DNA of 64,000 nt from Halobacteriales archaeon QS_4_66_20 (GTDB taxonomy: Archaea > Halobacteriota > Halobacteria > Halobacteriales > Haloarculaceae), in assembly GCA_003021015.1 (NCBI GenBank), contig PXRK01000023.1:48164-112163 (forward strand), given 5' to 3'. Numbering within the stretch: the stretch's first letter is position 1; each line of letters opens with the position of its first letter. The notes beneath the pieces are model-generated. The model searched no databases. It worked only from the letters and a program-made list of their open reading frames with translations, and was not told the DNA's origin. The position numbers and the translations under genes were made by a program. Positions 1-64,000 of the stretch are shown one piece after another.

Positions 1-357
1 GCGAGCTACGTGGCGGACCTCCCCAACGCGGCCGAGGAGGTCGAGGCGACTCTTCTGTACGTCTTCACCGAGGAGGATGCCGGCTCCGAATCGCGTGACG
101 TCACGCGGATCGGATCGATCAAGCGGGCCCGGGAGTACCTCGAAGAGCGCGACGTCACGGTGCGCATCCGCGAGGACAGCGTCGACGCGGTCGACGCCAT
201 CCTGAACCAGGCCGACGAGCAGGACGTCGACTCGCTGGTGCTCGGCGGCCGCAAGCGCTCCCCCGCGGGCAAGGCGCTGTTCGGCAGCGTCACCCAGTCG
301 GTCATCCTCAACACGCACCGCCCGGTGGTCGTCACCGGCGGACAGGACGACGACTGA
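1..357 (+). CDS. Universal stress protein, UspA family (5' end cut off)
   Basis: The frame is open from base 1, so only the C-terminal 118 residues are in the window. Universal stress proteins are small nucleotide-binding Rossmann-like proteins. The visible part has the typical C-terminal signature: a beta strand ending [10 protein letters not shown], followed by GKALFGSV and a final strand RPVVVTGG, which corresponds to the G-x2-G-x9-G-(S/T) ATP-binding pattern of the family. The stop is TGA at 355-357. The true start lies upstream. The ligand and stress role cannot be told from sequence. Confidence 0.85.
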
Positions 358-436
358 TAGTGATCGACGGAGCCGGGAAAAGACAGTCGATTCCAGCAGT
401 GCAGTCAGTTCGGGCGTGAGCGTCGGCCGGCCGGGC

Positions 437-2113
437 TCACATCATGCCGCCCATGCCGCCGCCCATCCCACCCATGCCGCCACCCATGCCGCCGCCGGGG
501 CCGCCGGGCTCTTCCTCGCCCTCGGTCGAGAGGTCGCCGGCGGAGATGATGTCGTCGATCTTGAGCACGAGGTTGGCGGCCTCGCTGGCGGAGGCGACGC
601 CCTGCTTTTTCGCGCCGGGGGTCTCGATGACGCCGGCCTCGAAGGTGTCCTCGATCTCGCCGCTGACGACGTTCAGGCCGGCGCGCTGCTCGCCCTCGCT
701 GTGGGCCGCGCGAAGGTCGACGAGCGTGTCGATGCTGTCGATGCCGGCGTTCTCGGCGAGCACGCGCGGGACGACCTCCAGGGCGTCGGCGAACGCCTCG
801 ATGGCGAGCTGTTCGCGGCCGCTGACGCTGTCGGCGTACTCGCGCAGGCGGGCGGCGACCTCGACCTCGGGCGCGCCGCCGCCGGGCAGGGCCTGACCCG
901 TGCTGATGGCGCTGCCGACTACGTCGAGCGCGTCCTCGACGCCGCGCTCCAGTTCGTCGACGACGTGCTCGGTCGAACCGCGGAGCAGCAGTGTCACGCC
1001 GTGGGTCCCGTCGCCGGCGCCCTCGACGTAGAACAGCCCCTCGTCCCCGTCGCGGGTGACGCTGCCGTGGCCGAGGTCGTCGGCGCTGGCGGTCGACAGG
1101 TCCGAGACGATGTCGGCGCCCAGCACCTCGCGGAGGAACTCCATGTCCGACTTCATCACCCGGCGGACGGCGAGGATGCCCTCCTTGGCGAGGTAGTGCT
1201 GGACCATGTCGTCGATGCCTTTCTGGCAGAACACGACGTCGGCGCCGGTCGCGACGATCCGGTCGACCAGCTCCTGGAGCTGCTCTTCCTCCTGGGAGAT
1301 GAAGTCCTGGATCTGGTCGGGGTCGGTGACGCTGACCTGGGTGTCGACCTCCGCCTCCTCGAGTTCGAGGGCGCTGTCGACGAGCAGGCAGGACGCGTCT
1401 TCGACGTCGGTGGGCATGTCATCGTGGACGGGGTCCTTGTCGACGACAGCACCCTCGAGCAGTTCGGAGTCGCCGGCACTGTGGCCGGTCTGGGTCTCAG
1501 TTTTCAGGAACGCCAGGTCGACGATCGTCGAGCCGTCGTCGGCCTCGACGGTCACGGCCTGGCAGCTCTCGACGGTCAGCGCCGAGAGCACGTCCTTGTG
1601 CTGCTCGGCGCCCTTGCCCGTCATCGATGTCTCGGCGATCTGGCGGAGGGTCTCGGTGTCGTCCTTGTCGATGTCGATCGAGATGTCGTCGATCTCCTCG
1701 CGAGCCTGGTCGGCGGCCATGTTGTACCCCTTGATGATCGCCGTCGGGTGGATATCCTGGTCGAGCAGGTCCTCGGCCTCGCCGAGCAGTTCGCCCGCGA
1801 TGGCGACCGCCGTGGTCGTGCCGTCGCCGGCCTCGTCCTCCTGGGTCTCGGCGACCTCGACGACCATCTCGGCGGTCGGGTTGTCGATGTCCATCTCCTC
1901 GAGGATCGTCACCCCGTCGTTGGTGATGACGATGTCGCCCAGGTTGTTGACGAGCATCTTGTCCATCCCTTTCGGCCCGAGTGTCGAGCGTACCGACTCC
2001 GCGACGGCGCGGGCCGCGGCGATGTTGTGCTCCTGGGCGCTCTTGTCTTTCATCCGCTGTGCGTCCTCGCCCAGAATAATCATGGGCTGGCCCTGCATCT
2101 GCTGCTGACTCAT
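437..2113 (-). CDS. Thermosome subunit (group II chaperonin)
   Basis: Group II chaperonin subunit of 558 residues that assembles into a double-ring cytosolic complex and refolds proteins with ATP. The start MSQQQMQGQPM is chosen because a TATA box lies about 30 bp upstream, whereas the frame extension further upstream is not protein-like. The N-terminal half has the chaperonin signature (GPKGMDKMLVN, then NDGVTILEEM and the catalytic GDGTTTAV). The C-terminus ends in a Gly-Gly-Met-rich tail (GGMGGMGGGM type), usual for haloarchaeal Cct/Ths proteins. Haloarchaea often have two or three paralogues and I cannot say which this is, so no symbol is given. Confidence 0.95.
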   Translation of the reverse strand: MSQQQMQGQPMIILGEDAQRMKDKSAQEHNIAAARAVAESVRSTLGPKGMDKMLVNNLGDIVITNDGVTILEEMDIDNPTAEMVVEVAETQEDEAGDGTTTAVAIAGELLGEAEDLLDQDIHPTAIIKGYNMAADQAREEIDDISIDIDKDDTETLRQIAETSMTGKGAEQHKDVLSALTVESCQAVTVEADDGSTIVDLAFLKTETQTGHSAGDSELLEGAVVDKDPVHDDMPTDVEDASCLLVDSALELEEAEVDTQVSVTDPDQIQDFISQEEEQLQELVDRIVATGADVVFCQKGIDDMVQHYLAKEGILAVRRVMKSDMEFLREVLGADIVSDLSTASADDLGHGSVTRDGDEGLFYVEGAGDGTHGVTLLLRGSTEHVVDELERGVEDALDVVGSAISTGQALPGGGAPEVEVAARLREYADSVSGREQLAIEAFADALEVVPRVLAENAGIDSIDTLVDLRAAHSEGEQRAGLNVVSGEIEDTFEAGVIETPGAKKQGVASASEAANLVLKIDDIISAGDLSTEGEEEPGGPGGGMGGGMGGMGGGMGGMM

Positions 2114-2137
2114 AATCAAGCGAAGATTGCATGTGGT

Positions 2138-2150
2138 TCTATATAAATCT
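2138..2150 (-). promoter_or_regulatory. TATA box of the thermosome gene
   Basis: On the minus strand TTTATATA at 2140-2147 is centred about 30 bp before the ATG at 2113. This is the distance expected for a leaderless or nearly leaderless archaeal transcript. No heat-shock operator is recognised with confidence. Confidence 0.6.
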
Positions 2151-2251
2151 ACGTGTTTGTCGCTCCCCAGCAGGCGGGCCATCAGACGGATTGGCGGAAG
2201 AACCGCACGAAGAAGTAGCGTGTGAGCGAGAGACACGTCAACTGATACCAC

Positions 2252-2544
2252 ACTATCCAGTCCGACTAGCAGCCATTTTTATACCGGTCTGTCCGGTCGG
2301 ACAGGCCAGTCTGCGGGGAGCCGCACATCGCCAGCAAACATCCATTGGAGGTATCCGAACACCCCGATCGCGACGAGTCACTGTATGACTGGCAACCTTT
2401 CAGTTCGCCAGCCTTCGAGCGGAGTGTGTCGGCGCCGCGCTCGCTGACGCCGTGATTGTCCTGCCACAGTTCGATGCACGTCTCGATCAGCAGGTCCGAC
2501 AACCGAGGAAAAGGCCTATCCCGGACAGCGACCACAGGGAGGAT
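2252..2544. other. Intergenic region between divergent thermosome and hisI genes
   Basis: About 290 bp without a supported gene. It holds a TATA-like TTTTTATACC at 2275-2284 (plus strand) and, directly after it, a perfect hairpin CTGTCCG-GT-CGGACAG at 2289-2304. Either could belong to a long leader for hisI, a small RNA, or be incidental. Confidence 0.35.
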
Positions 2545-2916
2545 ATGAGCGCGGACGCTCCCGACCTTGCATTCGACGAGCAGTCGTTCCTGCCGGCGGT
2601 CGCCCAGGACGCCGACTCCGGCGAGGTGCTGATGCTGGCGTACGTCACGCCGGAGGCACTCGAGCGGACCCGCGAGACCGGGCTGGCCCACTACTACTCC
2701 CGCAGCAGGGAGGCGCTCTGGCAGAAAGGCCAGTCCAGCGGGCACGTCCAGCACGTCGAGGAGATCCGTGTCGACTGCGACGGCGACGCCCTCCTCTACC
2801 GGGTGGCCCAGGAGGGCGGGGCGTGTCACACCGGCTACGAATCGTGTTTCCACAGATCGATCGACGGCGACACCGTCGGCACGGAGGTGTTCGATCCCGA
2901 CGATGTCTACGAATAG
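2545..2916 (+). CDS. hisI: Phosphoribosyl-AMP cyclohydrolase HisI
   Basis: Histidine biosynthesis enzyme that opens the purine ring of phosphoribosyl-AMP; 123 residues, the single-domain length. Recognisable conserved blocks are LMLAYV, then [13 protein letters not shown], then the metal site [12 protein letters not shown], and the C-terminal [11 protein letters not shown] with two cysteines that bind zinc at the dimer interface. The ATG at 2545 is preceded by GGGAGG, so this start has a ribosome binding site, unlike many neighbours. The next gene begins inside its last 14 bases, indicating translational coupling. Confidence 0.95.
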
Positions 2917-4033
2917 CGTCGAGAGCGGCCCCGTCGCGGAGCTCGACCAGCGCGAGCAGCGCCTCGAACGCGCCGAGGAGCGCGTCGCGGAGTTCGGCGA
3001 GGAGAAGCTCCAGCGGCTGGCGGACGTCTACCACGAGTTCGTCGGCGTCCTCGACCGCTACGAGGACCAAGTTACCGACGACGGCGGCGACATCCAGACC
3101 AACATCGAGTTCCAGAGCCAGATCGCCGAGGTGAGCAAGCAGCTCTCCGACGACCTGCTGCTCTCGGAGACGTTCCGGGAGTGCGACGAGTACCTCCAGC
3201 AAAAGTGGTTCAGCGAGTCCGACTTCGAGCACGTCTACGAGCAGCTCGACCCGGTGTCGGACCTCGTCGGCCGCCTGGAAGAGCGCGACGCGGCACTGGA
3301 GGCGTACCGCGAGACCCGCCGGGACGTCCGGTACCGCATCCGCGAGCTCGACGAGGAGATCAACGAACTGGAGCGGCTCTCGCGGCTCGGCAACGCCGAC
3401 CTCGACGCCCCGACCGAGCGGCTGCGCGAGCCGATCGAGGCGTACAACGACGCCGTGACCGGGGCGTTCGAGGCGTTCCGGCGGGGGGCGTCGGCCCGCG
3501 AGGTGCTCGCGTTCGTCGCGGCCATGGCGGACTACCCGCTGGTGCCGTTCGAGCACCCGCCCGAGGGGCTGCTGCGGTACGTCAGGGAACGGGAGCCGGG
3601 CACCGAGACGATCAGCCAGCTGCTGGCATACGCCGACTACTCCCGCTCGAAGCTCGACCACTACGTCGACGATCCGGGCGCGCTGAAAGGGACGATCGGC
3701 GGCAAGCAGACGTACCTCGAACGGCTGGACGCCGCCCCGCTGCGGATCGACTGGCCGCCGCCGGCCGCGACCGACCTGGAGTTCCGCTGCGGGGAGCTGA
3801 CGGCGGCAGTCAACCGGTTCGCGCCCGACGCCGTCGAGCCGCTGCGCGACGTCGCGGCGCTGCCCCGGGAGACGAACTACGAGCGCCTCCGCAACGCCGC
3901 ACAAGCGCGCGAGGAACTGACCGACGTGGAGCGCGACCGCATCGCCACCGAGGACATCGAGGGTCAGCTCGAAGGGCTCCGCGAGGAACGCGAGCATCTG
4001 CAGGGGGCGCTGGACGAGTATCCCGAGCGGTAG
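2903..4033 (+). CDS. Conserved haloarchaeal coiled-coil protein
   Basis: 376 residues, unrecognised function. The N-terminal 140 residues and the last 40 are strongly heptad-like and charged ([18 protein letters not shown] and [18 protein letters not shown]), so long coiled coils are likely at both ends with a less regular, more hydrophobic middle. There is no signal peptide and no membrane segment. Its ATG overlaps the end of hisI by 14 bases, so the two are probably co-translated, but nothing links it to histidine synthesis. I believe it is a haloarchaeal domain-of-unknown-function family; this is not checked. Confidence 0.75.
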
Positions 4034-4073
4034 CAGGCGGCCAGCGCCGTGACAGGCCGGCTCGTTGCTCTCA

Positions 4074-4182
4074 TAGTGATTGTTGTGATTATTTTCGGAG
4101 TCGCATCGCATTCTCGGGAGTGTCACGGGCTGACACCGGCGTCTGATGGGTCGACAGCGGTAACGACTCACAGCAATCACTA
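4074..4182. mobile_element. MITE-like element, 109 bp, copy 1
   Basis: Non-coding element with 15-bp terminal inverted repeats (left TAGTGATTGTTGTGA; right arm read inward differs at one base) and TCA on both sides (4071-4073 and 4183-4185). The right TCA is the TGA stop codon of the minus-strand PHP gene. Three differences separate it from the 109-bp copy at 15625-15733, which lies in the opposite orientation. Inner sequence next to one arm reads TTATTTTCGGAG and next to the other CGGTAACGACTCAC; both recur in other copies. Confidence 0.8.
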
Positions 4183-4896
4183 TCAGGTTCCCGGGGAGCG
4201 AGCCTGCGACGGTCCTGGTGCACCGTCGTCGGATCGGACCCACCGGCCGACCGCCGCCGCGTACTTCCGGAGCGACGCCCGGAGCGGATACGAGCTCCCG
4301 ACCGCCTGGCACCGCCCCGCCGCGACCGCGTCGAGCACGGCGTCGACCGTCTCGTCCGCGGTGCGGACCTCCGTGTAGGCTGTCCCGACCGCCGAAGGGT
4401 GGTGCGCGTCGCTCCCGCCGAGTGCGGGGTAGTCGCGTTGCCGCGCGAGCACCGCAGCCCGGCGGTTCTGTACCCCAGTAACTGCCCAGGCGTTGAACGT
4501 CTCGATTCCGTCACAGTCGGTGAGGGCACCCCCCTCGACGCCGTGGCGGCTCCGCTGGAACGGGTGGGGGACAACCGCCAGCCCGCCGCGGTCGCGGACC
4601 CACTCGACAGTCCGGGCGAACGGACAGCCCGTGGGAGGGTCGGTACTGACGCCGAGCGCGAGCAGGTGCCCGTCAGCAGTCGAGATCTCGACGCCCGGAA
4701 CGACCAGGACCCCGTATCGGTCCTGGCGAGTGACTGCCCGACGGGCCGCGACGGCGGTGTCGTGGTCGGTGATCGCGACGGCGTCGAGCCCCTGGTCGCG
4801 ACAGCGAGCGAGCACCGCGTCGACGCTGCCCCGGGCGTCGTAGGACGCGCCGGTGTGGACGTGTGGATCGAACCGGAGGTGAACCCCGCCGCCCAT
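4183..4896 (-). CDS. PHP domain metal-dependent phosphoesterase
   Basis: 237-residue PHP-fold protein, a family that hydrolyses phosphoesters at a metal cluster held by His and Asp. The metal ligands are visible: DPHVH at residues 10-14, TDHD at 43-46, PHPF in the middle and GSDAHH near the C-terminus. The start is the ATG that overlaps the stop of the upstream phosphatidyltransferase (TGATG at 4894-4898), so the two genes form an operon. The stop codon lies in the target repeat of the adjacent element. The substrate is unknown; archaeal relatives are often annotated as histidinol phosphatase-like or nucleotide phosphatases. Confidence 0.85.
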   Translation of the reverse strand: MGGGVHLRFDPHVHTGASYDARGSVDAVLARCRDQGLDAVAITDHDTAVAARRAVTRQDRYGVLVVPGVEISTADGHLLALGVSTDPPTGCPFARTVEWVRDRGGLAVVPHPFQRSRHGVEGGALTDCDGIETFNAWAVTGVQNRRAAVLARQRDYPALGGSDAHHPSAVGTAYTEVRTADETVDAVLDAVAAGRCQAVGSSYPLRASLRKYAAAVGRWVRSDDGAPGPSQARSPGT

Positions 4897-5591
4897 CACA
4901 GCGTCCCCGTGAACACGGCGAGACAGCTGAGCGCCAGCGCGACGACGACAAACAGCCCGGCGAGCGCGTGGCTGACGTGGGTCTTGTAGCTCTTGTACCC
5001 CGAGACCATCAGCGGACAGGCCGCGACGATGGGGAGCGCGGCCAGCCAGCCGTCGAACCAGGGGACGAACAGCGCGAGGTAGAACGCCGCCAGCACGACG
5101 AAGTTGACGTGCACCACCGTCCAGCCGACGTAGTAGCTCGTGTCGCCGGACTCGCCGAACCCTTCGCTCGCGTGCCTGACGAGCCGGAGCCCGCCGAAGC
5201 TGAGGATCGCAAACCCCACGACGACCGACATCCACAGCGTCGGCGACAGGGCGACGTGGTACAGCAGCGCCCCCGTCACGAGGTACGCGAACACGTCGAT
5301 GAACGAGTCGACCTGCCGGCCGAACGGGGAGGAGATACCCCGCTTGCGGGCGTAGTACCCGTCCAGCTTGTCGAAGAGGAACGCCCCGAACATCACGACG
5401 ATTCCGGCGTGGATCGCCTCCTGTAACAGCAACACTGCGCTCGTCCACGCGAAAAACAGCGCCACGAGGCTCAGGTAATCCGCGCCAGTCAACCGCCCGA
5501 GCAACCCCATACCTACCGAACTGTCCCAGCGGCGCTCCGCCTGTGCGGCCACCCGCCGGGAGACGGCGGACGGCAGGAAACTGTCTGACAT
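4896..5591 (-). CDS. CDP-alcohol phosphatidyltransferase family membrane protein
   Basis: 231 residues with about six hydrophobic segments. It carries the complete family motif D-x2-D-G-x2-A-R-x8-G-x3-D-x3-D (DKLDGYYAR followed by G and two spaced Asp), the metal and CDP site of enzymes that transfer phospho-alcohol head groups in lipid synthesis. In archaea such enzymes make archaetidylserine, archaetidylglycerol or archaetidylinositol phosphate; which one cannot be told. The start MSDSFLP is chosen because AAATATATAG at 5619-5628 sits about 30 bp upstream; later starts (MGLLGRL) are possible. Confidence 0.85.
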   Translation of the reverse strand: MSDSFLPSAVSRRVAAQAERRWDSSVGMGLLGRLTGADYLSLVALFFAWTSAVLLLQEAIHAGIVVMFGAFLFDKLDGYYARKRGISSPFGRQVDSFIDVFAYLVTGALLYHVALSPTLWMSVVVGFAILSFGGLRLVRHASEGFGESGDTSYYVGWTVVHVNFVVLAAFYLALFVPWFDGWLAALPIVAACPLMVSGYKSYKTHVSHALAGLFVVVALALSCLAVFTGTL

Positions 5592-5618
5592 GCCTTCGTT
5601 CCCGGCTACAGCCCGCAT

Positions 5619-5628
5619 CTATATATTT
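5619..5628 (-). promoter_or_regulatory. TATA box of the phosphatidyltransferase-PHP operon
   Basis: Minus-strand AAATATATAG lies about 32 bp before the ATG at 5591 in a short, unusually AT-rich stretch (5619-5660) that also contains the TAA stop of the upstream acetyltransferase gene. Confidence 0.5.
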
Positions 5629-5660
5629 CTGACTTATATATTTATACTCTCGGTACTTAT

Positions 5661-6266
5661 TTATACATATCCATCGAGCGGGCGGCGCTGGTGGCGGACG
5701 CGGCCCGCGACCCCGTAGCTGGTGTACCGGGCGGTCGGGCGGAAGCCGAGGGTGGCGAACGCGCGCCGCGAGGGGACGTTGTCGGGTGCGACGAGCGCGG
5801 CGATCCGGTCGGCCGACAGGGTGGCCGCGGCGGCGGTGACTCCCCGGGCGACGAGTGCGGTGCCGATCCCCCGGCCACGCTCGGCCGGGGCGACGGCCAG
5901 CTGCCAGAGGTAGCTCCCCCCAACGACGAGTCGGCGGCAGAGTTCGGGGACGTAAACGGGGCGATCGGCGAGACAGCAGTGGCCGACGCGTTCCCCATCG
6001 CGTTCGGCCAGGACGAGCAGGTCGCCAGGGGCGAGGTGAGCGTCCCGGAGTGCGGGAGGGACGCCGTTGCCGGCCGGCGAGACCCGTACTGTCACGTCCT
6101 CGGGTGGATCGGCGATGCCGCGGGCGATGGCAGCCTCCCGTTCGAACCGGTCAAGCTGGGCGAATACGACGCCGGCGTCGGCGACCCGGTCGTAGATGCG
6201 CCGGGCGGTCGGGTGTCGGGTCAGTCGCCAGAGGCCGAGCCGAACGTGCAGCGGCGTCTGCGCCAT
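5661..6266 (-). CDS. GNAT family N-acetyltransferase
   Basis: 201 residues. The acetyl-CoA binding motif A of the GNAT fold is clear: a strand WQLAVAPAERGRGIGTALVARG at about residues 119-140 (the R-G-x-G-I-G loop). A later SRRAFATLGFRPTARYTSYGV gives the typical motif B and Tyr region. The substrate is unknown. MAQTPL was chosen as the start over an ATG 21 bases earlier because the earlier extension lacks haloarchaeal character. It is transcribed divergently from the next gene. Confidence 0.8.
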   Translation of the reverse strand: MAQTPLHVRLGLWRLTRHPTARRIYDRVADAGVVFAQLDRFEREAAIARGIADPPEDVTVRVSPAGNGVPPALRDAHLAPGDLLVLAERDGERVGHCCLADRPVYVPELCRRLVVGGSYLWQLAVAPAERGRGIGTALVARGVTAAAATLSADRIAALVAPDNVPSRRAFATLGFRPTARYTSYGVAGRVRHQRRPLDGYV

Positions 6267-6370
6267 CACCGCCGGGGAGGGGCGCACGCATCAATCCGCT
6301 TTCGATACGAAATATTGAGGGGTACGTGGCTCCACGTATGAGTCGTGAGCCCTCCCCAGGAGGCAGTACC

Positions 6371-6934
6371 ATGATGGCGACGACACACGGCCTGTTCGGC
6401 GCGTCCGTCGGCGCGGCCGCCGCAGCAGCGCTGGCGCCGGCGCTCGTCCCGGCCGCCGCCGCCGTCGGCTTCCTCGCCGGTGCGCTCCCGGACGTGGACC
6501 TCCTGTGGACCCACCGGCGTACCACGCACTACCCGGTGTTCGCGGCCGTCGCGGCTGTCCCGGCGGTCGGGGCGGCGGCGGTGACCGGGACGGGCACCGC
6601 AATCCTGGGCGCCGTGGTCGCGCTCGCGCTGGCCGGCCACGCGCAGATGGACGTGTTCGCGGGCGGCGTGGGCGCCGGGCCCGGAAAGACGGGATCGAAC
6701 CACGGCGTCTACGACCACGTGAGGGGGCGCTGGATACGGCCGCGCCGATGGGTGCGCTACGCCGGTGCGCCGGAGGAACTGGCCCTCGCTGTCCTCGTCA
6801 CACTGCCCGCCCTCCTCCTCACGACCGGGCCGACGCGGGACGCCCTGGCCGTCGTCCTCGTCCTGTCCGCTGTATTTGTCTACGCTCGAGCGCGAGGCCA
6901 CGCGTTGTCGGGTGACGATCAGTCGGCAGAGTAA
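6371..6934 (+). CDS. Membrane-bound metal-dependent hydrolase (YdjM/DUF457-like)
   Basis: 187 residues with several membrane segments. The start MMATTHG is set by AGGAGG at 6358-6363 with a 7-base spacer. The family hallmarks are visible: THGLFG at the N-terminus, LPDVDLLWTHRRTTHYPVF (conserved Asp and His residues facing the membrane surface) and a later HAQMDVFAGGVG. These proteins are annotated as integral membrane metal-dependent hydrolases related to E. coli YdjM, with no proven substrate. The N-terminal half is extremely Ala-rich. Confidence 0.8.
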   Translation: MMATTHGLFGASVGAAAAAALAPALVPAAAAVGFLAGALPDVDLLWTHRRTTHYPVFAAVAAVPAVGAAAVTGTGTAILGAVVALALAGHAQMDVFAGGVGAGPGKTGSNHGVYDHVRGRWIRPRRWVRYAGAPEELALAVLVTLPALLLTTGPTRDALAVVLVLSAVFVYARARGHALSGDDQSAE

Positions 6935-7121
6935 GACACCGCCGGGAGACCGAGCATACGGCGAGCGAAGCGAGCCGTTTCTCCCGCGAGCGAACAGAGT
7001 GAGCGAGCGGCCGTTTTCACCCACGTTTTTCGAGGAGTGGTGCCCGCAGCGAACGAAGTAGTTTGTTCAGGTAGCAGAATTTCCATAGGTGAGCGAGGAC
7101 ACCCGACGACGAAAAAGGTGG
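6935..7121. other. Intergenic region, no gene seen
   Basis: Contains GCGAGCGAAGCGAGC-like and GCGAACAGAGTGAGCG-like runs, an imperfect palindromic filler common in haloarchaeal genomes. There is no promoter that I can assign: the genes on both sides end here (convergent). Confidence 0.5.
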
Positions 7122-8198
7122 TCAGAAAATATTGGCCTGCTGGTAGACGGAGATGCCCCGGTCGGTCATCTCGTAGGGTTTCTTCTCGCGGGAGTGGTTG
7201 GCGTTGCGGATCTTCTGAATCTCGACGGCCAGGCGGGTCTCCTGGGTCTCGCCGCGGACGTACTGGAGGACGAACACGGCGTCGGTGAGGTACTCGATGA
7301 TGCCGTGCCGGGAGGCGTAGGGGTTGGACTCGCTGGCCTCGCTGGTGAGGAACGTGGTGACGCCGGCCTTCTTCAGCGCCCGGGTGAAGTCGAACACTTC
7401 GGTGCGCCGCCGGGCCTGATCGTCGTACATCATCTCCAGTAGCGAGACGGAGTCGAGCACGAGGCGGTCGGCGGCGAAGTTCTCGATCAGTTCGGGCAAC
7501 TCGGCCTGGATGTTATCGAGGCTGTTGGCCATCTCGACGGGGTCGAGGTCGACGACGGCGAGCGCCCCCTCGCTCTCGTAGCGGTCGAACTCCCAGCCGC
7601 GCTCGCTGGCCGTGCCGATGATCGCCTCGCGGCTCTGCTCCAGCGTGATGAACACCGTGTTCTCGCCGTTGCGGAGCCCGTGGTTGAGAAACTGCAGCCC
7701 GAACGTCGTCTTGCCGGTGCCGGCGCTGCCGATGGCGACCATGAGGTGGCGCTCGGGAACGCCGCCCTGGATCATGTTGTCCAGCCCCTCGATGCCGAGG
7801 TCGATTCGCGGGATCGCCGTCTCGAACTCCTCGTCGTCGAACTCCGCGTCGCCGCCGGCGCCCTCGAAGGCGCTCGCGAACCCCTCGCTGTCGAACAGCC
7901 CGTCTCCGTCGCCGCCGGCGTCCCCGCCGAACGCAGTGCTCTCTATCTCCTCCTCGAATGAACTGCCGTCCCCGAACGTGCCGCCGTCCGCATCGCTCCC
8001 GGCCGCGGTGTCGCCGGTCCCGTCCCCCGATGAAGCCCCATCTGCAGGGCTGTCCGCCGCGCGCTCGTCAGACTCGTCGGCGGCCGGTTCACTACCCCCG
8101 GAGTGTCCGTCCTCGGCCGGGTCGTCGGCCGGTTCCGCCCCGTCGTCGAACGCGCTCTCGAACCAGTCGTCCCCCCCGGACGTGTCGTCGTCGCTCAT
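7122..8198 (-). CDS. KaiC-like RecA-superfamily ATPase with long acidic N-terminus
   Basis: 358 residues. Residues 1-125 are a low-complexity acidic, Gly/Ser-rich tail. A single KaiC/RAD55 domain follows, with IPRIDLGIEGLDNMIQGG, Walker A GSAGTGKTT at 157-165, a Glu after EQSR, and Walker B LVLDSVSLLE. Single-domain KaiC-like ATPases of haloarchaea are thought to act in signal transduction, often with response regulators. Here it is divergent from a HalX response regulator, which fits but does not prove a link. The promoter probably includes TTTATACC near 8250 on the minus strand. Confidence 0.85.
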   Translation of the reverse strand: MSDDDTSGGDDWFESAFDDGAEPADDPAEDGHSGGSEPAADESDERAADSPADGASSGDGTGDTAAGSDADGGTFGDGSSFEEEIESTAFGGDAGGDGDGLFDSEGFASAFEGAGGDAEFDDEEFETAIPRIDLGIEGLDNMIQGGVPERHLMVAIGSAGTGKTTFGLQFLNHGLRNGENTVFITLEQSREAIIGTASERGWEFDRYESEGALAVVDLDPVEMANSLDNIQAELPELIENFAADRLVLDSVSLLEMMYDDQARRRTEVFDFTRALKKAGVTTFLTSEASESNPYASRHGIIEYLTDAVFVLQYVRGETQETRLAVEIQKIRNANHSREKKPYEMTDRGISVYQQANIF

Positions 8199-8338
8199 CT
8201 GGAATACACCGGGTGACGCTGTTGTACTGAGTGGTTATCCTGCGTAGGTATAAAGACTGGGAGGCGATCGCCCAGCCGTGGCCGCTGAGCGCCGCCAGAC
8301 GGTTTCCCCGGTGGGTGAGCCGGCCCGAAGATAGACTT

Positions 8339-8941
8339 ATGGTCTCGGGCAATAGCGCATCACATGTGTCTTCGGGCAGCGAACCCGCCACAGTACTGGT
8401 GGTCGACGACGAGAAGGAAGTCGCCGACGTGTACGTGCTCCGTCTCCGGAAGGAGTACGAAACCCGCGTCGCTTACGGCGGCGAGGAGGCGCTGTCGACA
8501 CTCGACGGCGACGTGGACGTCGTCCTGCTCGACCGCCGGATGCCGGACGTCTCGGGGGACGAGGTGCTCGAACGCATCCGTGACCGGGGCGACGACTGCC
8601 GCGTCATCATACTGACGGCAGTCGATCCCGGGCTCGACATCACCGAGATGCCGTTTGACGACTACCTCTGCAAGCCCGTCGAGAAGGCCGACCTGGTCGA
8701 GGCGATCGACCAGCAGCTCGAACTCCAGCGCTACGACGAACAGCTCTCGGCGTATCTGGAGGTCACCTCGAAGCTCGCGCTGCTGGAGTCGGAGCTGTCG
8801 AACCGGGAGCTCGACACGAACGGGGACGTGGCGGTGCTCCAAGAGCGGGCGAGCGAACTCAGGGACGAACTCGACGACGGGATCGAGGAGTTCGAGGAGA
8901 TCGAACGGACGTTCCAGGAGATCGGCCGCTACTCCGGCTAG
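8339..8941 (+). CDS. HalX domain response regulator
   Basis: 200 residues. An N-terminal receiver domain has the acidic pair VVDDE (about 22-25), the phospho-acceptor Asp in VVLLDRRMPD (residue 65), LTAVDPG and the Lys in LCKPVEK. The last 75 residues form the alpha-helical HalX domain (LELQRYDEQLSAYLEVTSKLALLE region), found almost only in haloarchaea. The output is unknown; there is no DNA-binding domain. A GTG at 8366 (VSSGSEP) lies about 27 bp after the TATA-like GACTTATGG and is an equally good leaderless start. Its stop shares the palindrome CTAG with the convergent TrkA gene. Confidence 0.85.
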   Translation: MVSGNSASHVSSGSEPATVLVVDDEKEVADVYVLRLRKEYETRVAYGGEEALSTLDGDVDVVLLDRRMPDVSGDEVLERIRDRGDDCRVIILTAVDPGLDITEMPFDDYLCKPVEKADLVEAIDQQLELQRYDEQLSAYLEVTSKLALLESELSNRELDTNGDVAVLQERASELRDELDDGIEEFEEIERTFQEIGRYSG

Positions 8942-9606
8942 GTCGCTGCCTGCTCGCCGCGCAGCGTCGCACGGATCTCCGGGATTGCCTCCGGGTTGGC
9001 CATGACTGCGAGGGAGTCGCCGGCCTCGATCACCGTCTGGGGCAGCGGGATCGTCATCAGTTCGTCCTCGCGCCCGTGAGCGTAGATGCGCGCCTCGCCG
9101 GGCAGTTCCACCTCGACGACACGCGTGCCGATCATCGGCGATCCCTCCGGGATCCGGACGCTCGCAATCGACAGGTCCTTCGTGAGGTCGGCGATGACGT
9201 TGAAGTCCCCACCCAGAAGCGCCGTCTTCGCGCCCGCTGCGCCGAGGCGCTCGGGGTAGATCACCTCGTCGACGTCGTCGGTGTACTTCTCGTAGAGGTC
9301 GCCGCTGAAGTCCTCGTTGACACGCAGCACTGTCCGGCAGCCGTTCGCTTCGCCGACGACACAGGCCGAGAAGTTGGTGTTGACATCGCTCGTGAGCCCG
9401 GCGATGGCGTCGGTGTCCTCGAGCCCCGCCTGGTCGAGCACCCGCTCGTCGGAGCCGTCTCCCTCGACCACGGTGAACTCCTCGCCCCTGGCGCGGTCGA
9501 CGCGTTCCCTGTCGCGCTCGATGACGATCACCTCGTGCCCTTCGTCCCGGAGCGTCCGGGCGGTCCGCATCCCCACGCGACCGAAACCGACGATGACGAA
9601 CTTCAT
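8938..9606 (-). CDS. TrkA family potassium uptake regulator (RCK_N + RCK_C)
   Basis: 222 residues. Residues 1-120 form an RCK/KTN Rossmann domain with the NAD-binding GFGRVG at 7-12 and an acidic end of strand 2 (VIVIERD). Residues about 140-215 match an RCK_C ligand-binding domain (IGTRVVEVELPG, then IEAGDSLAVMA). Such cytoplasmic subunits gate Trk/Ktr K+ channels, central for salt-in haloarchaea. No membrane channel gene is adjacent. Its stop codon overlaps that of the response regulator in a shared CTAG. Confidence 0.9.
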   Translation of the reverse strand: MKFVIVGFGRVGMRTARTLRDEGHEVIVIERDRERVDRARGEEFTVVEGDGSDERVLDQAGLEDTDAIAGLTSDVNTNFSACVVGEANGCRTVLRVNEDFSGDLYEKYTDDVDEVIYPERLGAAGAKTALLGGDFNVIADLTKDLSIASVRIPEGSPMIGTRVVEVELPGEARIYAHGREDELMTIPLPQTVIEAGDSLAVMANPEAIPEIRATLRGEQAAT

Positions 9607-9709
9607 GTCCGTGACGTACGCCGGCCTGGGTAAAAACAGTACCCCTCGTCGCGCCCGGTGCTGTCCCGGAGCGATACGCGTTTATCCGTCGGTCCCACAG
9701 CATTGAGCG

Positions 9710-10663
9710 ATGAAGGTGACGTTTCTCGGGACGAGCGGGGCGGTTCCCACGACGGAGCGCAACCCCAGCGCGCTGCTGATCGCCCGGGAGGGCGAGCGGC
9801 TGCTGTTCGACTGCGGCGAGGGGACCCAGCGCCAGATGATGCGCTACGGCACCGGGTTCGACGTCGGACACGTCTTCGTCACCCACCTCCACGGCGACCA
9901 CGTCCTCGGTCTCCCGGGGCTGACCCAGACCTGGGAGTTCAACGACCGCGAGACGCCGCTGGCCGTCCACGCCCCGGCGGGCACCCGCAGCAGAGTCGAG
10001 ACGCTGCTGAGTGCGACGGGCGAACGCCCCTCCTACCCGGTCCGCGTCCACCAGGTCGAACCCGGCGACGTCGTCCTCGACCGCGAGGCCTACGAGGTGC
10101 GCGCGTTCGCGGTCGATCACCGGACCGAAGCCGTCGGCTACGCGCTGGTCGAAGACGAGCGCAAAGGCCGGTTCGACCGTCAAAAGGTGGAGGAGGAGTT
10201 CAACATTCCGCCGGGGCCGAAGTACTCGACGCTGCACGAGGGCGAGCCGGTCGAACACGACGGTCGCGTGGTCCAGCCCGATGAGGTCGTCGGCCCGCCG
10301 CGTCCCGGCCGCCGGATCGTCTACACCGGCGACACCCGCCCGACGCCGGCGACCGTCGACGCCGCCGAGGACGCCGACCTGCTGATCCACGACGGCACGT
10401 TCGGCGAGGAACACGGTGAACGCGCCCGGGAGACGGCCCACTCGACGGCCCGCGAAGCGGCCGAAATCGCGGCCGACGCGGGCGCGGCGCGGCTGGCGCT
10501 GACGCACGTCTCGACGCGGTACACCGGCCGGACACGCCAGCTCGAAGCCGAAGCTGGCGACGCCTTCGACGGCGAGGTGTTCGTCGCCGACGACGGCATG
10601 CAGGCGACGGTCCCGTTCCCCGACGCCGACGACGAGTTCCGGATCGAGCGCGTCGACGTGTAG
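9710..10663 (+). CDS. rnz: Ribonuclease Z (tRNA 3' endonuclease)
   Basis: 317 residues, the short tRNase Z form that cuts the 3' trailer of pre-tRNA. The metallo-beta-lactamase zinc site is clear: THLHGDH at residues 58-64 (H-x-H-x-D-H), FAVDHRTEAVGY, YTGDTRP, LLIHDGTF and a final LTHVSTRY. The N-terminus (FLGTSGAVPT, LFDCGEGTQ) is diagnostic of the family. It is probably transcribed from a TATA-like TTTATCC about 30 bp upstream. It is convergent with the MinD-like gene. Confidence 0.95.
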   Translation: MKVTFLGTSGAVPTTERNPSALLIAREGERLLFDCGEGTQRQMMRYGTGFDVGHVFVTHLHGDHVLGLPGLTQTWEFNDRETPLAVHAPAGTRSRVETLLSATGERPSYPVRVHQVEPGDVVLDREAYEVRAFAVDHRTEAVGYALVEDERKGRFDRQKVEEEFNIPPGPKYSTLHEGEPVEHDGRVVQPDEVVGPPRPGRRIVYTGDTRPTPATVDAAEDADLLIHDGTFGEEHGERARETAHSTAREAAEIAADAGAARLALTHVSTRYTGRTRQLEAEAGDAFDGEVFVADDGMQATVPFPDADDEFRIERVDV

Positions 10664-10684
10664 CTACTCGGGGCCCTCGACCAA

Positions 10685-11368
10685 TCACGGCTCCAGCGCC
10701 CGCCGGACCTGCGACGCCAGTTCGGCGAACTGCCGGGCCGGCCGCGAATCGGGTGCCAGCCGCCCGACTGGCTGGCCGGCGCGCTGAGCGCGGGCGACGG
10801 CGGCCGAGTCGGGGATGGGCGTCACCGGGCCGTCGAGCGTGGAGGCGATCCGGTCGAGCCCGCCGGCGGCGCCGTCGAAGCGGTCCGGATCGACGCGGTT
10901 GAGCGCGACCCGTGCCAGCGGCGTCTCGATCACCCGCGCCAGCTCCCGGGCACGCAGCGCGTCCGCGATCGCCGGGCGCGTGGGCTGGGTGACCAGCAGG
11001 CACGCCTCCGCCGCGTACAGCGGCAGGCCGGCGTCGCTGCGGAGCCCGGCCGGCGAGTCGATGACGACCCGGTCGTACGCCGCCGCGACGGCGGTGACAG
11101 TCTCGGCCAGTGCGGCGGGGTCGGCAGCCCGCGCCCCCGCGAGCGACCGGCCGCAGGGCAACAGGTCAACGGGCCCCTCCTCGCGGACGGCTTCGAGGGG
11201 TGCCGCCCGCCCGGCGAGCACGTCGTGCAGGTCCGGCCCGCGGGTCGCGGGGAGGTCCGCCATGCCGAGGTCGGCGTCGATCACGACTGCGTCGAGTTCC
11301 GCCCCCAGGTTGTACGCGACGGTCGACTTCCCGACGCCGCCTTTCCCCGCGGTGACCGCCAGGATCAT
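10685..11368 (-). CDS. MinD/ParA-like P-loop ATPase
   Basis: 227 residues. The deviant Walker A GKGGVGKS (8-15) with its signature first Lys, switch residues DADLGMADL and the later VIDSPAGL put it in the MinD/ParA/Mrp group. It is shorter than bacterial MinD, and no amphipathic C-terminal membrane helix is obvious. It is the last gene of a minus-strand operon of four (start overlaps the stop of the previous gene in ATGA at 11365-11368) whose other members are uncharacterised haloarchaeal proteins. Haloarchaea have several MinD homologues, one linked to archaellum and chemosensory positioning; a similar placement role here is inference. Confidence 0.85.
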   Translation of the reverse strand: MILAVTAGKGGVGKSTVAYNLGAELDAVVIDADLGMADLPATRGPDLHDVLAGRAAPLEAVREEGPVDLLPCGRSLAGARAADPAALAETVTAVAAAYDRVVIDSPAGLRSDAGLPLYAAEACLLVTQPTRPAIADALRARELARVIETPLARVALNRVDPDRFDGAAGGLDRIASTLDGPVTPIPDSAAVARAQRAGQPVGRLAPDSRPARQFAELASQVRRALEP

Positions 11369-12048
11369 GTCACCCGTTCGAGCGTCGACAGCGGGATCTC
11401 GACGGCCGCCAGCCGGTCGGCGAGCCGCTGCTGGCGCTCCCCGAGCGCCCGGAGGTGGCGCCGATCGGCCTCGAGCTGCGCCCGGAGACGCCGGGCCCCC
11501 TCGATCCCGCCGACGGTGTCGACGGCGCCGCGGGCCTCCTCGACGCCGGCCACGTCCGCCAGCCGCTCCGCCTCGGCGAGGCGCTCCTCGACCGCGTCGA
11601 GCCAGGGATCGATCGCCGCCGCCGGATCGTCCGCCGTCGCGGTTCCGGCGGCGGTACAACCGCCTCCGTCGGCCTGCGACGCCGAGGGGTCCACGGGAAC
11701 GACGTCACGCGGTGGCGCGCTCTCCCCGAGCGTCCGGACGATCGCTCGCGGCGAGACGCCGGCTCCGTCGGGCGGCTCGTTGTCGGCGTCGACCGGTTCC
11801 AGCCGTGCCGGCGGCTCCTGCGGCGCGGCCGGCGAGGCGTACCCGAGCACGAGCGGGGCGTCCGGCCCGACCCGCCCCTCGAAGCTGGCGCCGTCCCACC
11901 CGGCAACGGGGACGCCCTGTCTGCGCGGCGGCCACACCGGCTGCAGCCGGCTGGTCACCCGGATCCACTCCTCGGCCTCGGCGGTCGCGACCAGTTCGAC
12001 GAGCGTCACCCCGTCGCGTCGCGTCAGGTCCCAGGAAAGCGATGCCAT
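11365..12048 (-). CDS. Uncharacterised haloarchaeal protein of the MinD operon
   Basis: 227 residues, function unknown. The first 80 residues look like a compact beta-rich domain (MASLSWDLTRRDGVTLVELV). Residues about 85-140 are Pro/Ala-rich linker. The C-terminal 75 residues are helical and coiled-coil-like (LDAVEERLAEAERLADV, then LRAQLEADRRHLRALGERQ). It overlaps the MinD-like gene by four bases, so coupled translation and a partner role are plausible. I think it belongs to a family named only as a DUF. Confidence 0.7.
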   Translation of the reverse strand: MASLSWDLTRRDGVTLVELVATAEAEEWIRVTSRLQPVWPPRRQGVPVAGWDGASFEGRVGPDAPLVLGYASPAAPQEPPARLEPVDADNEPPDGAGVSPRAIVRTLGESAPPRDVVPVDPSASQADGGGCTAAGTATADDPAAAIDPWLDAVEERLAEAERLADVAGVEEARGAVDTVGGIEGARRLRAQLEADRRHLRALGERQQRLADRLAAVEIPLSTLERVT

Positions 12049-12073
12049 GGGGTGGCTGGTCCCGGCTTCGGAT

Positions 12074-12946
12074 TTAAACCCTCACAACCGGCGCGCCGAG
12101 CCAGCGGCTCGCCGCGGCGGCCGACGCGAAACGGTCGCAGGCGAGCACGACCGGCGCCGACAGCGACGCCAGGCGGCCGATCGCCAGCGCGGCGGTAACG
12201 GGATCGGCGTCGAAGGGATCGGCGACCTGCTCCGCGCCGGGCGCGTCCGCGACGGCGTCGGCGTAGCGGTCCGCAAGCTGTTCGACGAGATGCGCGCGGG
12301 CGTCCCGTTCGAGGTTGGCCAGTTTATCTTCGAGTTTGCGCACGCGCTCGCGCCTATCGCGCCGCTCACGTGCGTGCTCGCGGACCCGCTCGAACCGCTG
12401 GCGGGCCGCGAGGCTGTCGGTTTCGGTCTCCGAGAGCTGCCGGACGGCCGACGCGAGTTCCTCGGAGACGGCCGCGGCGTCGCCCCCGTGCTCGCGCGCG
12501 GCCTGCAGTTTCCCGCGGACGGTCGCGACCCGCTCCCGCAGCCGCTCGGTTTCAGTGGCCGCCTCCGCGACGGCACGGCGGCGGGATGTGATATCGCCCT
12601 CCTCGACACTCGTCGCGGCGAGGCGGTCGCGCACCGACGCCAGCGCGTCGTCGTGGGGCGTCTCCAGCCCCCGCGACCGGGCGGCTCGCGCGAGCGCCGT
12701 CCGCGTGCGCAGTCCCATCCCCGGACGGACGTGGCCGACGTGCTCGTGGACCGGGCCGGGTGCCGGCGCGTCGACAGCGACCCGACCGTCGGCCGCCGCG
12801 TCCGGCGACCGGACCGCCTCGACGAGGGCTGCCGGATCGACGTCAACGGCGACGGTGACCGCCCGCCCGCACCGGACGGCGTCCCCGATCCGGACGCTGA
12901 TCGTCGGAACGTTGGCGCCGGCGCCGTCAACGCCAGTCCCAGTCAC
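12074..12946 (-). CDS. Uncharacterised haloarchaeal coiled-coil protein of the MinD operon
   Basis: 290 residues from a GTG start. An N-terminal globular part (residues 1-110; contains a conserved-looking GPVHEHVGHVRPGMGLRTRTALA) is followed by about 110 residues of coiled coil rich in Arg and Glu (RLRERVATVRGKLQAARE, RRERVRKLEDKLANLE) and a short C-terminal alpha/beta end. The start overlaps the stop of the upstream gene as GTGA at 12943-12946. No known domain is recognised; the operon suggests it works with the MinD-like ATPase. Confidence 0.7.
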   Translation of the reverse strand: MTGTGVDGAGANVPTISVRIGDAVRCGRAVTVAVDVDPAALVEAVRSPDAAADGRVAVDAPAPGPVHEHVGHVRPGMGLRTRTALARAARSRGLETPHDDALASVRDRLAATSVEEGDITSRRRAVAEAATETERLRERVATVRGKLQAAREHGGDAAAVSEELASAVRQLSETETDSLAARQRFERVREHARERRDRRERVRKLEDKLANLERDARAHLVEQLADRYADAVADAPGAEQVADPFDADPVTAALAIGRLASLSAPVVLACDRFASAAAASRWLGAPVVRV

Positions 12947-13281
12947 AGCTCTACCCCCTTCATCGCCTCGGGTGGCGGCAGGTCCCGGCCGTCAGCGAAC
13001 CGGTCGTAGGGGACGGCGGCGGTCTCCCGGTCCTCGTACGTCCGGGCCGCCTCGCGGACCGCCGGCCGGACCGCCTCGAACTCGTTGAACGGCCGGGTGC
13101 GCTCGACCTGGATCGCCTCGCCGTGTTTCTCCCGGAGCCGCAGCGCCTGGAACGCGCCGAACTCGGTGGCCTCGAACAGCGCGACCCGCCCGAACCGCCG
13201 CACGACGCTGTCCTCGTGGGCGCGGGCGACGTTCCGCAGGCTCGTCCGCGCCGCCCGGGTGTAGGCGATCACCAGCAGCAC
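12943..13281 (-). CDS. Small haloarchaeal protein, first gene of the MinD operon
   Basis: 112 residues, function unknown. It begins with a hydrophobic strand (VLLVIAYTRAARTSLRN) and reads as a small alpha/beta fold with conserved-looking RRFGRVALFEATEFGAF. I chose the GTG at 13281 because the TATA box TTTATATCC (13304-13312) is centred 27 bp from it, ideal for a leaderless message. An ATG at 13302 lies only 2 bp from the TATA box and cannot be transcribed from it, although other annotations may use it. Confidence 0.7.
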   Translation of the reverse strand: MLLVIAYTRAARTSLRNVARAHEDSVVRRFGRVALFEATEFGAFQALRLREKHGEAIQVERTRPFNEFEAVRPAVREAARTYEDRETAAVPYDRFADGRDLPPPEAMKGVEL

Positions 13282-13303
13282 ACCCCCACCTGCCCGCGTC
13301 ATC

Positions 13304-13312
13304 GGATATAAA
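13304..13312 (-). promoter_or_regulatory. TATA box of the MinD operon
   Basis: Minus-strand TTTATATCC centred about 27 bp from the GTG at 13281; it decides the start of the first operon gene. Confidence 0.55.
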
Positions 13313-13378
13313 GTTCAGCGACCGCTTGCCGTGCTCGGCACGTCGAAAACTGACACGGGAGACCAACGAACGCGGCGG

Positions 13379-13945
13379 TTACCCTTCGAGCAGCGCCCGG
13401 GTCTGGACCTCGACGTCGTCTTGAAGGGAGACGCTGGCGTCGAACAGCGACACGATGGCGGCGATCTTCTGGTCGTCGTGGGCGCTGGGGTCGACGTGGA
13501 AGTGTGCGCGGGCGCCGGCGGCGTGGACCTGGCCGGTGACCGCGTGCAGGAACTCGTAGGCCGTCTCGTAGTCGACGTACTGGAGCATCGAGGTCAGCGA
13601 CTCGAAGCAGACCGACACCGGCTCGTCCCACTCGGAGAGGAACTTGCCGATCTCGATGCCAAGCCCCGTCAGATCGCTCGCCGTCGAGACGTTCTCGGTC
13701 ACGATATCCCCGCGGTCGACGCCCGCCTGCGTGTCCCCGACCGTGATCACGCCGACAGTCCGGATCCCCGGGTCGTCCGCGACCTGGTCGACGCAGGCGG
13801 CTGCCTGGCGCGTGAACGAGACGAACAGCACGCTCCGCTCGCCGTCGCCCAGCAGCGACGTACAGATGTCCCGTCCCTCGTCCAGCGGCGGTACCTTCAG
13901 CAAGACGTTCGTCGCCCCATCGAGTTGTGCCGTAATGTTTGCCAT
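13379..13945 (-). CDS. Degenerate KaiC/RAD55-like haloarchaeal protein (no Walker A)
   Basis: 188 residues. The pattern NVLLKVPPLDEGRDICTSLL, then SVLFVSFTR, then DEPVSVCFESLTSMLQYVDYETAYEFL follows the strand order of RecA/KaiC-like domains, but no GxxxxGK[ST] loop is present, so ATP hydrolysis is unlikely. Haloarchaeal genomes encode many such inactive relatives, usually placed near signal-transduction genes. The role is unknown. A TATA-like TTTATACG lies around 13984-13991. Confidence 0.65.
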   Translation of the reverse strand: MANITAQLDGATNVLLKVPPLDEGRDICTSLLGDGERSVLFVSFTRQAAACVDQVADDPGIRTVGVITVGDTQAGVDRGDIVTENVSTASDLTGLGIEIGKFLSEWDEPVSVCFESLTSMLQYVDYETAYEFLHAVTGQVHAAGARAHFHVDPSAHDDQKIAAIVSLFDASVSLQDDVEVQTRALLEG

Positions 13946-14064
13946 CTGTCCGACTCCAGTCGTCGTATGCTACGGATACCCAGCGTATAAACCCTTATTC
14001 TTGGTCCACCTGACGGTCGTCCGGACCCGACCGATCGGAACACAGTGGCGGCCTCGATCGTTCA

Positions 14065-14121
14065 TACTGTCGGACGTGAGTACGTGGAGATTTCCATTCC
14101 ACAGAGTCACGTCCGACAGTA
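14065..14121. mobile_element. MITE-like element, short 57-bp copy
   Basis: Perfect 15-bp inverted repeats TACTGTCGGACGTGA at both ends, loop of 27 bases, flanked by TCA at 14062-14064 and 14122-14124. The right TCA is the TGA stop codon of the minus-strand gene 14122-14733. It is about half the usual 106-109 bp length, so it looks like an internal-deletion derivative. Confidence 0.8.
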
Positions 14122-14733
14122 TCAGAACTCGACGTCGACCTCGGCGCCTTCCGTCGCCTCTTCGAGCCCGTCCTCGTGGGCACCCCCGGTCAGCCGGATC
14201 GTCAGGTCGGCGTCGGTCAGGATCTCCTCGAAGCTGGTTCGGAACCGATGGCTGACCCGCCTGGAGCGGTTCTCCGCCGCGACGACGGCGCTCGCGCGGT
14301 CGACCGCCGCCTCGTCGATGCCGAGCGCATCCGCGATGGCCGCGGGCGACTCGTCGGCGGCCAGCCGGTCGCGGATCGCCTCCAGGTCCGACGGACTCAC
14401 CGCCTCGCACGGCGGGTCGTCGTCGCGGACCAGGTGGAGGTCCATCCGTGCCCGGAACGCCTGCTCCGGGGAGCAGGACAGCGCCGCCGCCAGCGCCGCG
14501 TCGTCGGCCCCGTCGTAGAACAGCCGCACGAGCTCGCAGTACTCCTCGTCGGGGAGCTCGGTGTCGAACGGGAACTTCTCGCGCAGCTCCGCGACGACCG
14601 ACCGAAGCCGCTCGTCGACCGGTCGGTCGGCGCCGGTGAGTGACCCCCGTGCATCCTCCTGTGACTCCGTGACCGTCTTTTCGTCGGCGACGTCGAGGAA
14701 GATGTCGCGGAGTTCTTCGGTCTTGTTGTCCAT
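14122..14733 (-). CDS. Haloarchaeal regulator-like protein (conditioned medium-induced protein 4-like)
   Basis: 203 residues. The N-terminus (MDNKTEELRDIFLDVADE) resembles what haloarchaeal genomes annotate as conditioned medium-induced protein 4; this is from memory. Residues about 65-160 contain two helix-turn-helix-like stretches (ELVRLFYDGADDAALAAAL and IRDRLAADESPAAIADALG), which suggests DNA binding. The start MDNK is chosen because the TATA box TTTATATAC (about 14757-14766) lies 29 bp upstream; an ATG 12 bases earlier is too close to it. The stop codon is inside the target repeat of the neighbouring element. Confidence 0.65.
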   Translation of the reverse strand: MDNKTEELRDIFLDVADEKTVTESQEDARGSLTGADRPVDERLRSVVAELREKFPFDTELPDEEYCELVRLFYDGADDAALAAALSCSPEQAFRARMDLHLVRDDDPPCEAVSPSDLEAIRDRLAADESPAAIADALGIDEAAVDRASAVVAAENRSRRVSHRFRTSFEEILTDADLTIRLTGGAHEDGLEEATEGAEVDVEF

Positions 14734-14890
14734 CAGACCTTCCATTCAACAACACGAGTATATAAATCTGACTCACAGTTCACGCGGTAGACACTGCATT
14801 CGGCCGCTCACGACGCCGTGTCCGCCACGGCCGGCCAGGTACGATCCTCGTACTATCACGTGCCGAACACTCGCTCGCAGCCCGGCCTCA

Positions 14891-14912
14891 TACGGTCGTG
14901 CGTGACTTTTTT
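14891..14912. repeat. Isolated end of a MITE-like element
   Basis: TCA at 14888-14890 is followed by TACGGTCGTGCGTGACT, an element-type terminus. The same start (TCA then TACGGTCGTGCGTGA) occurs at 35730-35747. No matching opposite arm was found within 150 bp, so it is either a decayed copy or a reused fragment upstream of the next gene. Confidence 0.5.
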
Positions 14913-15019
14913 ATGACGGAGTGAGAGCTTCCGACGCGAGTAGCGGCAAAGAATCACGAACGCAGAGCCGTGAAGGCGCCTTCGAAGCCCTTTTGAACGT
15001 TCCTGCGAAATCCGGCAGC

Positions 15020-15562
15020 ATGGATCTCGACCGGGAGACGGTCTGGCAGATCGGCGCCACAGTCGCTGCGGTCGCGCTGTTCGTCGTCGCGCTGGCCGTC
15101 CTGAGTCAGGTGTTCGTCAACGATGTCGCGGTCGAGAACGAACCGATCTCGGGCGAACTCGACGGCAACATTCAGAACATGACCGTCCAGGACGGCAGCG
15201 TTTCCGGCACGTTCGACGGGGAGCTCGAGGGGGACTTCGAGGGCAACCTGAGCAAGGAGTTCGACGTCGAACTGACCGCCAACGTCGAGGGAACCGTCGA
15301 CGACGGAGCGATGACCGGGACGCTTGAAGACAACGTCGAGCAGCCGGTCGAAGGGACGATCTCCGGCGACATCGAGAACGGCTCGCTCGACACCGAATCT
15401 GGCGACCTCACCGGCGAGTTCTCCGGCACCGTCAACGGCACTACCGAGGAAGTCTCCGCCGACGGCGGCATCGCACTGGTCGCCCTCATCGGCGCGTTCG
15501 TCGTCGCCATGCCACTGATCGGGTACGGCATCCGGCGCGCCACGCACGAAGACGAAGAGTAA
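15020..15562 (+). CDS. Two-membrane-span protein with extracytoplasmic Gly-repeat domain
   Basis: 180 residues, not recognised. One hydrophobic helix near the N-terminus (ATVAAVALFVVALAVLSQV) and one near the C-terminus (GIALVALIGAFVVAMPLIG) flank about 110 residues made of short repeats in which G recurs every 7-12 residues with V/F/L on alternate positions (ISGELDGNI, VSGTFDGELEGDFEGNL, VEGTISGDIENGSL). This looks like a repetitive beta-strand domain, probably outside the cell. The short charged tails are cytoplasmic by inference. The start is the ATG directly before the first helix. Confidence 0.7.
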   Translation: MDLDRETVWQIGATVAAVALFVVALAVLSQVFVNDVAVENEPISGELDGNIQNMTVQDGSVSGTFDGELEGDFEGNLSKEFDVELTANVEGTVDDGAMTGTLEDNVEQPVEGTISGDIENGSLDTESGDLTGEFSGTVNGTTEEVSADGGIALVALIGAFVVAMPLIGYGIRRATHEDEE

Positions 15563-15624
15563 CACCCGCTGTTTTTCGCTCGCAGCTCACCATTTCCAGC
15601 GGACGCAGCTTCGCTCGTGGCTCA

Positions 15625-15733
15625 TAGTGATTGTTGTGAGTCGTTACCGCTGTCGACCCATCAGACTCCGGTGTCAGCCCGTGACACTCCCGAGAATGCG
15701 ATGCGACTCCGAAAATAATCACAACAATTACTA
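15625..15733. mobile_element. MITE-like element, 109 bp, copy 2
   Basis: Same element as at 4074-4182 but inverted, with 3 differences in 109 positions. Inverted repeats TAGTGATTGTTGTGA and, from the right end, TAGTAATTGTTGTGA. TCA flanks at 15622-15624 and 15734-15736; the right one is the TGA stop codon of priL. Confidence 0.8.
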
Positions 15734-16807
15734 TCAGGACGTCGAGGACTCGCGTTCCCGTTCGCGCCAGTCGAGGAGGTCGTCCTCGTCGGCGTCGTCG
15801 ATCTGTTGCTCGTAGTAGGCCATCGGGTGAGAGATCTGCTCGCAGAGATCGTCCATGTTGACGCAGTCGCCGTAGGACTGCATCGTCTTGCAGGACGGCG
15901 GCGAGTACTGGGTCGCGCTGGTCTTGCCGCGGATGTGATCGACCTGGTAGCGCGTCGCCTCCTCGCCGAACCCGGGGTTGACCTGGAATAGCTCGACGAT
16001 ATCGTCGGTCGACATCCCGATGCTCGTCAGGAACGTCGCGATCGCGAACCGCGAGTGGTGTTCGAGGTGTTCGCCTTTCTGCACCTGATCCAGCAGATAG
16101 CGCATGCACGGCGGGAACAGGTCCGGCACCACGGTGTCGATGTCGCGCATCAGCTCCAGGTCCGCCAGCGTCTCCCGGACCTGCGCCACCTCCGGCTCCA
16201 GCTGGTCGCCGATCGCGTCCGGCACCGACAGCGGCAGGCCGTCGGCGACGCGCTTGCGGACCGCCTGCCGGACCAGCACCAGCAGCTCCGCCTCCGAGAG
16301 CGGTACCTCGCCGGCCTGCAGGTCGCGGTTGACCAGCCGCCACTCGTCACCCCACTCGTCGGCCGCCAGGCCGAGGTACGCGCCGACGTCGACGCGGTAC
16401 CCCTCCGGCGTCTCGTAGACGTCGGCGGTCAGGTCGAACTCCGCGAGCAGGTTCGTGAGCGTGATCGACTCCGCCCGCGTGCTTTGCAGCTCTGTCGTGT
16501 CGGCGAGATCCGCCTCGATGCGCTCGTGGGCCGTCACGGCTTCCGCACGGGCGTACTTGCGCGTGAGGACGTGTTCGTCGACCAGCGACACCAGCACCCG
16601 GGCGACCGGGTAGGACAGCAGCTCCACACGGTGACGGCGGTAGGGCTCGCCCACCGCTCCCACCTCCAGCGCGTGCTCGACGCGCTCGATGGCCCGCTCG
16701 ACGGCCGCGCCGTCCCGGCGCACGACCGCCGCGAGGTCGACCTCGGCCGCCTCGACGGCCTCGCGCGCCGACGCTAGGAACGGGTAGCGCGCGTGGAGCT
16801 GGTTCAT
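15734..16807 (-). CDS. priL: DNA primase large subunit PriL
   Basis: 357 residues. PriL is the regulatory, iron-sulfur subunit of the archaeo-eukaryotic primase and works with PriS. Four cysteines that would hold the 4Fe-4S cluster are visible in the C-terminal domain: LFPPCMRYLL, PPSCKTMQ, YGDCVN and DDLCEQ. The start MNQLHARYPFL is used because a TATA-like GCTTTTTGC lies about 30 bp upstream; a longer frame extension is not convincing. priS is not adjacent. The tail is very acidic. Its stop codon lies in the adjacent element target repeat. Confidence 0.93.
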   Translation of the reverse strand: MNQLHARYPFLASAREAVEAAEVDLAAVVRRDGAAVERAIERVEHALEVGAVGEPYRRHRVELLSYPVARVLVSLVDEHVLTRKYARAEAVTAHERIEADLADTTELQSTRAESITLTNLLAEFDLTADVYETPEGYRVDVGAYLGLAADEWGDEWRLVNRDLQAGEVPLSEAELLVLVRQAVRKRVADGLPLSVPDAIGDQLEPEVAQVRETLADLELMRDIDTVVPDLFPPCMRYLLDQVQKGEHLEHHSRFAIATFLTSIGMSTDDIVELFQVNPGFGEEATRYQVDHIRGKTSATQYSPPSCKTMQSYGDCVNMDDLCEQISHPMAYYEQQIDDADEDDLLDWRERERESSTS

Positions 16808-16932
16808 TGCGTCGACCCCCGGTTGTGGGGCAGCGTGCAAAAAGCCGGCGGTCGTTGCCAGTGGACAGTGACCCTAGCCCCAGGGATGGAAACGTCCGGT
16901 TTATCCCTCGGCGACGAGTCAGGTCAGCTACG

Positions 16933-17901
16933 ATGAGAGCAATCCAGGTCGAGGAGTACGGCGGACGCGACGCCCTCTCGCTGGTCGAGACGGACGTCCC
17001 CGAACCCGGGGACGGCGAAGTACGAATCGAGGTGAACGCCGCGGGGATCAACTTCGCGGACATCATGCAGCGCCGCGGTCACTACCAGGGTGGTCCGGAG
17101 GCCCCCTACATTCCGGGGCTGGAAGTCGCGGGCGTCGTCGACGCCGTGGGTGACGGCGTCGGCCGGAGCGTCGGCGACGAGGTCGTGACGATGCTCGGCG
17201 GGGGCGGCTACGCCGAGTACGCCATCGCCGACGCCGCGGGGCTGTTCGACATCCCGGACGGGCTGGGCTTCGAGGAGGCCGCCGGCTTCCCCGTGCAGTT
17301 CCTGACCGCCCACAACTGCCTCCACGAGTGGGGCGGCCTCGAAGAAGGCGAGTCGGTACTGATCCACGCCGCCGCCGGCGGCGTCGGCACCGCCGCCGTC
17401 CAGATCGCTCGCGAGGCCGGCGCCGAGGTCTTCGGCACCGCCTCGACCCGGGAGAAGCTCGACCTCGCCGCCGAACTGGGCTGCGATCACCCGATCAACT
17501 ACGAGGAGGAGGAGTTCGTCGCGGTCGTCAAGGAGCACACCGACTACGGCGCCGACCTCGTGCTCGACGGGGTCGGCGGCGAGACGACCGAGCGCTCGCT
17601 GGACGCGCTCAAGCAGTTCGGGCGGATGGTCGTCTACGGCGCGGCGTCGGGCCGCCCCGGCAAACCCTCGACTGCGGACATCCTGTTTGCCAACCAGCGG
17701 ATCATCGGCTACCACCTCGGGCGCGCGATCCAGCTCAAGCCGATGAAGGTCATGGGCGCCGTCCCGGAGCTGTCCGAACAGCTCGGCGAGGGGAAGCTGG
17801 AAGTGCAGTTCGACCGCGCGTTCGACCTCGAAGACGCCGCCGATGCCCACGAGTACATCGAGGGTCGCGAGTCGATGGGCAAAGTCGTGCTGGTGCCATA
17901 A
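16933..17901 (+). CDS. Quinone oxidoreductase-like NADPH-dependent MDR family enzyme
   Basis: 322 residues of the zinc-free medium-chain dehydrogenase/reductase family. Seen: the quinone reductase signature region GINFADIMQRRGHYQ, a GroES-like N-terminal half, and the NADPH fold with HAAAGGVGTAAVQIA. The zinc-ligand cysteines of alcohol dehydrogenases are absent. It probably reduces quinones or enals; the substrate is not predictable. The ATG at 16933 follows a TATA-like GTTTATCC by about 30 bp, so a leaderless message is likely. It is divergent from priL. Confidence 0.88.
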   Translation: MRAIQVEEYGGRDALSLVETDVPEPGDGEVRIEVNAAGINFADIMQRRGHYQGGPEAPYIPGLEVAGVVDAVGDGVGRSVGDEVVTMLGGGGYAEYAIADAAGLFDIPDGLGFEEAAGFPVQFLTAHNCLHEWGGLEEGESVLIHAAAGGVGTAAVQIAREAGAEVFGTASTREKLDLAAELGCDHPINYEEEEFVAVVKEHTDYGADLVLDGVGGETTERSLDALKQFGRMVVYGAASGRPGKPSTADILFANQRIIGYHLGRAIQLKPMKVMGAVPELSEQLGEGKLEVQFDRAFDLEDAADAHEYIEGRESMGKVVLVP

Positions 17902-17961
17902 CATCGAGGGGCGACAGCGACACGGGTCGGCCCGACCGACAGCGTTTTTCAGCCCCCGCCC

Positions 17962-20640
17962 GTGGCCAGTAGCGTGAACGTCCGCGGCGTCGTCGTCGAA
18001 GTGGGGGAGGAACGGACAGTCAACACGCAGTACGGCGAGTCCGAGCTACTGGAGGTGACCGTGCGGCCGGATCGGGGCCGGAGCGAACCGACTACGGTGA
18101 CGCTGTGGAACAAGTGGACCGAAACCGGCGAGTACCTCGAACCGGGAATGGACCTCGCAGTCTACGACGCGAAGGAAAAGGAGTACCGCGGCGAGACGCA
18201 GTACGGCACCACCGGCGACTCGATGGTCGTCGTCGAGCCGGAGTTTCTGGTCGACGTGACCGACGTCCGCGCGTGGGTGCAGTGCCCCCGGATGTACTAC
18301 CTGAACAAGCTCGGGGGGACGGACCTCGCCGAACCCGTCGTCAAGGGGACGATCATTCACCAGGTGTTCGGCGACCTGCTGCGGGGCCGGGACCTCGACG
18401 CGGCCGTCGACCAGCGCGTCGAGGGGGCCGGCCTCGACCTGGGGCTGCTCGGCGCCGACCCCGACGGGATGCGCGAGACTGCCCGCCAGCACGCCGAGGC
18501 CATCGAGGGCTGGCTGAACCAGGGCACGCTCACCGAACGCGACGAGTGGCGCTCCGAACAGCTGCTGATCAGCCGGCGCTACGGCATCAAGGGCCGGGCC
18601 GACGCCGTCCGCCGCGGCGCGCCGGTCGAACTCAAGACCGGCAAGAACACCAAACGGGACGCCCGTTTCCAGGACAAGGTCCAGGCGGCCTGCTACGCGC
18701 TGGTGCTCGGGGAAAACCGCGGCGAGCCGCCGGACACCGGAACGCTCCTCTATACGAAAAACGCCGGCCTGGACCGCGTCGAGGCGGACGGCGACCTCTC
18801 GCCGGCGAAGGATTTCTCGATTTCGGGCGGCCTGCTCGCGTTCGTCCTGCGGGCGCGCAACGAACTCGCCGCGATGGAACACGACGCCTCGATCCCGACG
18901 GGCTACGAGGCCGACGCGACCTGCGAGTACTGCTTCGAGCAGGACACCTGCATGGCCGTCTCGGGCCGCCTCGATCAGGAGTCGAAAGCCGGGCAGATCG
19001 GTACGCCGATCCCCGAGGAGGAGCGCGCGTACTTCGACCGCTACTATCGGGCCATCGAGGAGGAGCGCCGGGAGGTCCACCGCGAGTACGCGAAGCTCTG
19101 GGAGCAGAGCGCGGCCGAGCGCGCAGACGACGACCGCGCGCTCGTCGACCTGGAGCCGACCGGCCGGCGGGAACTCGACGGCGGCCGCTGGGAGCTCCGG
19201 GCGACGGGCACCGGCGCCGTCTCGAAGATCCGCGTCGGCGACCTGGTGCTCGCCAGCGACGGCGACCCGGTCGGCGGGAGCGCCGAACTCGCCCGCGTCG
19301 AGCGCCTCGGCGGCGCTGACGACGATATCGTCGTCACGGCCGACGAGCCCGTCGAACTACGCCGGCTGGACATCTACCCCTCGGAGCTGACGACCGACCG
19401 CCTGCTGACGGCGCTACACGACGCCCTGCTCACCCAGTCCGCCGAGTGGAAAGACCCGCTGTTCGAGCGCCGCGACCCCGATTTCGGCGAAGTCGGGGAG
19501 ACGTTCGTCGACAACAACGACGCCCAGGACGAATCAGTCCGGCAGGCCGTCGCTGCCGAGGAGTTCGCGCTCGTCCACGGGCCCCCGGGGACGGGCAAAA
19601 CCTACACGCTCGCGACGATCGTCCGCGCGCTGGTCGAGCGCGGCGACCGTGTGCTCGTCTCGGCGTTTACGAATCGCGCCGTCGACAACGCGCTGGAGGC
19701 GCTGGAGGAGCAGGGGTTCACCGACGTGGTTCGCGTCGGCACCGAGAGCGGCGTCCGCGAGGACATGCAGGAGTACCGGCTGGATCGGGCTGGGGAGCCC
19801 GCGACCTGCGCCGGCCGCCTGCAGGAGGCACCGGTCGTCGCGGCGACGACCGCATCCTGTGGCTCGCGCGCCCTGCGGACGCAGGCGTTCGACGTCGCGG
19901 TCGTCGACGAGGCCGGCCAGCTCACCGAACCCGGCACGCTCGCTGCGGTCGCGCTGGCCGACCGGTTCGTCCTCGTCGGCGACCACAACCAGCTCCCGCC
20001 GGTCGTGCGGGCCGAGAACGACCTCCAGGCGTCGCTGTTCGAGCGCCTCATCGAGACCTACCCCAACGCCGGCACGCTGCTGGACCGCCAGTACCGCATG
20101 GCCCAGCGCATCCAGGCGTTCCCCTCCGAAGAGTTCTACGGGGGACAGCTCCGGCCGGCGACCGGCGCGGTGGCGGGCCAGCGCCTCGCGGACTTGCCGG
20201 GTGTGTCCCCCGAGCGCCTCCCCGAACGACTGCGCGACGGCGTCGTGTTCGCCGATCCGGACGGCGCCGAAACCGGGAACACGAACTCGACGGAGGCCGA
20301 CGAAGTCGCGCGGATCGTCGACCGGTACCTCGCTGCCGGCGTCGACCCGGACGACGTCGGCGTCATCGCCCCCTACCGCGCACAGGTGGCGGAGATCGGC
20401 AACCGGGTGCCGGCGAGCGTGACGGTCGACACCGTCGACCGCTTCCAGGGGTCGAGCAAGGAGGTGATCGTGGTGTCGTTCGTCGCAACGGGGTCGCTGG
20501 ATGGGCCGATCTTCGAGGACTACCGGCGGGTGAACGTGGCCCTGACACGCGCGAAGAAGGCGCTGGTGCTGGTCGGCGACGCCGATGCCCTCTCGACGGA
20601 CGACGTCTACGGTCGGATGGTCGCGTGGGCGAGCCGCTGA
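17962..20640 (+). CDS. Dna2-like nuclease-helicase (PD-(D/E)XK + SF1B)
   Basis: 892 residues. N-terminal OB-like segment (5-95). A RecB/Cas4-type nuclease domain has QCPRMYYLNKL, the catalytic GIKGRADAV (Asp214) and VELKTGK (Glu223, Lys225). Cys108 with Cys321, Cys324 and Cys330 would hold an iron-sulfur cluster, as in Dna2 and Cas4. The C-terminal half is a Upf1-like superfamily 1 helicase: Walker A GPPGTGKT (540-547), VVDEAGQ, QYRM and VALTRAKK. This architecture is that of eukaryotic Dna2, acting in replication and end resection. GTG at 17962 is used; GTG at 17974 is an alternative start. Confidence 0.9.
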   Translation: MASSVNVRGVVVEVGEERTVNTQYGESELLEVTVRPDRGRSEPTTVTLWNKWTETGEYLEPGMDLAVYDAKEKEYRGETQYGTTGDSMVVVEPEFLVDVTDVRAWVQCPRMYYLNKLGGTDLAEPVVKGTIIHQVFGDLLRGRDLDAAVDQRVEGAGLDLGLLGADPDGMRETARQHAEAIEGWLNQGTLTERDEWRSEQLLISRRYGIKGRADAVRRGAPVELKTGKNTKRDARFQDKVQAACYALVLGENRGEPPDTGTLLYTKNAGLDRVEADGDLSPAKDFSISGGLLAFVLRARNELAAMEHDASIPTGYEADATCEYCFEQDTCMAVSGRLDQESKAGQIGTPIPEEERAYFDRYYRAIEEERREVHREYAKLWEQSAAERADDDRALVDLEPTGRRELDGGRWELRATGTGAVSKIRVGDLVLASDGDPVGGSAELARVERLGGADDDIVVTADEPVELRRLDIYPSELTTDRLLTALHDALLTQSAEWKDPLFERRDPDFGEVGETFVDNNDAQDESVRQAVAAEEFALVHGPPGTGKTYTLATIVRALVERGDRVLVSAFTNRAVDNALEALEEQGFTDVVRVGTESGVREDMQEYRLDRAGEPATCAGRLQEAPVVAATTASCGSRALRTQAFDVAVVDEAGQLTEPGTLAAVALADRFVLVGDHNQLPPVVRAENDLQASLFERLIETYPNAGTLLDRQYRMAQRIQAFPSEEFYGGQLRPATGAVAGQRLADLPGVSPERLPERLRDGVVFADPDGAETGNTNSTEADEVARIVDRYLAAGVDPDDVGVIAPYRAQVAEIGNRVPASVTVDTVDRFQGSSKEVIVVSFVATGSLDGPIFEDYRRVNVALTRAKKALVLVGDADALSTDDVYGRMVAWASR

Positions 20641-20738
20641 CCGGGGTAGAGGGGCGCGACGGCCAGCCACTCGGAACAACCAGTGAAAGCCGGCCGTTTA
20701 TACTGTCTCACACTGTAGACGCGAGCGAACGCCGAGCG

Positions 20739-21449
20739 ATGACAGACGGGAACCCCTGGGCGGGGATCGAGACGGTGCTGTTCGACCTCGACCACACGCT
20801 GGTGGAGTACAGACGGGCGTCGGGCGAACTGCTCGCGGCGAGTTTCGAGGCGTGCGACCTCGAGCCCCTCTTTCCGGTCGAGGCGTACTACGAGCGGTTC
20901 GACGAGTATCGGGAGGAGCACGACTCGATCGAGGCGCTCCGGGCTGCCTGCTTTGCGGAGTTGGCCGCCGAAGGCGGCCACGACCCGGCGCTGGGTCGCG
21001 AGGTCGCGGCGGCGTACACGGAGATGCGCGACCAGACCAACGTCGCGTTCGTCGACGGTGCACGGACGGTGCTGGACCGGCTGCACGGCGAGGTGCCGCT
21101 GGGCGTCGTCACGAACGGCACCGGTGAGGCCCAGCGGGCGAAGATCGACGCCGTCGGCCTCGACCGGTGGGTCGACGCCGTCGTGTACGCCGGCGAGGAG
21201 GTGCCGGCCAAGCCCGACACCGCGCCGTTCGAGCGCGCGCTGGACCGCCTGGATGCGTCCCGGGACGCGACGCTGCACGTCGGCGACTCGCTGTCCAGCG
21301 ACGTCGCCGGCGCGAACGCCGCGGGGCTGCACTCAGTCTGGCTGGCCGACACCGACAATCCGACCGGCGCGGACGGCGCGGCCGAACACACGCCGAGCCG
21401 CCGGATCCGGGCAATCGACGACCTGCTCGCGCTGCTCGACGTCGAGTAA
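20739..21449 (+). CDS. HAD superfamily hydrolase
   Basis: 236 residues. HAD motif I is DLDHT (LFDLDHTLVEYRRAS, with the nucleophile Asp), motif II VVTNGT, motif III Lys in VPAKPDTAPF and motif IV GDSLSSDVAGANAAGL. It has a helical cap between motifs I and II, so it is a subclass I small-molecule phosphatase of the phosphoglycolate phosphatase or YjjG type. The substrate is unknown. A TATA-like TTTATACTG stands 40 bp upstream. Confidence 0.88.
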   Translation: MTDGNPWAGIETVLFDLDHTLVEYRRASGELLAASFEACDLEPLFPVEAYYERFDEYREEHDSIEALRAACFAELAAEGGHDPALGREVAAAYTEMRDQTNVAFVDGARTVLDRLHGEVPLGVVTNGTGEAQRAKIDAVGLDRWVDAVVYAGEEVPAKPDTAPFERALDRLDASRDATLHVGDSLSSDVAGANAAGLHSVWLADTDNPTGADGAAEHTPSRRIRAIDDLLALLDVE

Positions 21450-21540
21450 CCGGAGCGGGTGCGGGCGGGGCGAGCCGCCCGCAGCGACCGGGCGGCACAC
21501 ACTGCCGGTGTCACCGGGGCTTTAGGCTCCGAGGTTCTAA

Positions 21541-22470
21541 ATGCCGCCAGTGAAGACGAACATCCTGGACGCGATCGGCTCGCCGCTGGTCGAAGTCTCC
21601 TCGCCGGAACGGACGACGATCGCCGCGAAGGTCGAGTCGTTCAACCCCGGCGGGTCGGCCAAGGATCGGCCGGCACGGGCGATGGTCGAAGCGGCGGAAG
21701 CCGCGGGTGCGATCGACCCCGACGACACCATCGTCGAGGCCACCAGCGGGAACACCGGCATCGGCCTGGCGATGGTCGGCGCCGCCAAGGGGTACGACGT
21801 CCGGCTGGTCATGCCCGCCGCCCGCTCCGCCGAGCGCAGACAGATCGTGCGCGCCTACGGCGCGGACCTCGATTTGATCGACGGCGACATCAGCGACGCG
21901 AGGGAGCGTGTCCGCGAACTCACCGCCCAGTCCGGGTTCGTCGAGATGAAGCAGTTCGAGAACCCGGCCAACCCGGAAGCCCACTTCCGAACGACGGGCC
22001 CGGAGATCCGCGACCAGATCGGCGACCGGACCGTCGACGCGCTGGTCGCCGGCGTCGGCACCGGCGGCACGATCTCGGGTGTCGGCAGGCGACTCCGCGA
22101 GGCGTTCCCGGACCTCGACATCGTGGCCGTCGAGCCCGCCGAGAACGCCGTCCTCTCGGGCGATGAACCCGGGAAAGACGAGTACGATGGGATGGGTCCC
22201 GGCTTCGTCAGCGAGAATCTCGACCGTGACCTGCTGGACGGCGTCGAGACCGTCGCGCTGGACGAGGCCGAGGCGGAGTGTCGCCGCCTCGCTCGCGAGG
22301 AGGGGATCTTCGTCGGCCAGTCCTCCGGCGCATCGAACCTCGCGGCCAAGCGCGTCGCGCGACGCCTCCGCGACGACGCCGCCGAGCCGTTCGTCGTCAC
22401 CGTCTTCTGGGACTCCGGCGAACGGTACGTCTCGACCGGCATGTTCGACGATTCTGGCAAAGATGAGTAG
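21541..22470 (+). CDS. cysK: Cysteine synthase, PLP-dependent
   Basis: 309 residues. The enzyme forms L-cysteine from O-acetylserine (or O-phosphoserine in some archaea) and sulfide. Seen: the PLP-lysine loop NPGGSAKDRPA, the substrate loop EATSGNTGIGLAMV, the phosphate-cup GTGGTISGVG and QSSGASNLA near the end. The N-terminus is immediate, consistent with a leaderless ATG at 21541 after TTTAGG. Whether the donor is acetylserine or phosphoserine cannot be told; a serine kinase-like gene occurs elsewhere in the window (44290-45081). Confidence 0.9.
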   Translation: MPPVKTNILDAIGSPLVEVSSPERTTIAAKVESFNPGGSAKDRPARAMVEAAEAAGAIDPDDTIVEATSGNTGIGLAMVGAAKGYDVRLVMPAARSAERRQIVRAYGADLDLIDGDISDARERVRELTAQSGFVEMKQFENPANPEAHFRTTGPEIRDQIGDRTVDALVAGVGTGGTISGVGRRLREAFPDLDIVAVEPAENAVLSGDEPGKDEYDGMGPGFVSENLDRDLLDGVETVALDEAEAECRRLAREEGIFVGQSSGASNLAAKRVARRLRDDAAEPFVVTVFWDSGERYVSTGMFDDSGKDE

Positions 22471-22607
22471 AGCGGCGGCGGTCCCGACCGCCCCTGATGT
22501 GAAGCACCCACGAGGGGACGCGACTGGAATTAGACCCCGGCGGGAAACACTATTCTGGTTGAATTAGGGGCAAAAATACTTGCAGTACCGGGCCCCAGTG
22601 TCGGGCA

Positions 22608-23423
22608 ATGGAAGGCAGCGAGCAGTCCCAAACCCGGACAGAGCTGCTCCGGAGCAAGCGCGACGCGACCCGCTACCGGATCCTCGTCCAGATCGCCGAG
22701 CGCCAGCCGGCGGTCAGCCAGCAGGAGGTCGCCGACGCGATTGACGTTACGGCCCAGGCGGTGAGCAACTACCTGCAGGAGCTGATCGAGGCCGGTCACG
22801 TCGAGAAACACGGCCGCGGGCGCTACGAGATCACCAAGGAGGGCGTCGACTGGCTGATCTCCCGGACGGACAACCTGCAGTCGTTCGTCGAGCACGTCGC
22901 CGAGGAGGTTATCGGCCAGGTCGACGTCGAAAGCGCCATCGCGACCGACGACGTCAGCGAAGGCCAGCGCGTCTCCCTGGCGATGCGCGACGGCTGTCTG
23001 CACGCGATCCCCGACGGCGACACCGGCGCGACCGCGGTGGCCGTCACTGACGCGGTCGCCGGCGGCGAGGTCGGGCTGACCGACTTCGAGGGCGTCCTCG
23101 ACTACGACCTCGGGGCGGTGACCGTCCTCTCGGTGCCCAGCGTCCGCAACGGCGGCAGCGCAGCCGTCCGCGAGGACGTGGTCGCCCGCTACACCGACGA
23201 GCACGACCTGCTCGCCGTCGCCGGCGTGGAGGCGCTGGCCGCCGCCCGGGAGTGCGGGCTGACGCCCGACGTCCGCTTCGGCACCCCCAAGGCGGTCCGC
23301 GAGGCCGCCACCAAGGGGCTCGACGTCCTGCTGCTGGTCGTCACCGGCCAGCTTTCCCTGCACACCGACACGCTCCGGGACGGGAACATCAGCTACGAAG
23401 TGATCGACGCGGCCGACGACTGA
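22608..23423 (+). CDS. Winged-helix transcriptional regulator at the head of the cobalamin cluster
   Basis: 271 residues. Residues about 20-85 are a MarR/TrmB-type winged helix-turn-helix (ATRYRILVQIAERQPAVSQ, EVADAIDVTAQAVSNYLQE, GHVEKHGRGRYEIT wing). The C-terminal 180 residues form an unrecognised alpha/beta ligand-like domain. Its position directly before the cobalamin salvage genes, on the same strand, suggests it controls them, though this is only by context. A TATA-like AAAATAC lies about 30 bp upstream. Confidence 0.78.
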   Translation: MEGSEQSQTRTELLRSKRDATRYRILVQIAERQPAVSQQEVADAIDVTAQAVSNYLQELIEAGHVEKHGRGRYEITKEGVDWLISRTDNLQSFVEHVAEEVIGQVDVESAIATDDVSEGQRVSLAMRDGCLHAIPDGDTGATAVAVTDAVAGGEVGLTDFEGVLDYDLGAVTVLSVPSVRNGGSAAVREDVVARYTDEHDLLAVAGVEALAAARECGLTPDVRFGTPKAVREAATKGLDVLLLVVTGQLSLHTDTLRDGNISYEVIDAADD

Positions 23424-23427
23424 CCAC

Positions 23428-23505
23428 ATGAGTGTCGCCCCGACGCCGACGGGCCGACTGCTGGAACGGGCAGCCAGCGACGCGACCCGGGGAGTGATCG
23501 GATGA
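23428..23505 (+). CDS. Possible small ORF (25 aa) overlapping the cbiB start
   Basis: ATG at 23428, 4 bases after the regulator stop, opens 25 codons (begins MSVAPTPTGRLLERAAS) and ends TGA at 23503-23505, overlapping the cbiB ATG in an ATGA junction, the usual sign of translational coupling. It could be a leader peptide, or the true upstream end of a remodelled gene. There is no homology evidence. Confidence 0.3.
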   Translation: MSVAPTPTGRLLERAASDATRGVIG

Positions 23506-24515
23506 CCGTATCCGTGGGTCCGCTCGCGGTGCCGGCCCCAACCCTGGCCGTCGTCGTCGCACTCGCCCTGGACGCCATCAGTGCCGAACCGCCCCGGAGC
23601 GTCCACCCGGTCGCACTTTTCGGACGCCTCGTTGCACGCTTCGACCGGGAGTACGACCGGCCGGGAGTCACTGGCGCGGTCATCGCCGCCGCGCTTCCGT
23701 TCCTGTTTGCGCTCGCTCTCGCTGTCCCGGCAGCGCTGGCGCTCGCAGCACACCCCCTTGCCGGCGCCCTCGTCGGCGGTCTCGCGCTGTTTGTTACGCT
23801 CAGCCTGCGGATGCTGCTCGCCGAGGGGCGGTCGGTGATCGAGCTGACCGAAACGGACCCGGCGGAGGCGCGGCAGGCGATCAGGGCGCTGGTCGGCCGG
23901 GACGCCGACGACCTCTCCGCTCCGGAGCTACGCAGCGGCGCCGTCGAGAGCCTCGCGGAGAACCTCGCCGACGGGCTGGTAGCACCGCTGGGCGCGTTTC
24001 TCCTCGGCGCGCTCGTCTCGCTCCCGGTCGCCGTGGGCTGTGCGGCCTGGGTGAAGGGAGTGAACACGCTGGACTCGATGCTGGGCTACCGCTCGAAGCC
24101 AGTCGGCCGCGTCAGCGCACGACTCGACGACGCCGTGATGTGGCTGCCGGCGCGGGCGAGCGCGCTGCTGCTCGCCGTGGCCGCGCGTGATCCGGCTGCG
24201 CTCCCCCGGGCGCGAGCCTGGACACGTACGCCCGCGTCGCCGAACTCCGGGTGGCCGATGGCGACGCTCGCCGCCGCACTCGGGGTCAGGCTGGAGAAAC
24301 CCGGCGCGTACACGCTGAACCCCGACGAGCAGCCTCCGACAGTCGAGCAAGCGCTGCGAGGGGTCCGGATCGTCGCGCTCGCGGGCGGCCTGGCCGGCCT
24401 CGCGACGGTCGCTGTCACGTGGGCGAGCGCCGGAACCCTCTCCGAAGTGACGGATGTTCCTTCGTGGGCATCAAAATGGAAGCTGTCGGCGTTCGTGCTG
24501 GGGGTGGGCCGCTGA
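23502..24515 (+). CDS. cbiB: Adenosylcobinamide-phosphate synthase CbiB
   Basis: 337 residues with about five membrane segments. CbiB attaches the aminopropanol arm to adenosylcobyric acid (or re-attaches it during salvage). Family blocks seen: DAISAEPPRSVHPVALFGR at the N-terminus, ESLAENLADGLVAPL, WVKGVNTLDSMLGYRS and, near the C-terminus, SPNSGWPMATLAAALGVRLEKPGAYTLN (in short pieces, the conserved periplasm-facing loop). It overlaps cobS by one base (TGATG). Confidence 0.93.
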   Translation: MTVSVGPLAVPAPTLAVVVALALDAISAEPPRSVHPVALFGRLVARFDREYDRPGVTGAVIAAALPFLFALALAVPAALALAAHPLAGALVGGLALFVTLSLRMLLAEGRSVIELTETDPAEARQAIRALVGRDADDLSAPELRSGAVESLAENLADGLVAPLGAFLLGALVSLPVAVGCAAWVKGVNTLDSMLGYRSKPVGRVSARLDDAVMWLPARASALLLAVAARDPAALPRARAWTRTPASPNSGWPMATLAAALGVRLEKPGAYTLNPDEQPPTVEQALRGVRIVALAGGLAGLATVAVTWASAGTLSEVTDVPSWASKWKLSAFVLGVGR

Positions 24516-25309
24516 TGTGGCGGGCCGTCGCCGGGGCGCTCGGGTTCCTGACGCGGCTCCCGGTCGGGAACGACAGCGACTCCTGGCACGCGTTCCGGAC
24601 GACGCCGGTTGCGTTCCCGCTGGTGGGTTACGCCGTCGGAATCCTCGTGGCTGTCCCGCTCGCGCTCCCGGTGCCGGCCCCGGTCGCGGCGTTCCTGTTC
24701 CCGGTCTGGCTGTACCTGCTGACCGGGATCACCCACGCCGACGGGCTGGCTGACCTGGGCGACGCGATGGTGGCCCACGGCGACGCCGACCGCCGCCTGT
24801 CGGTGATGCGGGACACGACCGTCGGCGTCGGTGCGGTCCTCCTGATCGTTCTCGCCGTGGCCGGGCTCGTCCTCGCGGGCCTCGCGCTGGCTGGGGAAGT
24901 ACCGACGGATAGCGTCGTCATCGGAAATACTACCTTCGAAGGATTCTGGTCCGCAATCGCAGCCCTCGGAATCGTCGTCGCGGCGGAGGTCGGGGCCAAA
25001 CTCGCGATGGTGGTGCTGGTCTGTGCGGGGACGGCGACCCACGACGGGATGGCTGCAGAGCTGCTGGGAGAGGCGACACACCGGGACGCGGTGCTTCCGG
25101 CGCTGCTCGCGCTCCCGGCCGCCGCGCTGACCTGGCCCAACCCGGCCGCAGCAGTCGCGCTCGGCGCCGCTCTGCTCGGGGCCGTGCCGGTGTGGCTGTG
25201 GTCGACGCGGACTCTCGGCGGGATCAGCGGCGACGTGATCGGCGCGAGCAACGAGATCGCCAGGCTTGTTGGCCTCCACGCCGGTGTGATCGTATGGACG
25301 CTCTGGTGA
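24515..25309 (+). CDS. cobS: Adenosylcobinamide-GDP ribazoletransferase CobS
   Basis: 264 residues, multi-spanning membrane enzyme that joins the lower-ligand nucleoside (alpha-ribazole) to adenosylcobinamide-GDP, the last joining step of cobalamin synthesis. Diagnostic pieces: LGFLTRLPVG at the N-terminus, the catalytic-acidic stretch THADGLADLGDAMVAHGD, and MRDTTVGVGAV. The C-terminal GGISGDVIGASNEI is also conserved. The start overlaps the cbiB stop, and the last 16 bases overlap cobY. Confidence 0.93.
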   Translation: MWRAVAGALGFLTRLPVGNDSDSWHAFRTTPVAFPLVGYAVGILVAVPLALPVPAPVAAFLFPVWLYLLTGITHADGLADLGDAMVAHGDADRRLSVMRDTTVGVGAVLLIVLAVAGLVLAGLALAGEVPTDSVVIGNTTFEGFWSAIAALGIVVAAEVGAKLAMVVLVCAGTATHDGMAAELLGEATHRDAVLPALLALPAAALTWPNPAAAVALGAALLGAVPVWLWSTRTLGGISGDVIGASNEIARLVGLHAGVIVWTLW

Positions 25310-25902
25310 TGTGTGGCGGCCGCGGCACCCGCCTCGACGCCCCCGTCGAGAAGCCGCTGTTCGAGGTGGCTGGCCGCCCCATGATCGAGCAGGTCTACAC
25401 TGCGCTCGCGGACAGCAGCGTCGACACCGTCTACGCCGCTCCCTCGCCGCAAACCCCGGAGACGCGCGCGTTCCTCGAATCGCGCTCCGTTCGCTGCATC
25501 GAGACGCCCGGCGACGGCTACGTCGCCGATCTGAACGCTGCGCGCTCGCAGGTGTCAGATCCCGTCCTCACCGCCGCCGCGGACCTGCCGCTGCTCGCGT
25601 CTGACCTCGTGGATCGGGTGCTGTCGAACCACGACGGCGGATCACTCTCGCTCGCCGTCCCCCGCGCCCTGAAAGAGGTGCTCGGGGTCAGCTACGACCG
25701 CTCGTTCGACCACGAGGGCCAGACAGTCGTTCCTGCGGGGATCAACATCGTAGCCGACGGCGGCAAGGAGGCCACCCACGTCTCCTACGACGCCCGACTG
25801 GCGGTGAACGTGAACCGCCGCGGGGACGCGGCAGTCGCCGGAATGTTGTTGCCTACAAGTGAAGAAAATTGGGAGAACAGCGAAGACGGTGATCGGCCGT
25901 GA
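25294..25902 (+). CDS. cobY: Adenosylcobinamide-phosphate guanylyltransferase CobY
   Basis: 202 residues. CobY is the archaeal replacement for bacterial CobU: it activates adenosylcobinamide-phosphate with GTP. The nucleotidyltransferase signature MCGGRGTRLDAPVEKPL is at the N-terminus, and AAADLPLLA gives the metal-binding Asp. It overlaps cobS by 16 bases. The C-terminal 15 residues are strongly acidic and variable. Confidence 0.9.
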   Translation: MDALVMCGGRGTRLDAPVEKPLFEVAGRPMIEQVYTALADSSVDTVYAAPSPQTPETRAFLESRSVRCIETPGDGYVADLNAARSQVSDPVLTAAADLPLLASDLVDRVLSNHDGGSLSLAVPRALKEVLGVSYDRSFDHEGQTVVPAGINIVADGGKEATHVSYDARLAVNVNRRGDAAVAGMLLPTSEENWENSEDGDRP

Positions 25903-25932
25903 TCGGCGGGGGTTTCGTGGAGGTGGTTCGGG

Positions 25933-26943
25933 ATGGATCCTGACTCGATCGATGCGGTCGATCCGGTCACTCACGGCAGCAGCGACGACCCGGAGCTGCT
26001 GGATTTCAGCGCGAACACGAACCCCGTCGTTCCGGACGGCGTCGAGGCTGTGTACGAGGAGGCCATCGGGACGACCGAGGTCGGCGAGCTTCCGGATCCC
26101 GACGCCTTCCGGTCCGCGGCGGCGGACGTAGTGGGCTGCGATGGGGCCGCTGTCGTGCCGACGCGGGGCGGGATCGAGGCGATCAGGCTGGCGATCGCGG
26201 TGACGGTCACCCCCGGCGACTCCGTGCTCGTCCCGGCGCCGAGTTTCAGCGAGTATGCCCGCGAGGTGGAACTCCAGGGCGGGATACCGAGGTTCGTGCC
26301 CGCCGAAGAGATCGTCGACGCCGACCCCGCCGACTACGCACTCGCCATCGTCTGCCAGCCGAACAACCCGACCGGCAGAGCGATCGACCCGGACCGTCTG
26401 CGGGCGTTCGTTGCCCGCTGTCGCGAGGCAGGGACGCCGCTGCTGGTCGACGAGGCGTTCCTGGATTTCACCGACTACGACTCGCTGGCGGGGGCCCCGG
26501 GCGTGATCGTCGCCCGCTCGCTGACGAAGATGTACGGCCTGCCGGGCCTGCGGGTGGGCTACGCCGCCGCGACGGGGTCCCCCGGCGAGCGGCTGCGAAC
26601 GGCGAGCCAGCCCGAGGCCATCGCTGGGCCGGCGCTGGCCGTCGGGACCCACTGCCTGCAGCAGGAGGGGTTCGTCGCCGAGACGAAACGTCGGGTCCGG
26701 TCCGAACGCGAGCGCCTGCGCGAAGGACTCTCCGAGCGGTTCGACGTGTTCCCATCGGAGGCGCCGTTCCTGCTGCTCGACGTGGGCGAGCGGGACGTGG
26801 ACGACATCCTCGCGAGCGCCCGCGAGGCGGACCTCGTGTTGCGCGATGCGCGGACGTTCAGGCGCCTGGATGCCCACGTCCGCGTCGCGGTTCGACTCCC
26901 CACGGAGAATGACGAACTGCTGGAGGTACTGGGTGATGTTTGA
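25933..26943 (+). CDS. cobD: L-threonine-O-3-phosphate decarboxylase CobD-type aminotransferase fold
   Basis: 336 residues, PLP fold type I. In this context it most likely makes aminopropanol phosphate for the cobinamide side chain. Seen: LDFSANTNPV near the N-terminus (CobD/HisC-like), CQPNNPTGRAI, the PLP motif SLTKMYGLPGLRVGY with Lys, and the Arg in RVAVRLP. Histidinol-phosphate aminotransferase is the closest alternative family, but the cobalamin operon supports CobD. Confidence 0.85.
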   Translation: MDPDSIDAVDPVTHGSSDDPELLDFSANTNPVVPDGVEAVYEEAIGTTEVGELPDPDAFRSAAADVVGCDGAAVVPTRGGIEAIRLAIAVTVTPGDSVLVPAPSFSEYAREVELQGGIPRFVPAEEIVDADPADYALAIVCQPNNPTGRAIDPDRLRAFVARCREAGTPLLVDEAFLDFTDYDSLAGAPGVIVARSLTKMYGLPGLRVGYAAATGSPGERLRTASQPEAIAGPALAVGTHCLQQEGFVAETKRRVRSERERLREGLSERFDVFPSEAPFLLLDVGERDVDDILASAREADLVLRDARTFRRLDAHVRVAVRLPTENDELLEVLGDV

Positions 26944-27694
26944 GGCGACGATCCGGGAAGGTGTTCTGTGCGTTCGCCGGCCCGGGACGCGGTGGCTCTC
27001 GACGGGCTGGAACGGCGGTTTCAGCGAGGGGCCGGCCGCATACAACGTCTCAGTCCCGGAGGGCTGGCCGGAGGTCGACCTCGCGGTCTACACCCGAGAG
27101 CGGCGCCGCGAGGCCGGCTTCGGGGATCCGGGCCCGACGCTGCTCACGGGCGTCGCGCTCGAACACGCCCGCTGTGCGCGCCTGGATTCGGTTGCGGTGT
27201 TCGCCACGGCGGGGCTGTCCAATCCCGCACTGCTCCCGATGGATCCGACCGATGGAGACGGGAAGGGTGGCTCGTCGGCGCCTGGAGAGGAGTCACCGAG
27301 GTCGGAGGACGACTCACCGCCGGGGCCGGGCACGGTGAACCTCATCGTCGGCACGGAACGGGCGCTCGACGACGCCGCGCTGGCGAACCTCGTCGCCGTC
27401 GCCGCGGAGGCGAAAGCCGCGACGCTGCTCGCCGAGACCGGCTTCCCGGGGACGACCACCGACGCGGTCGTCGTCGGCTGTGACCCGGACGGGGAGCCGG
27501 CGGCGTTCTCCGGGAGCGCGACGGCCGTCGGCGAGGCGGCGCGAGTCTGCGTGCGCGATGCGGTCCGGGCGAGTCTCCAGTCGCGCTACCCCGACCAGTC
27601 GTTTCCCGAATCTGTCGAGGCCGCCGAGCACGGGAGCCGGGTCGACCGCGAGGCGACAGTCTCACCGGTCCGGGGCGACGAGAGTGAGCCATGA
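26936..27694 (+). CDS. cbiZ: Adenosylcobinamide amidohydrolase CbiZ
   Basis: 252 residues. CbiZ cleaves the side chain of adenosylcobinamide, giving cobyric acid that CbiB can use; it is the archaeal route for corrinoid salvage. Conserved-looking blocks: RWLSTGWNGGF, LTGVALEHARC, TAGLSNPA and GTTTDAVVVG. The ATG overlaps the cobD stop by 8 bases and the stop overlaps cobA (ATGA). Residues about 100-128 form a low-complexity acidic insertion (GDGKGGSSAPGEESPRSEDD) that other CbiZ proteins probably lack. Confidence 0.9.
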   Translation: MFEATIREGVLCVRRPGTRWLSTGWNGGFSEGPAAYNVSVPEGWPEVDLAVYTRERRREAGFGDPGPTLLTGVALEHARCARLDSVAVFATAGLSNPALLPMDPTDGDGKGGSSAPGEESPRSEDDSPPGPGTVNLIVGTERALDDAALANLVAVAAEAKAATLLAETGFPGTTTDAVVVGCDPDGEPAAFSGSATAVGEAARVCVRDAVRASLQSRYPDQSFPESVEAAEHGSRVDREATVSPVRGDESEP

Positions 27695-28401
27695 GCGAGT
27701 ATACCCACGCGAGCGATGAGAGCGACGAAACTCGTGTCGACGGCGGAACTGACGGGGCGGAGGCAGAGCCGCTCGAACCGCAGCCGATCGAACCGGCCGC
27801 ACCCGAGGAGTTCGGGCTGGTCCAGGCCTGGTGGGGCGACGGCAAGGGCAAGACGACGGCGGCGCTGGGCATGGGGTTCCGGGCCGCGGGCCACGGCTAC
27901 CGCGTCCACATGCTCCAGTTCCTGAAGGGCGGCACCGCCAGCGTCGAGGACGTCCGCGGCGAGTACAACGCCGTCGCGCAGTTCCCGGGGTTCTCCTACG
28001 AGAACTCGGGCCACTACGGCTGGCACAGGCTCCCCGACGGCTCCGACGACGAGCGCCACGAGGCGAACGCCAGTGCCGGCTTCGAGCGGGCCGAAAAGCT
28101 GGTCGAAGCCGCCGACGAGGCCGATCTCTCCGGCCCGCTCGCACTCGACGGGCCGCCCGAAGACGGCTGTCACATGCTGATCCTCGACGAGATCCTCTAC
28201 GCGCTGGGCCGGGGGCTCGTGAGCGCCGGGGAACTGATCGAACTGATCGAGGCGAAGCCGGAGGACCTCGAACTCGTGTTGACCGGCGGGCACGACGAGC
28301 CCGCCGCCATCGTGGAGCACGCCGACCTGGTGACCGAGGTCAGCAAGGGGAAACACCCGATCGACGCCGGACAGCCCGCGCGGAAGGGCACCGAATTTTA
28401 G
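27691..28401 (+). CDS. cobA: Cob(I)alamin adenosyltransferase, CobA/CobO type
   Basis: 236 residues. It adenosylates reduced corrinoids, the first committed step of salvage. The P-loop GDGKGKTTAALG (about residues 49-60), the block MLQFLKGG and the Walker B-like HMLILDEILYALG are typical for CobA (BtuR). Residues 1-40 are an acidic haloarchaeal extension. It is the last gene of the run of six overlapping or near-overlapping cob genes and convergent with leuS. Confidence 0.93.
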   Translation: MSEYTHASDESDETRVDGGTDGAEAEPLEPQPIEPAAPEEFGLVQAWWGDGKGKTTAALGMGFRAAGHGYRVHMLQFLKGGTASVEDVRGEYNAVAQFPGFSYENSGHYGWHRLPDGSDDERHEANASAGFERAEKLVEAADEADLSGPLALDGPPEDGCHMLILDEILYALGRGLVSAGELIELIEAKPEDLELVLTGGHDEPAAIVEHADLVTEVSKGKHPIDAGQPARKGTEF

Positions 28402-28414
28402 AGTCGCCGCGGAC

Positions 28415-31174
28415 CTACTCCTCGATCTGGATGCCGGGCCGGCCGGGCGTCGCCTTCGCCGCGAGGTCCTCGGGCGCCTCGCCGGGCTCGGAGACGACCA
28501 CCTCGGCGTCGAACTCGCGTTCGAGCAGCCAGACCGCGCGCGTCAGCGCCTCGTACTCGCGCTCGGGCGGGAGCTGTTCGTCCAGGTGGCCCTCGCCGGC
28601 GAGGGCCTTCGCGTAGTCGGCGGCGGCCTCGCCGTGGCGCTGGAGCCACTCGTCGCCCATCAGCTGGCCGACGACGTTCCCGTCGAGATCGCGGGCCTGC
28701 TGGCGGGCGTAGTGCTTCCACTCGGGGGCGACCGCGATCTCGATCAGCGACGGGTCCTCGATGCCCGCCACGCCGACGATGTCCCGGACGTCCTCGCGGG
28801 TGTTCTCGACGAGCAGGCGCGCGGTCTCGTAGCCCGCCGGCTCGTCCGCCTCGGGCCAGTCAGCCTCGGCGATCAGGCCGTCGCGGCCGAGGTGGGCCCA
28901 CAGCTCCTCGGCGACGTGGGGCGCGACCGGCGCCAGCAGGCGCGCGACCGTCGACAGCGCACGCTCGAACGTCCCCTCGTCCGGATCGGTGTGGTCGACG
29001 TATCGGCGCAGCAGCGACGCCAGCTCCCGGATCGCCTGCAGCGCGTGGTTGAACCGGAACGCCTCGAACTCCTCGGTCGCGGTGGCGACCGTCGCCTCGA
29101 TCTCCCGGGCGACGTACTCGTCGATGGTGCCGCCGTCACCGTCCGCGGCTTCGGCGTCGCGGGTGTCGATCGCCCCCCCTGCGTACCGGGCGACCAGGTC
29201 GTGGACGTTCTGCAGGAACGCGTGGGCGGACTCGGCGCCCTCCTCGGTCCAGTCCAGCGCCTTCTCGGGCTGTGCGGCGTTCAGCATGAACAGCCGGCCG
29301 GTGTCGGCGCCGAACCGCTCGACGAACGGCGCCGGCGAGACGACGTTGCCCGTCGAGGAGCTCATCGCCGCGCCGTCCTTGCGGACCATCCCCTGGGTGA
29401 GCAGGTTCTCGAACGGCTCGCGGATCCCGTCGAGCAGCTCCATGTCGTCGAGCACCTTCGTGAAAAAGCGCGAGTAGATCAGATGCATCGTGGCGTGCTC
29501 GATGCCGCCGACGTACTGGTCGACCGGCATCCAGTCGGTCGCCTGCTCGCTGTCGAACGGCGCGTCGTCCAGCTCCGGCGAGATGAACCGCAGGAAGTAC
29601 CACGAGGAGTCGACGAACGTGTCCATCGTGTCGGTCTCGCGCTGGGCCGGCCCGCCGCAGTCCGGGCAGGTCGTCGTCTTCCACTCCTGAGCGGCGTCCA
29701 GCGGGTTTCCCGTCGTCCGGATGAACTCCGGCAGTTCCACGGGCAGGTCATCCTCGGGCACCGGTACGTAGCCACAGTCCGGACACTCGACGAACGGGAT
29801 CGGCGTCCCCCAGTAGCGCTGGCGGGAGATACACCAGTCCCGGAGGCTGTGGGCGGTCCGGAACTCGCCGTCGAACGCCTCGACGAACCGCTCGCGGGCC
29901 TCCGCACTGTCCAGCCCGTCGAACTCGCCGCTGTCGACCAGCACGCCGTCGGACTCAGTTCGCTCGTCCGACGAGCCCTCGATCTCCCCGAGGTCGAGGA
30001 CGCCGTCCTCGGTGTACGCTTGCTCCTGGACGTCGACGTTCTCAGGATCGACGTCTGCGTCCTCGGTCGGTTCGACCACCTGCCGGATCGGGATGTCATG
30101 CTCCTGGGCGAACGCGTGGTCGCGGTCGTCGTGGGCGGGGACGGCGTACAGCGCCCCGGTGCCGACATCCGCGAGCACGTAGTCGGCGACGTAGACGGGA
30201 ATCTCCTCGCCCGTGGCGGGGTTGGTCGCGTACTCGCCGGTGAACACGCCCGAGGTCTCGTCGACCTCCTCCTCATCGGCGTGTTCGACGCGGTGGATGT
30301 ACTCGGCGACGTCGTCGTCTTCCTCGGCGAGCTGCTGGGCGACGTCGTGGCCGGGCGAGAGCGCGAAAAAGGTCGCGCCGTAGATGGTATCGAGCCGGGT
30401 CGTGAAGATCTCGACGCTGTCGCCGGTCGTCAGCTCGAACTCGACGGAGGCGCCCTCCTGTTTGCCGATCCAGTTGTGCTGCATCTCCCGGACGTTCTCC
30501 GGCCAGCCGTCCAGCTCGTCGAGTTCGTCGTACAGCTCCTCGGCGTAGTCGGTGATCGTGAAAAACCACTGTTCGAGTTCGCGGTGCTCGATGGCGGTGT
30601 CACACCGCCAGCAGATCTCCACGTTGTTCTCGGTGTTGACGTTCTCGTCGGCCAGCACCGTCTCGCAGCCGGGACACCAGTTGAGCTCCGTCTCCGTGCG
30701 CTCGACCAGCCCCTCCTCGTAGAACTCCCGGAACAGCCACTGGTTCCACTGGAAGTACTCCGGCTCGCAGGTGGTGACTTCCCGCTGCCAGTCGAACCCC
30801 AGGCCCATCACGTTCATCTGCTCTTTCATCGCGGCGATGCAGTCCATCGTCCACCCGCGGGGGTCGACGTCGCGCTCGTTGGCGGCGTTCTCCGCGGGGA
30901 GCCCGAACGAGTCCCAGCCCATCGGGTGCAACACTGCCTCGCCCTGCATCCGCTTGTAGCGGGCGAACGCGTCGGTGATCGCGTAGTTGCGGACGTGGCC
31001 CATGTGCATCTCGCCCGACGGGTAGGGGAACATCGCGAGGACGTAGCTGGGGTCCTCGGCCCCGTCTTCGATGTGGAACACCTCCTCGTCGTCCCACCGC
31101 TGTTGCCACCGCGGCTCGATCTCCGCCGGATCGAACCGTCGCTCCTCCTGATCCGTCGCGTCGGCTCTACTCAT
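28415..31174 (-). CDS. leuS: Leucyl-tRNA synthetase
   Basis: 919 residues, class I synthetase with editing domain. HIGH-type motif is MHMGHVRNY (N-terminal third), the zinc module WCPGCETVL plus CWRCD is present, and a second Cys pair set occurs at ECPDCGYVP and CPDCGGP. The KMSKS loop reads DGAAMSSSTGNVVSP, so both motif lysines are replaced. The catalytic core looks bacterial-type; haloarchaea are reported to have acquired bacterial LeuRS. The ATG follows the pyrimidine/purine stretch CCCAGGGAGAAGT (minus strand), a good ribosome binding site. Confidence 0.95.
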   Translation of the reverse strand: MSRADATDQEERRFDPAEIEPRWQQRWDDEEVFHIEDGAEDPSYVLAMFPYPSGEMHMGHVRNYAITDAFARYKRMQGEAVLHPMGWDSFGLPAENAANERDVDPRGWTMDCIAAMKEQMNVMGLGFDWQREVTTCEPEYFQWNQWLFREFYEEGLVERTETELNWCPGCETVLADENVNTENNVEICWRCDTAIEHRELEQWFFTITDYAEELYDELDELDGWPENVREMQHNWIGKQEGASVEFELTTGDSVEIFTTRLDTIYGATFFALSPGHDVAQQLAEEDDDVAEYIHRVEHADEEEVDETSGVFTGEYATNPATGEEIPVYVADYVLADVGTGALYAVPAHDDRDHAFAQEHDIPIRQVVEPTEDADVDPENVDVQEQAYTEDGVLDLGEIEGSSDERTESDGVLVDSGEFDGLDSAEARERFVEAFDGEFRTAHSLRDWCISRQRYWGTPIPFVECPDCGYVPVPEDDLPVELPEFIRTTGNPLDAAQEWKTTTCPDCGGPAQRETDTMDTFVDSSWYFLRFISPELDDAPFDSEQATDWMPVDQYVGGIEHATMHLIYSRFFTKVLDDMELLDGIREPFENLLTQGMVRKDGAAMSSSTGNVVSPAPFVERFGADTGRLFMLNAAQPEKALDWTEEGAESAHAFLQNVHDLVARYAGGAIDTRDAEAADGDGGTIDEYVAREIEATVATATEEFEAFRFNHALQAIRELASLLRRYVDHTDPDEGTFERALSTVARLLAPVAPHVAEELWAHLGRDGLIAEADWPEADEPAGYETARLLVENTREDVRDIVGVAGIEDPSLIEIAVAPEWKHYARQQARDLDGNVVGQLMGDEWLQRHGEAAADYAKALAGEGHLDEQLPPEREYEALTRAVWLLEREFDAEVVVSEPGEAPEDLAAKATPGRPGIQIEE

Positions 31175-31242
31175 ACTTCTCCCTGGGACGTGCCCGGATT
31201 TCTATCTTTTGACAGTGCCGCCACAGCCGTGCCGGCTACTCA

Positions 31243-31350
31243 TACTGTCGGACGTAACTCTGTGTCACATCGTGACACTCTCCTGGCTGTATTCGCACGG
31301 TTGAACGGCTGAACGTGACGCGTGGCTCCACGAAATTACGTCCGACAGTA
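31243..31350. mobile_element. MITE-like element, 108 bp, copy 3
   Basis: Perfect 15-bp inverted repeats TACTGTCGGACGTAA/TTACGTCCGACAGTA, flanked by TCA at 31240-31242 and 31351-31353. The interior differs from copies 1 and 2. It sits upstream of leuS and downstream of the histidine kinase, and an IS200/IS605-type hairpin begins 8 bp to its right. Confidence 0.8.
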
Positions 31351-31360
31351 TCAAGCTCCT

Positions 31361-31394
31361 TGACTTCCTCCCCGCGCTAAAGCGCGAGGCTTTC
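31361..31394 (-). repeat. IS200/IS605-type end hairpin (PATE-like remnant)
   Basis: On the minus strand, directly after the histidine kinase stop, a stem CCTCGCGCT-TT-AGCGCGGGG is followed by GAGGAAGTCA. A 34-bp stretch here matches 44180-44213 at 33 positions. Stem-loop plus GAGGAAGTCA resembles the right ends of haloarchaeal IS200/IS605 elements and of the TnpB guide RNA. No tnpA or tnpB is present. Confidence 0.6.
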
Positions 31395-31397
31395 TCC

Positions 31398-33395
31398 TCA
31401 CACTTCCGTAACGGCCGAGACGCCGGTGATCTCGAAGCGGGCACCGCCCGCGTCGCTCTCGGTGATGGTGACCGCCCAGCCGTGGGCCTCGACGACGTTC
31501 TGGACGATCCCCAGCCCGAAGCCCGTCCCGTCCTCGCTGGTCGTGTACCCCGAGTCGAACACCTGCTCGCGCTCCTCGGCCGGGATGCCGGGGCCGTCGT
31601 CGGCGGCGTAGAACCCCTCCTCGAGGTCGCCGACTGTGACGGTCACGTCGCTCCCGCCGGCACCCGAATCGTCAGTCTGTGGCTGACGGTTCGTGGAACC
31701 GTGTTCCACGGCGTCCTCGGGAGCGTGTGACCGAGGGCTCGTTGAGCCGTGCTCAACGGCGTCGTCAGCCGGAGGCTGTCGGCTCGTGGAACTGTGTTCC
31801 ACGGCGTTCCGGAACAGATTTTCGAACAGCTGCTGGAGGCGGTCCGGGTCGGCGCTGATCGTCGCCGTGGTGGTGACAGAAAGCGTCGCGTCGCCAGTGT
31901 CGACCGTCTCCCAGGCCCGCCGTGCGACCGCCGCCAGCTCGACCGGTTCCAGGCTGCCGATCGTCTCGCCGGCGCGTGCCAGTGCCAGCAGCTCCTCGAT
32001 CAGCGTCTCCATTCTGTCCTGGGAGCGCGCCACCGCCTCGAGGTGCTCCTGGGGCTCGTCACTCTCCATCGCCATCTCGAGGCGCCCCTCCGCGACGTTC
32101 AGCGGGTTCCGGAGGTCGTGGCTGACGATGCCGGCGAACTCCTCCAGGCGGTCGTTCTGGCGCTCCAGTTCCCGCTCGCGGTCGAGCCTGTCGAGCGCAC
32201 TCTCGGTGTGGCTCAACAGGAGCTCCGCGAACTCCACGTCCTCGTCGTCGAACGCCCCCGTCTCGGTGCTCACAGCCTGGAACACGCCCTGGTCGCCGAT
32301 GGGGACGCTCAGGCCCGACCGGTAGCTCTCCTTGGCCTTGTCGACGTCGTCTGCCTCTTCGATGTCGTTGACGACGTTCGACTCCGCGGTCTGGTAGGTC
32401 TTGCCGGCCTGGCCCTGGTCGACCCGCATCGGCCGGCTGCCGTCAGGGAGCGTCTCCGAGGAGGTCGCTCTCGGGACGAGCCACTCGCCCTCACGGGTCA
32501 TGATGGTACAGAGGTCCATCTCCAGGATGTCGGCCGCAGCCTCGACGGTCTGCTTGCACACCTCCTCGACCGTGTCCTCGGTCTGGATCGCCGGCGCCAC
32601 GCGGTGCAGCGCTTTCAGCACCGCCTGGCGCTGCTTGCGGTCGGTGATGTCCTGGATCGACCCGCGCACGCGGACGACCTCGCCGTCGACCGTCTCCGGG
32701 GAGCCCCGGGACCGGACCCAGCGGCGCTCGCCGTCGTCGCCGATCAACCGGAGCTCCATGTCGTACGGTTCCTGCTCCCTGATCACGCGCTGGAACGCCG
32801 CGCGGACCGTGGGCCGATCCTCCGGATGGTAGTACTCCATCGACCGATCCGGTGGCAGGTCCGTCCCGGGCTCCAGCCCGTGAATGCGCAGCGCCTCGTC
32901 GGTGACGTACGACGCATCCTCCCTGAGGTCGTACTCCCAGACGCCGATGTTCGCGACCTCCTCCGCCTCCGTCAGCAGGTCCAGCTGCCGTTCCAGTTTT
33001 TGCCCCATCCGGTACCCTTCGACGGCGTTCTCGATCCGATTGTGCAGCAGTTCGAACTGCTCGGTGCTGGCCCCTTTCTGGAGGTAGTCGGTCACGCCAG
33101 CCGAGATGGCGTCGCTGGCAACCGCCTCGCCACCCCTCCCTGTGAACAGGATGAACGGAAGCTCCGGGTAGCTCGCCCGCACTGCTTCGAGGAACTCGAT
33201 GCCGGTCATCCCCGGCATCTCGTAGTCGCTGACGACGCAGTCGTACTGGTCCGCCTCGAGCAGTTCGAGCCCCTCCGTGGCGCGCGTCGCGGTCTCGACC
33301 GTCACCCGGTCGTCGTCACGTGCGAGCATTGTCGCGGTTAACTCCCCGAAATCGGGGTCGTCGTCCACGTGTAACACGCGAACCGGGCCGTCCAT
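31398..33395 (-). CDS. Hybrid sensor histidine kinase (REC-PAS-GAF-HisKA-HATPase)
   Basis: 665 residues, soluble. Domain order: receiver 1-125 (acidic DDD at 11-13, phospho-Asp57 in VVSDYEMPG, Lys in LQKGAST), PAS about 145-255, GAF about 262-405, HisKA with His427 in GIVSHDLRNPL, HATPase from 510 with N-box NLFRNAVEH, DDGPGIP and GFGLGIV. Inside the N-box region the coding sequence repeats a (N/D)AVEH(G/S)ST(S/N) block three times (residues about 531-577), an in-frame expansion. This architecture is common in haloarchaea; the ligand is unknown. A TATA-like AGATATACAT lies about 27 bp upstream. Confidence 0.9.
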   Translation of the reverse strand: MDGPVRVLHVDDDPDFGELTATMLARDDDRVTVETATRATEGLELLEADQYDCVVSDYEMPGMTGIEFLEAVRASYPELPFILFTGRGGEAVASDAISAGVTDYLQKGASTEQFELLHNRIENAVEGYRMGQKLERQLDLLTEAEEVANIGVWEYDLREDASYVTDEALRIHGLEPGTDLPPDRSMEYYHPEDRPTVRAAFQRVIREQEPYDMELRLIGDDGERRWVRSRGSPETVDGEVVRVRGSIQDITDRKQRQAVLKALHRVAPAIQTEDTVEEVCKQTVEAAADILEMDLCTIMTREGEWLVPRATSSETLPDGSRPMRVDQGQAGKTYQTAESNVVNDIEEADDVDKAKESYRSGLSVPIGDQGVFQAVSTETGAFDDEDVEFAELLLSHTESALDRLDRERELERQNDRLEEFAGIVSHDLRNPLNVAEGRLEMAMESDEPQEHLEAVARSQDRMETLIEELLALARAGETIGSLEPVELAAVARRAWETVDTGDATLSVTTTATISADPDRLQQLFENLFRNAVEHSSTSRQPPADDAVEHGSTSPRSHAPEDAVEHGSTNRQPQTDDSGAGGSDVTVTVGDLEEGFYAADDGPGIPAEEREQVFDSGYTTSEDGTGFGLGIVQNVVEAHGWAVTITESDAGGARFEITGVSAVTEV
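31692..31803. repeat. Three palindromes repeated inside the kinase gene
   Basis: Each unit has 8-bp arms and a 3-base loop: CGTGGAAC-CGT-GTTCCACG at 31692-31710, CGTTGAGC-CGT-GCTCAACG at 31740-31758, and CGTGGAAC-TGT-GTTCCACG at 31785-31803. They are spaced 45-48 bp apart and encode AVEH(G/S)ST. Unit 2 differs from unit 1 by two changes in each arm; all four are synonymous and all four keep the arms paired. Confidence 0.85.
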
Positions 33396-33446
33396 ACCCC
33401 CCTTGTTGTTGTTAATGATGTATATCTATTGTGACGGATGGGTTAA

Positions 33447-33553
33447 TACTGCCGGACGTAACTATATTACTCCGAGTGATGCTCAGACTGGGGTGTTCGG
33501 TTGTCTCAGATGCTGAGCGCTATCCGGTGGTAACGGAATCACGTCCGGCAGTA
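33447..33553. mobile_element. MITE-like element, 107 bp, copy 4
   Basis: Inverted repeats TACTGCCGGACGT (13 bp, perfect) flanked by TAA at 33444-33446 and 33554-33556, so both flanks differ from the usual TCA together. Next to the right arm is CGGTGGTAACGGAATCAC, similar to CGGTAACGA-TCAC in other copies. It lies between the divergent kinase and rqcH genes, where it may affect their promoters. Confidence 0.8.
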
Positions 33554-33609
33554 TAAGCGGACAGACCAGCAGCGACACCTCTTTGCCGCGCGTCCCGAAA
33601 GAGACGGGT

Positions 33610-35724
33610 ATGGACGCGAAGCGGGAGCTGACGAGCGTCGACATCGCGGCCCTCGCGGGCGAGTTGGGCGCCTACGAGGGCGCGCGCCTGGAGAAGGCGT
33701 ACCTCTACGACGACGGGTTCGTCCGGCTGAAGCTGCGCGACTACGACCGCGGCCGCCTCGAACTGCTGATCGACACCGGCGAGACCAAACACGTCCGGCT
33801 CGCCCCGCCAGAGCACGTCCCGCCGGCACCCGAGCGGCCGCCGAACTTCGCGATGATGCTGCGCAACCGCATGGAAGGGGCGACCCTCGCCGGCGTCGAG
33901 CAGTTCGAGTTCGACCGTATCCTCCAGCTCTCCTTCGAGCGCGACGACGGCCACACCACGCTCGTCGCGGAGCTGTTCGGCGACGGCAACCTCGCGGTGC
34001 TGGACGGCGCCGGCGCGGTGATTGACTGCCTGCAGACGGTCCGGCTCAAGTCCCGCACTGTCGCACCCGGCACACCGTACGAGTTCCCCGACGCACGATT
34101 CAATCCGCTGTCGGTCGACCGCGAGGGGTTCGCAGCCAGGCTCCGCCAGTCCGACACCGACGTCGTCCGGACGCTCGCCACCCAGCTAAACTTCGGCGGC
34201 CTCTGGGCCGAGGAGCTGTGTACCCGCGCCGGCATCGAGAAAACGCTCGACATCGACGGGCTGGACGACGAGGGGATCGACCGCCTCTACGGGACCGTCG
34301 GCAACCTCGCCGACCGGCTGCGCGCCGGCGACCTCGATCCGCGGGTGTACCGCGAGGACGACCGGCGGGTGGGCGTCACGCCGATGCCCCTGGAGGAACG
34401 CGCCGACCTCGACCCCGAGCCGTTCGACGCGTTCACCGACGCCCTCGACGACTACTTCACCCACTTCGAGGCGGATGCCGACGAGGATCCGGTCGACAGC
34501 GGCCCGGACAGGCCGGAGTTCGAGGCCGAGATCGAGAAGAAGAAGCGGATCATCGAACAGCAGGAGGGCGCAATCGACTCCTTCGACGAGCAGGCGGAGG
34601 CGGAGCGCGAGAAGGCAGAGCTGCTGTACGCCAACTACGATCTGGTCGACGAGGTGCTGTCGACGATCCGCGAGGCCCGCGACGAGGGGGTTGGCTGGGA
34701 CGCGATCGCCGAACGGTTCGAACAGGGCGCCGAACAGGGGATCGCCGAGGCGGAGGCCGTCCAGTCGGTCGACGGCAGCGAGGGGGCGGTCACCCTCCAG
34801 ATCGACGACCACGACGTCACCCTGGACGTCTTCGAGGGCGTCGAGCGCAACGCCGACCTCCTCTACCAGAAAGCAAAGCGGGTCGAGGGGAAAAAGGAGG
34901 GCGCCCAGGAAGCCATCGAGAACACCCGCGCGGAACTGGCGGCGATCAAGAAGCGCCGCGAGGAGTGGGAAGCACGCGACGGAGACGGCGACGACGGGAA
35001 GGACGGCGACGACGAGGACGAGGAAGCGAAAGACATCGATTGGCTCGCACGCGCGTCGATCCCGATCCGCAAATCCGAGGAGTGGTACGAGCGGTTCCGG
35101 TGGTTTCACACCAGCGACGGGTTCCTGGTGATCGGCGGGCGAAACGCCGACGGGAACGAGGAGATCGTCAAGAAGTACCTCGACCGGGGCGACCGGTTCC
35201 TGCACGCGCAGGCCCACGGCGGCCCGGCGACGGTGCTGAAGGCAACCGGACCCAGCGAGTCCTACGACGACGTCGAGATTCCACAGACCTCGCTGGAAGA
35301 GGCCGCGCAGTTCGCGGTCTCGTACTCCTCGGTCTGGAAGGACGGCAAGTACGCCGGCGACGTGTACGTGGTCGACGACGACCAGGTGTCGAAGACGCCC
35401 GAGAGCGGCGAATATCTGGAGAAGGGCGGCTTTGCGATCCGCGGCGACCGCACGTACTTCGACGACGTCGCCGTCGGCGTCGCGGTCGGTATCACCTGCG
35501 AACCGGAGACGCGGGTGATCGGCGGCCCGCCGTCGGCGATCGAGCCCAGCGCCGAGACCACCATCGAGGTCGAACCCGGAAAGTTCGCCCAGGGCGACGT
35601 CGCGAAGCGTTGCTACAGAGAGTTCCGCGGGCGGTTCGCCGACGAGTCGTTCGTCAGGAAAGTCGCCAGCCCGGACCTGATCCAGGAGTTCCTGCCACCG
35701 GGGACGAGTACGATTGCCGAGTGA
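33610..35724 (+). CDS. rqcH: RqcH-like ribosome rescue protein (NEMF/Rqc2/FpbA family)
   Basis: 704 residues. Members bind stalled large ribosomal subunits, recruit tRNA and add C-terminal tails. Seen: N-terminal NFACT-N domain (MDAKRELTSVDIAALAGEL, then NFAMMLRNRMEGA and DRILQLSF), long charged helices about 300-480 with coiled-coil character, an acidic linker, then the NFACT-R domain (WYERFRWFHTSDGFLVIGG and GNEEIVKKYL, RFLHAQAHGGPATVLK). The start was moved 9 codons inside the open frame to MDAKREL, the family's usual N-terminus. Confidence 0.9.
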   Translation: MDAKRELTSVDIAALAGELGAYEGARLEKAYLYDDGFVRLKLRDYDRGRLELLIDTGETKHVRLAPPEHVPPAPERPPNFAMMLRNRMEGATLAGVEQFEFDRILQLSFERDDGHTTLVAELFGDGNLAVLDGAGAVIDCLQTVRLKSRTVAPGTPYEFPDARFNPLSVDREGFAARLRQSDTDVVRTLATQLNFGGLWAEELCTRAGIEKTLDIDGLDDEGIDRLYGTVGNLADRLRAGDLDPRVYREDDRRVGVTPMPLEERADLDPEPFDAFTDALDDYFTHFEADADEDPVDSGPDRPEFEAEIEKKKRIIEQQEGAIDSFDEQAEAEREKAELLYANYDLVDEVLSTIREARDEGVGWDAIAERFEQGAEQGIAEAEAVQSVDGSEGAVTLQIDDHDVTLDVFEGVERNADLLYQKAKRVEGKKEGAQEAIENTRAELAAIKKRREEWEARDGDGDDGKDGDDEDEEAKDIDWLARASIPIRKSEEWYERFRWFHTSDGFLVIGGRNADGNEEIVKKYLDRGDRFLHAQAHGGPATVLKATGPSESYDDVEIPQTSLEEAAQFAVSYSSVWKDGKYAGDVYVVDDDQVSKTPESGEYLEKGGFAIRGDRTYFDDVAVGVAVGITCEPETRVIGGPPSAIEPSAETTIEVEPGKFAQGDVAKRCYREFRGRFADESFVRKVASPDLIQEFLPPGTSTIAE

Positions 35725-35732
35725 ACGACTCA

Positions 35733-35754
35733 TACGGTCGTGCGTGATTATTCC
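35733..35754. repeat. Isolated end of a MITE-like element
   Basis: TCA at 35730-35732 followed by TACGGTCGTGCGTGATTATT. The first 15 bases equal the isolated end at 14891 and the GTGATTATT continuation equals the inner boundary of copies 1 and 2. No partner arm lies within 150 bp. It starts 6 bp after the rqcH stop. Confidence 0.5.
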
Positions 35755-35814
35755 ACGGGGACTGGGAGAGACAGCCCCGAAAACAGATATACGGGGATGG
35801 CATACCCTCGGACG

Positions 35815-36900
35815 ATGCTGCTGGTGCTGTGCGTCGACCTCGACGACGACCTCGGGCGCAAGACAGGGACCGAGACGCCCGTGGTGGGCCGCGACGCCGT
35901 CCGGGAGGCGGCGGTGGCGCTCGCGACCGCGGACCCCGAGGACAGCGACGTGAACGTCCTGTTCGAGGGGCTGCACCTGGCAGAGGAGATCGACGGCGAG
36001 CGCGTCGAGGTCGCCGCAGTCGCCGGGATCAACGGCCGCGAGATCGAGGCCAACCGCCGCGTGGGCGAGGAGATCGACCGCGTGCTGGCGGAACTCGCCA
36101 CCGGCGAGGATATCCGCGCCATCGTCGTCACCGACGGCGCACAGGACGAGTCAGTCCTTCCGGTGATCCGCTCGCGGGTGGCGATCGACGGGGTCCGCCG
36201 CGTCGTGGTGCGGCAGGCCCAGGACCTCGAATCGATGTACTACACAATCAAACAGGTGCTCGATGACCCCGAAACCCGGGGGACGCTGCTGGTGCCGCTG
36301 GGCATCCTGCTGTTGATCTACCCGCTGACAATCGTCGCCAACGAACTCGGCCTGCCGGGGACGGTGTTCGGCCTCGCATCGGGGCTGCTTGGGTTGTACG
36401 TCCTCGCGCGCGGGCTGGGCGTCGGGCGGTGGCTCGATCAGGCCGTCGAGCGCGTCCGGCGGTCGCTGTTCACCGGGCGCGTGACGCTGATCACCTACGT
36501 CGTCGCCGCGACGCTGCTGGGCATCGGCGGCGTCGACGGCGCCCGGACGCTGGAGGAAACCCAGGCGGCCGCGGCCGACGACCTCGGCCCGCTGACGATC
36601 ATCGCCGCGCTCGTGCTCGGCGCCATCCGGTGGTTCGCGGCCGCGGGCGTGACCAGCAGCCTCGGCCGCGTCACCGACGAGTACCTCGACGGCGAGTTTC
36701 GCTGGCGGTACCTCAACGCCCCCTTCTACGTGCTCGCCATCGCAGCCGTCCTCCACGGCGTCAGTTCCTTCATCCTCGGGAAAGGGAGCCTCGAGTACCT
36801 CGCCCTGATGCTCACCGGCGGCACGCTGCTCGCGCTGGCTAGCACTCTCTCGTTTGCCGTCGTCGAGTCGGTGGCCGACGAACGCACCGACCTGGCATAA
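35815..36900 (+). CDS. DUF373 family membrane protein
   Basis: 361 residues. The N-terminal 150 residues form a soluble alpha/beta domain (MLLVLCVDLDDDLGRKTG, NVLFEGLHLA, AIVVTDGAQDESVLPVI), the rest about six to eight membrane helices. DUF373 proteins are widespread in archaea and of unknown function. The start MLLVLCV is used since the TATA-like AGATATACGG lies about 27 bp upstream, which leaves the longer N-terminal reading untranscribed. Confidence 0.82.
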   Translation: MLLVLCVDLDDDLGRKTGTETPVVGRDAVREAAVALATADPEDSDVNVLFEGLHLAEEIDGERVEVAAVAGINGREIEANRRVGEEIDRVLAELATGEDIRAIVVTDGAQDESVLPVIRSRVAIDGVRRVVVRQAQDLESMYYTIKQVLDDPETRGTLLVPLGILLLIYPLTIVANELGLPGTVFGLASGLLGLYVLARGLGVGRWLDQAVERVRRSLFTGRVTLITYVVAATLLGIGGVDGARTLEETQAAAADDLGPLTIIAALVLGAIRWFAAAGVTSSLGRVTDEYLDGEFRWRYLNAPFYVLAIAAVLHGVSSFILGKGSLEYLALMLTGGTLLALASTLSFAVVESVADERTDLA

Positions 36901-36967
36901 TTGCCTTGTCATTCCCAACCACACTTAAATGCCCTAATATCCCAGCAAGGCCCCTAAAGCAATAAAA

Positions 36968-36983
36968 AATAATTATAATTATT
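36968..36983. promoter_or_regulatory. Perfect 16-bp palindrome at the aceA core promoter
   Basis: AATAATTATAATTATT is its own reverse complement and sits 39-54 bp before the aceA ATG in a strongly AT-rich stretch (36925-36990) that also ends the DUF373 intergenic. It overlaps the place where the TATA box should be, so it could be an operator for a dimeric regulator, or only the TATA element. Confidence 0.5.
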
Positions 36984-37021
36984 GTTCACAACGTTTTTCA
37001 CTACCCGCCGTTTTTGCAGCG

Positions 37022-38098
37022 ATGCACACCGACATGACACAGGACGACTCCGGTACTGACGACGTTGCAAGTCGAGTTCGAGATAGCGAGCCGTTCGTTC
37101 GGGACGTCGACAACGCGGCGGCCCGTGAACTGCGGGAGAAGCTGAACAGCCAGGAGTTCGTGTTCGCGCCAGGGATGTATCACGCCCTGGACGCGCGCCT
37201 GGCGGAGATGGCGGGTCACGATGCGGTCTACATGTCCGGCTACTCGACGGTGCTCGGCCAGTTCGGGTTTCCCGACCTGGAGATGGTGACGATGACCGAG
37301 ATGGTCGAGAACGGCAAGCGGATGGCCGAGGCGACGGACCTGCCCGTCATTGCGGACGCCGACACCGGCTACGGCGGCGTCCACAACGTGCGCCGCGCCG
37401 TCCGCGAGTACGAGAAGGCCGGCGTGGCTGCGATCCACATCGAGGACCAGACCTCGCCCAAGCGCTGTGGCCACATCGCGGGCAAGCAGATCGTCTCCCG
37501 CGAGGAGGCCGAGGCGCGCTTCTCGGCTGCCGTGGACGCAAAGCAATCGGAGGATACGATCATCATCGCCCGGACGGACGCTTACGGCTCCGCGAACGGC
37601 GACTGGGAGGAGCATCTCGAACGCGGCCGCATCTACGCCGACGCCGGGGTCGACCTGGTCTGGCCGGAGATGCCCGACCCCTCCCGCGCGGACGCCGTCA
37701 ACTACGCCGAAACGATCCACGAGACCCACCCCGATGTGAAGCTGGCGTTCAACTACTCCTCCAGTTTCGCCTGGAGCGAGGAGGAGGACCCGCTCACGTT
37801 CCAGGAACTGGGTGACCTCGGCTACAAGTACATCTTCATCACGCTGTTCGGCCTGCACTCGGGCGCCCACGCGGCGTACGAGGACTACAAGAACCTCGCC
37901 GACAACGACGAACAGGCGCAGTTCGACCTCGAAGGGCGCTACCTGGGCCACGAGACCGAGAGCCACCACGAGCTCTCCTTTGTCCCGCGGTTCCAGAACA
38001 TCGAGGCCGAGTTCGACCCCGAGGCTAGGGAGCGCCAGGAGCAGTCCGCGGGCTTCACCGAGGACGGCGAAACCGTGATGACCAGCGACGACGACTGA
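37022..38098 (+). CDS. aceA: Isocitrate lyase
   Basis: 358 residues. It splits isocitrate to glyoxylate and succinate, the first step of the glyoxylate shunt. The catalytic signature K-[KR]-C-G-H is present as [11 protein letters not shown]; metal residues DADTGYGG and the block [11 protein letters not shown] are seen. Compared with longer bacterial enzymes it is the short ICL type. The next gene is malate synthase, so the two form the shunt, needed for growth on acetate or fatty acids. An alternative ATG exists 4 codons downstream. Confidence 0.95.
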
Positions 38099-38166
38099 TC
38101 CTGCGGTACTGCGACCGGTGAACCGTCCGTCGTCCGGCGGTCCGGGCGACGACACCGTACCCGTCA

Positions 38167-38186
38167 GGGCAGTTTTAAGGCTGCCC
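38167..38186 (+). promoter_or_regulatory. Inverted repeat around the aceB TATA box
   Basis: GGGCAG-TTTTAAGG-CTGCCC: six-base perfect arms enclose the TATA-like TTTTAAGG, which lies about 30 bp before the aceB ATG. This shows that aceB has its own promoter and possibly an operator. Confidence 0.5.
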
Positions 38187-38205
38187 GCTTCGTTCCAACC
38201 AAACG

Positions 38206-39510
38206 ATGACACTAGACGAGCGACTCCACGACAGACAGTTCGTGCGGACGTTCTTCACCACGCCGACAGCGGTCGAAGGTGAGGACGACTCCGCCAAGAT
38301 GCTCAAAAGCGCCATCGGACTCCAGGGGATGCAGGCCCCGGACGTCTGGGTGCCGGACAACGAGGACGCGACTGCGCCGAACATGCGCGACGAGGGCGCA
38401 CAGAACATCATCGACGTAGTCGCCGCGGACGGCGCCGACTTCCCGGGCGAGATCCACCCCCGCGTGGTGTGGCACCGGGACTCCCCGGGGACCCGCTACC
38501 AGGGGTTCCAGCACATGCTCGAGATCGCCGACCCCGACAACGGTGCTGTCGAGCACATCGACGGCTTCGTCATCCCCGAGGTCGGCGGCGTCGACGACTG
38601 GAAGAAAGCCGACGAGTTCTTCACCATCGTCGAGAACGAGCACGGCCTCGAGGAGGGCAGCCTCGCGATGAGCGTCATCATCGAGAGCGGATCGGCCGAA
38701 CTCGCGATGGGGAAGCTCCGCGACGAGATGGGCAAGCCCTCGAACAACCTCCAGCGCCTGTTCATGCTGGTCGACGGCGAGGTCGACTACACGAAGGACA
38801 TGCGCGCCATCACGCCGACGGGAGAACTCCCGTCGTGGCCCGAACTGCGGCACAACACCTCCCGTGCGGCCAGCGCCGCCGGCCTGATCGCGGTCGACGG
38901 GCCGTTCGACGACATCCGCGACGTCGATGGGTACCGCGAGCGCATGACCGACAACCAGGCGAAAGGCCAGCTCGGCATCTGGTCGCTGACCCCAGGCCAG
39001 GTCGTCGAGGCGAACAAGTCGGTGCTCCCGCCACGTGACGGCTACTGGCTCGCCGAGATCGACGGCCGCGAGGAGGAGCTGACCGAAGAAGACGGCCTCC
39101 AGGTGTACGAGGGCGATCGACTCTCCCTGGAGGAGACGCCGGACGGCTACCGCCTGCGGGTCGGCAGCAACGAGCAGACCCTCGACGAGGAGGAACTCAA
39201 AGAGGAGCTGCTCGACGTGCTCGCGTACGTGCCGAGTCTGAACGACATCGTCGACTCGATGGCGGAGTTCGAGGCCGCAAAGGAGGCCGGCAAGGGCGCC
39301 ATCGCGATGACCCGGGCGGCGACGGTCCGCATCGACGGCGTCGAGGTCGAGGTCAGCAGCGACCGGATGTGGGACGAGGCCACCTACCAGGCGCTGCAGA
39401 CACCGATCACGCTGTTCCAGGACGTCTACGAGAACCGCCCCGACCAGCACGAGGATCTGGCGGAGCTGTACGGCGAAGATGTCGTCGAACGCGCGACGAA
39501 CGTCGGATGA
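38206..39510 (+). CDS. aceB: Malate synthase, haloarchaeal type
   Basis: 434 residues. It condenses glyoxylate with acetyl-CoA. The length and sequence (MTLDERLHDRQFVRTFFTTP start, HPRVVWHRDSPGTRYQGFQH, PEVGGVDDWKKADEFF, GVEVEVSSDRMWDEATY) correspond to the short haloarchaeal malate synthase described in Haloferax volcanii, which is distinct from the bacterial A and G isoforms and related to the HpcH/citrate lyase beta fold. It follows aceA by 107 bp with its own promoter. Confidence 0.93.
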   Translation: MTLDERLHDRQFVRTFFTTPTAVEGEDDSAKMLKSAIGLQGMQAPDVWVPDNEDATAPNMRDEGAQNIIDVVAADGADFPGEIHPRVVWHRDSPGTRYQGFQHMLEIADPDNGAVEHIDGFVIPEVGGVDDWKKADEFFTIVENEHGLEEGSLAMSVIIESGSAELAMGKLRDEMGKPSNNLQRLFMLVDGEVDYTKDMRAITPTGELPSWPELRHNTSRAASAAGLIAVDGPFDDIRDVDGYRERMTDNQAKGQLGIWSLTPGQVVEANKSVLPPRDGYWLAEIDGREEELTEEDGLQVYEGDRLSLEETPDGYRLRVGSNEQTLDEEELKEELLDVLAYVPSLNDIVDSMAEFEAAKEAGKGAIAMTRAATVRIDGVEVEVSSDRMWDEATYQALQTPITLFQDVYENRPDQHEDLAELYGEDVVERATNVG

Positions 39511-40358
39511 CGAAGGTGTAGCTACAGGGCTGTTGCGTTGAACACCCTCTTTTTGCTACGATCTGCTCGCAGGAGTACCGGGGTGACCGCACCGTGAACT
39601 GCTCCGGTGTCAAGTCGTTCGAGAATCGCAGATTCTCGTGATCGCGGAAATCTCCGATTTCCGGACGACCCCGAGGTACTCGGCCTGCTCCTCCTGTAGA
39701 AAGCCCCTGCCCGCTCGCTAGGAACTGGAAGACTCACTACCGCAGCCGCGGATACGCAGAAAGCCCCTGCCCGCTCGACCATCCGGGTTCCGGAAGACGG
39801 TCCTGCTCACTCGCGTTGCTCGTTGCGCGGGCTGCGACTTCCGACGTTCCGCTCGCTGCGCTCGCGGAACACTTGCTGCGGTCCTCGCTCGCGTTGCTCG
39901 CTGCGGTCCTTGCTGCGTCCGGGCTGGATCGAGCGGGCAGCCCCTTTCATTCCCGCCCCCCAGCAGGCCTGCCCTTCCCCGGGTCACGCGACCTGCGCGA
40001 GGCGCAGGCACGCGCTCCCGGCCGCGTGGAAGATGGCGCGTGCTGACTCGCGTGCCCAGAGAGGGCGACCGAAGGGAGCCCTCGGAACGCGAGCGGGGAG
40101 CGTAGCGACCCGCGAGCAGGGGCCGCGAGTCATTCCACGCGAGGGATGAGAAGCGCAGCGAACGAAGTGAGCGAGCATCGCAGTTGGCTGGGGAGGTGTG
40201 TGGCCCGGTTTGGGTGGACTGAAAGGGGCCGGCAGCTCGACGAAGCACGGCGACGCAAGCACGCGACCGGAGGGAGCGCGCACAGCGAGCCGCGCGAGTC
40301 GAGCTGCCGGGGGCTTTCAACACGATAGTGCCCACGGAAAGCCTGGATACAACCGTTC
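39511..40358. repeat. Gene-free stretch of layered haloarchaeal repeats
   Basis: No convincing gene. It contains two adjacent hairpins GAGAATC-GCA-GATTCTC (39621-39637) and CGGAAATC-TCC-GATTTCCG (39645-39663), the 20-base direct repeat AGAAAGCCCCTGCCCGCTCG at 39698-39717 and 39758-39777, and low-complexity GCTCGCTGCGCTCGCGG runs. A tail end of an open frame at 39522-39620 (minus; ends VFNATAL) might be a transposase remnant, but I cannot identify it. Confidence 0.55.
40219..40320. repeat. Palindromic intergenic repeat unit
   Basis: About 102 bp with imperfect inverted ends: TGAAAGGGGCCGGCAGCTCG at the left and, read inward from the right, TTGAAAGCCCCCGGCAGCTC. Thirteen bases CCGGCAGCTCGAC pair perfectly. 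Fragments of the same ends (CCCCTTTCA near 39942, AGAAAGCCCC at 39698 and 39758) lie nearby, so several copies have piled up. The unit looks like a repeat I have seen in other haloarchaeal genomes; unverified. Confidence 0.5.
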
Positions 40359-40523
40359 CTACGGCGTCAATCGGTCGGGCGTCCGCGGGAACAGGATCGC
40401 CTCGGTCACGTTGTCCAGCCCGGCGACCCGCTTCACGAGCCGGTCGATCCCCAGCCCGTAGCCGCCGTGGGGGCGGCACACCGTAGTGACGCCGTCGCCG
40501 TCGAGTTCGACGTCGAGGAGTGA
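40359..40523 (-). pseudogene. C-terminal remnant of a class IIb aminoacyl-tRNA synthetase (Asp/Asn type)
   Basis: 54 codons followed by TAG read [35 protein letters not shown] and PRTPDRLTP. This matches motif 3 and the extreme C-terminus of AspRS/AsnRS-like enzymes (G-x-G-x-E/D-R and a final FPR-x2-x-RL-x-P). The frame meets a stop directly at the end of the trkA-like gene (40524), so the upstream several hundred residues are missing. It is a truncated leftover, most likely from a rearrangement at this repeat-rich spot. Confidence 0.75.
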
Positions 40524-40973
40524 TCAGGAGATTTCCGGCGGCGAAACCGTGTTCGCGTCGTCGGTCACCTGCTCGGCCGCCACGACGGCGCCTGCGGCAG
40601 CCGGGTAGACGACGTTGTCGACGTGATTCAGGTACGCGTAGTGCTCCTCTCCGTCCGCGCCGATGCGGGCGAGCGTCCGCGCCTCCGGGACGAGTTCGCT
40701 CGCGAGTTCACACACTGCGAGGTTCGTCTCCGTATCGTCGGTCAGCCCCGCGACGACGTCGGCCATTGTCGGGTTGGCCGACTCGAACGTCTCCAGGTCC
40801 GTGCCGTCGCCGACGATAACCCGCCCGATCAGATGCCCGGGGATCGCCGCCTTCTTCGCCTCATCGCGCTCGATAATCGTGACTGCGTACCCGCTGTCAG
40901 TAAGATTCATCGCCGTCCGCCGACCGACGCGACCGCCACCGACGATCAGTGCATTTCTTGTTTTGACATCCAT
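40524..40973 (-). CDS. Single-domain TrkA-N (RCK_N) protein
   Basis: 149 residues: only the NAD-binding RCK domain (GGGRVGRRTAMNL, then VTIIERDE, VGDGTDL), without RCK_C or a membrane channel. In salt-in archaea such subunits may assemble with Trk channels encoded elsewhere. The start MDVKTRN is supported by the TATA-like ATTTATTA about 27 bp upstream. Its stop abuts the synthetase remnant, so its own C-terminus may have been changed by the same rearrangement. Confidence 0.8.
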   Translation of the reverse strand: MDVKTRNALIVGGGRVGRRTAMNLTDSGYAVTIIERDEAKKAAIPGHLIGRVIVGDGTDLETFESANPTMADVVAGLTDDTETNLAVCELASELVPEARTLARIGADGEEHYAYLNHVDNVVYPAAAGAVVAAEQVTDDANTVSPPEIS

Positions 40974-41024
40974 ATGCTTTCGAGTGACTGAGATGTAATA
41001 AATCAACTGTATTACCGGAAACAC

Positions 41025-41415
41025 ACACCTAGTAGGAATATTAAGAGTGGATATCTATCCAATCGTTGAATTTTGTGGTGGTCGTCGAACCCAAACGGCT
41101 ATGAGGCCCAAGCGGTCAGATATACACCCGGACGTGATTTGTCTACGATATCTCGACACAGGTCGGGACTGTCAGGGTCGATACTCGTGGATATCGTGCC
41201 CTGACGTGTCACAGAGTCATCAAATCCCACCGTGCCCGTCATCTGCGAACGACAGTGAGCAGTGACGGCTCCGGGGATTCGTGGGCTTCAGCCCGCGAAC
41301 CAACCGTTCACGTGAGGTGGTCACGAAAATAATCACAACAATCAGTATCAGTTTCGACTGCCACAGACAGGACAAATCGTTGCCGATGAACTAGTGGACG
41401 AACTCGCGTGCTCGT
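41025..41415. other. Intergenic region with element debris
   Basis: No gene seen. It contains an isolated element end at 41123-41139 (TACACCCGGACGTGATT, identical to 50421-50437) and a degenerate full-length element at 41242-41347, described separately. Confidence 0.5.
41242..41347. mobile_element. MITE-like element, degenerate 106-bp copy
   Basis: Flanked by TCA at 41239-41241 and 41348-41350. The right end, read inward, is TACTGATTGTTGTGATTATT, close to copies 1 and 2. The left end has decayed (TCTGCGAACGACAGTGAGCAG) but keeps GTGAG and a GTGACGG like the GTTACCG of other copies. The middle holds an unrelated hairpin GTGGGCT-TC-AGCCCGC. Confidence 0.6.
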
Positions 41416-41712
41416 TCAATCGAACCCGTAGCGCTTGTGCGCTTCGTCGATGTCCACGATCTCGATCACGCGAACTTCAGCATCCGCTTCGAGAACATCA
41501 TAAAAGGCGGTGTGGGTACGACCGATATGCAACCGATACAGCTCTTTCCCATCGAATACCAGTTTCTCCTTGTCGCCGGAACCGGACTCCGGTCTCGGAT
41601 ACGGATCGTCCTCCAGCTTCCGGAGATTATCTTTTATGATTCGGGTACTTTTCTCGTCTAACGCAGCGACGTACTCACGGGCCTCTTCTGCGAGGAGGAG
41701 TTCATAACTCAT
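41416..41712 (-). CDS. RelE/ParE family toxin
   Basis: 98 residues, the usual RelE size. It starts SYELLLAEEAREYVAALDEK and ends with the typical Arg and hydrophobic strand pattern (YRLHIGRTHTAFYDVLEADAEVRVIEIVDIDEAHKRYG, in pieces), consistent with an mRNA interferase or gyrase toxin. It overlaps the upstream antitoxin gene by 11 bases, the classic toxin-antitoxin arrangement. Whether it is active is unknown. Confidence 0.85.
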   Translation of the reverse strand: MSYELLLAEEAREYVAALDEKSTRIIKDNLRKLEDDPYPRPESGSGDKEKLVFDGKELYRLHIGRTHTAFYDVLEADAEVRVIEIVDIDEAHKRYGFD

Positions 41713-41899
41713 CGAGCGATGTCAGTTCCTCGCTATCTGCTTCCCGGACTGCAGTTGCCCGCTCGGCAAGGCGTCGACGCTGGTGTTCTTGAATCAGTTC
41801 CCCCAGCAGGTCGTCGTACGTTTCGCCCGCCTCCTTGAGGTCGTTCAGTTCCTTCCACCGCTCCTCCGTAACCGGGATTCGCTTGCTGGCGTTGGACAT
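41702..41899 (-). CDS. Antitoxin partner of the RelE-like toxin
   Basis: 65 residues. The N-terminal half is ribbon-helix-helix-like (KRIPVTEERWKELNDLKEAGETYDDLLGEL) and the C-terminal half is charged and helical, as expected for an antitoxin that binds DNA and wraps the toxin. I prefer the ATG at 41899 (MSNASKRIP); a GTG two codons earlier is possible. It lies upstream of the toxin with an 11-base overlap. Haloarchaea annotate such proteins as a DUF family of antitoxins. Confidence 0.8.
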   Translation of the reverse strand: MSNASKRIPVTEERWKELNDLKEAGETYDDLLGELIQEHQRRRLAERATAVREADSEELTSLDEL

Positions 41900-41976
41900 A
41901 CGCACTGACTCACGTGGTTAGTCCTTACAATTCTTACAGTCAAAAGCCTTTGGCAAGCAGAGTGCATTTGTCCCAA

Positions 41977-43677
41977 TCAGGCGACGCTAACGGTCTCCTG
42001 GTAGGAGCCGTAGTAGTCCTCGAAGACGCCCATGATCTCGCCCATCGTCGCGTACATCTTGACGGCCTCGATGATCGCGGGCATGACGTTCTCGCCGGAG
42101 CGGGCGGCCTCGTCGACCGCCGCGAGCGCGTCCTCGACCGCCTCGTCGTCGCGTTCCTCTCTCACCTCGGCGAGGCGGTCGCGCTGGCGCTTTTGAACCG
42201 TCTTGTCGACGCTGAGGAGGTCGGGCTGGGTGTCCTCGTCGATCTCGTACTTGTTGACGCCGACGACAGTCTCGTCGCCGCGCTCGACCCGTTCCTGGTA
42301 CTCGTAGGCGGCGTCCTGGATCTCCCGCTGGAAGTAGCCGTCCTCGATCCCCGTGAGGACGCCGTCGCGCATCGAGCCGTCGCCCATCTCGCGGATCTCC
42401 TCGATGTAGTCCATCGCCTCGGCCTCGACCTCGTCGGTCAGCGCCTCGACCGCAAAGGAGCCGCCCAGCGGGTCGATGATGTCCGCAGCCCCGGACTCGT
42501 CGGCGATGATCTGCTGGGTCCGCAGCGCAACCCGGACGGCCTCCTCGCTCGGGAGTGCGAGCGCCTCGTCGTAGCTGTTGGTGTGGAGGCTCTGGGTGCC
42601 GCCCATGACTGCGGCCAGCGCCTGGATCGTCACGCGGGCGACGTTGTTCAGCGGCTGCTGGGCGGTCAGTGACTGCCCCGCTGTTTGCGTGTGGAACTTC
42701 AGCTTCCGGGCGTCGTCGGTTTCGGCGTCGTACCACTCGTCTATGACCTGCGCCCAGATCCGGCGGGAGGCGCGGAACTTCGCGACCTCCTCGAACAGCG
42801 AGTTGTGGGAGTTGAAAAAGAAAGAGAGGGTTGGGCCAAACTCGTCGACGTCCATCCCGCGGTCCATACAGGCCTCGACGTAGGCCATCCCGTCGGCGAG
42901 CGTGAACGCGAGCTCCTGCACCGCGGTCGAGCCGGCCTCGCGGATGTGATAGCCCGAGATCGAGACCGGCTTGAACGTCGGCGTCTCCTCGACGGAGAAC
43001 TCGATGACGTCAGTCACCAGCCGCAGCGAGGGCTCCGGCGGGACGACCCACTCCTTCTGGGCGATGAACTCCTTGAACATGTCGTTCTGGAGGGTGCCCC
43101 GGACCTGCTCGCGGGGGACGTCCTGCCGGTCGGCCAGCGCGACGTACATCGCGTAGATCACCGGCGCCGAGGGGTTGATCGTGAAGCTCGTCGACACCTC
43201 GTCGAGGTCGATCCCGTCGAACAGAATTTCCATGTCCCGCAGCGTGTCCACCGCCACACCTTCCTTGCCGACCTCGCCGTTTGCCATGCGGTGGTCGGAG
43301 TCGATCCCCATCAGCGTCGGCATGTCGAACGCCGTCGACAGGCCGGTCTGGCCCTCGTCGATCAGGTACTGGAAGCGCTCGTTGGTCTCCTCGGCGGTGC
43401 CGAAGCCGGCAAACTGGCGCATCGTCCACGTCCGCCCGCGGTGCATCGTCGGGTAGACGCCGCGGGTGAACGGCGGCTCGCCCGGAAAGCCCAGGTCTTC
43501 CTCGTAGTCGAGGTCCGCGACGTCCTCGGGCGTGTACAGCCGGTCGACTTCCATGTTCGAGACTGTCGCAAACCGGTCCTGGCGCTCGCCGTAGGCGTCG
43601 AGTACCGGGTCGAGCCGTTCGTCCTCCCACTCGCCGGCGGCGTCCCGGATCTCCGCGAGGTCGTCCTCGTCGAACAT
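41977..43677 (-). CDS. mcmA: Methylmalonyl-CoA mutase, large (catalytic) subunit
   Basis: 566 residues: the substrate-binding TIM-barrel domain only; the B12-binding subunit (about 140 residues) is not next to it, as usual in archaea. Seen: [46 protein letters not shown] and [15 protein letters not shown]. The enzyme interconverts methylmalonyl-CoA and succinyl-CoA with adenosylcobalamin, which fits the cobalamin salvage operon at 23-28 kb. The start MFDEDD is used; a small membrane protein gene is divergent. Confidence 0.95.
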
Positions 43678-43798
43678 ACTCCCTGATTCGGCACGCGCCC
43701 GCATCAACATTCCGGCTGGCCGCCCGTCCGCCGGTGCCGGACGCCCGAAGCCAGCGGACTCCGGTACTCTCTTGGCGGTGGCCGTCGACGGGTCGCCC

Positions 43799-44182
43799 AT
43801 GGTTGCCGAGTCGCCGTTCGCACTGCTGCTGTTGACAGTCGTGGCGGTCGCGTACGCCCTGCTCTCGGCGGTGCCGCGCGTCGACCAGAAGCCCGACGGC
43901 TACCGGAAGTTCGTCGCGCTGTCGGCGCTGGGGATCGCCTACCTCGTGTTGATCGCGATGCTGGCGTTCGTCGGTGACAACCTCTCGGACGTCGAACCCG
44001 TCGAACAGGTGCTGTGGCTCGCCGTCTTCGCCTACCTCCTGTTCGGGGTGACGCTGCTGTACGACGTCTTCGACGACTGGCTCCGCCTGTTCGTCGATCC
44101 CGACTACAACACGCTGGTCGAGGCGTCGCTCGTCGTCGCAGTGCTCGTGGTGCTCGCCGTGTTCTTCCTGCTGGTGCCGTGA
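43799..44182 (+). CDS. Small four-helix membrane protein, unknown function
   Basis: 127 residues with four hydrophobic segments (about 5-27, 40-60, 73-95, 108-126) and short charged loops. No motif is recognised. It ends LLVP then TGA, and that TGA is the first three bases of the IS200/IS605-type hairpin, so the stop codon is part of inserted or terminator sequence; the original C-terminus may have been different. Confidence 0.65.
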   Translation: MVAESPFALLLLTVVAVAYALLSAVPRVDQKPDGYRKFVALSALGIAYLVLIAMLAFVGDNLSDVEPVEQVLWLAVFAYLLFGVTLLYDVFDDWLRLFVDPDYNTLVEASLVVAVLVVLAVFFLLVP

Positions 44183-44213
44183 CTTCCTCCCCGCGCTGAA
44201 GCGCGAGGCTTTC
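44180..44213 (-). repeat. IS200/IS605-type end hairpin (PATE-like remnant)
   Basis: Same 34-bp sequence as at 31361-31394 with one difference in the loop. On the minus strand the stem CCTCGCGCT-TC-AGCGCGGGG is followed by GAGGAAGTCA. On the plus strand the terminal TGA is the stop codon of the preceding gene. Confidence 0.6.
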
Positions 44214-44289
44214 GCCTTGATTTTCCGTAGCTCCCGCTACGGTGGCGCTCCGGTCGCCGCAGCAACACTCCGCTCGCTGCGGCGGGCTG

Positions 44290-45081
44290 CTACTCCTGGA
44301 GGCGGTGCGTGGTCTCGACCAGCGGGTGGTGGGCGTAGTCGACGGCCGCGATGTCGTCGATCGTTTCGAGCTCCTCGTTGGCAGCGGTTTTGGCCATCCC
44401 GAGTTCGACCGGCTCGTCGATGACGATCACGTAGGCGTCCATCTCCTCGATGCCGAGGCGACTGGCGGCCTTCACGCGGTGGTGGCCGTCCGCCAGCAGC
44501 AGGTCGCCACTGTTATCAATGACCACGAGCGGCTCCGCGAGCCCGCGTTCGAGTTCGTACCGCCGGCCCTCAAGTTCGTCGGCGTACACCTTCCCCTGGG
44601 TCGGGGTCAGCGCCGCGAGCGTGACCTCACGGCGTTCCTCGGTTGCGTCGATCCCGTGGATACTCTCCAGCGTCCGCAACAGCTTGTCGACCTTGCCGGG
44701 CGTCGCGCGCTCGATCTGGCTCCGGACCACGTCGGCGTTGGAGATGATCCCGACCAGGTTGCCGGCGTCGTCGACCACCGGGAGCCGCTGGATCCCCGAC
44801 CGGAGAATCACCCGCGCCGCGTCGTCGAGCTTCATCTCCGGGTGGGCGACCAGCAGGTCCGTCGACATCACCCGGAAGATCGGCTCCTCGTCTCCGCACA
44901 GCAGCAGGTCCCGCGCCGAGACGAACCCCTCGACGTGCCGGCCCTCGCAGACCGGGAATCCGCTGTGCTCGTCACTCTCGGCGATCCACTCTGCGACGTC
45001 GTGCACGGTGTCATCCGGCGATACCGTCACCACGTCACGCGTCATGTAGTCCTGGACTGTCGGCTTCCCCTCGTCCGCCAT
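44290..45081 (-). CDS. CBS-pair protein fused to a ParB/SerK-like domain
   Basis: 263 residues. Residues about 5-125 hold two CBS motifs (VQDYMTRDVVTVSPDDTV, FRVMSTDLLVAHPEMKL, RLPVVDDAGNLVGIISNADVV), an adenylate-sensing module. Residues about 150-263 are ParB/sulfiredoxin-like with VVIDNSGDLLLADGHHRVKAA. The ADGHHR motif is that of the free serine kinase SerK of Thermococcus, which makes O-phosphoserine. A nucleotide-regulated serine kinase for cysteine synthesis is a reasoned guess; DNA partition is unlikely since there is no ParB helix-turn-helix domain. Confidence 0.78.
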   Translation of the reverse strand: MADEGKPTVQDYMTRDVVTVSPDDTVHDVAEWIAESDEHSGFPVCEGRHVEGFVSARDLLLCGDEEPIFRVMSTDLLVAHPEMKLDDAARVILRSGIQRLPVVDDAGNLVGIISNADVVRSQIERATPGKVDKLLRTLESIHGIDATEERREVTLAALTPTQGKVYADELEGRRYELERGLAEPLVVIDNSGDLLLADGHHRVKAASRLGIEEMDAYVIVIDEPVELGMAKTAANEELETIDDIAAVDYAHHPLVETTHRLQE

Positions 45082-45196
45082 TGTTCTCCCTGACGACTGG
45101 AAGCCGGAAAAACGTCTCGCTACGGCGATCCGGAGCCGTCGTTGCGTTCCCCTCGATCTCGCCGTTGTCCCTCTATTCCGTCTCGCCGTCGTCCCC

Positions 45197-45315
45197 CTAC
45201 TCCGTCTCGCCGTCGCTCCGTTCCGCCGTCCTGTCGTCACTCCGTTCCGCCGCCGTCCCGTCGTCGCTCCGTTCCGCCGCCGTCCCGTCGTCGCTCCGTT
45301 CCGCCGTCCTGTCGT
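45197..45315. repeat. Tandem 24/27-bp repeats at the 3' end of the DHH gene
   Basis: Four to five units of CCGTTCCGCCG(CCG)TCC-type sequence, two of them identical 27-mers. In the annotated frame they encode a basic tail; in the other frame they encode TAERSDDG / TAAERSDDG acidic repeats ending in TAG at 45197-45199 (minus strand). Confidence 0.75.
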
Positions 45316-46808
45316 CGGGCGCCGTTCTGTGCTCGCTCCCGGCGGTCGGGGGCGGCTCGTCGCCGTCGTCGGGCAGCGCTCGCCCCGGGCCGATGCCCTC
45401 CCCCTCCCCCCCCGTAGGTGTCGGCGGCTTCGAGGAATCGGTCAGCGACGACCGACTCGACGATTTGTTCCAGCGACTCCTCGCGCTCGTCGGTCGCCTC
45501 GAGGACGCCCATCGTGATCTGTGCGCCGGCCATGTCGACGTGGCCGCCGGCGCTGCCGATCTTTCCGAACGCGTCCCGCAGCGTCTCCCCCAGGTCGATC
45601 TCCGTACTGCGGGCCCGGGCGGAGACGTAGATCGTCCCGTCGGCGAAGCCGTAGACGACGCTCGTCGTCACGTTCTCGAGCATCAGCAGGCGGTCGGCCG
45701 CCTGCGCGAGCGCGTCGCGGTCAGCGAGCCGGCCGACGGAGCTGAGCAGGATCTCCCCCTCGATGCGCCGGTTGCGGATCGCGGCGGCGATCGTCTCGAA
45801 CGTCGGCGGGCTGATGCTCGGGGACTCGATGCGCTCCAGCGTGGCGAGGTCGGCCTGCGGCGTCAGCGTCGCCGCCGCCAGGAAGTCCCGCTGTGAGACC
45901 TCCCGGGAGAACGCCTGGGTGTCGACGTGGATGCCGAACAACAGCGCGGTCGCCACGTCGTCGGAGACGTCGAGCCCGAACTGGTCGAGGTAGTCCACCA
46001 GCAGCGTGCTCGTCGCGCCGACGTCGCTGCGGAGGTCGACGAATCGGGCGTCGACCGGCGTCCGCGGCGGGTGGTGGTCGATCACGATGTCGACCGGCAT
46101 CTCCTCGGGGAGCTGGTCGTTGACCCCTGGCCGCGAGTGATCGACCAGCGCCAGCCCGTCGAAGCGCTCGACCTCGCTGGACTCGGTGAGGTTGCGCAAC
46201 TCGAGGTTCAACACGTTGACGAACGCGCGGTTCTCCTGGTGGTTGATGCTGCCGAAGTAACAGACCTCGGCGTCGCAGCCGGTGGCGTCGGCCAGCGTCG
46301 CGAGGGCGACCCCGCTGGCGATGGCGTCGGGGTCGGGGTTGTCGTGGGTGACCACCGCCAGCGAGTCGAGTTCGCGGAGGATCCGCCAGAGCTGTCGCAT
46401 CTGTCGTCCGGCGTCGCCCGCCCGCTCCATCACGAACTGTGCGGTCACCCGACCCGGATCGATCACCCTGTCGACGATCGCCGAGAACGCCGCGTCATCG
46501 ATGGCGCTGTCGTTGCCGGCGTACGCCAGCGTGTACACGTCGGGGAACACGCGCTGTGCAGCGCGAACTGCCGCGAGGTTGTGCTCGCCCGCCGTGTCGA
46601 GCGCGGCGACGACGTCGACGTCGTCGAACCGCTCCAGCGTCGCGGGATCGGTCGGGTCGAGCTTGAACACCGAAACGCCGGTCTCGTGGAGCGATTCGGC
46701 CCGTTTCTCGTCGGCGGTGACGACCTGTACTGTGCCCGACTGCTCCTGAAGCGATCCGGCGACGGAACTCACGAGCGGCCCGCTGCCCAGAATCAGCCGG
46801 TCGACCAT
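45237..46808 (-). CDS. TrkA-N plus DHH/DHHA1 phosphoesterase, probable 3' frameshift
   Basis: Residues 1-115 are a TrkA-N-like Rossmann domain (RLILGSGPLVSSVAGSL); 130-300 DHH phosphoesterase with THDNPDPDAIASG, LVDHSRP and the signature DHHPP; 320-470 DHHA1 with the GGHVDMAGAQI motif. Such proteins are nanoRNase or cyclic-dinucleotide phosphodiesterase relatives common in haloarchaea. After ADTYGG the frame passes an 8-G run (45406-45413) and becomes Arg-rich. With one G fewer the protein continues in an acidic haloarchaeal style to a TAG at 45197. Start MVDRLIL. Confidence 0.85.
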   Translation of the reverse strand: MVDRLILGSGPLVSSVAGSLQEQSGTVQVVTADEKRAESLHETGVSVFKLDPTDPATLERFDDVDVVAALDTAGEHNLAAVRAAQRVFPDVYTLAYAGNDSAIDDAAFSAIVDRVIDPGRVTAQFVMERAGDAGRQMRQLWRILRELDSLAVVTHDNPDPDAIASGVALATLADATGCDAEVCYFGSINHQENRAFVNVLNLELRNLTESSEVERFDGLALVDHSRPGVNDQLPEEMPVDIVIDHHPPRTPVDARFVDLRSDVGATSTLLVDYLDQFGLDVSDDVATALLFGIHVDTQAFSREVSQRDFLAAATLTPQADLATLERIESPSISPPTFETIAAAIRNRRIEGEILLSSVGRLADRDALAQAADRLLMLENVTTSVVYGFADGTIYVSARARSTEIDLGETLRDAFGKIGSAGGHVDMAGAQITMGVLEATDEREESLEQIVESVVADRFLEAADTYGGGGGGHRPGASAARRRRRAAPDRRERAQNGARRQDGGTERRRDGGGTERRRDGGGTE

Positions 46809-46881
46809 ACCGCCACTGGGGGACACGGATCCTAAAAGCTCGTGCTTTCCGTCACCCGGGAGGGCTGCCCGCGTCGCGGGC

Positions 46882-47310
46882 TCACTTCAGCCGCTCCTGC
46901 AGGAAGGAGGGGTGGGCGGCGCTGACGCCGTCGAGGTCGACGATCTCCTCGTTGATGACCTCGCCCAGCGCGTCACCGTCGGCGGCCCGGACCTCGGCCA
47001 TCAGCGTGTGGTCGCCGCTGGAGGTGTACAGCGACTCGATGGCGTCTAAATCTTTCAGTTTGCGGGTCACCTCGACGTAGCGCTCGCTCTCGACGTCGAC
47101 GCCGACGATCGCGATCGACTGTCCCGACAGCTTCTTGGGGTCGACGTCCGCCGAGTAGCCGACGATCACGCCCTCCTCTTCCAGCTTCTCGATGTACTTC
47201 CGGACCGTCGGTTTGGAGACCTCGGCCCGCTCTGCGATCTCGGCGTAGGAGGCCTGTGCGTCCTCCTCGAGTACAGAGAGAATACGCTTCTCAGTAGATT
47301 CGACGCTCAT
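46882..47310 (-). CDS. Lrp/AsnC family transcriptional regulator
   Basis: 142 residues. N-terminal helix-turn-helix (KRILSVLEEDAQASYAEIA, then VSKPTVRKYIEKLEEEG) and a C-terminal RAM/AsnC ligand domain (IAIVGVDVESERYVEV, GDHTLMAEVRA). The start at 47310 is preferred over ATG 47316, because GGAG then lies 6 bases upstream. Lrp proteins sense amino acids. The adjacent KorAB genes on the same strand could be targets, by context only. Confidence 0.9.
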   Translation of the reverse strand: MSVESTEKRILSVLEEDAQASYAEIAERAEVSKPTVRKYIEKLEEEGVIVGYSADVDPKKLSGQSIAIVGVDVESERYVEVTRKLKDLDAIESLYTSSGDHTLMAEVRAADGDALGEVINEEIVDLDGVSAAHPSFLQERLK

Positions 47311-47440
47311 ACTCATCTCCTTTGCCCTATAGGAAAAAATATCTTCCGAATCGAAAAAGGAACCTCGCCGCGGTCGACAGCCGCCGCAGACGGTCGGCCT
47401 CGACGGCCGAGACGAGGGGTCCGCCCGGCTCGCTTGCTGG

Positions 47441-48379
47441 CTACTTGTGGCGCTCGACGAGCTGGTCGGCGGTGCGCTCCCACTCGGCGTCCTCCTCGAA
47501 GTAACGCTCGGCCAGCGGCTCCTCGGGCATCTCGCCGGTCGCGCGCTTCTCCTCGCCGTAGGACGGCCGATCGGAATCGACGTAGAACCGGCCCGTCAGC
47601 ACCTCGCCCTCGTAGAGCTTCGTCTCGGCCTCGTACATCATGTCTGCGGCCTCGCGGCGGTCCTCGACGTCGAACTCGAACTCGTCGGACTGCTGGACGT
47701 CCGTGTAGGGGACGTACTCCTTGGCGTCCTTGTTCCAGGTCGGACACTGCGTGAGGAAGTCGATGTGGGCAAACCCGTCGTGCTCGATCGCTTCGGCGAG
47801 GATCTGCTGGGCCTGTCGGGGGTTCGTCGCCGCCGTCCGCGCGACGTACGACGCCCCGGAGGCCAGCGAGAGCGTCAGCGGCCGCACCGGGTCCTTCGCG
47901 CTGCCCGAGGGCTGGGTCTTCGATTTGTGGCCCTTCGGGCTCGTCGGCGAGGTCTGGCCCTTCGTCAGCCCGAAGATCTCGTTGTTGAACACGATGTAGG
48001 TCATGTCGTGGTTCTCCCGGGCCGTGTGCATGAAGTGGTTGCCGCCGATGCCGTAGCCGTCGCCGTCGCCGCCGGCGGCCACGACTTCGAGCCCGGGGTT
48101 GGCGAGCTTCGACGCGCGGGCGACTGGCAGCGCGCGCCCGTGGATCGCGTGGTAGCCGTAGCTCTCGAAGTAGCTCGACAGTTTGCCCGAGCAGCCGATG
48201 CCTGTCACCAGGAGTACTTCCTCGGGCGAGCGCCCGAGCTCGGGCATCGCGCCCTTCAGCGCCTTCAGCACGGCGAAGTCGCCACAGCCCGGACACCAGG
48301 TCGGCTGCGGTTCGACGCCGGGCGTGAAGTCGTCCTTGTCCGATTCGCGTTCGTCGTGGATCGCTGAGAATGCTGTCAT
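47441..48379 (-). CDS. korB: 2-oxoacid:ferredoxin oxidoreductase, beta subunit
   Basis: 312 residues. The beta subunit holds thiamine diphosphate: CPGCGDFAVLKA with the Cys of the iron-sulfur cluster, GIGCSGKLSSYF, and the TPP motif GGDGDGYGIGGNH. Together with KorA it oxidises 2-oxoglutarate to succinyl-CoA using ferredoxin, the haloarchaeal replacement of the oxoglutarate dehydrogenase complex. Pyruvate (PorB) is the main alternative substrate. korA ends 16 bp upstream, same strand. Confidence 0.9.
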   Translation of the reverse strand: MTAFSAIHDERESDKDDFTPGVEPQPTWCPGCGDFAVLKALKGAMPELGRSPEEVLLVTGIGCSGKLSSYFESYGYHAIHGRALPVARASKLANPGLEVVAAGGDGDGYGIGGNHFMHTARENHDMTYIVFNNEIFGLTKGQTSPTSPKGHKSKTQPSGSAKDPVRPLTLSLASGASYVARTAATNPRQAQQILAEAIEHDGFAHIDFLTQCPTWNKDAKEYVPYTDVQQSDEFEFDVEDRREAADMMYEAETKLYEGEVLTGRFYVDSDRPSYGEEKRATGEMPEEPLAERYFEEDAEWERTADQLVERHK

Positions 48380-48395
48380 GTCGTGTCACCTCGTG

Positions 48396-50294
48396 TCAAT
48401 CACCCGACGCCGGGACGATCCGCATGTTCCCGGCGGGTGGCTGGTTCTGTTCGATGCTCGATTCGAACCCCTCGACGATCTCGCCCGGTTCGAACGACTC
48501 GCCGTCGTACTTCAGGAGGCTCGTCATCCGGGGGCCAAAGCGGCCCAGCTCCTTCTGGACGAGCCCGCGGAACTGCGCCGACGCGTTCATCTCGACGACG
48601 AGACACTCCTCGACGCTGTCGAGGAACGCGGTCACCTCCAGTTCGGAGAACGGCATCAGGTCGCTGACGCCCAGCGCCTTCACCTCGGTGCCGCGGGCGT
48701 TCAGCCGGTCGACCGCCTCGAAGACGGTGTCCTGCTGGCTGCCCCACACGAGGATGCCGTGCTCGGCGTCCGCCGGCCCGTGGTACGTCTGGTGGGAGCG
48801 CTCGCGGTCGTCGAGCTCCTCGCGGATGTGATCGAGCTTCTCCAGGCGCCGGTTCATCTGCATCGTGCGGTGGTCGGGATCCTCGGTGATGTGGCCGACC
48901 TCCTGTGACTCGTTGCCGGTGGCGAGGAACCGGCCGCCCTCCTGGCCGGGGATCGAACGCGGGTTGACGCCGTTCTCACCCCCCTCGAAGGCGTAGCGCT
49001 TGAACTTGCCCGAGTTGTCGTGGGCCGCCTCCGCGATCTCGTCCTCGGTGAGCACCGCGCCGGGGTCGGAATCGGGCTCGCGGTCGAAGAACTCGGCCGG
49101 CACCGACCGCATCTCGCCGCCCAGCTTCTGGTCGTAGAGGACGATCGCCGGCAGGTGGTAGTCGTAGGCGAGTTCGAACGCTTTCCTGGTCTGCTCGTAC
49201 GCTTCCCGAACGTTGGCCGGCGCGAACACGACCCGGCAGGAGTCGCCCTGGCTCGTGTACAGGACGTGTTCGAGGTCGGCCTGCTCGGGTTTGGTCGGCA
49301 TCCCGGTCGAGGGGCCGGCCCGCATCGCTTCCAGCAGGACGACCGGCGTCTCGGTCATCTCCGCGAGCCCCAGCGGCTCGCTCATCAGTGCGAACCCGCC
49401 GCCCGAGGAGCCCGACATCGCCTTGACGCCGGCGTGGGAGGCGCCGATCGCCAGCGACGCGGCGGCGATCTCGTCCTCGACCTGCTCGGAGATGCCGCCG
49501 AACTGCGGCAGGTTCTGGGACATGATCGTGAACGCGTCGGTCCAGGGCGTCATCGGGTAGCCCGAGATGAACCGGCAGCCAGCGTCCAGCGCGCCGTAGG
49601 CGATCGCCGCGCTGCCGCCCATCAGCGCCTGCTCGGTGTCGTGTTCGCCCTCCGGCACCCGGAGGTCGTGTGCGAACTCGAACTCCCGGGCAGCCTCGTA
49701 GCCCGCCTCCAGGGTCTCGACGTTGGCCTCGGCGACCTCCTCGCTCATCGCGTCACGGATGAGCTCCTCGAAGTAGCTGGTATCGATGTCCAGCATCGCC
49801 GCCGTCGCGCCGACACCGGCCGTGTTGCGCATCACCTCGCGGCCGTGCTCGCGGGCGATCCCGCGCAGATCCATCGGGTAGACGTGCCAGCCGTTCTCGT
49901 CGGCCTCCGCCTGGAGGTCGGTCTCGGTGACGTCGGCCTCGTCGAGCAGCCCCTCGTCGTAGACGATGACGCCGCCCTCGTTGAGGTCGTCGAAGTGCTC
50001 GTACAGGGGTTTCAGCTCCTCTTTCCCGTAGTATGCCTCGTCGTCGGGGTTGCGCGCGAAGCTGTCACCCAGCGCCAGCAGGAAGTTGAACCCGTCGCCC
50101 CGCGACCGCACGGGCTCGTCGTCCGCCCGTACCTCCACGTACGTGTGGCCACCCCTGATCCGCGAGGGATAGTGACGGTGCGTGAACACGTTCAGCCCCG
50201 ACCGCATCAGCGCCTTGGCGAAGTTCTGGCTCGTCGAGTCGATGCCGTCTCCCGATCCACCCGAGATCCGCCACATCAACGTCTCGCCTGTCAT
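48396..50294 (-). CDS. korA: 2-oxoacid:ferredoxin oxidoreductase, fused gamma-alpha subunit
   Basis: 632 residues. The first 190 residues are the gamma domain (WRISGGSGDGIDSTSQNFAKAL, RGGHTYVEVR). The alpha domain follows (GGSAAIAYGALDAGCRFISGYPMTPWTD, GASHAGVKAMSGSSGGGFALM, RAGPSTGMPTKPEQADL), each read in pieces. This fusion is typical of haloarchaeal KorA. The ATG at 50294 has GGAGG 8 bases upstream, which decides the start against an earlier in-frame extension. Confidence 0.92.
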   Translation of the reverse strand: MTGETLMWRISGGSGDGIDSTSQNFAKALMRSGLNVFTHRHYPSRIRGGHTYVEVRADDEPVRSRGDGFNFLLALGDSFARNPDDEAYYGKEELKPLYEHFDDLNEGGVIVYDEGLLDEADVTETDLQAEADENGWHVYPMDLRGIAREHGREVMRNTAGVGATAAMLDIDTSYFEELIRDAMSEEVAEANVETLEAGYEAAREFEFAHDLRVPEGEHDTEQALMGGSAAIAYGALDAGCRFISGYPMTPWTDAFTIMSQNLPQFGGISEQVEDEIAAASLAIGASHAGVKAMSGSSGGGFALMSEPLGLAEMTETPVVLLEAMRAGPSTGMPTKPEQADLEHVLYTSQGDSCRVVFAPANVREAYEQTRKAFELAYDYHLPAIVLYDQKLGGEMRSVPAEFFDREPDSDPGAVLTEDEIAEAAHDNSGKFKRYAFEGGENGVNPRSIPGQEGGRFLATGNESQEVGHITEDPDHRTMQMNRRLEKLDHIREELDDRERSHQTYHGPADAEHGILVWGSQQDTVFEAVDRLNARGTEVKALGVSDLMPFSELEVTAFLDSVEECLVVEMNASAQFRGLVQKELGRFGPRMTSLLKYDGESFEPGEIVEGFESSIEQNQPPAGNMRIVPASGD

Positions 50295-50420
50295 CGGTGA
50301 TCCCTCCGTGCCTGTCTGAGTGCCATATCCGATACCAGTACGCCTCGTGACTAAAGACTTGTCACACTCTAACAATCCACATGGTTAATCACGACAGATT
50401 CCGTCGAGGGCGACTGCCTG

Positions 50421-50437
50421 TACACCCGGACGTGATT
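50421..50437. repeat. Isolated end of a MITE-like element
   Basis: TACACCCGGACGTGATT, identical to 41123-41139; it continues CTGTTACCG, resembling the inner boundary GTGATTCCGTTACC of the copy at 33447. The TTA of GTTACC is the TAA stop codon of the minus-strand acyl-CoA dehydrogenase gene. Confidence 0.45.
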
Positions 50438-50440
50438 CTG

Positions 50441-51661
50441 TTACCGTGGCGCTTGTCGGTAGATCAGGTTGCGCTGGACGGGGTTGGTCCCCTCGTAGAT
50501 GACGGGGACGCGGACGTCGCGGTAGACGCGGGCAATCCGGCGGTTCGTGAGCACCGAGCGGCCGCCGTGGAGCTGCATCCCGCGTTCGGCACAGTCGACG
50601 GCCGCTTCGGTCGCGGTGGCTTTCGAGAGTGCGGCCCAGTAGCCGGGCTGGTCGCCGTTCGCGACCTTCTCGGCGGCCCGCCAGGTCAGCGCCCGCGCGG
50701 ACTCGAACTCCATGCGCATCTCCGCGAGGTCGTGCTGGACGGCCTGGAACTCGTTGACCGAACGGCCGAACGCCTCGCGGTCGTGGACGAACGCGGAGGC
50801 CTCCTCGATGGCGGCGGCGGCCAGCCCCAGCCCGTGACCGGAGACGACGACGCGGCCGTGGTTGAAAAACTCCGCGAGCATGTAGAAGCCGGCGCCCTCG
50901 ACGCCGATCAGGTGGTCCTCGGGGATCCGGCAGTCGTCGAACGTGATGTGGGCCTGTTTCGAGGCGCGAAACGCCATCTTCTCGGGGATGTGCTCGGCGT
51001 CGTAGCCGTCGGTATCGGTCGGGACGATGAACAGCGAGTAGTTGCCGTAGCGGTTGTCCGGATCCGACCCGGTCTTGGCGTAGACGGTCACCCAGTCGGC
51101 CTCGACGCCGTTGCCGACCCAGTACTTCTCGCCATCGAGCACCCACTCGTCGCCGTCCTGGGTCGCCTCAGTCGACGCAGGGCTCGCCGAGTCCTGCTCG
51201 GCGGTGTCTTTCTCGGCGGTGTCTTTCTCGGCAGTGGTCGACATCCCGGCGAGGTCGCTGCCGGTGTCGGGCTCGGAGACGGCGAGCCCGGTCCGCTGCT
51301 GGTTCTCGGCGACCGGCCGGATGTACTCCTCTTTTTGCTCCTCGCTCCCGTGGTCAACCACGATCTCGGCGCCGAAGCTCGCGAGCTGCAGCGTCAGCGC
51401 GATGCCGCCGTCGGCGCGGTAGAACTCCTCGGCGATTGCGAGCACCTCCGAAAGCGAGAGTCCGCGGCCGCCGTACTCCTCGGGGATGTCTTGGGCGACC
51501 AGCCCCGCGTCCATCCCCTCCTGGAGGATCTCCTCGGCGTACTCGCCGCGCTCGAAGTACTCCTCGGCGTTCGGCGCGATGTGTTCCTGTGCGAACTCCC
51601 GCGCTTCCTGTTTGACCGCACGAGCCTCCTCCGGGACGATGCTATTGTCGAGTAGCTCCAT
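50441..51661 (-). CDS. Acyl-CoA dehydrogenase
   Basis: 406 residues. FAD enzyme making the enoyl-CoA double bond in fatty acid or branched-chain catabolism. Seen: IPEEYGGRGLSL, the signatures TGLAVSEPDTGSDLAGM and QLHGGRSVLTNRRIARVYRDVR, and the conserved IYEGTNPVQRNLI C-terminus where the base or specificity loop lies. Residues about 139-155 carry TAEKD TAEKD TAEQD repeats encoded by a 15-bp tandem repeat, inserted in the middle beta domain. Start after AGGAGGAGT. Confidence 0.93.
   Translation of the reverse strand: MELLDNSIVPEEARAVKQEAREFAQEHIAPNAEEYFERGEYAEEILQEGMDAGLVAQDIPEEYGGRGLSLSEVLAIAEEFYRADGGIALTLQLASFGAEIVVDHGSEEQKEEYIRPVAENQQRTGLAVSEPDTGSDLAGMSTTAEKDTAEKDTAEQDSASPASTEATQDGDEWVLDGEKYWVGNGVEADWVTVYAKTGSDPDNRYGNYSLFIVPTDTDGYDAEHIPEKMAFRASKQAHITFDDCRIPEDHLIGVEGAGFYMLAEFFNHGRVVVSGHGLGLAAAAIEEASAFVHDREAFGRSVNEFQAVQHDLAEMRMEFESARALTWRAAEKVANGDQPGYWAALSKATATEAAVDCAERGMQLHGGRSVLTNRRIARVYRDVRVPVIYEGTNPVQRNLIYRQAPR
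51191..51240. repeat. 15-bp tandem repeat inside the acyl-CoA dehydrogenase gene
   Basis: Three units of GTCTTTCTCGGCGGT-type sequence (first two nearly identical, the third diverged) encode TAEKD, TAEKD and TAEQD. The surface loop between two beta strands tolerates this; it is a simple in-frame expansion. Confidence 0.7.
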
Positions 51662-51807
51662 ACTCCTCCTGCGTGTTAGCCAAAAATAAAACCTCAGTTC
51701 GGTTGTTGCTTGCGGTCGCCGACGCAGGCCCGGATGTACAGGAATCTGTCCAGTATCCGAGAAACGCGACGTTTTCAACAGTACAGCCCGTTGTGTGAGT
51801 AGCCACC

Positions 51808-52851
51808 ATGTTCGACGAGGGAACGGGCGCCGGGCGGGAGGACCTCGAGTGGTGTCACGAGCTCGTCGTGGACGTCTCACGGACGTTCTCGCTGACGATC
51901 AGCCAGCTCGAGGCGCCCCTGTCACACGAGATCTGCCTGGGGTACCTGCTCTGTCGGGTCCCCGATACCATCGAGGACAGCGCCCGGCTGGCGCCGGCTG
52001 ACCAGCAGCGGCTCCTGGCCCGCTACGGCGAGGCGCTCGACCCGGCGACAGCCGCGTCGATCCAGGAGTTCCGGGAGGCGGCAGCGCCCTGGGTTCCCGA
52101 CAGCCCGGGCAGCGAGTGGGAAACCGTTGCGAACGCCCCGCGGATCGTCCGCACGTTCCGGCGGCTGCCGGCGTCCTCCAGGGAGGTAATCCGGCCGGCC
52201 GTCGGCGAACTCACCGACGGGATGGCCCAGTTCGTCGGCCGTTACGCCGACGCCGGCGGGTTGCGGATCCGGACCATGGAGGAACTCGAGGAGTACTGCT
52301 GGTACGTCGCCGGTACCGTCGGGACGCTCGTCACCGGCCTGCTCGACGATGAGGCGCCCGCGCTCGTCAGAGATCGGCTGTGGGACACCGCCCGCTCGTT
52401 CGCGCTCCTGTTGCAGCTCGTCAACGTCGCCAAAGACATTGCCGTCGACTACCGCGAGGAGAACAACGTCTACGTCCCGGGGGAGCTGCTCGCCGCTGAG
52501 GGACTGTCCGCCGCCGATATCGCCGACCCGGACAACGCCGCGGCGTTCGTGCCGGTGGTCGAGACGATCGTCGACCGGGCCGCCGGCTACCTCGACGACG
52601 CCCAGCGCTGGATCGAGGCGATGCCGCTCGCCCGCGGCAACAGCCTCGCCGCGTGGACGATTCCGTTCCTGCTCGCCGTCGGCACGCTCCGGGAGCTGCG
52701 CACGAGGCCCGAGGACGTCATCGCGACCGGCTCCGTGAAGATCTCCAGAGCGGAGGTCGGGGCGGTACTCGCACGGTTCGCCGGCGACGACACGCCCGCG
52801 CTCGGCGCGCTCCGCCGGCAGATGGAGACAGCGCCGCTGCACGAGCGCTGA
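51808..52851 (+). CDS. Squalene/phytoene synthase family protein (squalene synthase-like)
   Basis: 347 residues, all-helical prenyl synthase. The first Asp-rich motif is VPDTIEDSARL with SRTFSLTISQL before it; the central YVAGTVGTLVTGLL and the second motif NVAKDIAVDYREENNVYVP are clear. The wording of the motifs (SRTFSLTI, KDIAVD) is closer to farnesyl-diphosphate farnesyltransferase (squalene) than to phytoene synthase (CrtB), but I cannot exclude the latter. Squalene is an abundant neutral lipid of haloarchaea. Confidence 0.85.
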   Translation: MFDEGTGAGREDLEWCHELVVDVSRTFSLTISQLEAPLSHEICLGYLLCRVPDTIEDSARLAPADQQRLLARYGEALDPATAASIQEFREAAAPWVPDSPGSEWETVANAPRIVRTFRRLPASSREVIRPAVGELTDGMAQFVGRYADAGGLRIRTMEELEEYCWYVAGTVGTLVTGLLDDEAPALVRDRLWDTARSFALLLQLVNVAKDIAVDYREENNVYVPGELLAAEGLSAADIADPDNAAAFVPVVETIVDRAAGYLDDAQRWIEAMPLARGNSLAAWTIPFLLAVGTLRELRTRPEDVIATGSVKISRAEVGAVLARFAGDDTPALGALRRQMETAPLHER

Positions 52852-52949
52852 CCGGGCTCGCCGCCCGCTGGTTCGCTCGCTTGCGTCGTCGACTCCGTCC
52901 CCACAGCGGCTCCAAAAGCGTTTAGCCGGCGGCTGCCGAACCGCGGGTA

Positions 52950-54428
52950 ATGGCACAAGCACAGGAACAGGGGGAGCTCGCGGTGGTGATCGGGCTGGAG
53001 GTCCACGTCCAGCTCGAGACCGACACCAAGATCTTCTGTGGCTGCTCGACCGAGCCCGCCGAGGAGCCCAACACCCACACCTGCCCCGTCTGTCTCGGGC
53101 TGCCGGGCGCCTTGCCCGTGCTCAACGAGGCCGCCGTCGAGGCCGCCGTCAAGGTCGGCAAGGCCATCGACGCGGAGATCCCCGAGCGGACCAGGTTCCA
53201 CCGCAAGAACTACTACTACCCCGACCTCCCGAAGAACTTCCAGATCACCCAGTACGACGAACCGATCTGCCAGGCCGGCCACCTCGAGTGCACCGTCGGC
53301 GACGAGCGCCGGACGATCGGCATCGAGCGCGCCCACCTCGAGGAGGACCCCGGCAGCCTCAGACACAAGGGCGGCTCCATCGACACCGCCGAGTACACGC
53401 TGATCGACTACAACCGCGCCGGCGTCCCGCTGCTGGAGATCGTCACCGGCCCCGACTTCCGCGGCGCCGAGGAGGTCCGCGCGTTCCTCGCGAAACTCGA
53501 GGAGGTGCTTGAGTACCTCGGCGTGTTCGACGCCGCCCGGGACGGCAGCCTCCGGATCGACGCTAACCTCTCTGTGGTCGACGCCGCGGAGGTCGGCGAC
53601 GACGGCGAGATCGACCAGAACGTGGTGGAGAACGCCAACCGGACCGAGGTCAAGAACATCTCCAGCCACAAGGGCGCCGAGAAGGCCCTCGCGTACGAGG
53701 CCCAGCGCCAGAAGAACGCGATCCGCCGTGGCCGGGCCGTCGAGCAGGAGACCCGCCACTGGGACGAGTCCCGCGGCATCACCGTCTCGATGCGCTCGAA
53801 GGAAGAAGAGAAGGATTACCGGTACTTCCGCGAGGCCGACCTCCCGCCGCTGGAGGTCGCTGACTGGAAAGAGAAAATCGAGATTCCCGAACTCCCCGAC
53901 GCCCGCCGCGAGCGGTTCCGCGAGGAGTACGGCCTGAGCGCGGAGGCCGCGGACAAACTCACGAGCACCAAGCAGGTCGCGGACTTCTACGAGGCAGTCG
54001 CCCAGCAGTTCGACCCCGACCTGGCGGCGACGTGGGTCGCCGACGAACTCCTGGGGGAGCTGAACTACCGCGACATGGCGATCACGGCCGTCGAGGAACG
54101 GCTCGACGAGATCGAGCGCCTGGTCGAACTCGTCGCCGACGACGAGATCACCGCCAAGAACGCCCGCGAGACGGTGCTGCGGTCGATGCTCGACGACGGA
54201 CGCGACCCCGACACCATCGTCGATGAGGAGGGGCTGGGCAAATCCGGCGGCGACGAAGTCCAGCAGGCCGTCGAGGCGGCGATCGAGGAGAACCCCGACG
54301 CAGTCGGGGACTACCACGACGGCGAGGACGGCGCACTCAACTTCCTCGTCGGACAGGTGATGCAGAAAACCAGGGGATCGGCCGACCCTGGCGACGTGAA
54401 CCAGTTGCTGCGCGAGGCGCTGGACTGA
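52950..54428 (+). CDS. gatB: Asp-tRNA(Asn)/Glu-tRNA(Gln) amidotransferase subunit B
   Basis: 492 residues. GatB binds the misacylated tRNA and phosphorylates it before amidation with GatA and GatC. Seen: VIGLEVHVQLET, the zinc cysteines CGCS and CPVCLGLPGALP, the signature YYYPDLPKNFQITQYD, and the C-terminal YqeY-like tail (ALNFLVGQVMQKTRGSADPG). gatA and gatC are not adjacent. No in-phase features are odd. Start ATG at 52950; a TATA-like box is not clear. Confidence 0.96.
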   Translation: MAQAQEQGELAVVIGLEVHVQLETDTKIFCGCSTEPAEEPNTHTCPVCLGLPGALPVLNEAAVEAAVKVGKAIDAEIPERTRFHRKNYYYPDLPKNFQITQYDEPICQAGHLECTVGDERRTIGIERAHLEEDPGSLRHKGGSIDTAEYTLIDYNRAGVPLLEIVTGPDFRGAEEVRAFLAKLEEVLEYLGVFDAARDGSLRIDANLSVVDAAEVGDDGEIDQNVVENANRTEVKNISSHKGAEKALAYEAQRQKNAIRRGRAVEQETRHWDESRGITVSMRSKEEEKDYRYFREADLPPLEVADWKEKIEIPELPDARRERFREEYGLSAEAADKLTSTKQVADFYEAVAQQFDPDLAATWVADELLGELNYRDMAITAVEERLDEIERLVELVADDEITAKNARETVLRSMLDDGRDPDTIVDEEGLGKSGGDEVQQAVEAAIEENPDAVGDYHDGEDGALNFLVGQVMQKTRGSADPGDVNQLLREALD

Positions 54429-54463
54429 TGGCCGGCGACGTGAACGAGGCGCTCGCCGAATGA
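54428..54463 (+). CDS. 11-codon ORF bridging gatB and the methyltransferase
   Basis: ATG overlaps the gatB stop (TGATG at 54426-54430), the frame encodes MAGDVNEALAE, and its TGA overlaps the next gene's ATG (ATGA at 54460-54463). It resembles the gatB C-terminus GDVNQLLREALD, so it probably arose by a small duplication. It may only couple translation. Confidence 0.25.
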   Translation: MAGDVNEALAE

Positions 54464-55251
54464 CCGACGGGGATTCGGCCGCGCCCGAGACAGACGACGA
54501 GTGGGACGCCGACGCGTACGACGACCAGCACAGCTACGTCCACCAGTACGGCGGGAGTGTGCTGGAACTGCTCGATCCCGAGCCCGGCGAGCGGATCCTC
54601 GACGTGGGCTGTGGCACGGGCCACCTGACTGCCGAGATTGCCGAGCACGGCGCGGTGGTCCACGGCATCGACGCCTCCGGCGAGATGATCCAGGGCGCAC
54701 GCGAGCAGTACCCCGCCCTCTCCGTCGAGCAGGCCGACGCGCGGCGCTTCGAGGTTGAGGAGCCGTTCGACGCCGTCTTCTCGAACGCGGCGCTGCACTG
54801 GATTCCCGACGAGGACCACGACGACGTGCTGGCGTCGCTCTCCGACGCGCTCGTCCCGGGCGGCCGGTTCGTCGCGGAGATGGGTGGGACCGGCAACGTC
54901 GAAGCGATCGTCGAGGCGGCGACCGCGGAACTGGCCGAGCGCGGGTACGAGGCCCACCCGCCCTGGTACTTCCCGGGAATCCACGAGTACACGCCCCGGC
55001 TGGCGGCCCACGGCCTCGAACCCCGCCGTGCTGTCCTGTTCGACCGGCCGACCGAGCTCGACGGGGCGGAGGGCATCCACGACTGGCTCGGGATGTTCGG
55101 CGACTCGCTGCTCGGCGAGGTGCCGGACGCAGAGCTGTCGGCAGCCATCGAGGGCGTCGCGGATCGGCTCCGCGAGGACATGTACGACTCCGACCGCGAC
55201 GTGTGGGTGGCCGACTACCGGCGGCTCCGGTTTCTCGCGGTGAAGGAGTAG
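54460..55251 (+). CDS. Class I SAM-dependent methyltransferase
   Basis: 263 residues. SAM motif I ILDVGCGTGHL (about residues 47-57), acidic HGID after strand 2, motif II-like FDAVFSNAALHWIPD. The latter, FSNAALHW, is characteristic of trans-aconitate 2-methyltransferase (Tam) and its relatives. The substrate is uncertain. The first 20 residues are an acidic haloarchaeal extension. Probably co-transcribed with gatB. Confidence 0.85.
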   Translation: MTDGDSAAPETDDEWDADAYDDQHSYVHQYGGSVLELLDPEPGERILDVGCGTGHLTAEIAEHGAVVHGIDASGEMIQGAREQYPALSVEQADARRFEVEEPFDAVFSNAALHWIPDEDHDDVLASLSDALVPGGRFVAEMGGTGNVEAIVEAATAELAERGYEAHPPWYFPGIHEYTPRLAAHGLEPRRAVLFDRPTELDGAEGIHDWLGMFGDSLLGEVPDAELSAAIEGVADRLREDMYDSDRDVWVADYRRLRFLAVKE

Positions 55252-55301
55252 GGACGTCGACGGTCCGTCTCCGTCTGTCATCGCAAACGAGTGGCCGCTG
55301 A

Positions 55302-55377
55302 TACAGTCGTGTGTGAGTATTTTCATACTGGTGGCTGTACGTACGTGAAAATCCGCACGGATTTTCGTCCGTCAGTA
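55302..55377. mobile_element. MITE-like element, short 76-bp copy
   Basis: Left end TACAGTCGTGTGTGAGTATT, right end read inward TACTGACGGACGAAAATC; flanks TGA (55299-55301) and TCA (55378-55380), the only copy with unlike flanks. The TCA is the stop codon of the minus-strand coiled-coil gene. It contains a perfect internal hairpin GAAAATCCG-CA-CGGATTTTC at 55347-55366. Confidence 0.65.
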
Positions 55378-56199
55378 TCAGGCCCGGTCGGCCAGCGCCG
55401 CCAGCGTGACCGCCACACCGACCAGCGCGAGGGCGGCGCCAGCGGTCAGATCGGCGCTCTCGCTGCCGAGCGCGCCGGCGCCGCCGTCGAACGCGATCCA
55501 GGCGCCGTAGCCGACGCCGGCGGCGACCAGCGCCGCCCCGGCGAGCCCGGCGAGGATGGCGCCGGTCGGCCCGAGCCGGCCCGGCTGTCTGTTCTCCTCG
55601 TAACGCTCCAGCGTCGACCACATCACGGCCTCGACGTTGTCCTGGAGGTGCTCAACCTGGCCCTGCAGGTAGTTGTTCAGCGTCTCCTCGTGCTCGTCCA
55701 GCTGCGCTTTCCGCTCGTCGAGCTTCTGCTCCTGGGCCTCAATCTCGCGTTCGCGCTCGTCGAGCGCCTGCTCGCGCTGGTTCAGGCTGACCTCCCTGTC
55801 CTGGAGCTGTCCCCGGAGCTCCGAAAGCTCCTCCCGGCGCTCGTCGAGCGCCGCCTCGCCCTCGTCGAGTTGCCGTTCCCGCTCGTGGAGGGCTGTTTCA
55901 CGCTCGTCGAGTTCCTCGGCCTGCTTCTCGATGCCTTTCTCGCGCTGGTCCAGCGCGCGCTCGCGCTCGTCCAGTTCGGCCTCCCGGCTGTCGGCGACAT
56001 CACCGTCGCCGCTGGGTGTCCCCTCGCCGTCCGCGCCCGCCGTCCCCGCCGGCGGTGCGTCCTCGTCCCCGCTCTCGCCTTCGGGCGTGACCCCGTCGCC
56101 CGTGCCGTCGGCTGTCGCCCCGTCCGCCGGTTCGTCACCGTTCGCGGCGCTCTCGGCGGGCGGCTCGTCGGAGTGCTGGCGGTCCGTTTCGTCGACCAT
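55378..56199 (-). CDS. Coiled-coil protein with C-terminal membrane anchor
   Basis: 273 residues. Residues 1-70 are acidic, Gly/Ala-rich and probably disordered. Residues about 72-175 are near-perfect 7-residue repeats (LDERERALDQREKGIEKQ, LDERETALHERERQLDE), a long coiled coil. Two hydrophobic helices end the protein (AILAGLAGAALVAAGVGYG and AGAALALVGVAVTLAAL). It would form an anchored cytoplasmic rod; function unknown. Start MVDETDRQ is chosen for composition. The stop codon lies in the element's flank. Confidence 0.75.
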   Translation of the reverse strand: MVDETDRQHSDEPPAESAANGDEPADGATADGTGDGVTPEGESGDEDAPPAGTAGADGEGTPSGDGDVADSREAELDERERALDQREKGIEKQAEELDERETALHERERQLDEGEAALDERREELSELRGQLQDREVSLNQREQALDEREREIEAQEQKLDERKAQLDEHEETLNNYLQGQVEHLQDNVEAVMWSTLERYEENRQPGRLGPTGAILAGLAGAALVAAGVGYGAWIAFDGGAGALGSESADLTAGAALALVGVAVTLAALADRA

Positions 56200-56391
56200 A
56201 CGCGACCCAACATGCCGGAACACCGTTATACTATCGGCGCTGCCAGGTCGTTGGGGAGCCGTGAAACCTCGCACACACGCGACACGCACGCATCGCGCAC
56301 GCGCCGTGCACACCCGCGCTGTCTGTCGGTTTCTCGAAAGGCTTTAGAGGGGATCACGGCATAGGGGTGACAACGAGACGGTGACCCCCAC

Positions 56392-59300
56392 GTGCAACTC
56401 ATCATCACCGAGAAGGACAACGCAGCCCGGCGGATCGCCGAGATTCTGAGTGACGGCAGCGCGACGGCGGAGCGCCACAACGGCGTGAACGTCTACCGCT
56501 GGGGCGGGACGCGCGTCGTCGGCCTGTCGGGTCACGTGGTCGGGCTGGACTTCCCCGAGGAGTACAGCAACTGGCGCGACGTCGAACCGGTGGAGCTGAT
56601 CGACGCGGAGATCGTCACCGAGCCCACCCAGGAGAACATCGTCGGCACGCTCCGGGCGCTCGCGCGGGAGGCCGGCGAGGCGATCATCGCCACCGACTAC
56701 GACCGCGAGGGGGAGCTGATCGGCAAGGAGGCCTACGAGCTCGTCCGCGAGGAGATCGACGGCCCGATCAACCGGGTCCGGTTCTCCTCGATCACCGACA
56801 ATGAGGTCCGCGGGGCGTTTGCCGAACCCGACGAGCTGGACTTCGATCTCGCGGCCGCCGGCGAGGCCCGCCAGATCATCGACCTCATCTGGGGCGCCGC
56901 CCTCACTCGGTTCCTCTCGCTGTCGGCCGGCCGGCTGGGCCAGGACTTCATCTCCGTCGGCCGCGTCCAGTCGCCGACGCTGAAGCTGATCGTCGACCGC
57001 GAGCGCGAGATCCAGGCGTTCGAGCCCGAGACGTACTGGGAGCTGTTCGCTGCCCTCGCAAAAAATGGGGAGGGCTTCGAGGCGCAGTACTTCTACGAGG
57101 ACGACGACGGCACCGAAGCCGAACGCGTCTGGGAGCAGGAGGCCGCCGAGTCGGTCCACGAGAAACTGCGAGCCGCCGAGGCGGCGACCGTCACGTCGGT
57201 CAGTGAGCGCACCCGCACCGACAGCCCGCCCGAGCCGTTTAACACGACCGCCTTCATCAGCGCCGCCGGCTCGCTGGGCTACTCCGCCCAGCGCGCCATG
57301 TCCATCGCCGAGGAGCTGTACACCGCCGGCTACGTCACCTACCCCCGCACCGACAACACGGTCTACCCCGACGACCTCGAACCGGACACACTTCTGGATT
57401 CCTTCGTGGGAAGTACGGGGTTCGGCGAGGACGCCCGCTCGCTGCTCGAACTGGACGACATCGAGCCGACGCGGGGCGACGAGGAGACGACCGATCACCC
57501 GCCGATCCATCCCACGGACGAGCTGCCGGCGCGGGGCGATCTGAGCAGCGACGAGTGGGAGATCTACGAGCTGATCGTCCGGCGCTTTTTCGCGACCGTC
57601 GCGGAGCCGGCGACGTGGGCGCACCTGCGCGTGGTCGCGGAGGCCAACGGCTGCCGGCTGAAGGCCAACGGCAAGCGGCTGGTCGAGGCGGGCTACCACG
57701 CAGTGTACCCCTACGCCAGCACCAGCGAGAACTACGTCCCGGCTGTCGAGAAGGGCGAACGGCTGACGCTCCGCGGCGTAGAGTTCGAGGAGAAGGAAAC
57801 CCAGCCGCCGCGGCGGTACGGCCAGAGCCGGCTAATCCGGAAGATGGAGGAGATGGGGGTGGGGACGAAATGCTTGGCTGCAGATACGCCGGTTCTTCAT
57901 CGTAATCAGGACGGAGATATTATTCGAACTCCAGTTTCCGATCTGTTCACTGAAGAATCTATCGTACTGGCGGATGGTAATACGGACATTGCAGTCAACG
58001 ATAGAGGGCCGACAACGCTTTCAATCGAAGAAAAGAGTAACCGCGTGACTGAACGACAAAAGACACTAATAAGCAGGCGCCCACTCGAATCCCACGAACA
58101 GGTCTTCCGGATCACTACGGTGAACGGTACCTTCTCAGTAACCACTGATCATCCGATCTACCGGAGTACTAGCGACGGATTCGAAGTCGTTCCTGCTTCC
58201 GAAGTTTCTCGGGGCGACTGTTTGTTGTCTACTCGCCAGGAGACCTCCATCGACTACGAGGGAGACGCCTCCATCATTACCTGGCCAGAATTTGCTTCTT
58301 CGTGCGATATCTCTTCGAAGCTGTACGGTTCGAATTGCGGGAACCGGATTGCTGAAATCCGAAACAAACGGAACGAAACCCAGTATGAATTGGCCGGCCG
58401 GGTTGATGTGGATCGGACGGCGCTCAGTGACTACGAGAACGGAAAACGCGACGTGCCGGTATGGATTCTCGGAGAACTCGAGATTCGTCCCGAAACACTC
58501 CATGGATTGAATTACGATTTGGAGTTCGAGAACCCGTTCCCCCTTTATTGGAGTCCGGAACTCCTTCGGATAGTAGCGCATCTCCTTGGAGACGGATCGA
58601 TCCACGTAAACGATGAAGAGAACACTGTTGATGTCCGGTACCACAATACCGACCACCGTCTCATCAGCCAGTTTGTTTCAGATATCCAGACTTTATTTGG
58701 GTTTACTCCGACTGTCTCTGAGCGAGATGGCCGGAAAAATCATCATAAAAGACGGTATCAAGTGAATCTCCCTGGTGCCGTAGGACGGATTCTGAAGTAT
58801 ATTCTCGATACAGTGGTCGCACAGGCCTGTCCAGACATCCCTGAACAGTTAGAGGCCTTGTTTGTCGGCGCACTGTTCGACGACGAGGGGCACATCTCAC
58901 GAGAGAGGAAAATCTTCATATCGAATACTGATCACGGATTGCTCGCTGGAGTCTCGGAAATGCTTGAACGGATGAATATAGAGGCCAAGCTTGCGACGAA
59001 TCAGCACAAGCTCCATGTGAGGGGACGACAAAACGTCGAGCGGTTCCTCGATATCATACCCATTGCAGCTGATGAGAAGTTCTACCGTGGTCTTGATGCA
59101 CTTCGAGAGTACGACGTAGTCAAACGCAAGGCACTACTACTCGAATTGGCAGCTACTGAGCCGAAGAGTTCCGAAGAACTTGCGACACGTCTCGGAATCT
59201 CTCGAGGTCGGGTGAACGCTTACGTCCGAGAATTACGTGATGCGGGACACTTGGAAAAGAAGGTCGAAGGGAGTAATCGATCTAAGGATGGGCTTCGGAC

Positions 59301-60486
59301 GATCCGATACACTGCAACTTCGTTCAAGCAATCTATATACGCGACTGTACTCGATTATCCCGCTGAAATCGAGGTAATTGACGTTGAAGAACGCGATTAC
59401 GACGGTAATGTATATGACTTAACGATAGACGAGGCTGCACCGAACTTCGCCGTTCAGGGCGGCCCAGTCGTCCACAACTCGACCCGCCACCACACCATCG
59501 AGAAGCTGTACGACAGGGGGTACATCGAGGACGACCCGCCGCGGCCGACGGCGCTGGCGGAGGCGGTCGTCGAGGCCGCCGAGGCGTTCGCGGATCTGGT
59601 CGTGAGCGAGGAAATGACCGCGCAACTGGAGCAGGACATGACGGCCATCGCCAACGGCGAGGCGACGCTCGACGAGGTGACCGAGGAGTCCCGGGAGATG
59701 CTCGAACAGGTGTTCGCGGAGCTGCGCGATTCCCGGGAGGACATCGGCGAGCACCTCCGGGAGTCGCTGAAGGCCGACCGCCAGCTGGGACCGTGCCCCG
59801 ACTGCGGCGAGACGCTTTTGATCCGCCAGAGCAGCCGGGGGTCGTACTTCGTCGGCTGCGACGGGTTCCCCGACTGCCGGTACACGCTCCCGCTGCCCAG
59901 CACCGGCGAGCCACTCGTGCTCGACGACGCCTGCGAGGACCACGACATGCACCACGTGAAGATGCTCGCTGGCCGGGACACGTTCGTCCACGGCTGTCCG
60001 CAGTGTGCCGCCGACGCCGCCGACGAGAGCGAGGACCGTGTCATCGGCGCCTGCCCCGACTGCGGCGCGGAGCACAGCGGCGAACTCGCGATCAAGCAGC
60101 TCCGGTCGGGCTCGCGGCTGGTCGGCTGTACCCGCTACCCCGACTGCGAGTACTCGCTGCCGCTGCCCCGCCGCGGCGACATCGAGGTCACTGACGCGTA
60201 CTGCGAGGAGCACGGCCTCCCCGAACTCCACGTCCACGACGGCGACGACGAGCCCTGGGAGCTGGGCTGTCCGATCTGCAACTATCGGGAGTACCAGGCC
60301 GAGCAGGCGATCGACGACCTCGAGGATATCAATGGGATCGGCGAGGCGACCGCCGAGAAGCTGGGCGCGGTCGGCGTCGACTCCCCCGAGGACCTCCGCG
60401 AGGCCAACCCCGACAGCCTGGCCGGCCAGCTCCGGGGCGTCACCGCCGACCAGCTCCGGGACTGGCAGGGACAGCTGGCTGACTGA
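56392..60486 (+). CDS. topA: DNA topoisomerase I (type IA) with in-frame intein
   Basis: 1364 codons from a GTG start; 828 residues remain after removing the intein (494-1029). TOPRIM residues Glu7 (ITEKDN) and DYDREGE (102-108), active-site Tyr317 in YVTYPRTDNT. The C-terminal part has several Cys4 zinc ribbons (CPDCGE with CDGFPDC, CPQC, CPDCGAE with CTRYPDC, CPICN) and a final helix-hairpin-helix (INGIGEATAEKLG). It relaxes negative supercoils with single-strand breaks. The intein interrupts the conserved GVGTK/STRHH motif beside the active site. Its TGA stop is the left flank of the following element. Confidence 0.95.
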   Translation: MQLIITEKDNAARRIAEILSDGSATAERHNGVNVYRWGGTRVVGLSGHVVGLDFPEEYSNWRDVEPVELIDAEIVTEPTQENIVGTLRALAREAGEAIIATDYDREGELIGKEAYELVREEIDGPINRVRFSSITDNEVRGAFAEPDELDFDLAAAGEARQIIDLIWGAALTRFLSLSAGRLGQDFISVGRVQSPTLKLIVDREREIQAFEPETYWELFAALAKNGEGFEAQYFYEDDDGTEAERVWEQEAAESVHEKLRAAEAATVTSVSERTRTDSPPEPFNTTAFISAAGSLGYSAQRAMSIAEELYTAGYVTYPRTDNTVYPDDLEPDTLLDSFVGSTGFGEDARSLLELDDIEPTRGDEETTDHPPIHPTDELPARGDLSSDEWEIYELIVRRFFATVAEPATWAHLRVVAEANGCRLKANGKRLVEAGYHAVYPYASTSENYVPAVEKGERLTLRGVEFEEKETQPPRRYGQSRLIRKMEEMGVGTKCLAADTPVLHRNQDGDIIRTPVSDLFTEESIVLADGNTDIAVNDRGPTTLSIEEKSNRVTERQKTLISRRPLESHEQVFRITTVNGTFSVTTDHPIYRSTSDGFEVVPASEVSRGDCLLSTRQETSIDYEGDASIITWPEFASSCDISSKLYGSNCGNRIAEIRNKRNETQYELAGRVDVDRTALSDYENGKRDVPVWILGELEIRPETLHGLNYDLEFENPFPLYWSPELLRIVAHLLGDGSIHVNDEENTVDVRYHNTDHRLISQFVSDIQTLFGFTPTVSERDGRKNHHKRRYQVNLPGAVGRILKYILDTVVAQACPDIPEQLEALFVGALFDDEGHISRERKIFISNTDHGLLAGVSEMLERMNIEAKLATNQHKLHVRGRQNVERFLDIIPIAADEKFYRGLDALREYDVVKRKALLLELAATEPKSSEELATRLGISRGRVNAYVRELRDAGHLEKKVEGSNRSKDGLRTIRYTATSFKQSIYATVLDYPAEIEVIDVEERDYDGNVYDLTIDEAAPNFAVQGGPVVHNSTRHHTIEKLYDRGYIEDDPPRPTALAEAVVEAAEAFADLVVSEEMTAQLEQDMTAIANGEATLDEVTEESREMLEQVFAELRDSREDIGEHLRESLKADRQLGPCPDCGETLLIRQSSRGSYFVGCDGFPDCRYTLPLPSTGEPLVLDDACEDHDMHHVKMLAGRDTFVHGCPQCAADAADESEDRVIGACPDCGAEHSGELAIKQLRSGSRLVGCTRYPDCEYSLPLPRRGDIEVTDAYCEEHGLPELHVHDGDDEPWELGCPICNYREYQAEQAIDDLEDINGIGEATAEKLGAVGVDSPEDLREANPDSLAGQLRGVTADQLRDWQGQLAD
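57871..59478 (+). other. Intein in TopA with homing endonuclease and two HTH-like parts
   Basis: 536 residues from Cys (CLAADTPVL, block A) to Asn (VVHN, block G) before Ser as the first residue after it, so class 1 splicing residues are complete. Block B TVNGTFSVTTDHPIY has the Thr-x2-His. LAGLIDADG-type helices: LLRIVAHLLGDGSI and LEALFVGALFDDEGHIS. Two DNA-binding-like stretches: QYELAGRVDVDRTALSDYENG (Xre-like) and SSEELATRLGISRGRVNAYV (winged helix). The DNA is visibly AT-richer than the flanking topA exteins. Confidence 0.9.
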
Positions 60487-60595
60487 CACGGTCGTTCGTG
60501 AGTATTTTCGGGACTGCATCGTCATATCGGGCGTTTACCGGGCTGTGACGCACGAACTGTGACACCGTCGCGGTAACGAATCACGAACGACCGTA
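60487..60595. mobile_element. MITE-like element, 109 bp, copy with TGA flanks
   Basis: Inverted repeats CACGGTCGTTCGTGA and, from the right, TACGGTCGTTCGTGA, flanked by TGA at 60484-60486 and 60596-60598. The left TGA is the stop codon of topA. Inner boundaries AGTATTTTCGGG and GCGGTAACGAATCAC match those of copies 1 and 2, although the arms are different. Confidence 0.8.
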
Positions 60596-60617
60596 TGATC
60601 GGCACAGCTCCGCCGCC

Positions 60618-62165
60618 CTACCTGATGTAGCCGAGGTGTTCGAGCTGATCTTCGAGGTCGTCGTCGATCTCGGTCGTCTCCTCGGTCACGACGTCGGACG
60701 CCTCCAGCCGGTTGTAGGCCCCGGTGACGCGGTCGTGGCGGTCCCGCGAGACGATCGTCGCGTCGCCGTCGAACTCGACGTCGGCGGTCACGTGGTCCTC
60801 GCCGCGGGACGCGAACGTTCGGACGGCGTCTTCGCGGGTTTCGTACACCGCGCGCCAGGGGCCGACGAACCGCTCGACACCGTCGACCGACCGGTACTTC
60901 GCCACCTTCGACTCCGGCAGGCGAAACGTCGAGGCCAGCACCGGGCCCTCGGTGACGAACGGATCGTCCTCGATGGCTTCGTCGTCGCTGGCGTCATCGC
61001 CGTCGCCGTCCTCGACTCCGACCGCCGCGTCCGGATCCGCGGCGACCGACCGGGCGACCGCGGGGATGTCGGTCAGCGAGACGACCTCGTCGACGGTCCG
61101 GCCCGCCGTCTGGCCGGGGTACTGCACCACGAGCGGGACGTGGGTGAGTACCTCGTGGATTCCCCACTTGTGCTCGCGGAGGCGCAGGTCGGGGTCGACG
61201 CGGCTTTGCTCGCCGAACGCCTCGCCGTGGTCGCTGGTGACGATCACGAGCGTCTCCGAGAGCGCGCCGCGGCGCTCCAGGTCGGCGATCAGGTCCCGGA
61301 CGACTGCGTCGGCCTGCCTGATCGTCCCGTCGTACAGCGGCTCCAGCGCAGCCAGCCGATCCCAGCCGCGGTCCGCGAGTGTCTCGCGTACGCTCGGCAT
61401 CCCTGAGTCTTTGGTCTCCCGGTCGCTCTCGCTGCTCCACCTGTCGAACTCCGGTTCGGGCTCGTACGGCGAGTGGGCGTCCATCAGGTTGATGCAGGCC
61501 GCCCAGGGGCCGTCCTGCTGGTCCTCCCACTCGAGGAACGCGCCGGTGAACGTCCCGCCGTACTCGGTTTTGAACCCGCCAGCGCCGTCGTCGCTGCCGT
61601 CACCGTCGCCGTCATCGTCGCCGCCGGTCAGCCCGCCGATCCAGTCCGCGGCGCTGCCGGCAGCAGAGGCGCCCGCCCGGAGCGGCGCCGGACCCGACTG
61701 GATCCCCTCGCTCACCCGCGCGGTCGTATCGGCGATGCGGAAGTACGTGCGCTCGATCAGCGGGTTCCCCAGCGTGTTCTCCAGGCGCTTTGCCAGCGAA
61801 TACTCCGGCGTGTACAGGTGGTCGAACGCTTCGCCGAGGTTCGAGGCGTTCGAGACGATCCGGTTGTTCGTGAAGAGGCCGGTTGCGTACCCCTCGGCCG
61901 CGAGATCGCGCCAGACCGTCTTATCGAGGTCGATCTGTGCGGTGTGGTGTAGCGCCCGGTGCTCCTCGACGTGTGCGCCGGTGAACATGCTCACGTGGCT
62001 CGCGATGCTGTGGATGCCCGGCGCTCGCGCCTGCCTGTACCACGTCGCGCGGTCCGCAAACTCCGCCAGAAACGGCGTCGTCTCCCGTTCGTACCCGTGT
62101 AGACTCGTGTTCTCCGCCCGGACTGAGTCGAGTATCACGAGCAGGACGTTGGCCTGATCAGCCAT
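60618..62165 (-). CDS. Sulfatase/alkaline phosphatase superfamily protein
   Basis: 515 residues, no signal peptide. Metal ligands: LLVILDSVRAEN near the start, MDAHSPYEPE, TSDHGEAFGE and HKWGIHEVLTHVPL. The nucleophile region reads PGIHSIASHVSMFTG, without the Cys/Ser-x-Pro-x-Arg of sulfatases; a Ser (or other residue) would be the nucleophile, so a phosphodiesterase or head-group transferase is possible. Haloarchaea have many such proteins near glycan genes, but none lie here. A Gly/Asp-rich insertion (about 178-196) is present. TTTAAGC is 27 bp upstream. Confidence 0.8.
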   Translation of the reverse strand: MADQANVLLVILDSVRAENTSLHGYERETTPFLAEFADRATWYRQARAPGIHSIASHVSMFTGAHVEEHRALHHTAQIDLDKTVWRDLAAEGYATGLFTNNRIVSNASNLGEAFDHLYTPEYSLAKRLENTLGNPLIERTYFRIADTTARVSEGIQSGPAPLRAGASAAGSAADWIGGLTGGDDDGDGDGSDDGAGGFKTEYGGTFTGAFLEWEDQQDGPWAACINLMDAHSPYEPEPEFDRWSSESDRETKDSGMPSVRETLADRGWDRLAALEPLYDGTIRQADAVVRDLIADLERRGALSETLVIVTSDHGEAFGEQSRVDPDLRLREHKWGIHEVLTHVPLVVQYPGQTAGRTVDEVVSLTDIPAVARSVAADPDAAVGVEDGDGDDASDDEAIEDDPFVTEGPVLASTFRLPESKVAKYRSVDGVERFVGPWRAVYETREDAVRTFASRGEDHVTADVEFDGDATIVSRDRHDRVTGAYNRLEASDVVTEETTEIDDDLEDQLEHLGYIR

Positions 62166-62324
62166 TGATGTACCAACGCAGCACCGGTGCTTAAACTGAC
62201 TGTTCCGATCGTTCGGCTACTTTTTTGCCTCATCGCCACAGTGATGGAGTGCCAGCCGTGTCCGAACGACAGGTGCCCCGCCTGGATCCACACGCTCATT
62301 AGACTGGCTGCGCGAGAGAGAGAT

Positions 62325-63161
62325 ATGGCAGACGTGGCACAGGCGTTCGTCCCCGGTCACGTGACGGGGTTTTTCACGATCAACCCCGATCCGGACCCCA
62401 CGAAAGCGGGGTCGCGGGGTGCCGGGATCACGCTGTCCGATGGTGTGACGGTGACCGTTCGGCCGGCGTCGGAGGCGCGGGTGGTCCTCAACGGCGAGAA
62501 GCTCCGGATGGAAGCCGTCGAGCGGACGTTGCGCGCGCTCGAACTGCGGGCGGAAGTCCGCGGCGTGACCGACCTCCCGCTGGGGGCGGGCTTTGGCGTC
62601 TCCGGCGCGATGGCGCTCGGCGGCGCGCTCGCGGCCAACGCCGCCTTCGACCGCCGGCTCTCGGAGAACGAACTCGTCACTATCGCCCACGGCGCGGAGG
62701 TCGAGGCCGGGACAGGCCTAGGCGACGTCGTCGCGCAGGCCCGCGGCGGGGTCCCGATCCGCCTCGACCCCGGCGGCCCGCAGGACAACCTGCTCGACGC
62801 CATTCCGTCACAGGAGCGCGTCGAGTACCACGTCATCGGCGACCTCTCGACCGATGACGTTCTCACCGGCGACACTGACGCGATCACCGAGGCCGGCAAG
62901 ACAGCGCTCTCGTCGGTCGTCGGCAAGCCGACGATGGCGCAGTTCATGGCGGCTTCGCGTCGCTTCTCGCGCGAGTCTGCGCTCCTGACGCCGGCCGTCA
63001 AGCGCGTGATTTCCGACGTCACCGAGGCCGGCGGCACGGCGGCGATGGCGATGCTCGGCGAGACCGTCGTCGCGCTCGGAACAGGGCTCTCCGACGCGGG
63101 CTACGAACCCGACGCCTGCCGGATTCACCAGGCGGGCGCGACGATCCAGCCGCTGGAGTGA
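62325..63161 (+). CDS. Pantoate kinase
   Basis: 278 residues, GHMP-kinase fold. Archaeal CoA synthesis phosphorylates pantoate first and then joins beta-alanine. Seen: AFVPGHVTGFFTINPD at the N-terminus, the GHMP phosphate loop LPLGAGFGVSGAMALGGALA and the C-terminal GGTAAMAMLGETVVALG. The start MADVAQAF is used; upstream frame extension is not protein-like. The phosphopantothenate synthetase gene lies just downstream after one acetyltransferase gene. Confidence 0.9.
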   Translation: MADVAQAFVPGHVTGFFTINPDPDPTKAGSRGAGITLSDGVTVTVRPASEARVVLNGEKLRMEAVERTLRALELRAEVRGVTDLPLGAGFGVSGAMALGGALAANAAFDRRLSENELVTIAHGAEVEAGTGLGDVVAQARGGVPIRLDPGGPQDNLLDAIPSQERVEYHVIGDLSTDDVLTGDTDAITEAGKTALSSVVGKPTMAQFMAASRRFSRESALLTPAVKRVISDVTEAGGTAAMAMLGETVVALGTGLSDAGYEPDACRIHQAGATIQPLE

Positions 63162-63298
63162 GCGGACCCCTACAGCACGCCGAGCAGAAAGGCCCAGGTA
63201 ATGACCGCGCCAGACTACAACGGACGTTTGATCGAAGACAACGGGGGAGCCCGACCGAAATCCGGGCGTATAAACGCCGGCGGCGAGTGCCCGCACAC

Positions 63299-63826
63299 AT
63301 GGACAGGGAGGTCTCGCTCCGCCGGACTGCACTCGGTAACGGCGCGACGGCAGACGAGCTGCGGGCGCTGCTGACGGCGTACTTCGAGGAGGCGAACCGG
63401 CTCGGGCAGGCGTACTTCGACGACGAGGCGTTCGGCGCCAACATCGAGACCATTGTCGATGGGGACGTCGAGCGCCTGCGGACGGCGACGCTCGACGAGC
63501 CGCTGTTCGTCGCCAGGATCGACGGGGCGCTCGTGGGGTCGGTCCAGCTCAAGCGCCTCGATGCGTCGCGGGCGGAGATCAAGCGCATGTACGTCGAGCC
63601 CGCCTCCCGCGGGGAGGGGATCGGTCGCTCGCTCGTGGAGCTGGTGCTCGCGGAGGCGCGCGCAGGCGGGTTCGAGACACTCCTGCTCGGGCTCGCGCCG
63701 TACCACGGGGAGGCGGCGTCGCTGTACGAGTCGCTGGGCTTCGAGTACCGGCCGGCCTACGAGGAGAACCAGGTGCCCGAGAGCGTCGAGGAGTGGTACT
63801 TCATGGAGCGGTCGCTCGACGCCTGA
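63299..63826 (+). CDS. GNAT family N-acetyltransferase
   Basis: 175 residues. Acetyl-CoA loop EIKRMYVEPASRGEGIGRSLVE (R-G-x-G-I-G) and the C-terminal ASLYESLGFEYRPAY typical of the family. The substrate is unknown. TATA-like GTATAAACG lies about 27-30 bp before the ATG at 63299, a leaderless start. It separates the two CoA-synthesis genes, and may be only a passenger. Confidence 0.85.
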   Translation: MDREVSLRRTALGNGATADELRALLTAYFEEANRLGQAYFDDEAFGANIETIVDGDVERLRTATLDEPLFVARIDGALVGSVQLKRLDASRAEIKRMYVEPASRGEGIGRSLVELVLAEARAGGFETLLLGLAPYHGEAASLYESLGFEYRPAYEENQVPESVEEWYFMERSLDA

Positions 63827-63877
63827 TCGCGACCGAACAACGACGGCTTTTCGACGGTCCGTCACGAGCCACGACAC

Positions 63878-64000
63878 ATGAGCGAGATCGAGATCCCGGA
63901 GAGCCACCCGCGGTACGAGTCGCTGCTCACCCGCCACCGGATCGAGGCGGGCGTCGAGCAGGGGCTCACGAGCCGGCAGGGGCTCATCGCGCATGGCCGG
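63878..64000 (+). CDS. 4-phosphopantoate--beta-alanine ligase (phosphopantothenate synthetase), 5' part
   Basis: Only 41 codons are in the window ([18 protein letters not shown], then RQGLIAHGR). The opening IPESHPR and RQGLIAHGR are the start of the archaeal phosphopantothenate synthetase family. It follows pantoate kinase, its pathway partner. The stop is outside the window. Confidence 0.75.

Follow-up and report, generated by a model that had tools for sequence, protein, structure and literature searches.

In-frame two-hairpin DNA units at the N-box of haloarchaeal histidine kinases: a probable branch of a REP/PATE-like element family

A sensor histidine kinase gene in the 64,000-nucleotide stretch of DNA analysed here (the window) carries three units at its N-box, which are best read as tandem in-frame copies of a haloarchaeal REP/PATE-type element of 45-66 bp that consists of two hairpins, encodes no enzyme, and spreads by recombination or hairpin transposition (rough probability, 0.72). 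The unit structure, the covariation of its stems, the gain of whole units, the existence of empty sites, and the occurrence of a wider family on both gene strands and in apparently intergenic DNA are shown. The identity of the element is well supported; the mechanism of spreading is inferred, and neither transposition nor a template switch was directly observed.

Each unit is composed of two DNA hairpins: hairpin 1 is the palindrome encoding AVEHGST, and hairpin 2 is formed by the adjoining spacer (Table 1). In protein order, the N-box region reads NLFRN, AVEHSST-SRQPPADD, AVEHGST-SPRSHAPED, AVEHGST-NRQPQTDD, and SGAGGSDVTVTV. On the plus strand, the arms of hairpin 1 occupy positions 31692-31699/31703-31710 and 31740-31747/31751-31758 (both encoding AVEHGST) and 31785-31792/31796-31803 (encoding AVEHSST). 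The sequence-only reading of the window had reported these three palindromes with 8-bp arms, as well as two differences per arm between its units 1 and 2, all four synonymous and with pairing intact; the coordinates and the comparison both held, the four differences being at codon positions V3, E3, G3, and S3. That reading overlooked the spacer hairpins, and the palindrome is one half of a two-hairpin unit. The 156-nt array region has a predicted fold of -73.4 kcal/mol, compared with -54.4 +/- 4.2 for dinucleotide shuffles (z = -4.5).

Table 1. Features of the window and insertions of units in other genes (CM, covariance model; positions refer to the window).
Feature	Position	Strand	Size or content	Details
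Sensor histidine kinase (receiver, PAS, GAF, HisKA, HATPase_c)	31398-33395	minus	665 aa	ORF and Pfam; array host
Unit a	31761-31805	minus	45 bp, AVEHSST-SRQPPADD	Hairpin 1 31785-31803, spacer hairpin 31766-31778; CM 35.2 bits
Unit b	31713-31760	minus	48 bp, AVEHGST-SPRSHAPED	Hairpin 1 31740-31758, hairpin 2 31715-31736; CM 76.8 bits, 14/14 pairs
Unit c	31668-31712	minus	45 bp, AVEHGST-NRQPQTDD	Hairpin 1 31692-31710, spacer hairpin 31670-31688
Generic double hairpin in leucyl-tRNA synthetase (LeuRS) gene (28415-31174, minus)	29945-30004	plus	57-bp in-frame insertion	CM 39.7 bits
Probable degenerate copy, acyl-CoA dehydrogenase-like gene (named from sequence only)	51152-51205	minus	SASPASTEATQD	CM 33.6 bits
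Acyl-CoA synthetase			+48 bp	Filled GGGGAAGAC, 48 bp, GAGGAG; empty GGGGAGGAC directly followed by GAGGAG in L262
VLRF1 release factor			+48 bp	Filled L376; empty L378
Rhodanese/metallo-beta-lactamase (MBL) protein			+48 bp	Filled L396; empty L397
Hypothetical protein, 206 aa			+96 bp	Orthologs empty
Rce1-like protease L330			several units

Other repeats were observed in the same DNA: a 23-bp inverted repeat (87% complementary, 64-nt gap) at 31242-31351, between the LeuRS and kinase genes; GC-rich tandem repeats with periods of 24, 27, 51, and 54 at 45157-45327; and a 15-bp tandem repeat (AEKDT) adjoining the probable degenerate copy (51152-51236). In another kinase gene of the same genome (L008, contig C44, near position 1450), the frame breaks at the first repeat unit, which could be an assembly error or a genuine frameshift at the hairpin.

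The two window units alone are weak evidence of maintained pairing because the first two positions of the VEHGST codons pair by nature (V-T, E-S, and H-G), which leaves hairpin 1 with only three free pairs, V3-S3, E3-G3, and A3-T3. The strength of the evidence comes from other genomes and not from the window gene. Coding sites for VEHGST were present in 268 of the 394 sampled Halobacteria genomes, and the reversed pattern was nearly absent. Across 160 sites, V3-S3 was a Watson-Crick pair in 130 (72 expected; maximum of 94 in 10,000 shuffles) and E3-G3 in 110 (68 expected; maximum of 90 in 10,000 shuffles). These sites are pattern matches and may contain a few chance coding sites; chance sites in unrelated proteins (L020, L156, and L163) were left out of the unit counts. 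Among the units themselves, with 9-aa or 8-aa spacers, each of the three free pairs was paired in 79-95 of 95-105 units, compared with 44-73 expected.

A blind scan of all column pairs in the 9-aa-spacer units recovered two nested hairpins and nothing besides, and the nonsynonymous pairs 27-42 and 28-41 ranked among the strongest; in the 8-aa-spacer units, the scan gave additional weaker pairs, (1,45) and (0,46), which reflect an A/S alternation. In 52 distinct and diverse 48-nt units, 95.1% of cells were paired, and the covariation score was 0.431 against 0.145 +/- 0.012 for shuffles (0/500) and at most 0.086 for slid structures. The shuffles keep the relatedness between units, and the slid controls remove part of it. 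Among unit pairs with exactly two differing sites, the two differences were partners in a single stem pair in 9 of 58 (0.79 expected). Mismatches confined to a single arm exist (11 unit pairs lie one step apart), and therefore the paired changes are not all simultaneous.

The amino acid sequence of the spacers follows the same pairing. The stem of hairpin 2 has the layout CCT-XXX ... YYZ-AGG, in which a change of X is accompanied by a change of the partner codons, as in (i) SPR..PED (CCTCGG/CCGAGG); (ii) SPD..RQD (CCTGAC/GTCAGG); (iii) SPP..QED (CCTCCT/AGGAGG); and (iv) SPR..HED (CCTCGT/ACGAGG). In the 45-bp units, RP..AD alternates with RT..SD because stem pairing ties the partner codons together. 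Where the spacer has another length, it still forms a hairpin but its sequence is unrelated, as with AGTCAGAACGC-AAC-GCGTTCTGAC in L116 and CCGGGATCC-ACC-GGATCCCGG in L023. The loop positions of hairpin 2 are less variable than its stem. T-ending codons such as GCT and ACT are expected to be rare in these genomes, yet the third-position T was retained in 182 of 187 kinase units; this T is kept because the loop TCGC..GCTC is shared with the wider family described below.

In an AlphaFold2 model built with 35 related sequences, confidence was high for the N-box helix (106-126) and for the strand that follows (174-180), and the insert between them had a pLDDT of about 51 and no secondary structure; the insert is thus predicted to be a tolerated, disordered loop. 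When synonymous codons were redrawn, the stability of the whole inserts exceeded expectation only slightly (mean z = -0.94; flanks, -0.12 and -0.15) because the choice of amino acids itself carries much of the pairing. It is likely that self-pairing of the strand, and not protein need, chooses the amino acids in a floppy loop of many kinases.

The pairing is likely to be maintained in DNA. In both unit types, G-U occupied 47 cells (168 expected) and A-C 71 cells (207 expected); in the wider family, the two were found in 10 and 17 cells, respectively. G-U is no better kept than A-C, and DNA pairing is therefore favoured over RNA pairing. Copies of the element lie on either strand of genes, with antisense copies in the window LeuRS gene and in L427, L428, L432, L441, and L444. 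In an Rfam search, only a tRNA passed, and the kinase locus matched HgcC at 28.6 bits (gathering score, 50).

Whole units are gained at the kinase site. The unit count falls from three in the window kinase to two in its 97%-identical ortholog (L043), one in the next ortholog, and zero in more distant homologs. Unit a is the extra unit relative to L043, and unit c alone is also present in both close orthologs, where its spacer is SRQPPADD. The DNA of the SRQPPADD spacer is identical in a paralogous kinase (contig C38) of only 52% identity. Unit similarity was 0.885 between different kinase genes of one genome, compared with 0.845 across species and 0.781 across genera (label permutation, p<0.0005). 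The 197 distinct kinase-type units were nearly all in kinases, with a few in other genes and the frame always the same; none of the 197 was seen in intergenic DNA. All 30 matching genomes in a phylum-wide sample were Halobacteria, and the unit model had no match outside this class in that sample; for part of the sample, the absence is inferred from the sort order. The window's own genome has 17 model matches. The E-values of the covariance model are rough, and the genome sets are samples.

Units also occur in unrelated genes, five of which have orthologs with an empty site (Table 1). The LeuRS element, which lies on the strand opposite to the gene, is present in L479-L481 and absent from L482-L490 (where listed) and L493; an empty ortholog such as L485 reads ..TEDGVLVNSGEY.., where the window protein has ..TEDGVL, 19 aa, VDSGEF... 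In L481 (G405 LeuRS), the insert is adjoined by a further 10-aa tandem duplication, SDGVLVNSDE. The putative target ACGCCG is full or nearly full at the kinase site (..GGAACGCCGTC..) and at the empty sites of the LeuRS, MBL, and 206-aa genes, and only partial at the VLRF1 and acyl-CoA synthetase sites.

The weaker matches of the covariance model are genuine double hairpins, but of a different style, whose generic architecture is stem 1 - loop - stem 1' - CGAGCC - stem 2 - TCGC..GCTC - stem 2' - GAC. The pattern CGAGCC-N5-TCGCNNCGCTC had up to 45 exact matches per genome (highest in Halorussus), compared with about zero for the reversed pattern. At the five variable stem pairs of hairpin 2 in this wider family, 62-74 of 79 distinct sequences were paired against 30-38 expected. 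When 1.56 Mb of retrieved loci were scanned for the structure, 124 distinct double hairpins emerged, compared with 2 after reversal of the sequence; the loci are enriched for matches, but the control was made from the very same DNA. The left flank is commonly ACGCCG or ACACCG and the right flank GACR. Of 59 generic copies, 51% are bounded by a direct repeat of at least 5 nt, although the repeat could be the element's own end. Generic copies appear to be both intergenic and genic, as judged from open frames and not from annotation. It is very likely that the kinase units are the in-frame branch of this wider REP/PATE-like element, a conclusion that does not rest on any sequence comparison with PATEs. 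Several locations of generic copies were observed in passing: three genomes have one between tRNA-Val(TAC) and tRNA-Phe as called by ARAGORN (L457, L463, and L464, near position 1500), starting directly after the tRNA-like TTCGAATCC; others adjoin T-tracts, like those close to the ends of genes; and one (L445, near 440) lies within an apparent IS605 tnpB gene.

The sequence-only reading had further proposed that the palindrome itself is conserved and has spread in frame at a place that tolerates loops, and every test run supported this. It would have been refuted by the same repeats with unpaired synonymous sites in other genomes; such a pattern failed to appear, and the repeat-bearing kinases of other genomes show paired sites. 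Its suggested search for the palindrome in other genes was positive, the unit being present in unrelated genes. Its choice between a DNA and an RNA palindrome is narrowed in favour of DNA, and a refinement is added: DNA pairing governs amino acid changes and not synonymous changes alone. Slippage, one of its two proposed routes, held in part, since simple slippage is insufficient and whole units enter unrelated genes at ACGCCG-like sites; the other, hairpin-mediated conversion, stays an inference.

We propose the following course of events. (i) Copies would insert at or beside ACGCCG-like sites, either by microhomology-guided recombination or through a trans-acting IS200/IS605-type enzyme. (ii) The N-box of many paralogous kinases (..AAC GCC GTC GAG CAC GG..), located before a loop-tolerant turn, would be such a target, and the homology of the N-boxes would allow exchange between kinases, by which arrays would grow at this site. 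(iii) Template switching during replication would copy one arm onto the other and sometimes invert the loop, keeping the arms complementary. (iv) The encoded peptide would be tolerated as a disordered loop, its sequence following the hairpin. Microhomology with the array junction (GAGGAC GCCGTC GAA) would explain both the unit-length insertions and the preference for kinases.

In coding DNA, template switching at inverted repeats reportedly makes the two arms alike and flips the spacer (PMC8604942); it is also reported to give rise to stems and to preserve them (PMC8794818). In three loci (L023, L129, and L339), an in-frame loop inversion gives VEPCST in place of VEHGST (inverted hairpin 1); these inversions and the 9 of 58 double changes fit such switching. 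The odds that template switching is the cause of the maintained pairing are nonetheless evenly balanced. Single-arm mismatches leave slow compensatory selection or slow repair of the arms as possibilities that are not excluded. The low variation of the hairpin 2 loop is not explained by template switching and may point to a recognised motif. Whether microhomology recombination rather than a transposase is the spreading route could likewise go either way. On a bolder reading, which is possible but less likely than not, a class-wide hairpin family without a dedicated enzyme arises, stays paired, and multiplies through replication template switching and recombination, and so sets the amino acid sequence of sensor kinases, among other proteins, by the rules of DNA pairing.

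The main rival for the spread is a non-autonomous relative of IS200/IS605 (a PATE or REP) that would be moved as single-stranded DNA, to a place beside ACRCCG, by a trans-acting Y1 transposase that recognises its two hairpins. This remains possible. It is favoured by the two subterminal hairpins, the apparent short target oligonucleotide, and the lack of coding capacity; by the fixed linker CGAGCC and loop TCGC..GCTC, which together with free stems resemble protein recognition; and by the 52-bp, terminal-only PATEs of Haloquadratum, which derive from IS605 and appear mobile (PMC3119063). Against it, (i) the window's genome has a single Y1_Tnp match (57/121 positions, in a 66-aa frame) despite its 17 model matches; (ii) flank repeats of at least 5 nt occur in about half of the generic copies, whereas PATEs and IS605 reportedly make no target duplication (PMC3119063); and (iii) the inserts measure exactly one or two units, which suits an origin by copying out of a tandem array.

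Selection on the hairpins in mRNA (for stability, translation pausing, or processing of kinase messages) is unlikely. Strong covariation is the usual mark of a selected RNA structure, and the array fold is stable; however, G-U is not preferred over A-C, copies lie antisense to genes and within many unrelated proteins, the spacer hairpins are of unrelated sequence, and no Rfam match exceeds its gathering score. Plain slippage within each kinase, with the palindromy inherited from a single ancestor, is very unlikely as the sole process, although it probably contributes to array growth. Arrays of near-identical units (L035, L075, and L293) and the differing copy number of close orthologs speak for it, but neighbouring units of one gene can be of different type, identical spacers occur in different genes of one genome, and whole units are found in unrelated genes with empty orthologs. 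A favoured AVEHGST peptide whose codons are complementary by accident is all but excluded, and is refuted for the aligned units: the first and second codon positions are naturally complementary and codon bias (GTC with TCG, GAG with GGC) is enough to make accidental VEHGST sites pair as well (e.g., L156 and L163), but shuffles with codon frequencies preserved come nowhere near the observed pairing at any of the three free pairs, hairpin 2 amino acids change in pairs, the insert is predicted to be disordered, and the third-position T persists. Carriage by viruses or plasmids was considered and rejected, with no phage match and only two plasmid matches, annotated as a sensor histidine kinase and a PAS-domain protein.

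The preferred reading, in-frame copies of a REP/PATE-type element, has several implications. The units provide many natural cases in which compensatory base changes produce paired amino acid changes, and they let the origin of covariation (selection or template switching) be tested in DNA without an obvious RNA role. Covariation in coding regions is commonly taken as RNA structure, which it probably is not here. Palindromic inserts that lie in frame have been known chiefly in bacteria, and an archaeal family now joins them; the units also show a route by which a kinase family gains variable disordered loops. AVEHGST-like peptides should, with due caution, not be taken as conserved protein motifs.

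The unit was compared with known classes of small palindromic DNA. The REP criterion of many dispersed short palindromic hairpins per genome is met. The GTAG/CGTC motif outside the stem is not: the ends are ACRCCG and GAC, the stem base is CG, and CGTC occurs only in some stems. For the dedicated Y1 transposase of REP/RAYT systems, only the one partial Y1_Tnp match was found, in the incomplete assembly of the window's own genome, the only one considered. Near-terminal palindromes without coding capacity meet the PATE/IS605 criterion, and in-frame insertion in unrelated genes with empty orthologs meets that of the Rickettsia palindromic elements (RPEs). Compared with a MITE, the unit has two internal hairpins and not end-to-end inverted repeats.

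The palindrome-associated transposable elements (PATEs) of Haloquadratum walsbyi, which are of IS605-type origin and include 52-bp terminal-only forms, are likewise haloarchaeal and transposase-less, with a length of about 50 bp when terminal-only, and palindromes near their ends; they also have a short targeting sequence (PMC3119063), to which the ACGCCG-like sites may correspond. Unlike the hairpin units, whose flanks are often repeated, PATEs are linked to the ends of IS605 and reportedly make no target duplication (PMC3119063); in addition, the hairpin units lie in frame within genes and in tandem at one kinase site, with free stems and a fixed linker and loop. The GTAG/CGTC REP families are also small dispersed hairpins, often paired and sometimes in frame in genes, and the CGTC families have no linked transposase (PMC3733652); by contrast, the haloarchaeal elements have the linker CGAGCC and lack an unpaired GTAG end, and a large branch of them lies in frame at one homologous protein site. 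The text of that REP survey contains no word starting with "Halo" (PMC3733652). RPEs are similarly in-frame palindromic DNA in unrelated proteins, but measure about 150 bp and lie in unrelated genes (PMC10969869), and the haloarchaeal units, of 45-66 bp, form tandem arrays concentrated in kinase N-boxes. Palindromes in the mitochondrial coding DNA of Nematomorpha also retain perfect pairing and protein coding together, but reach 284 bp in conserved core protein and are not a small mobile cassette (PMC6649704). Template-switch homogenisation of inverted repeats should make their arms alike, invert spacers, and link nonsynonymous changes to one another. All three effects are seen in the haloarchaeal units, although the reported cases are individual mutation events, in genes of yeast and in RNA genes, and not a dispersed element family (PMC8604942, PMC8794818).

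No earlier description of the kinase units or of the CGAGCC/TCGC-GCTC family was found in the open-licence literature searched, and most subscription papers were outside its scope. Already known are small hairpin repeats that sometimes lie within genes, namely REPs (PMC3733652), RPEs (PMC10969869), and PATEs (PMC3119063); apparently new, within the literature searched, are the family itself, its combination of free stems with a fixed linker and loop, the in-frame kinase arrays, and the paired amino acid changes.
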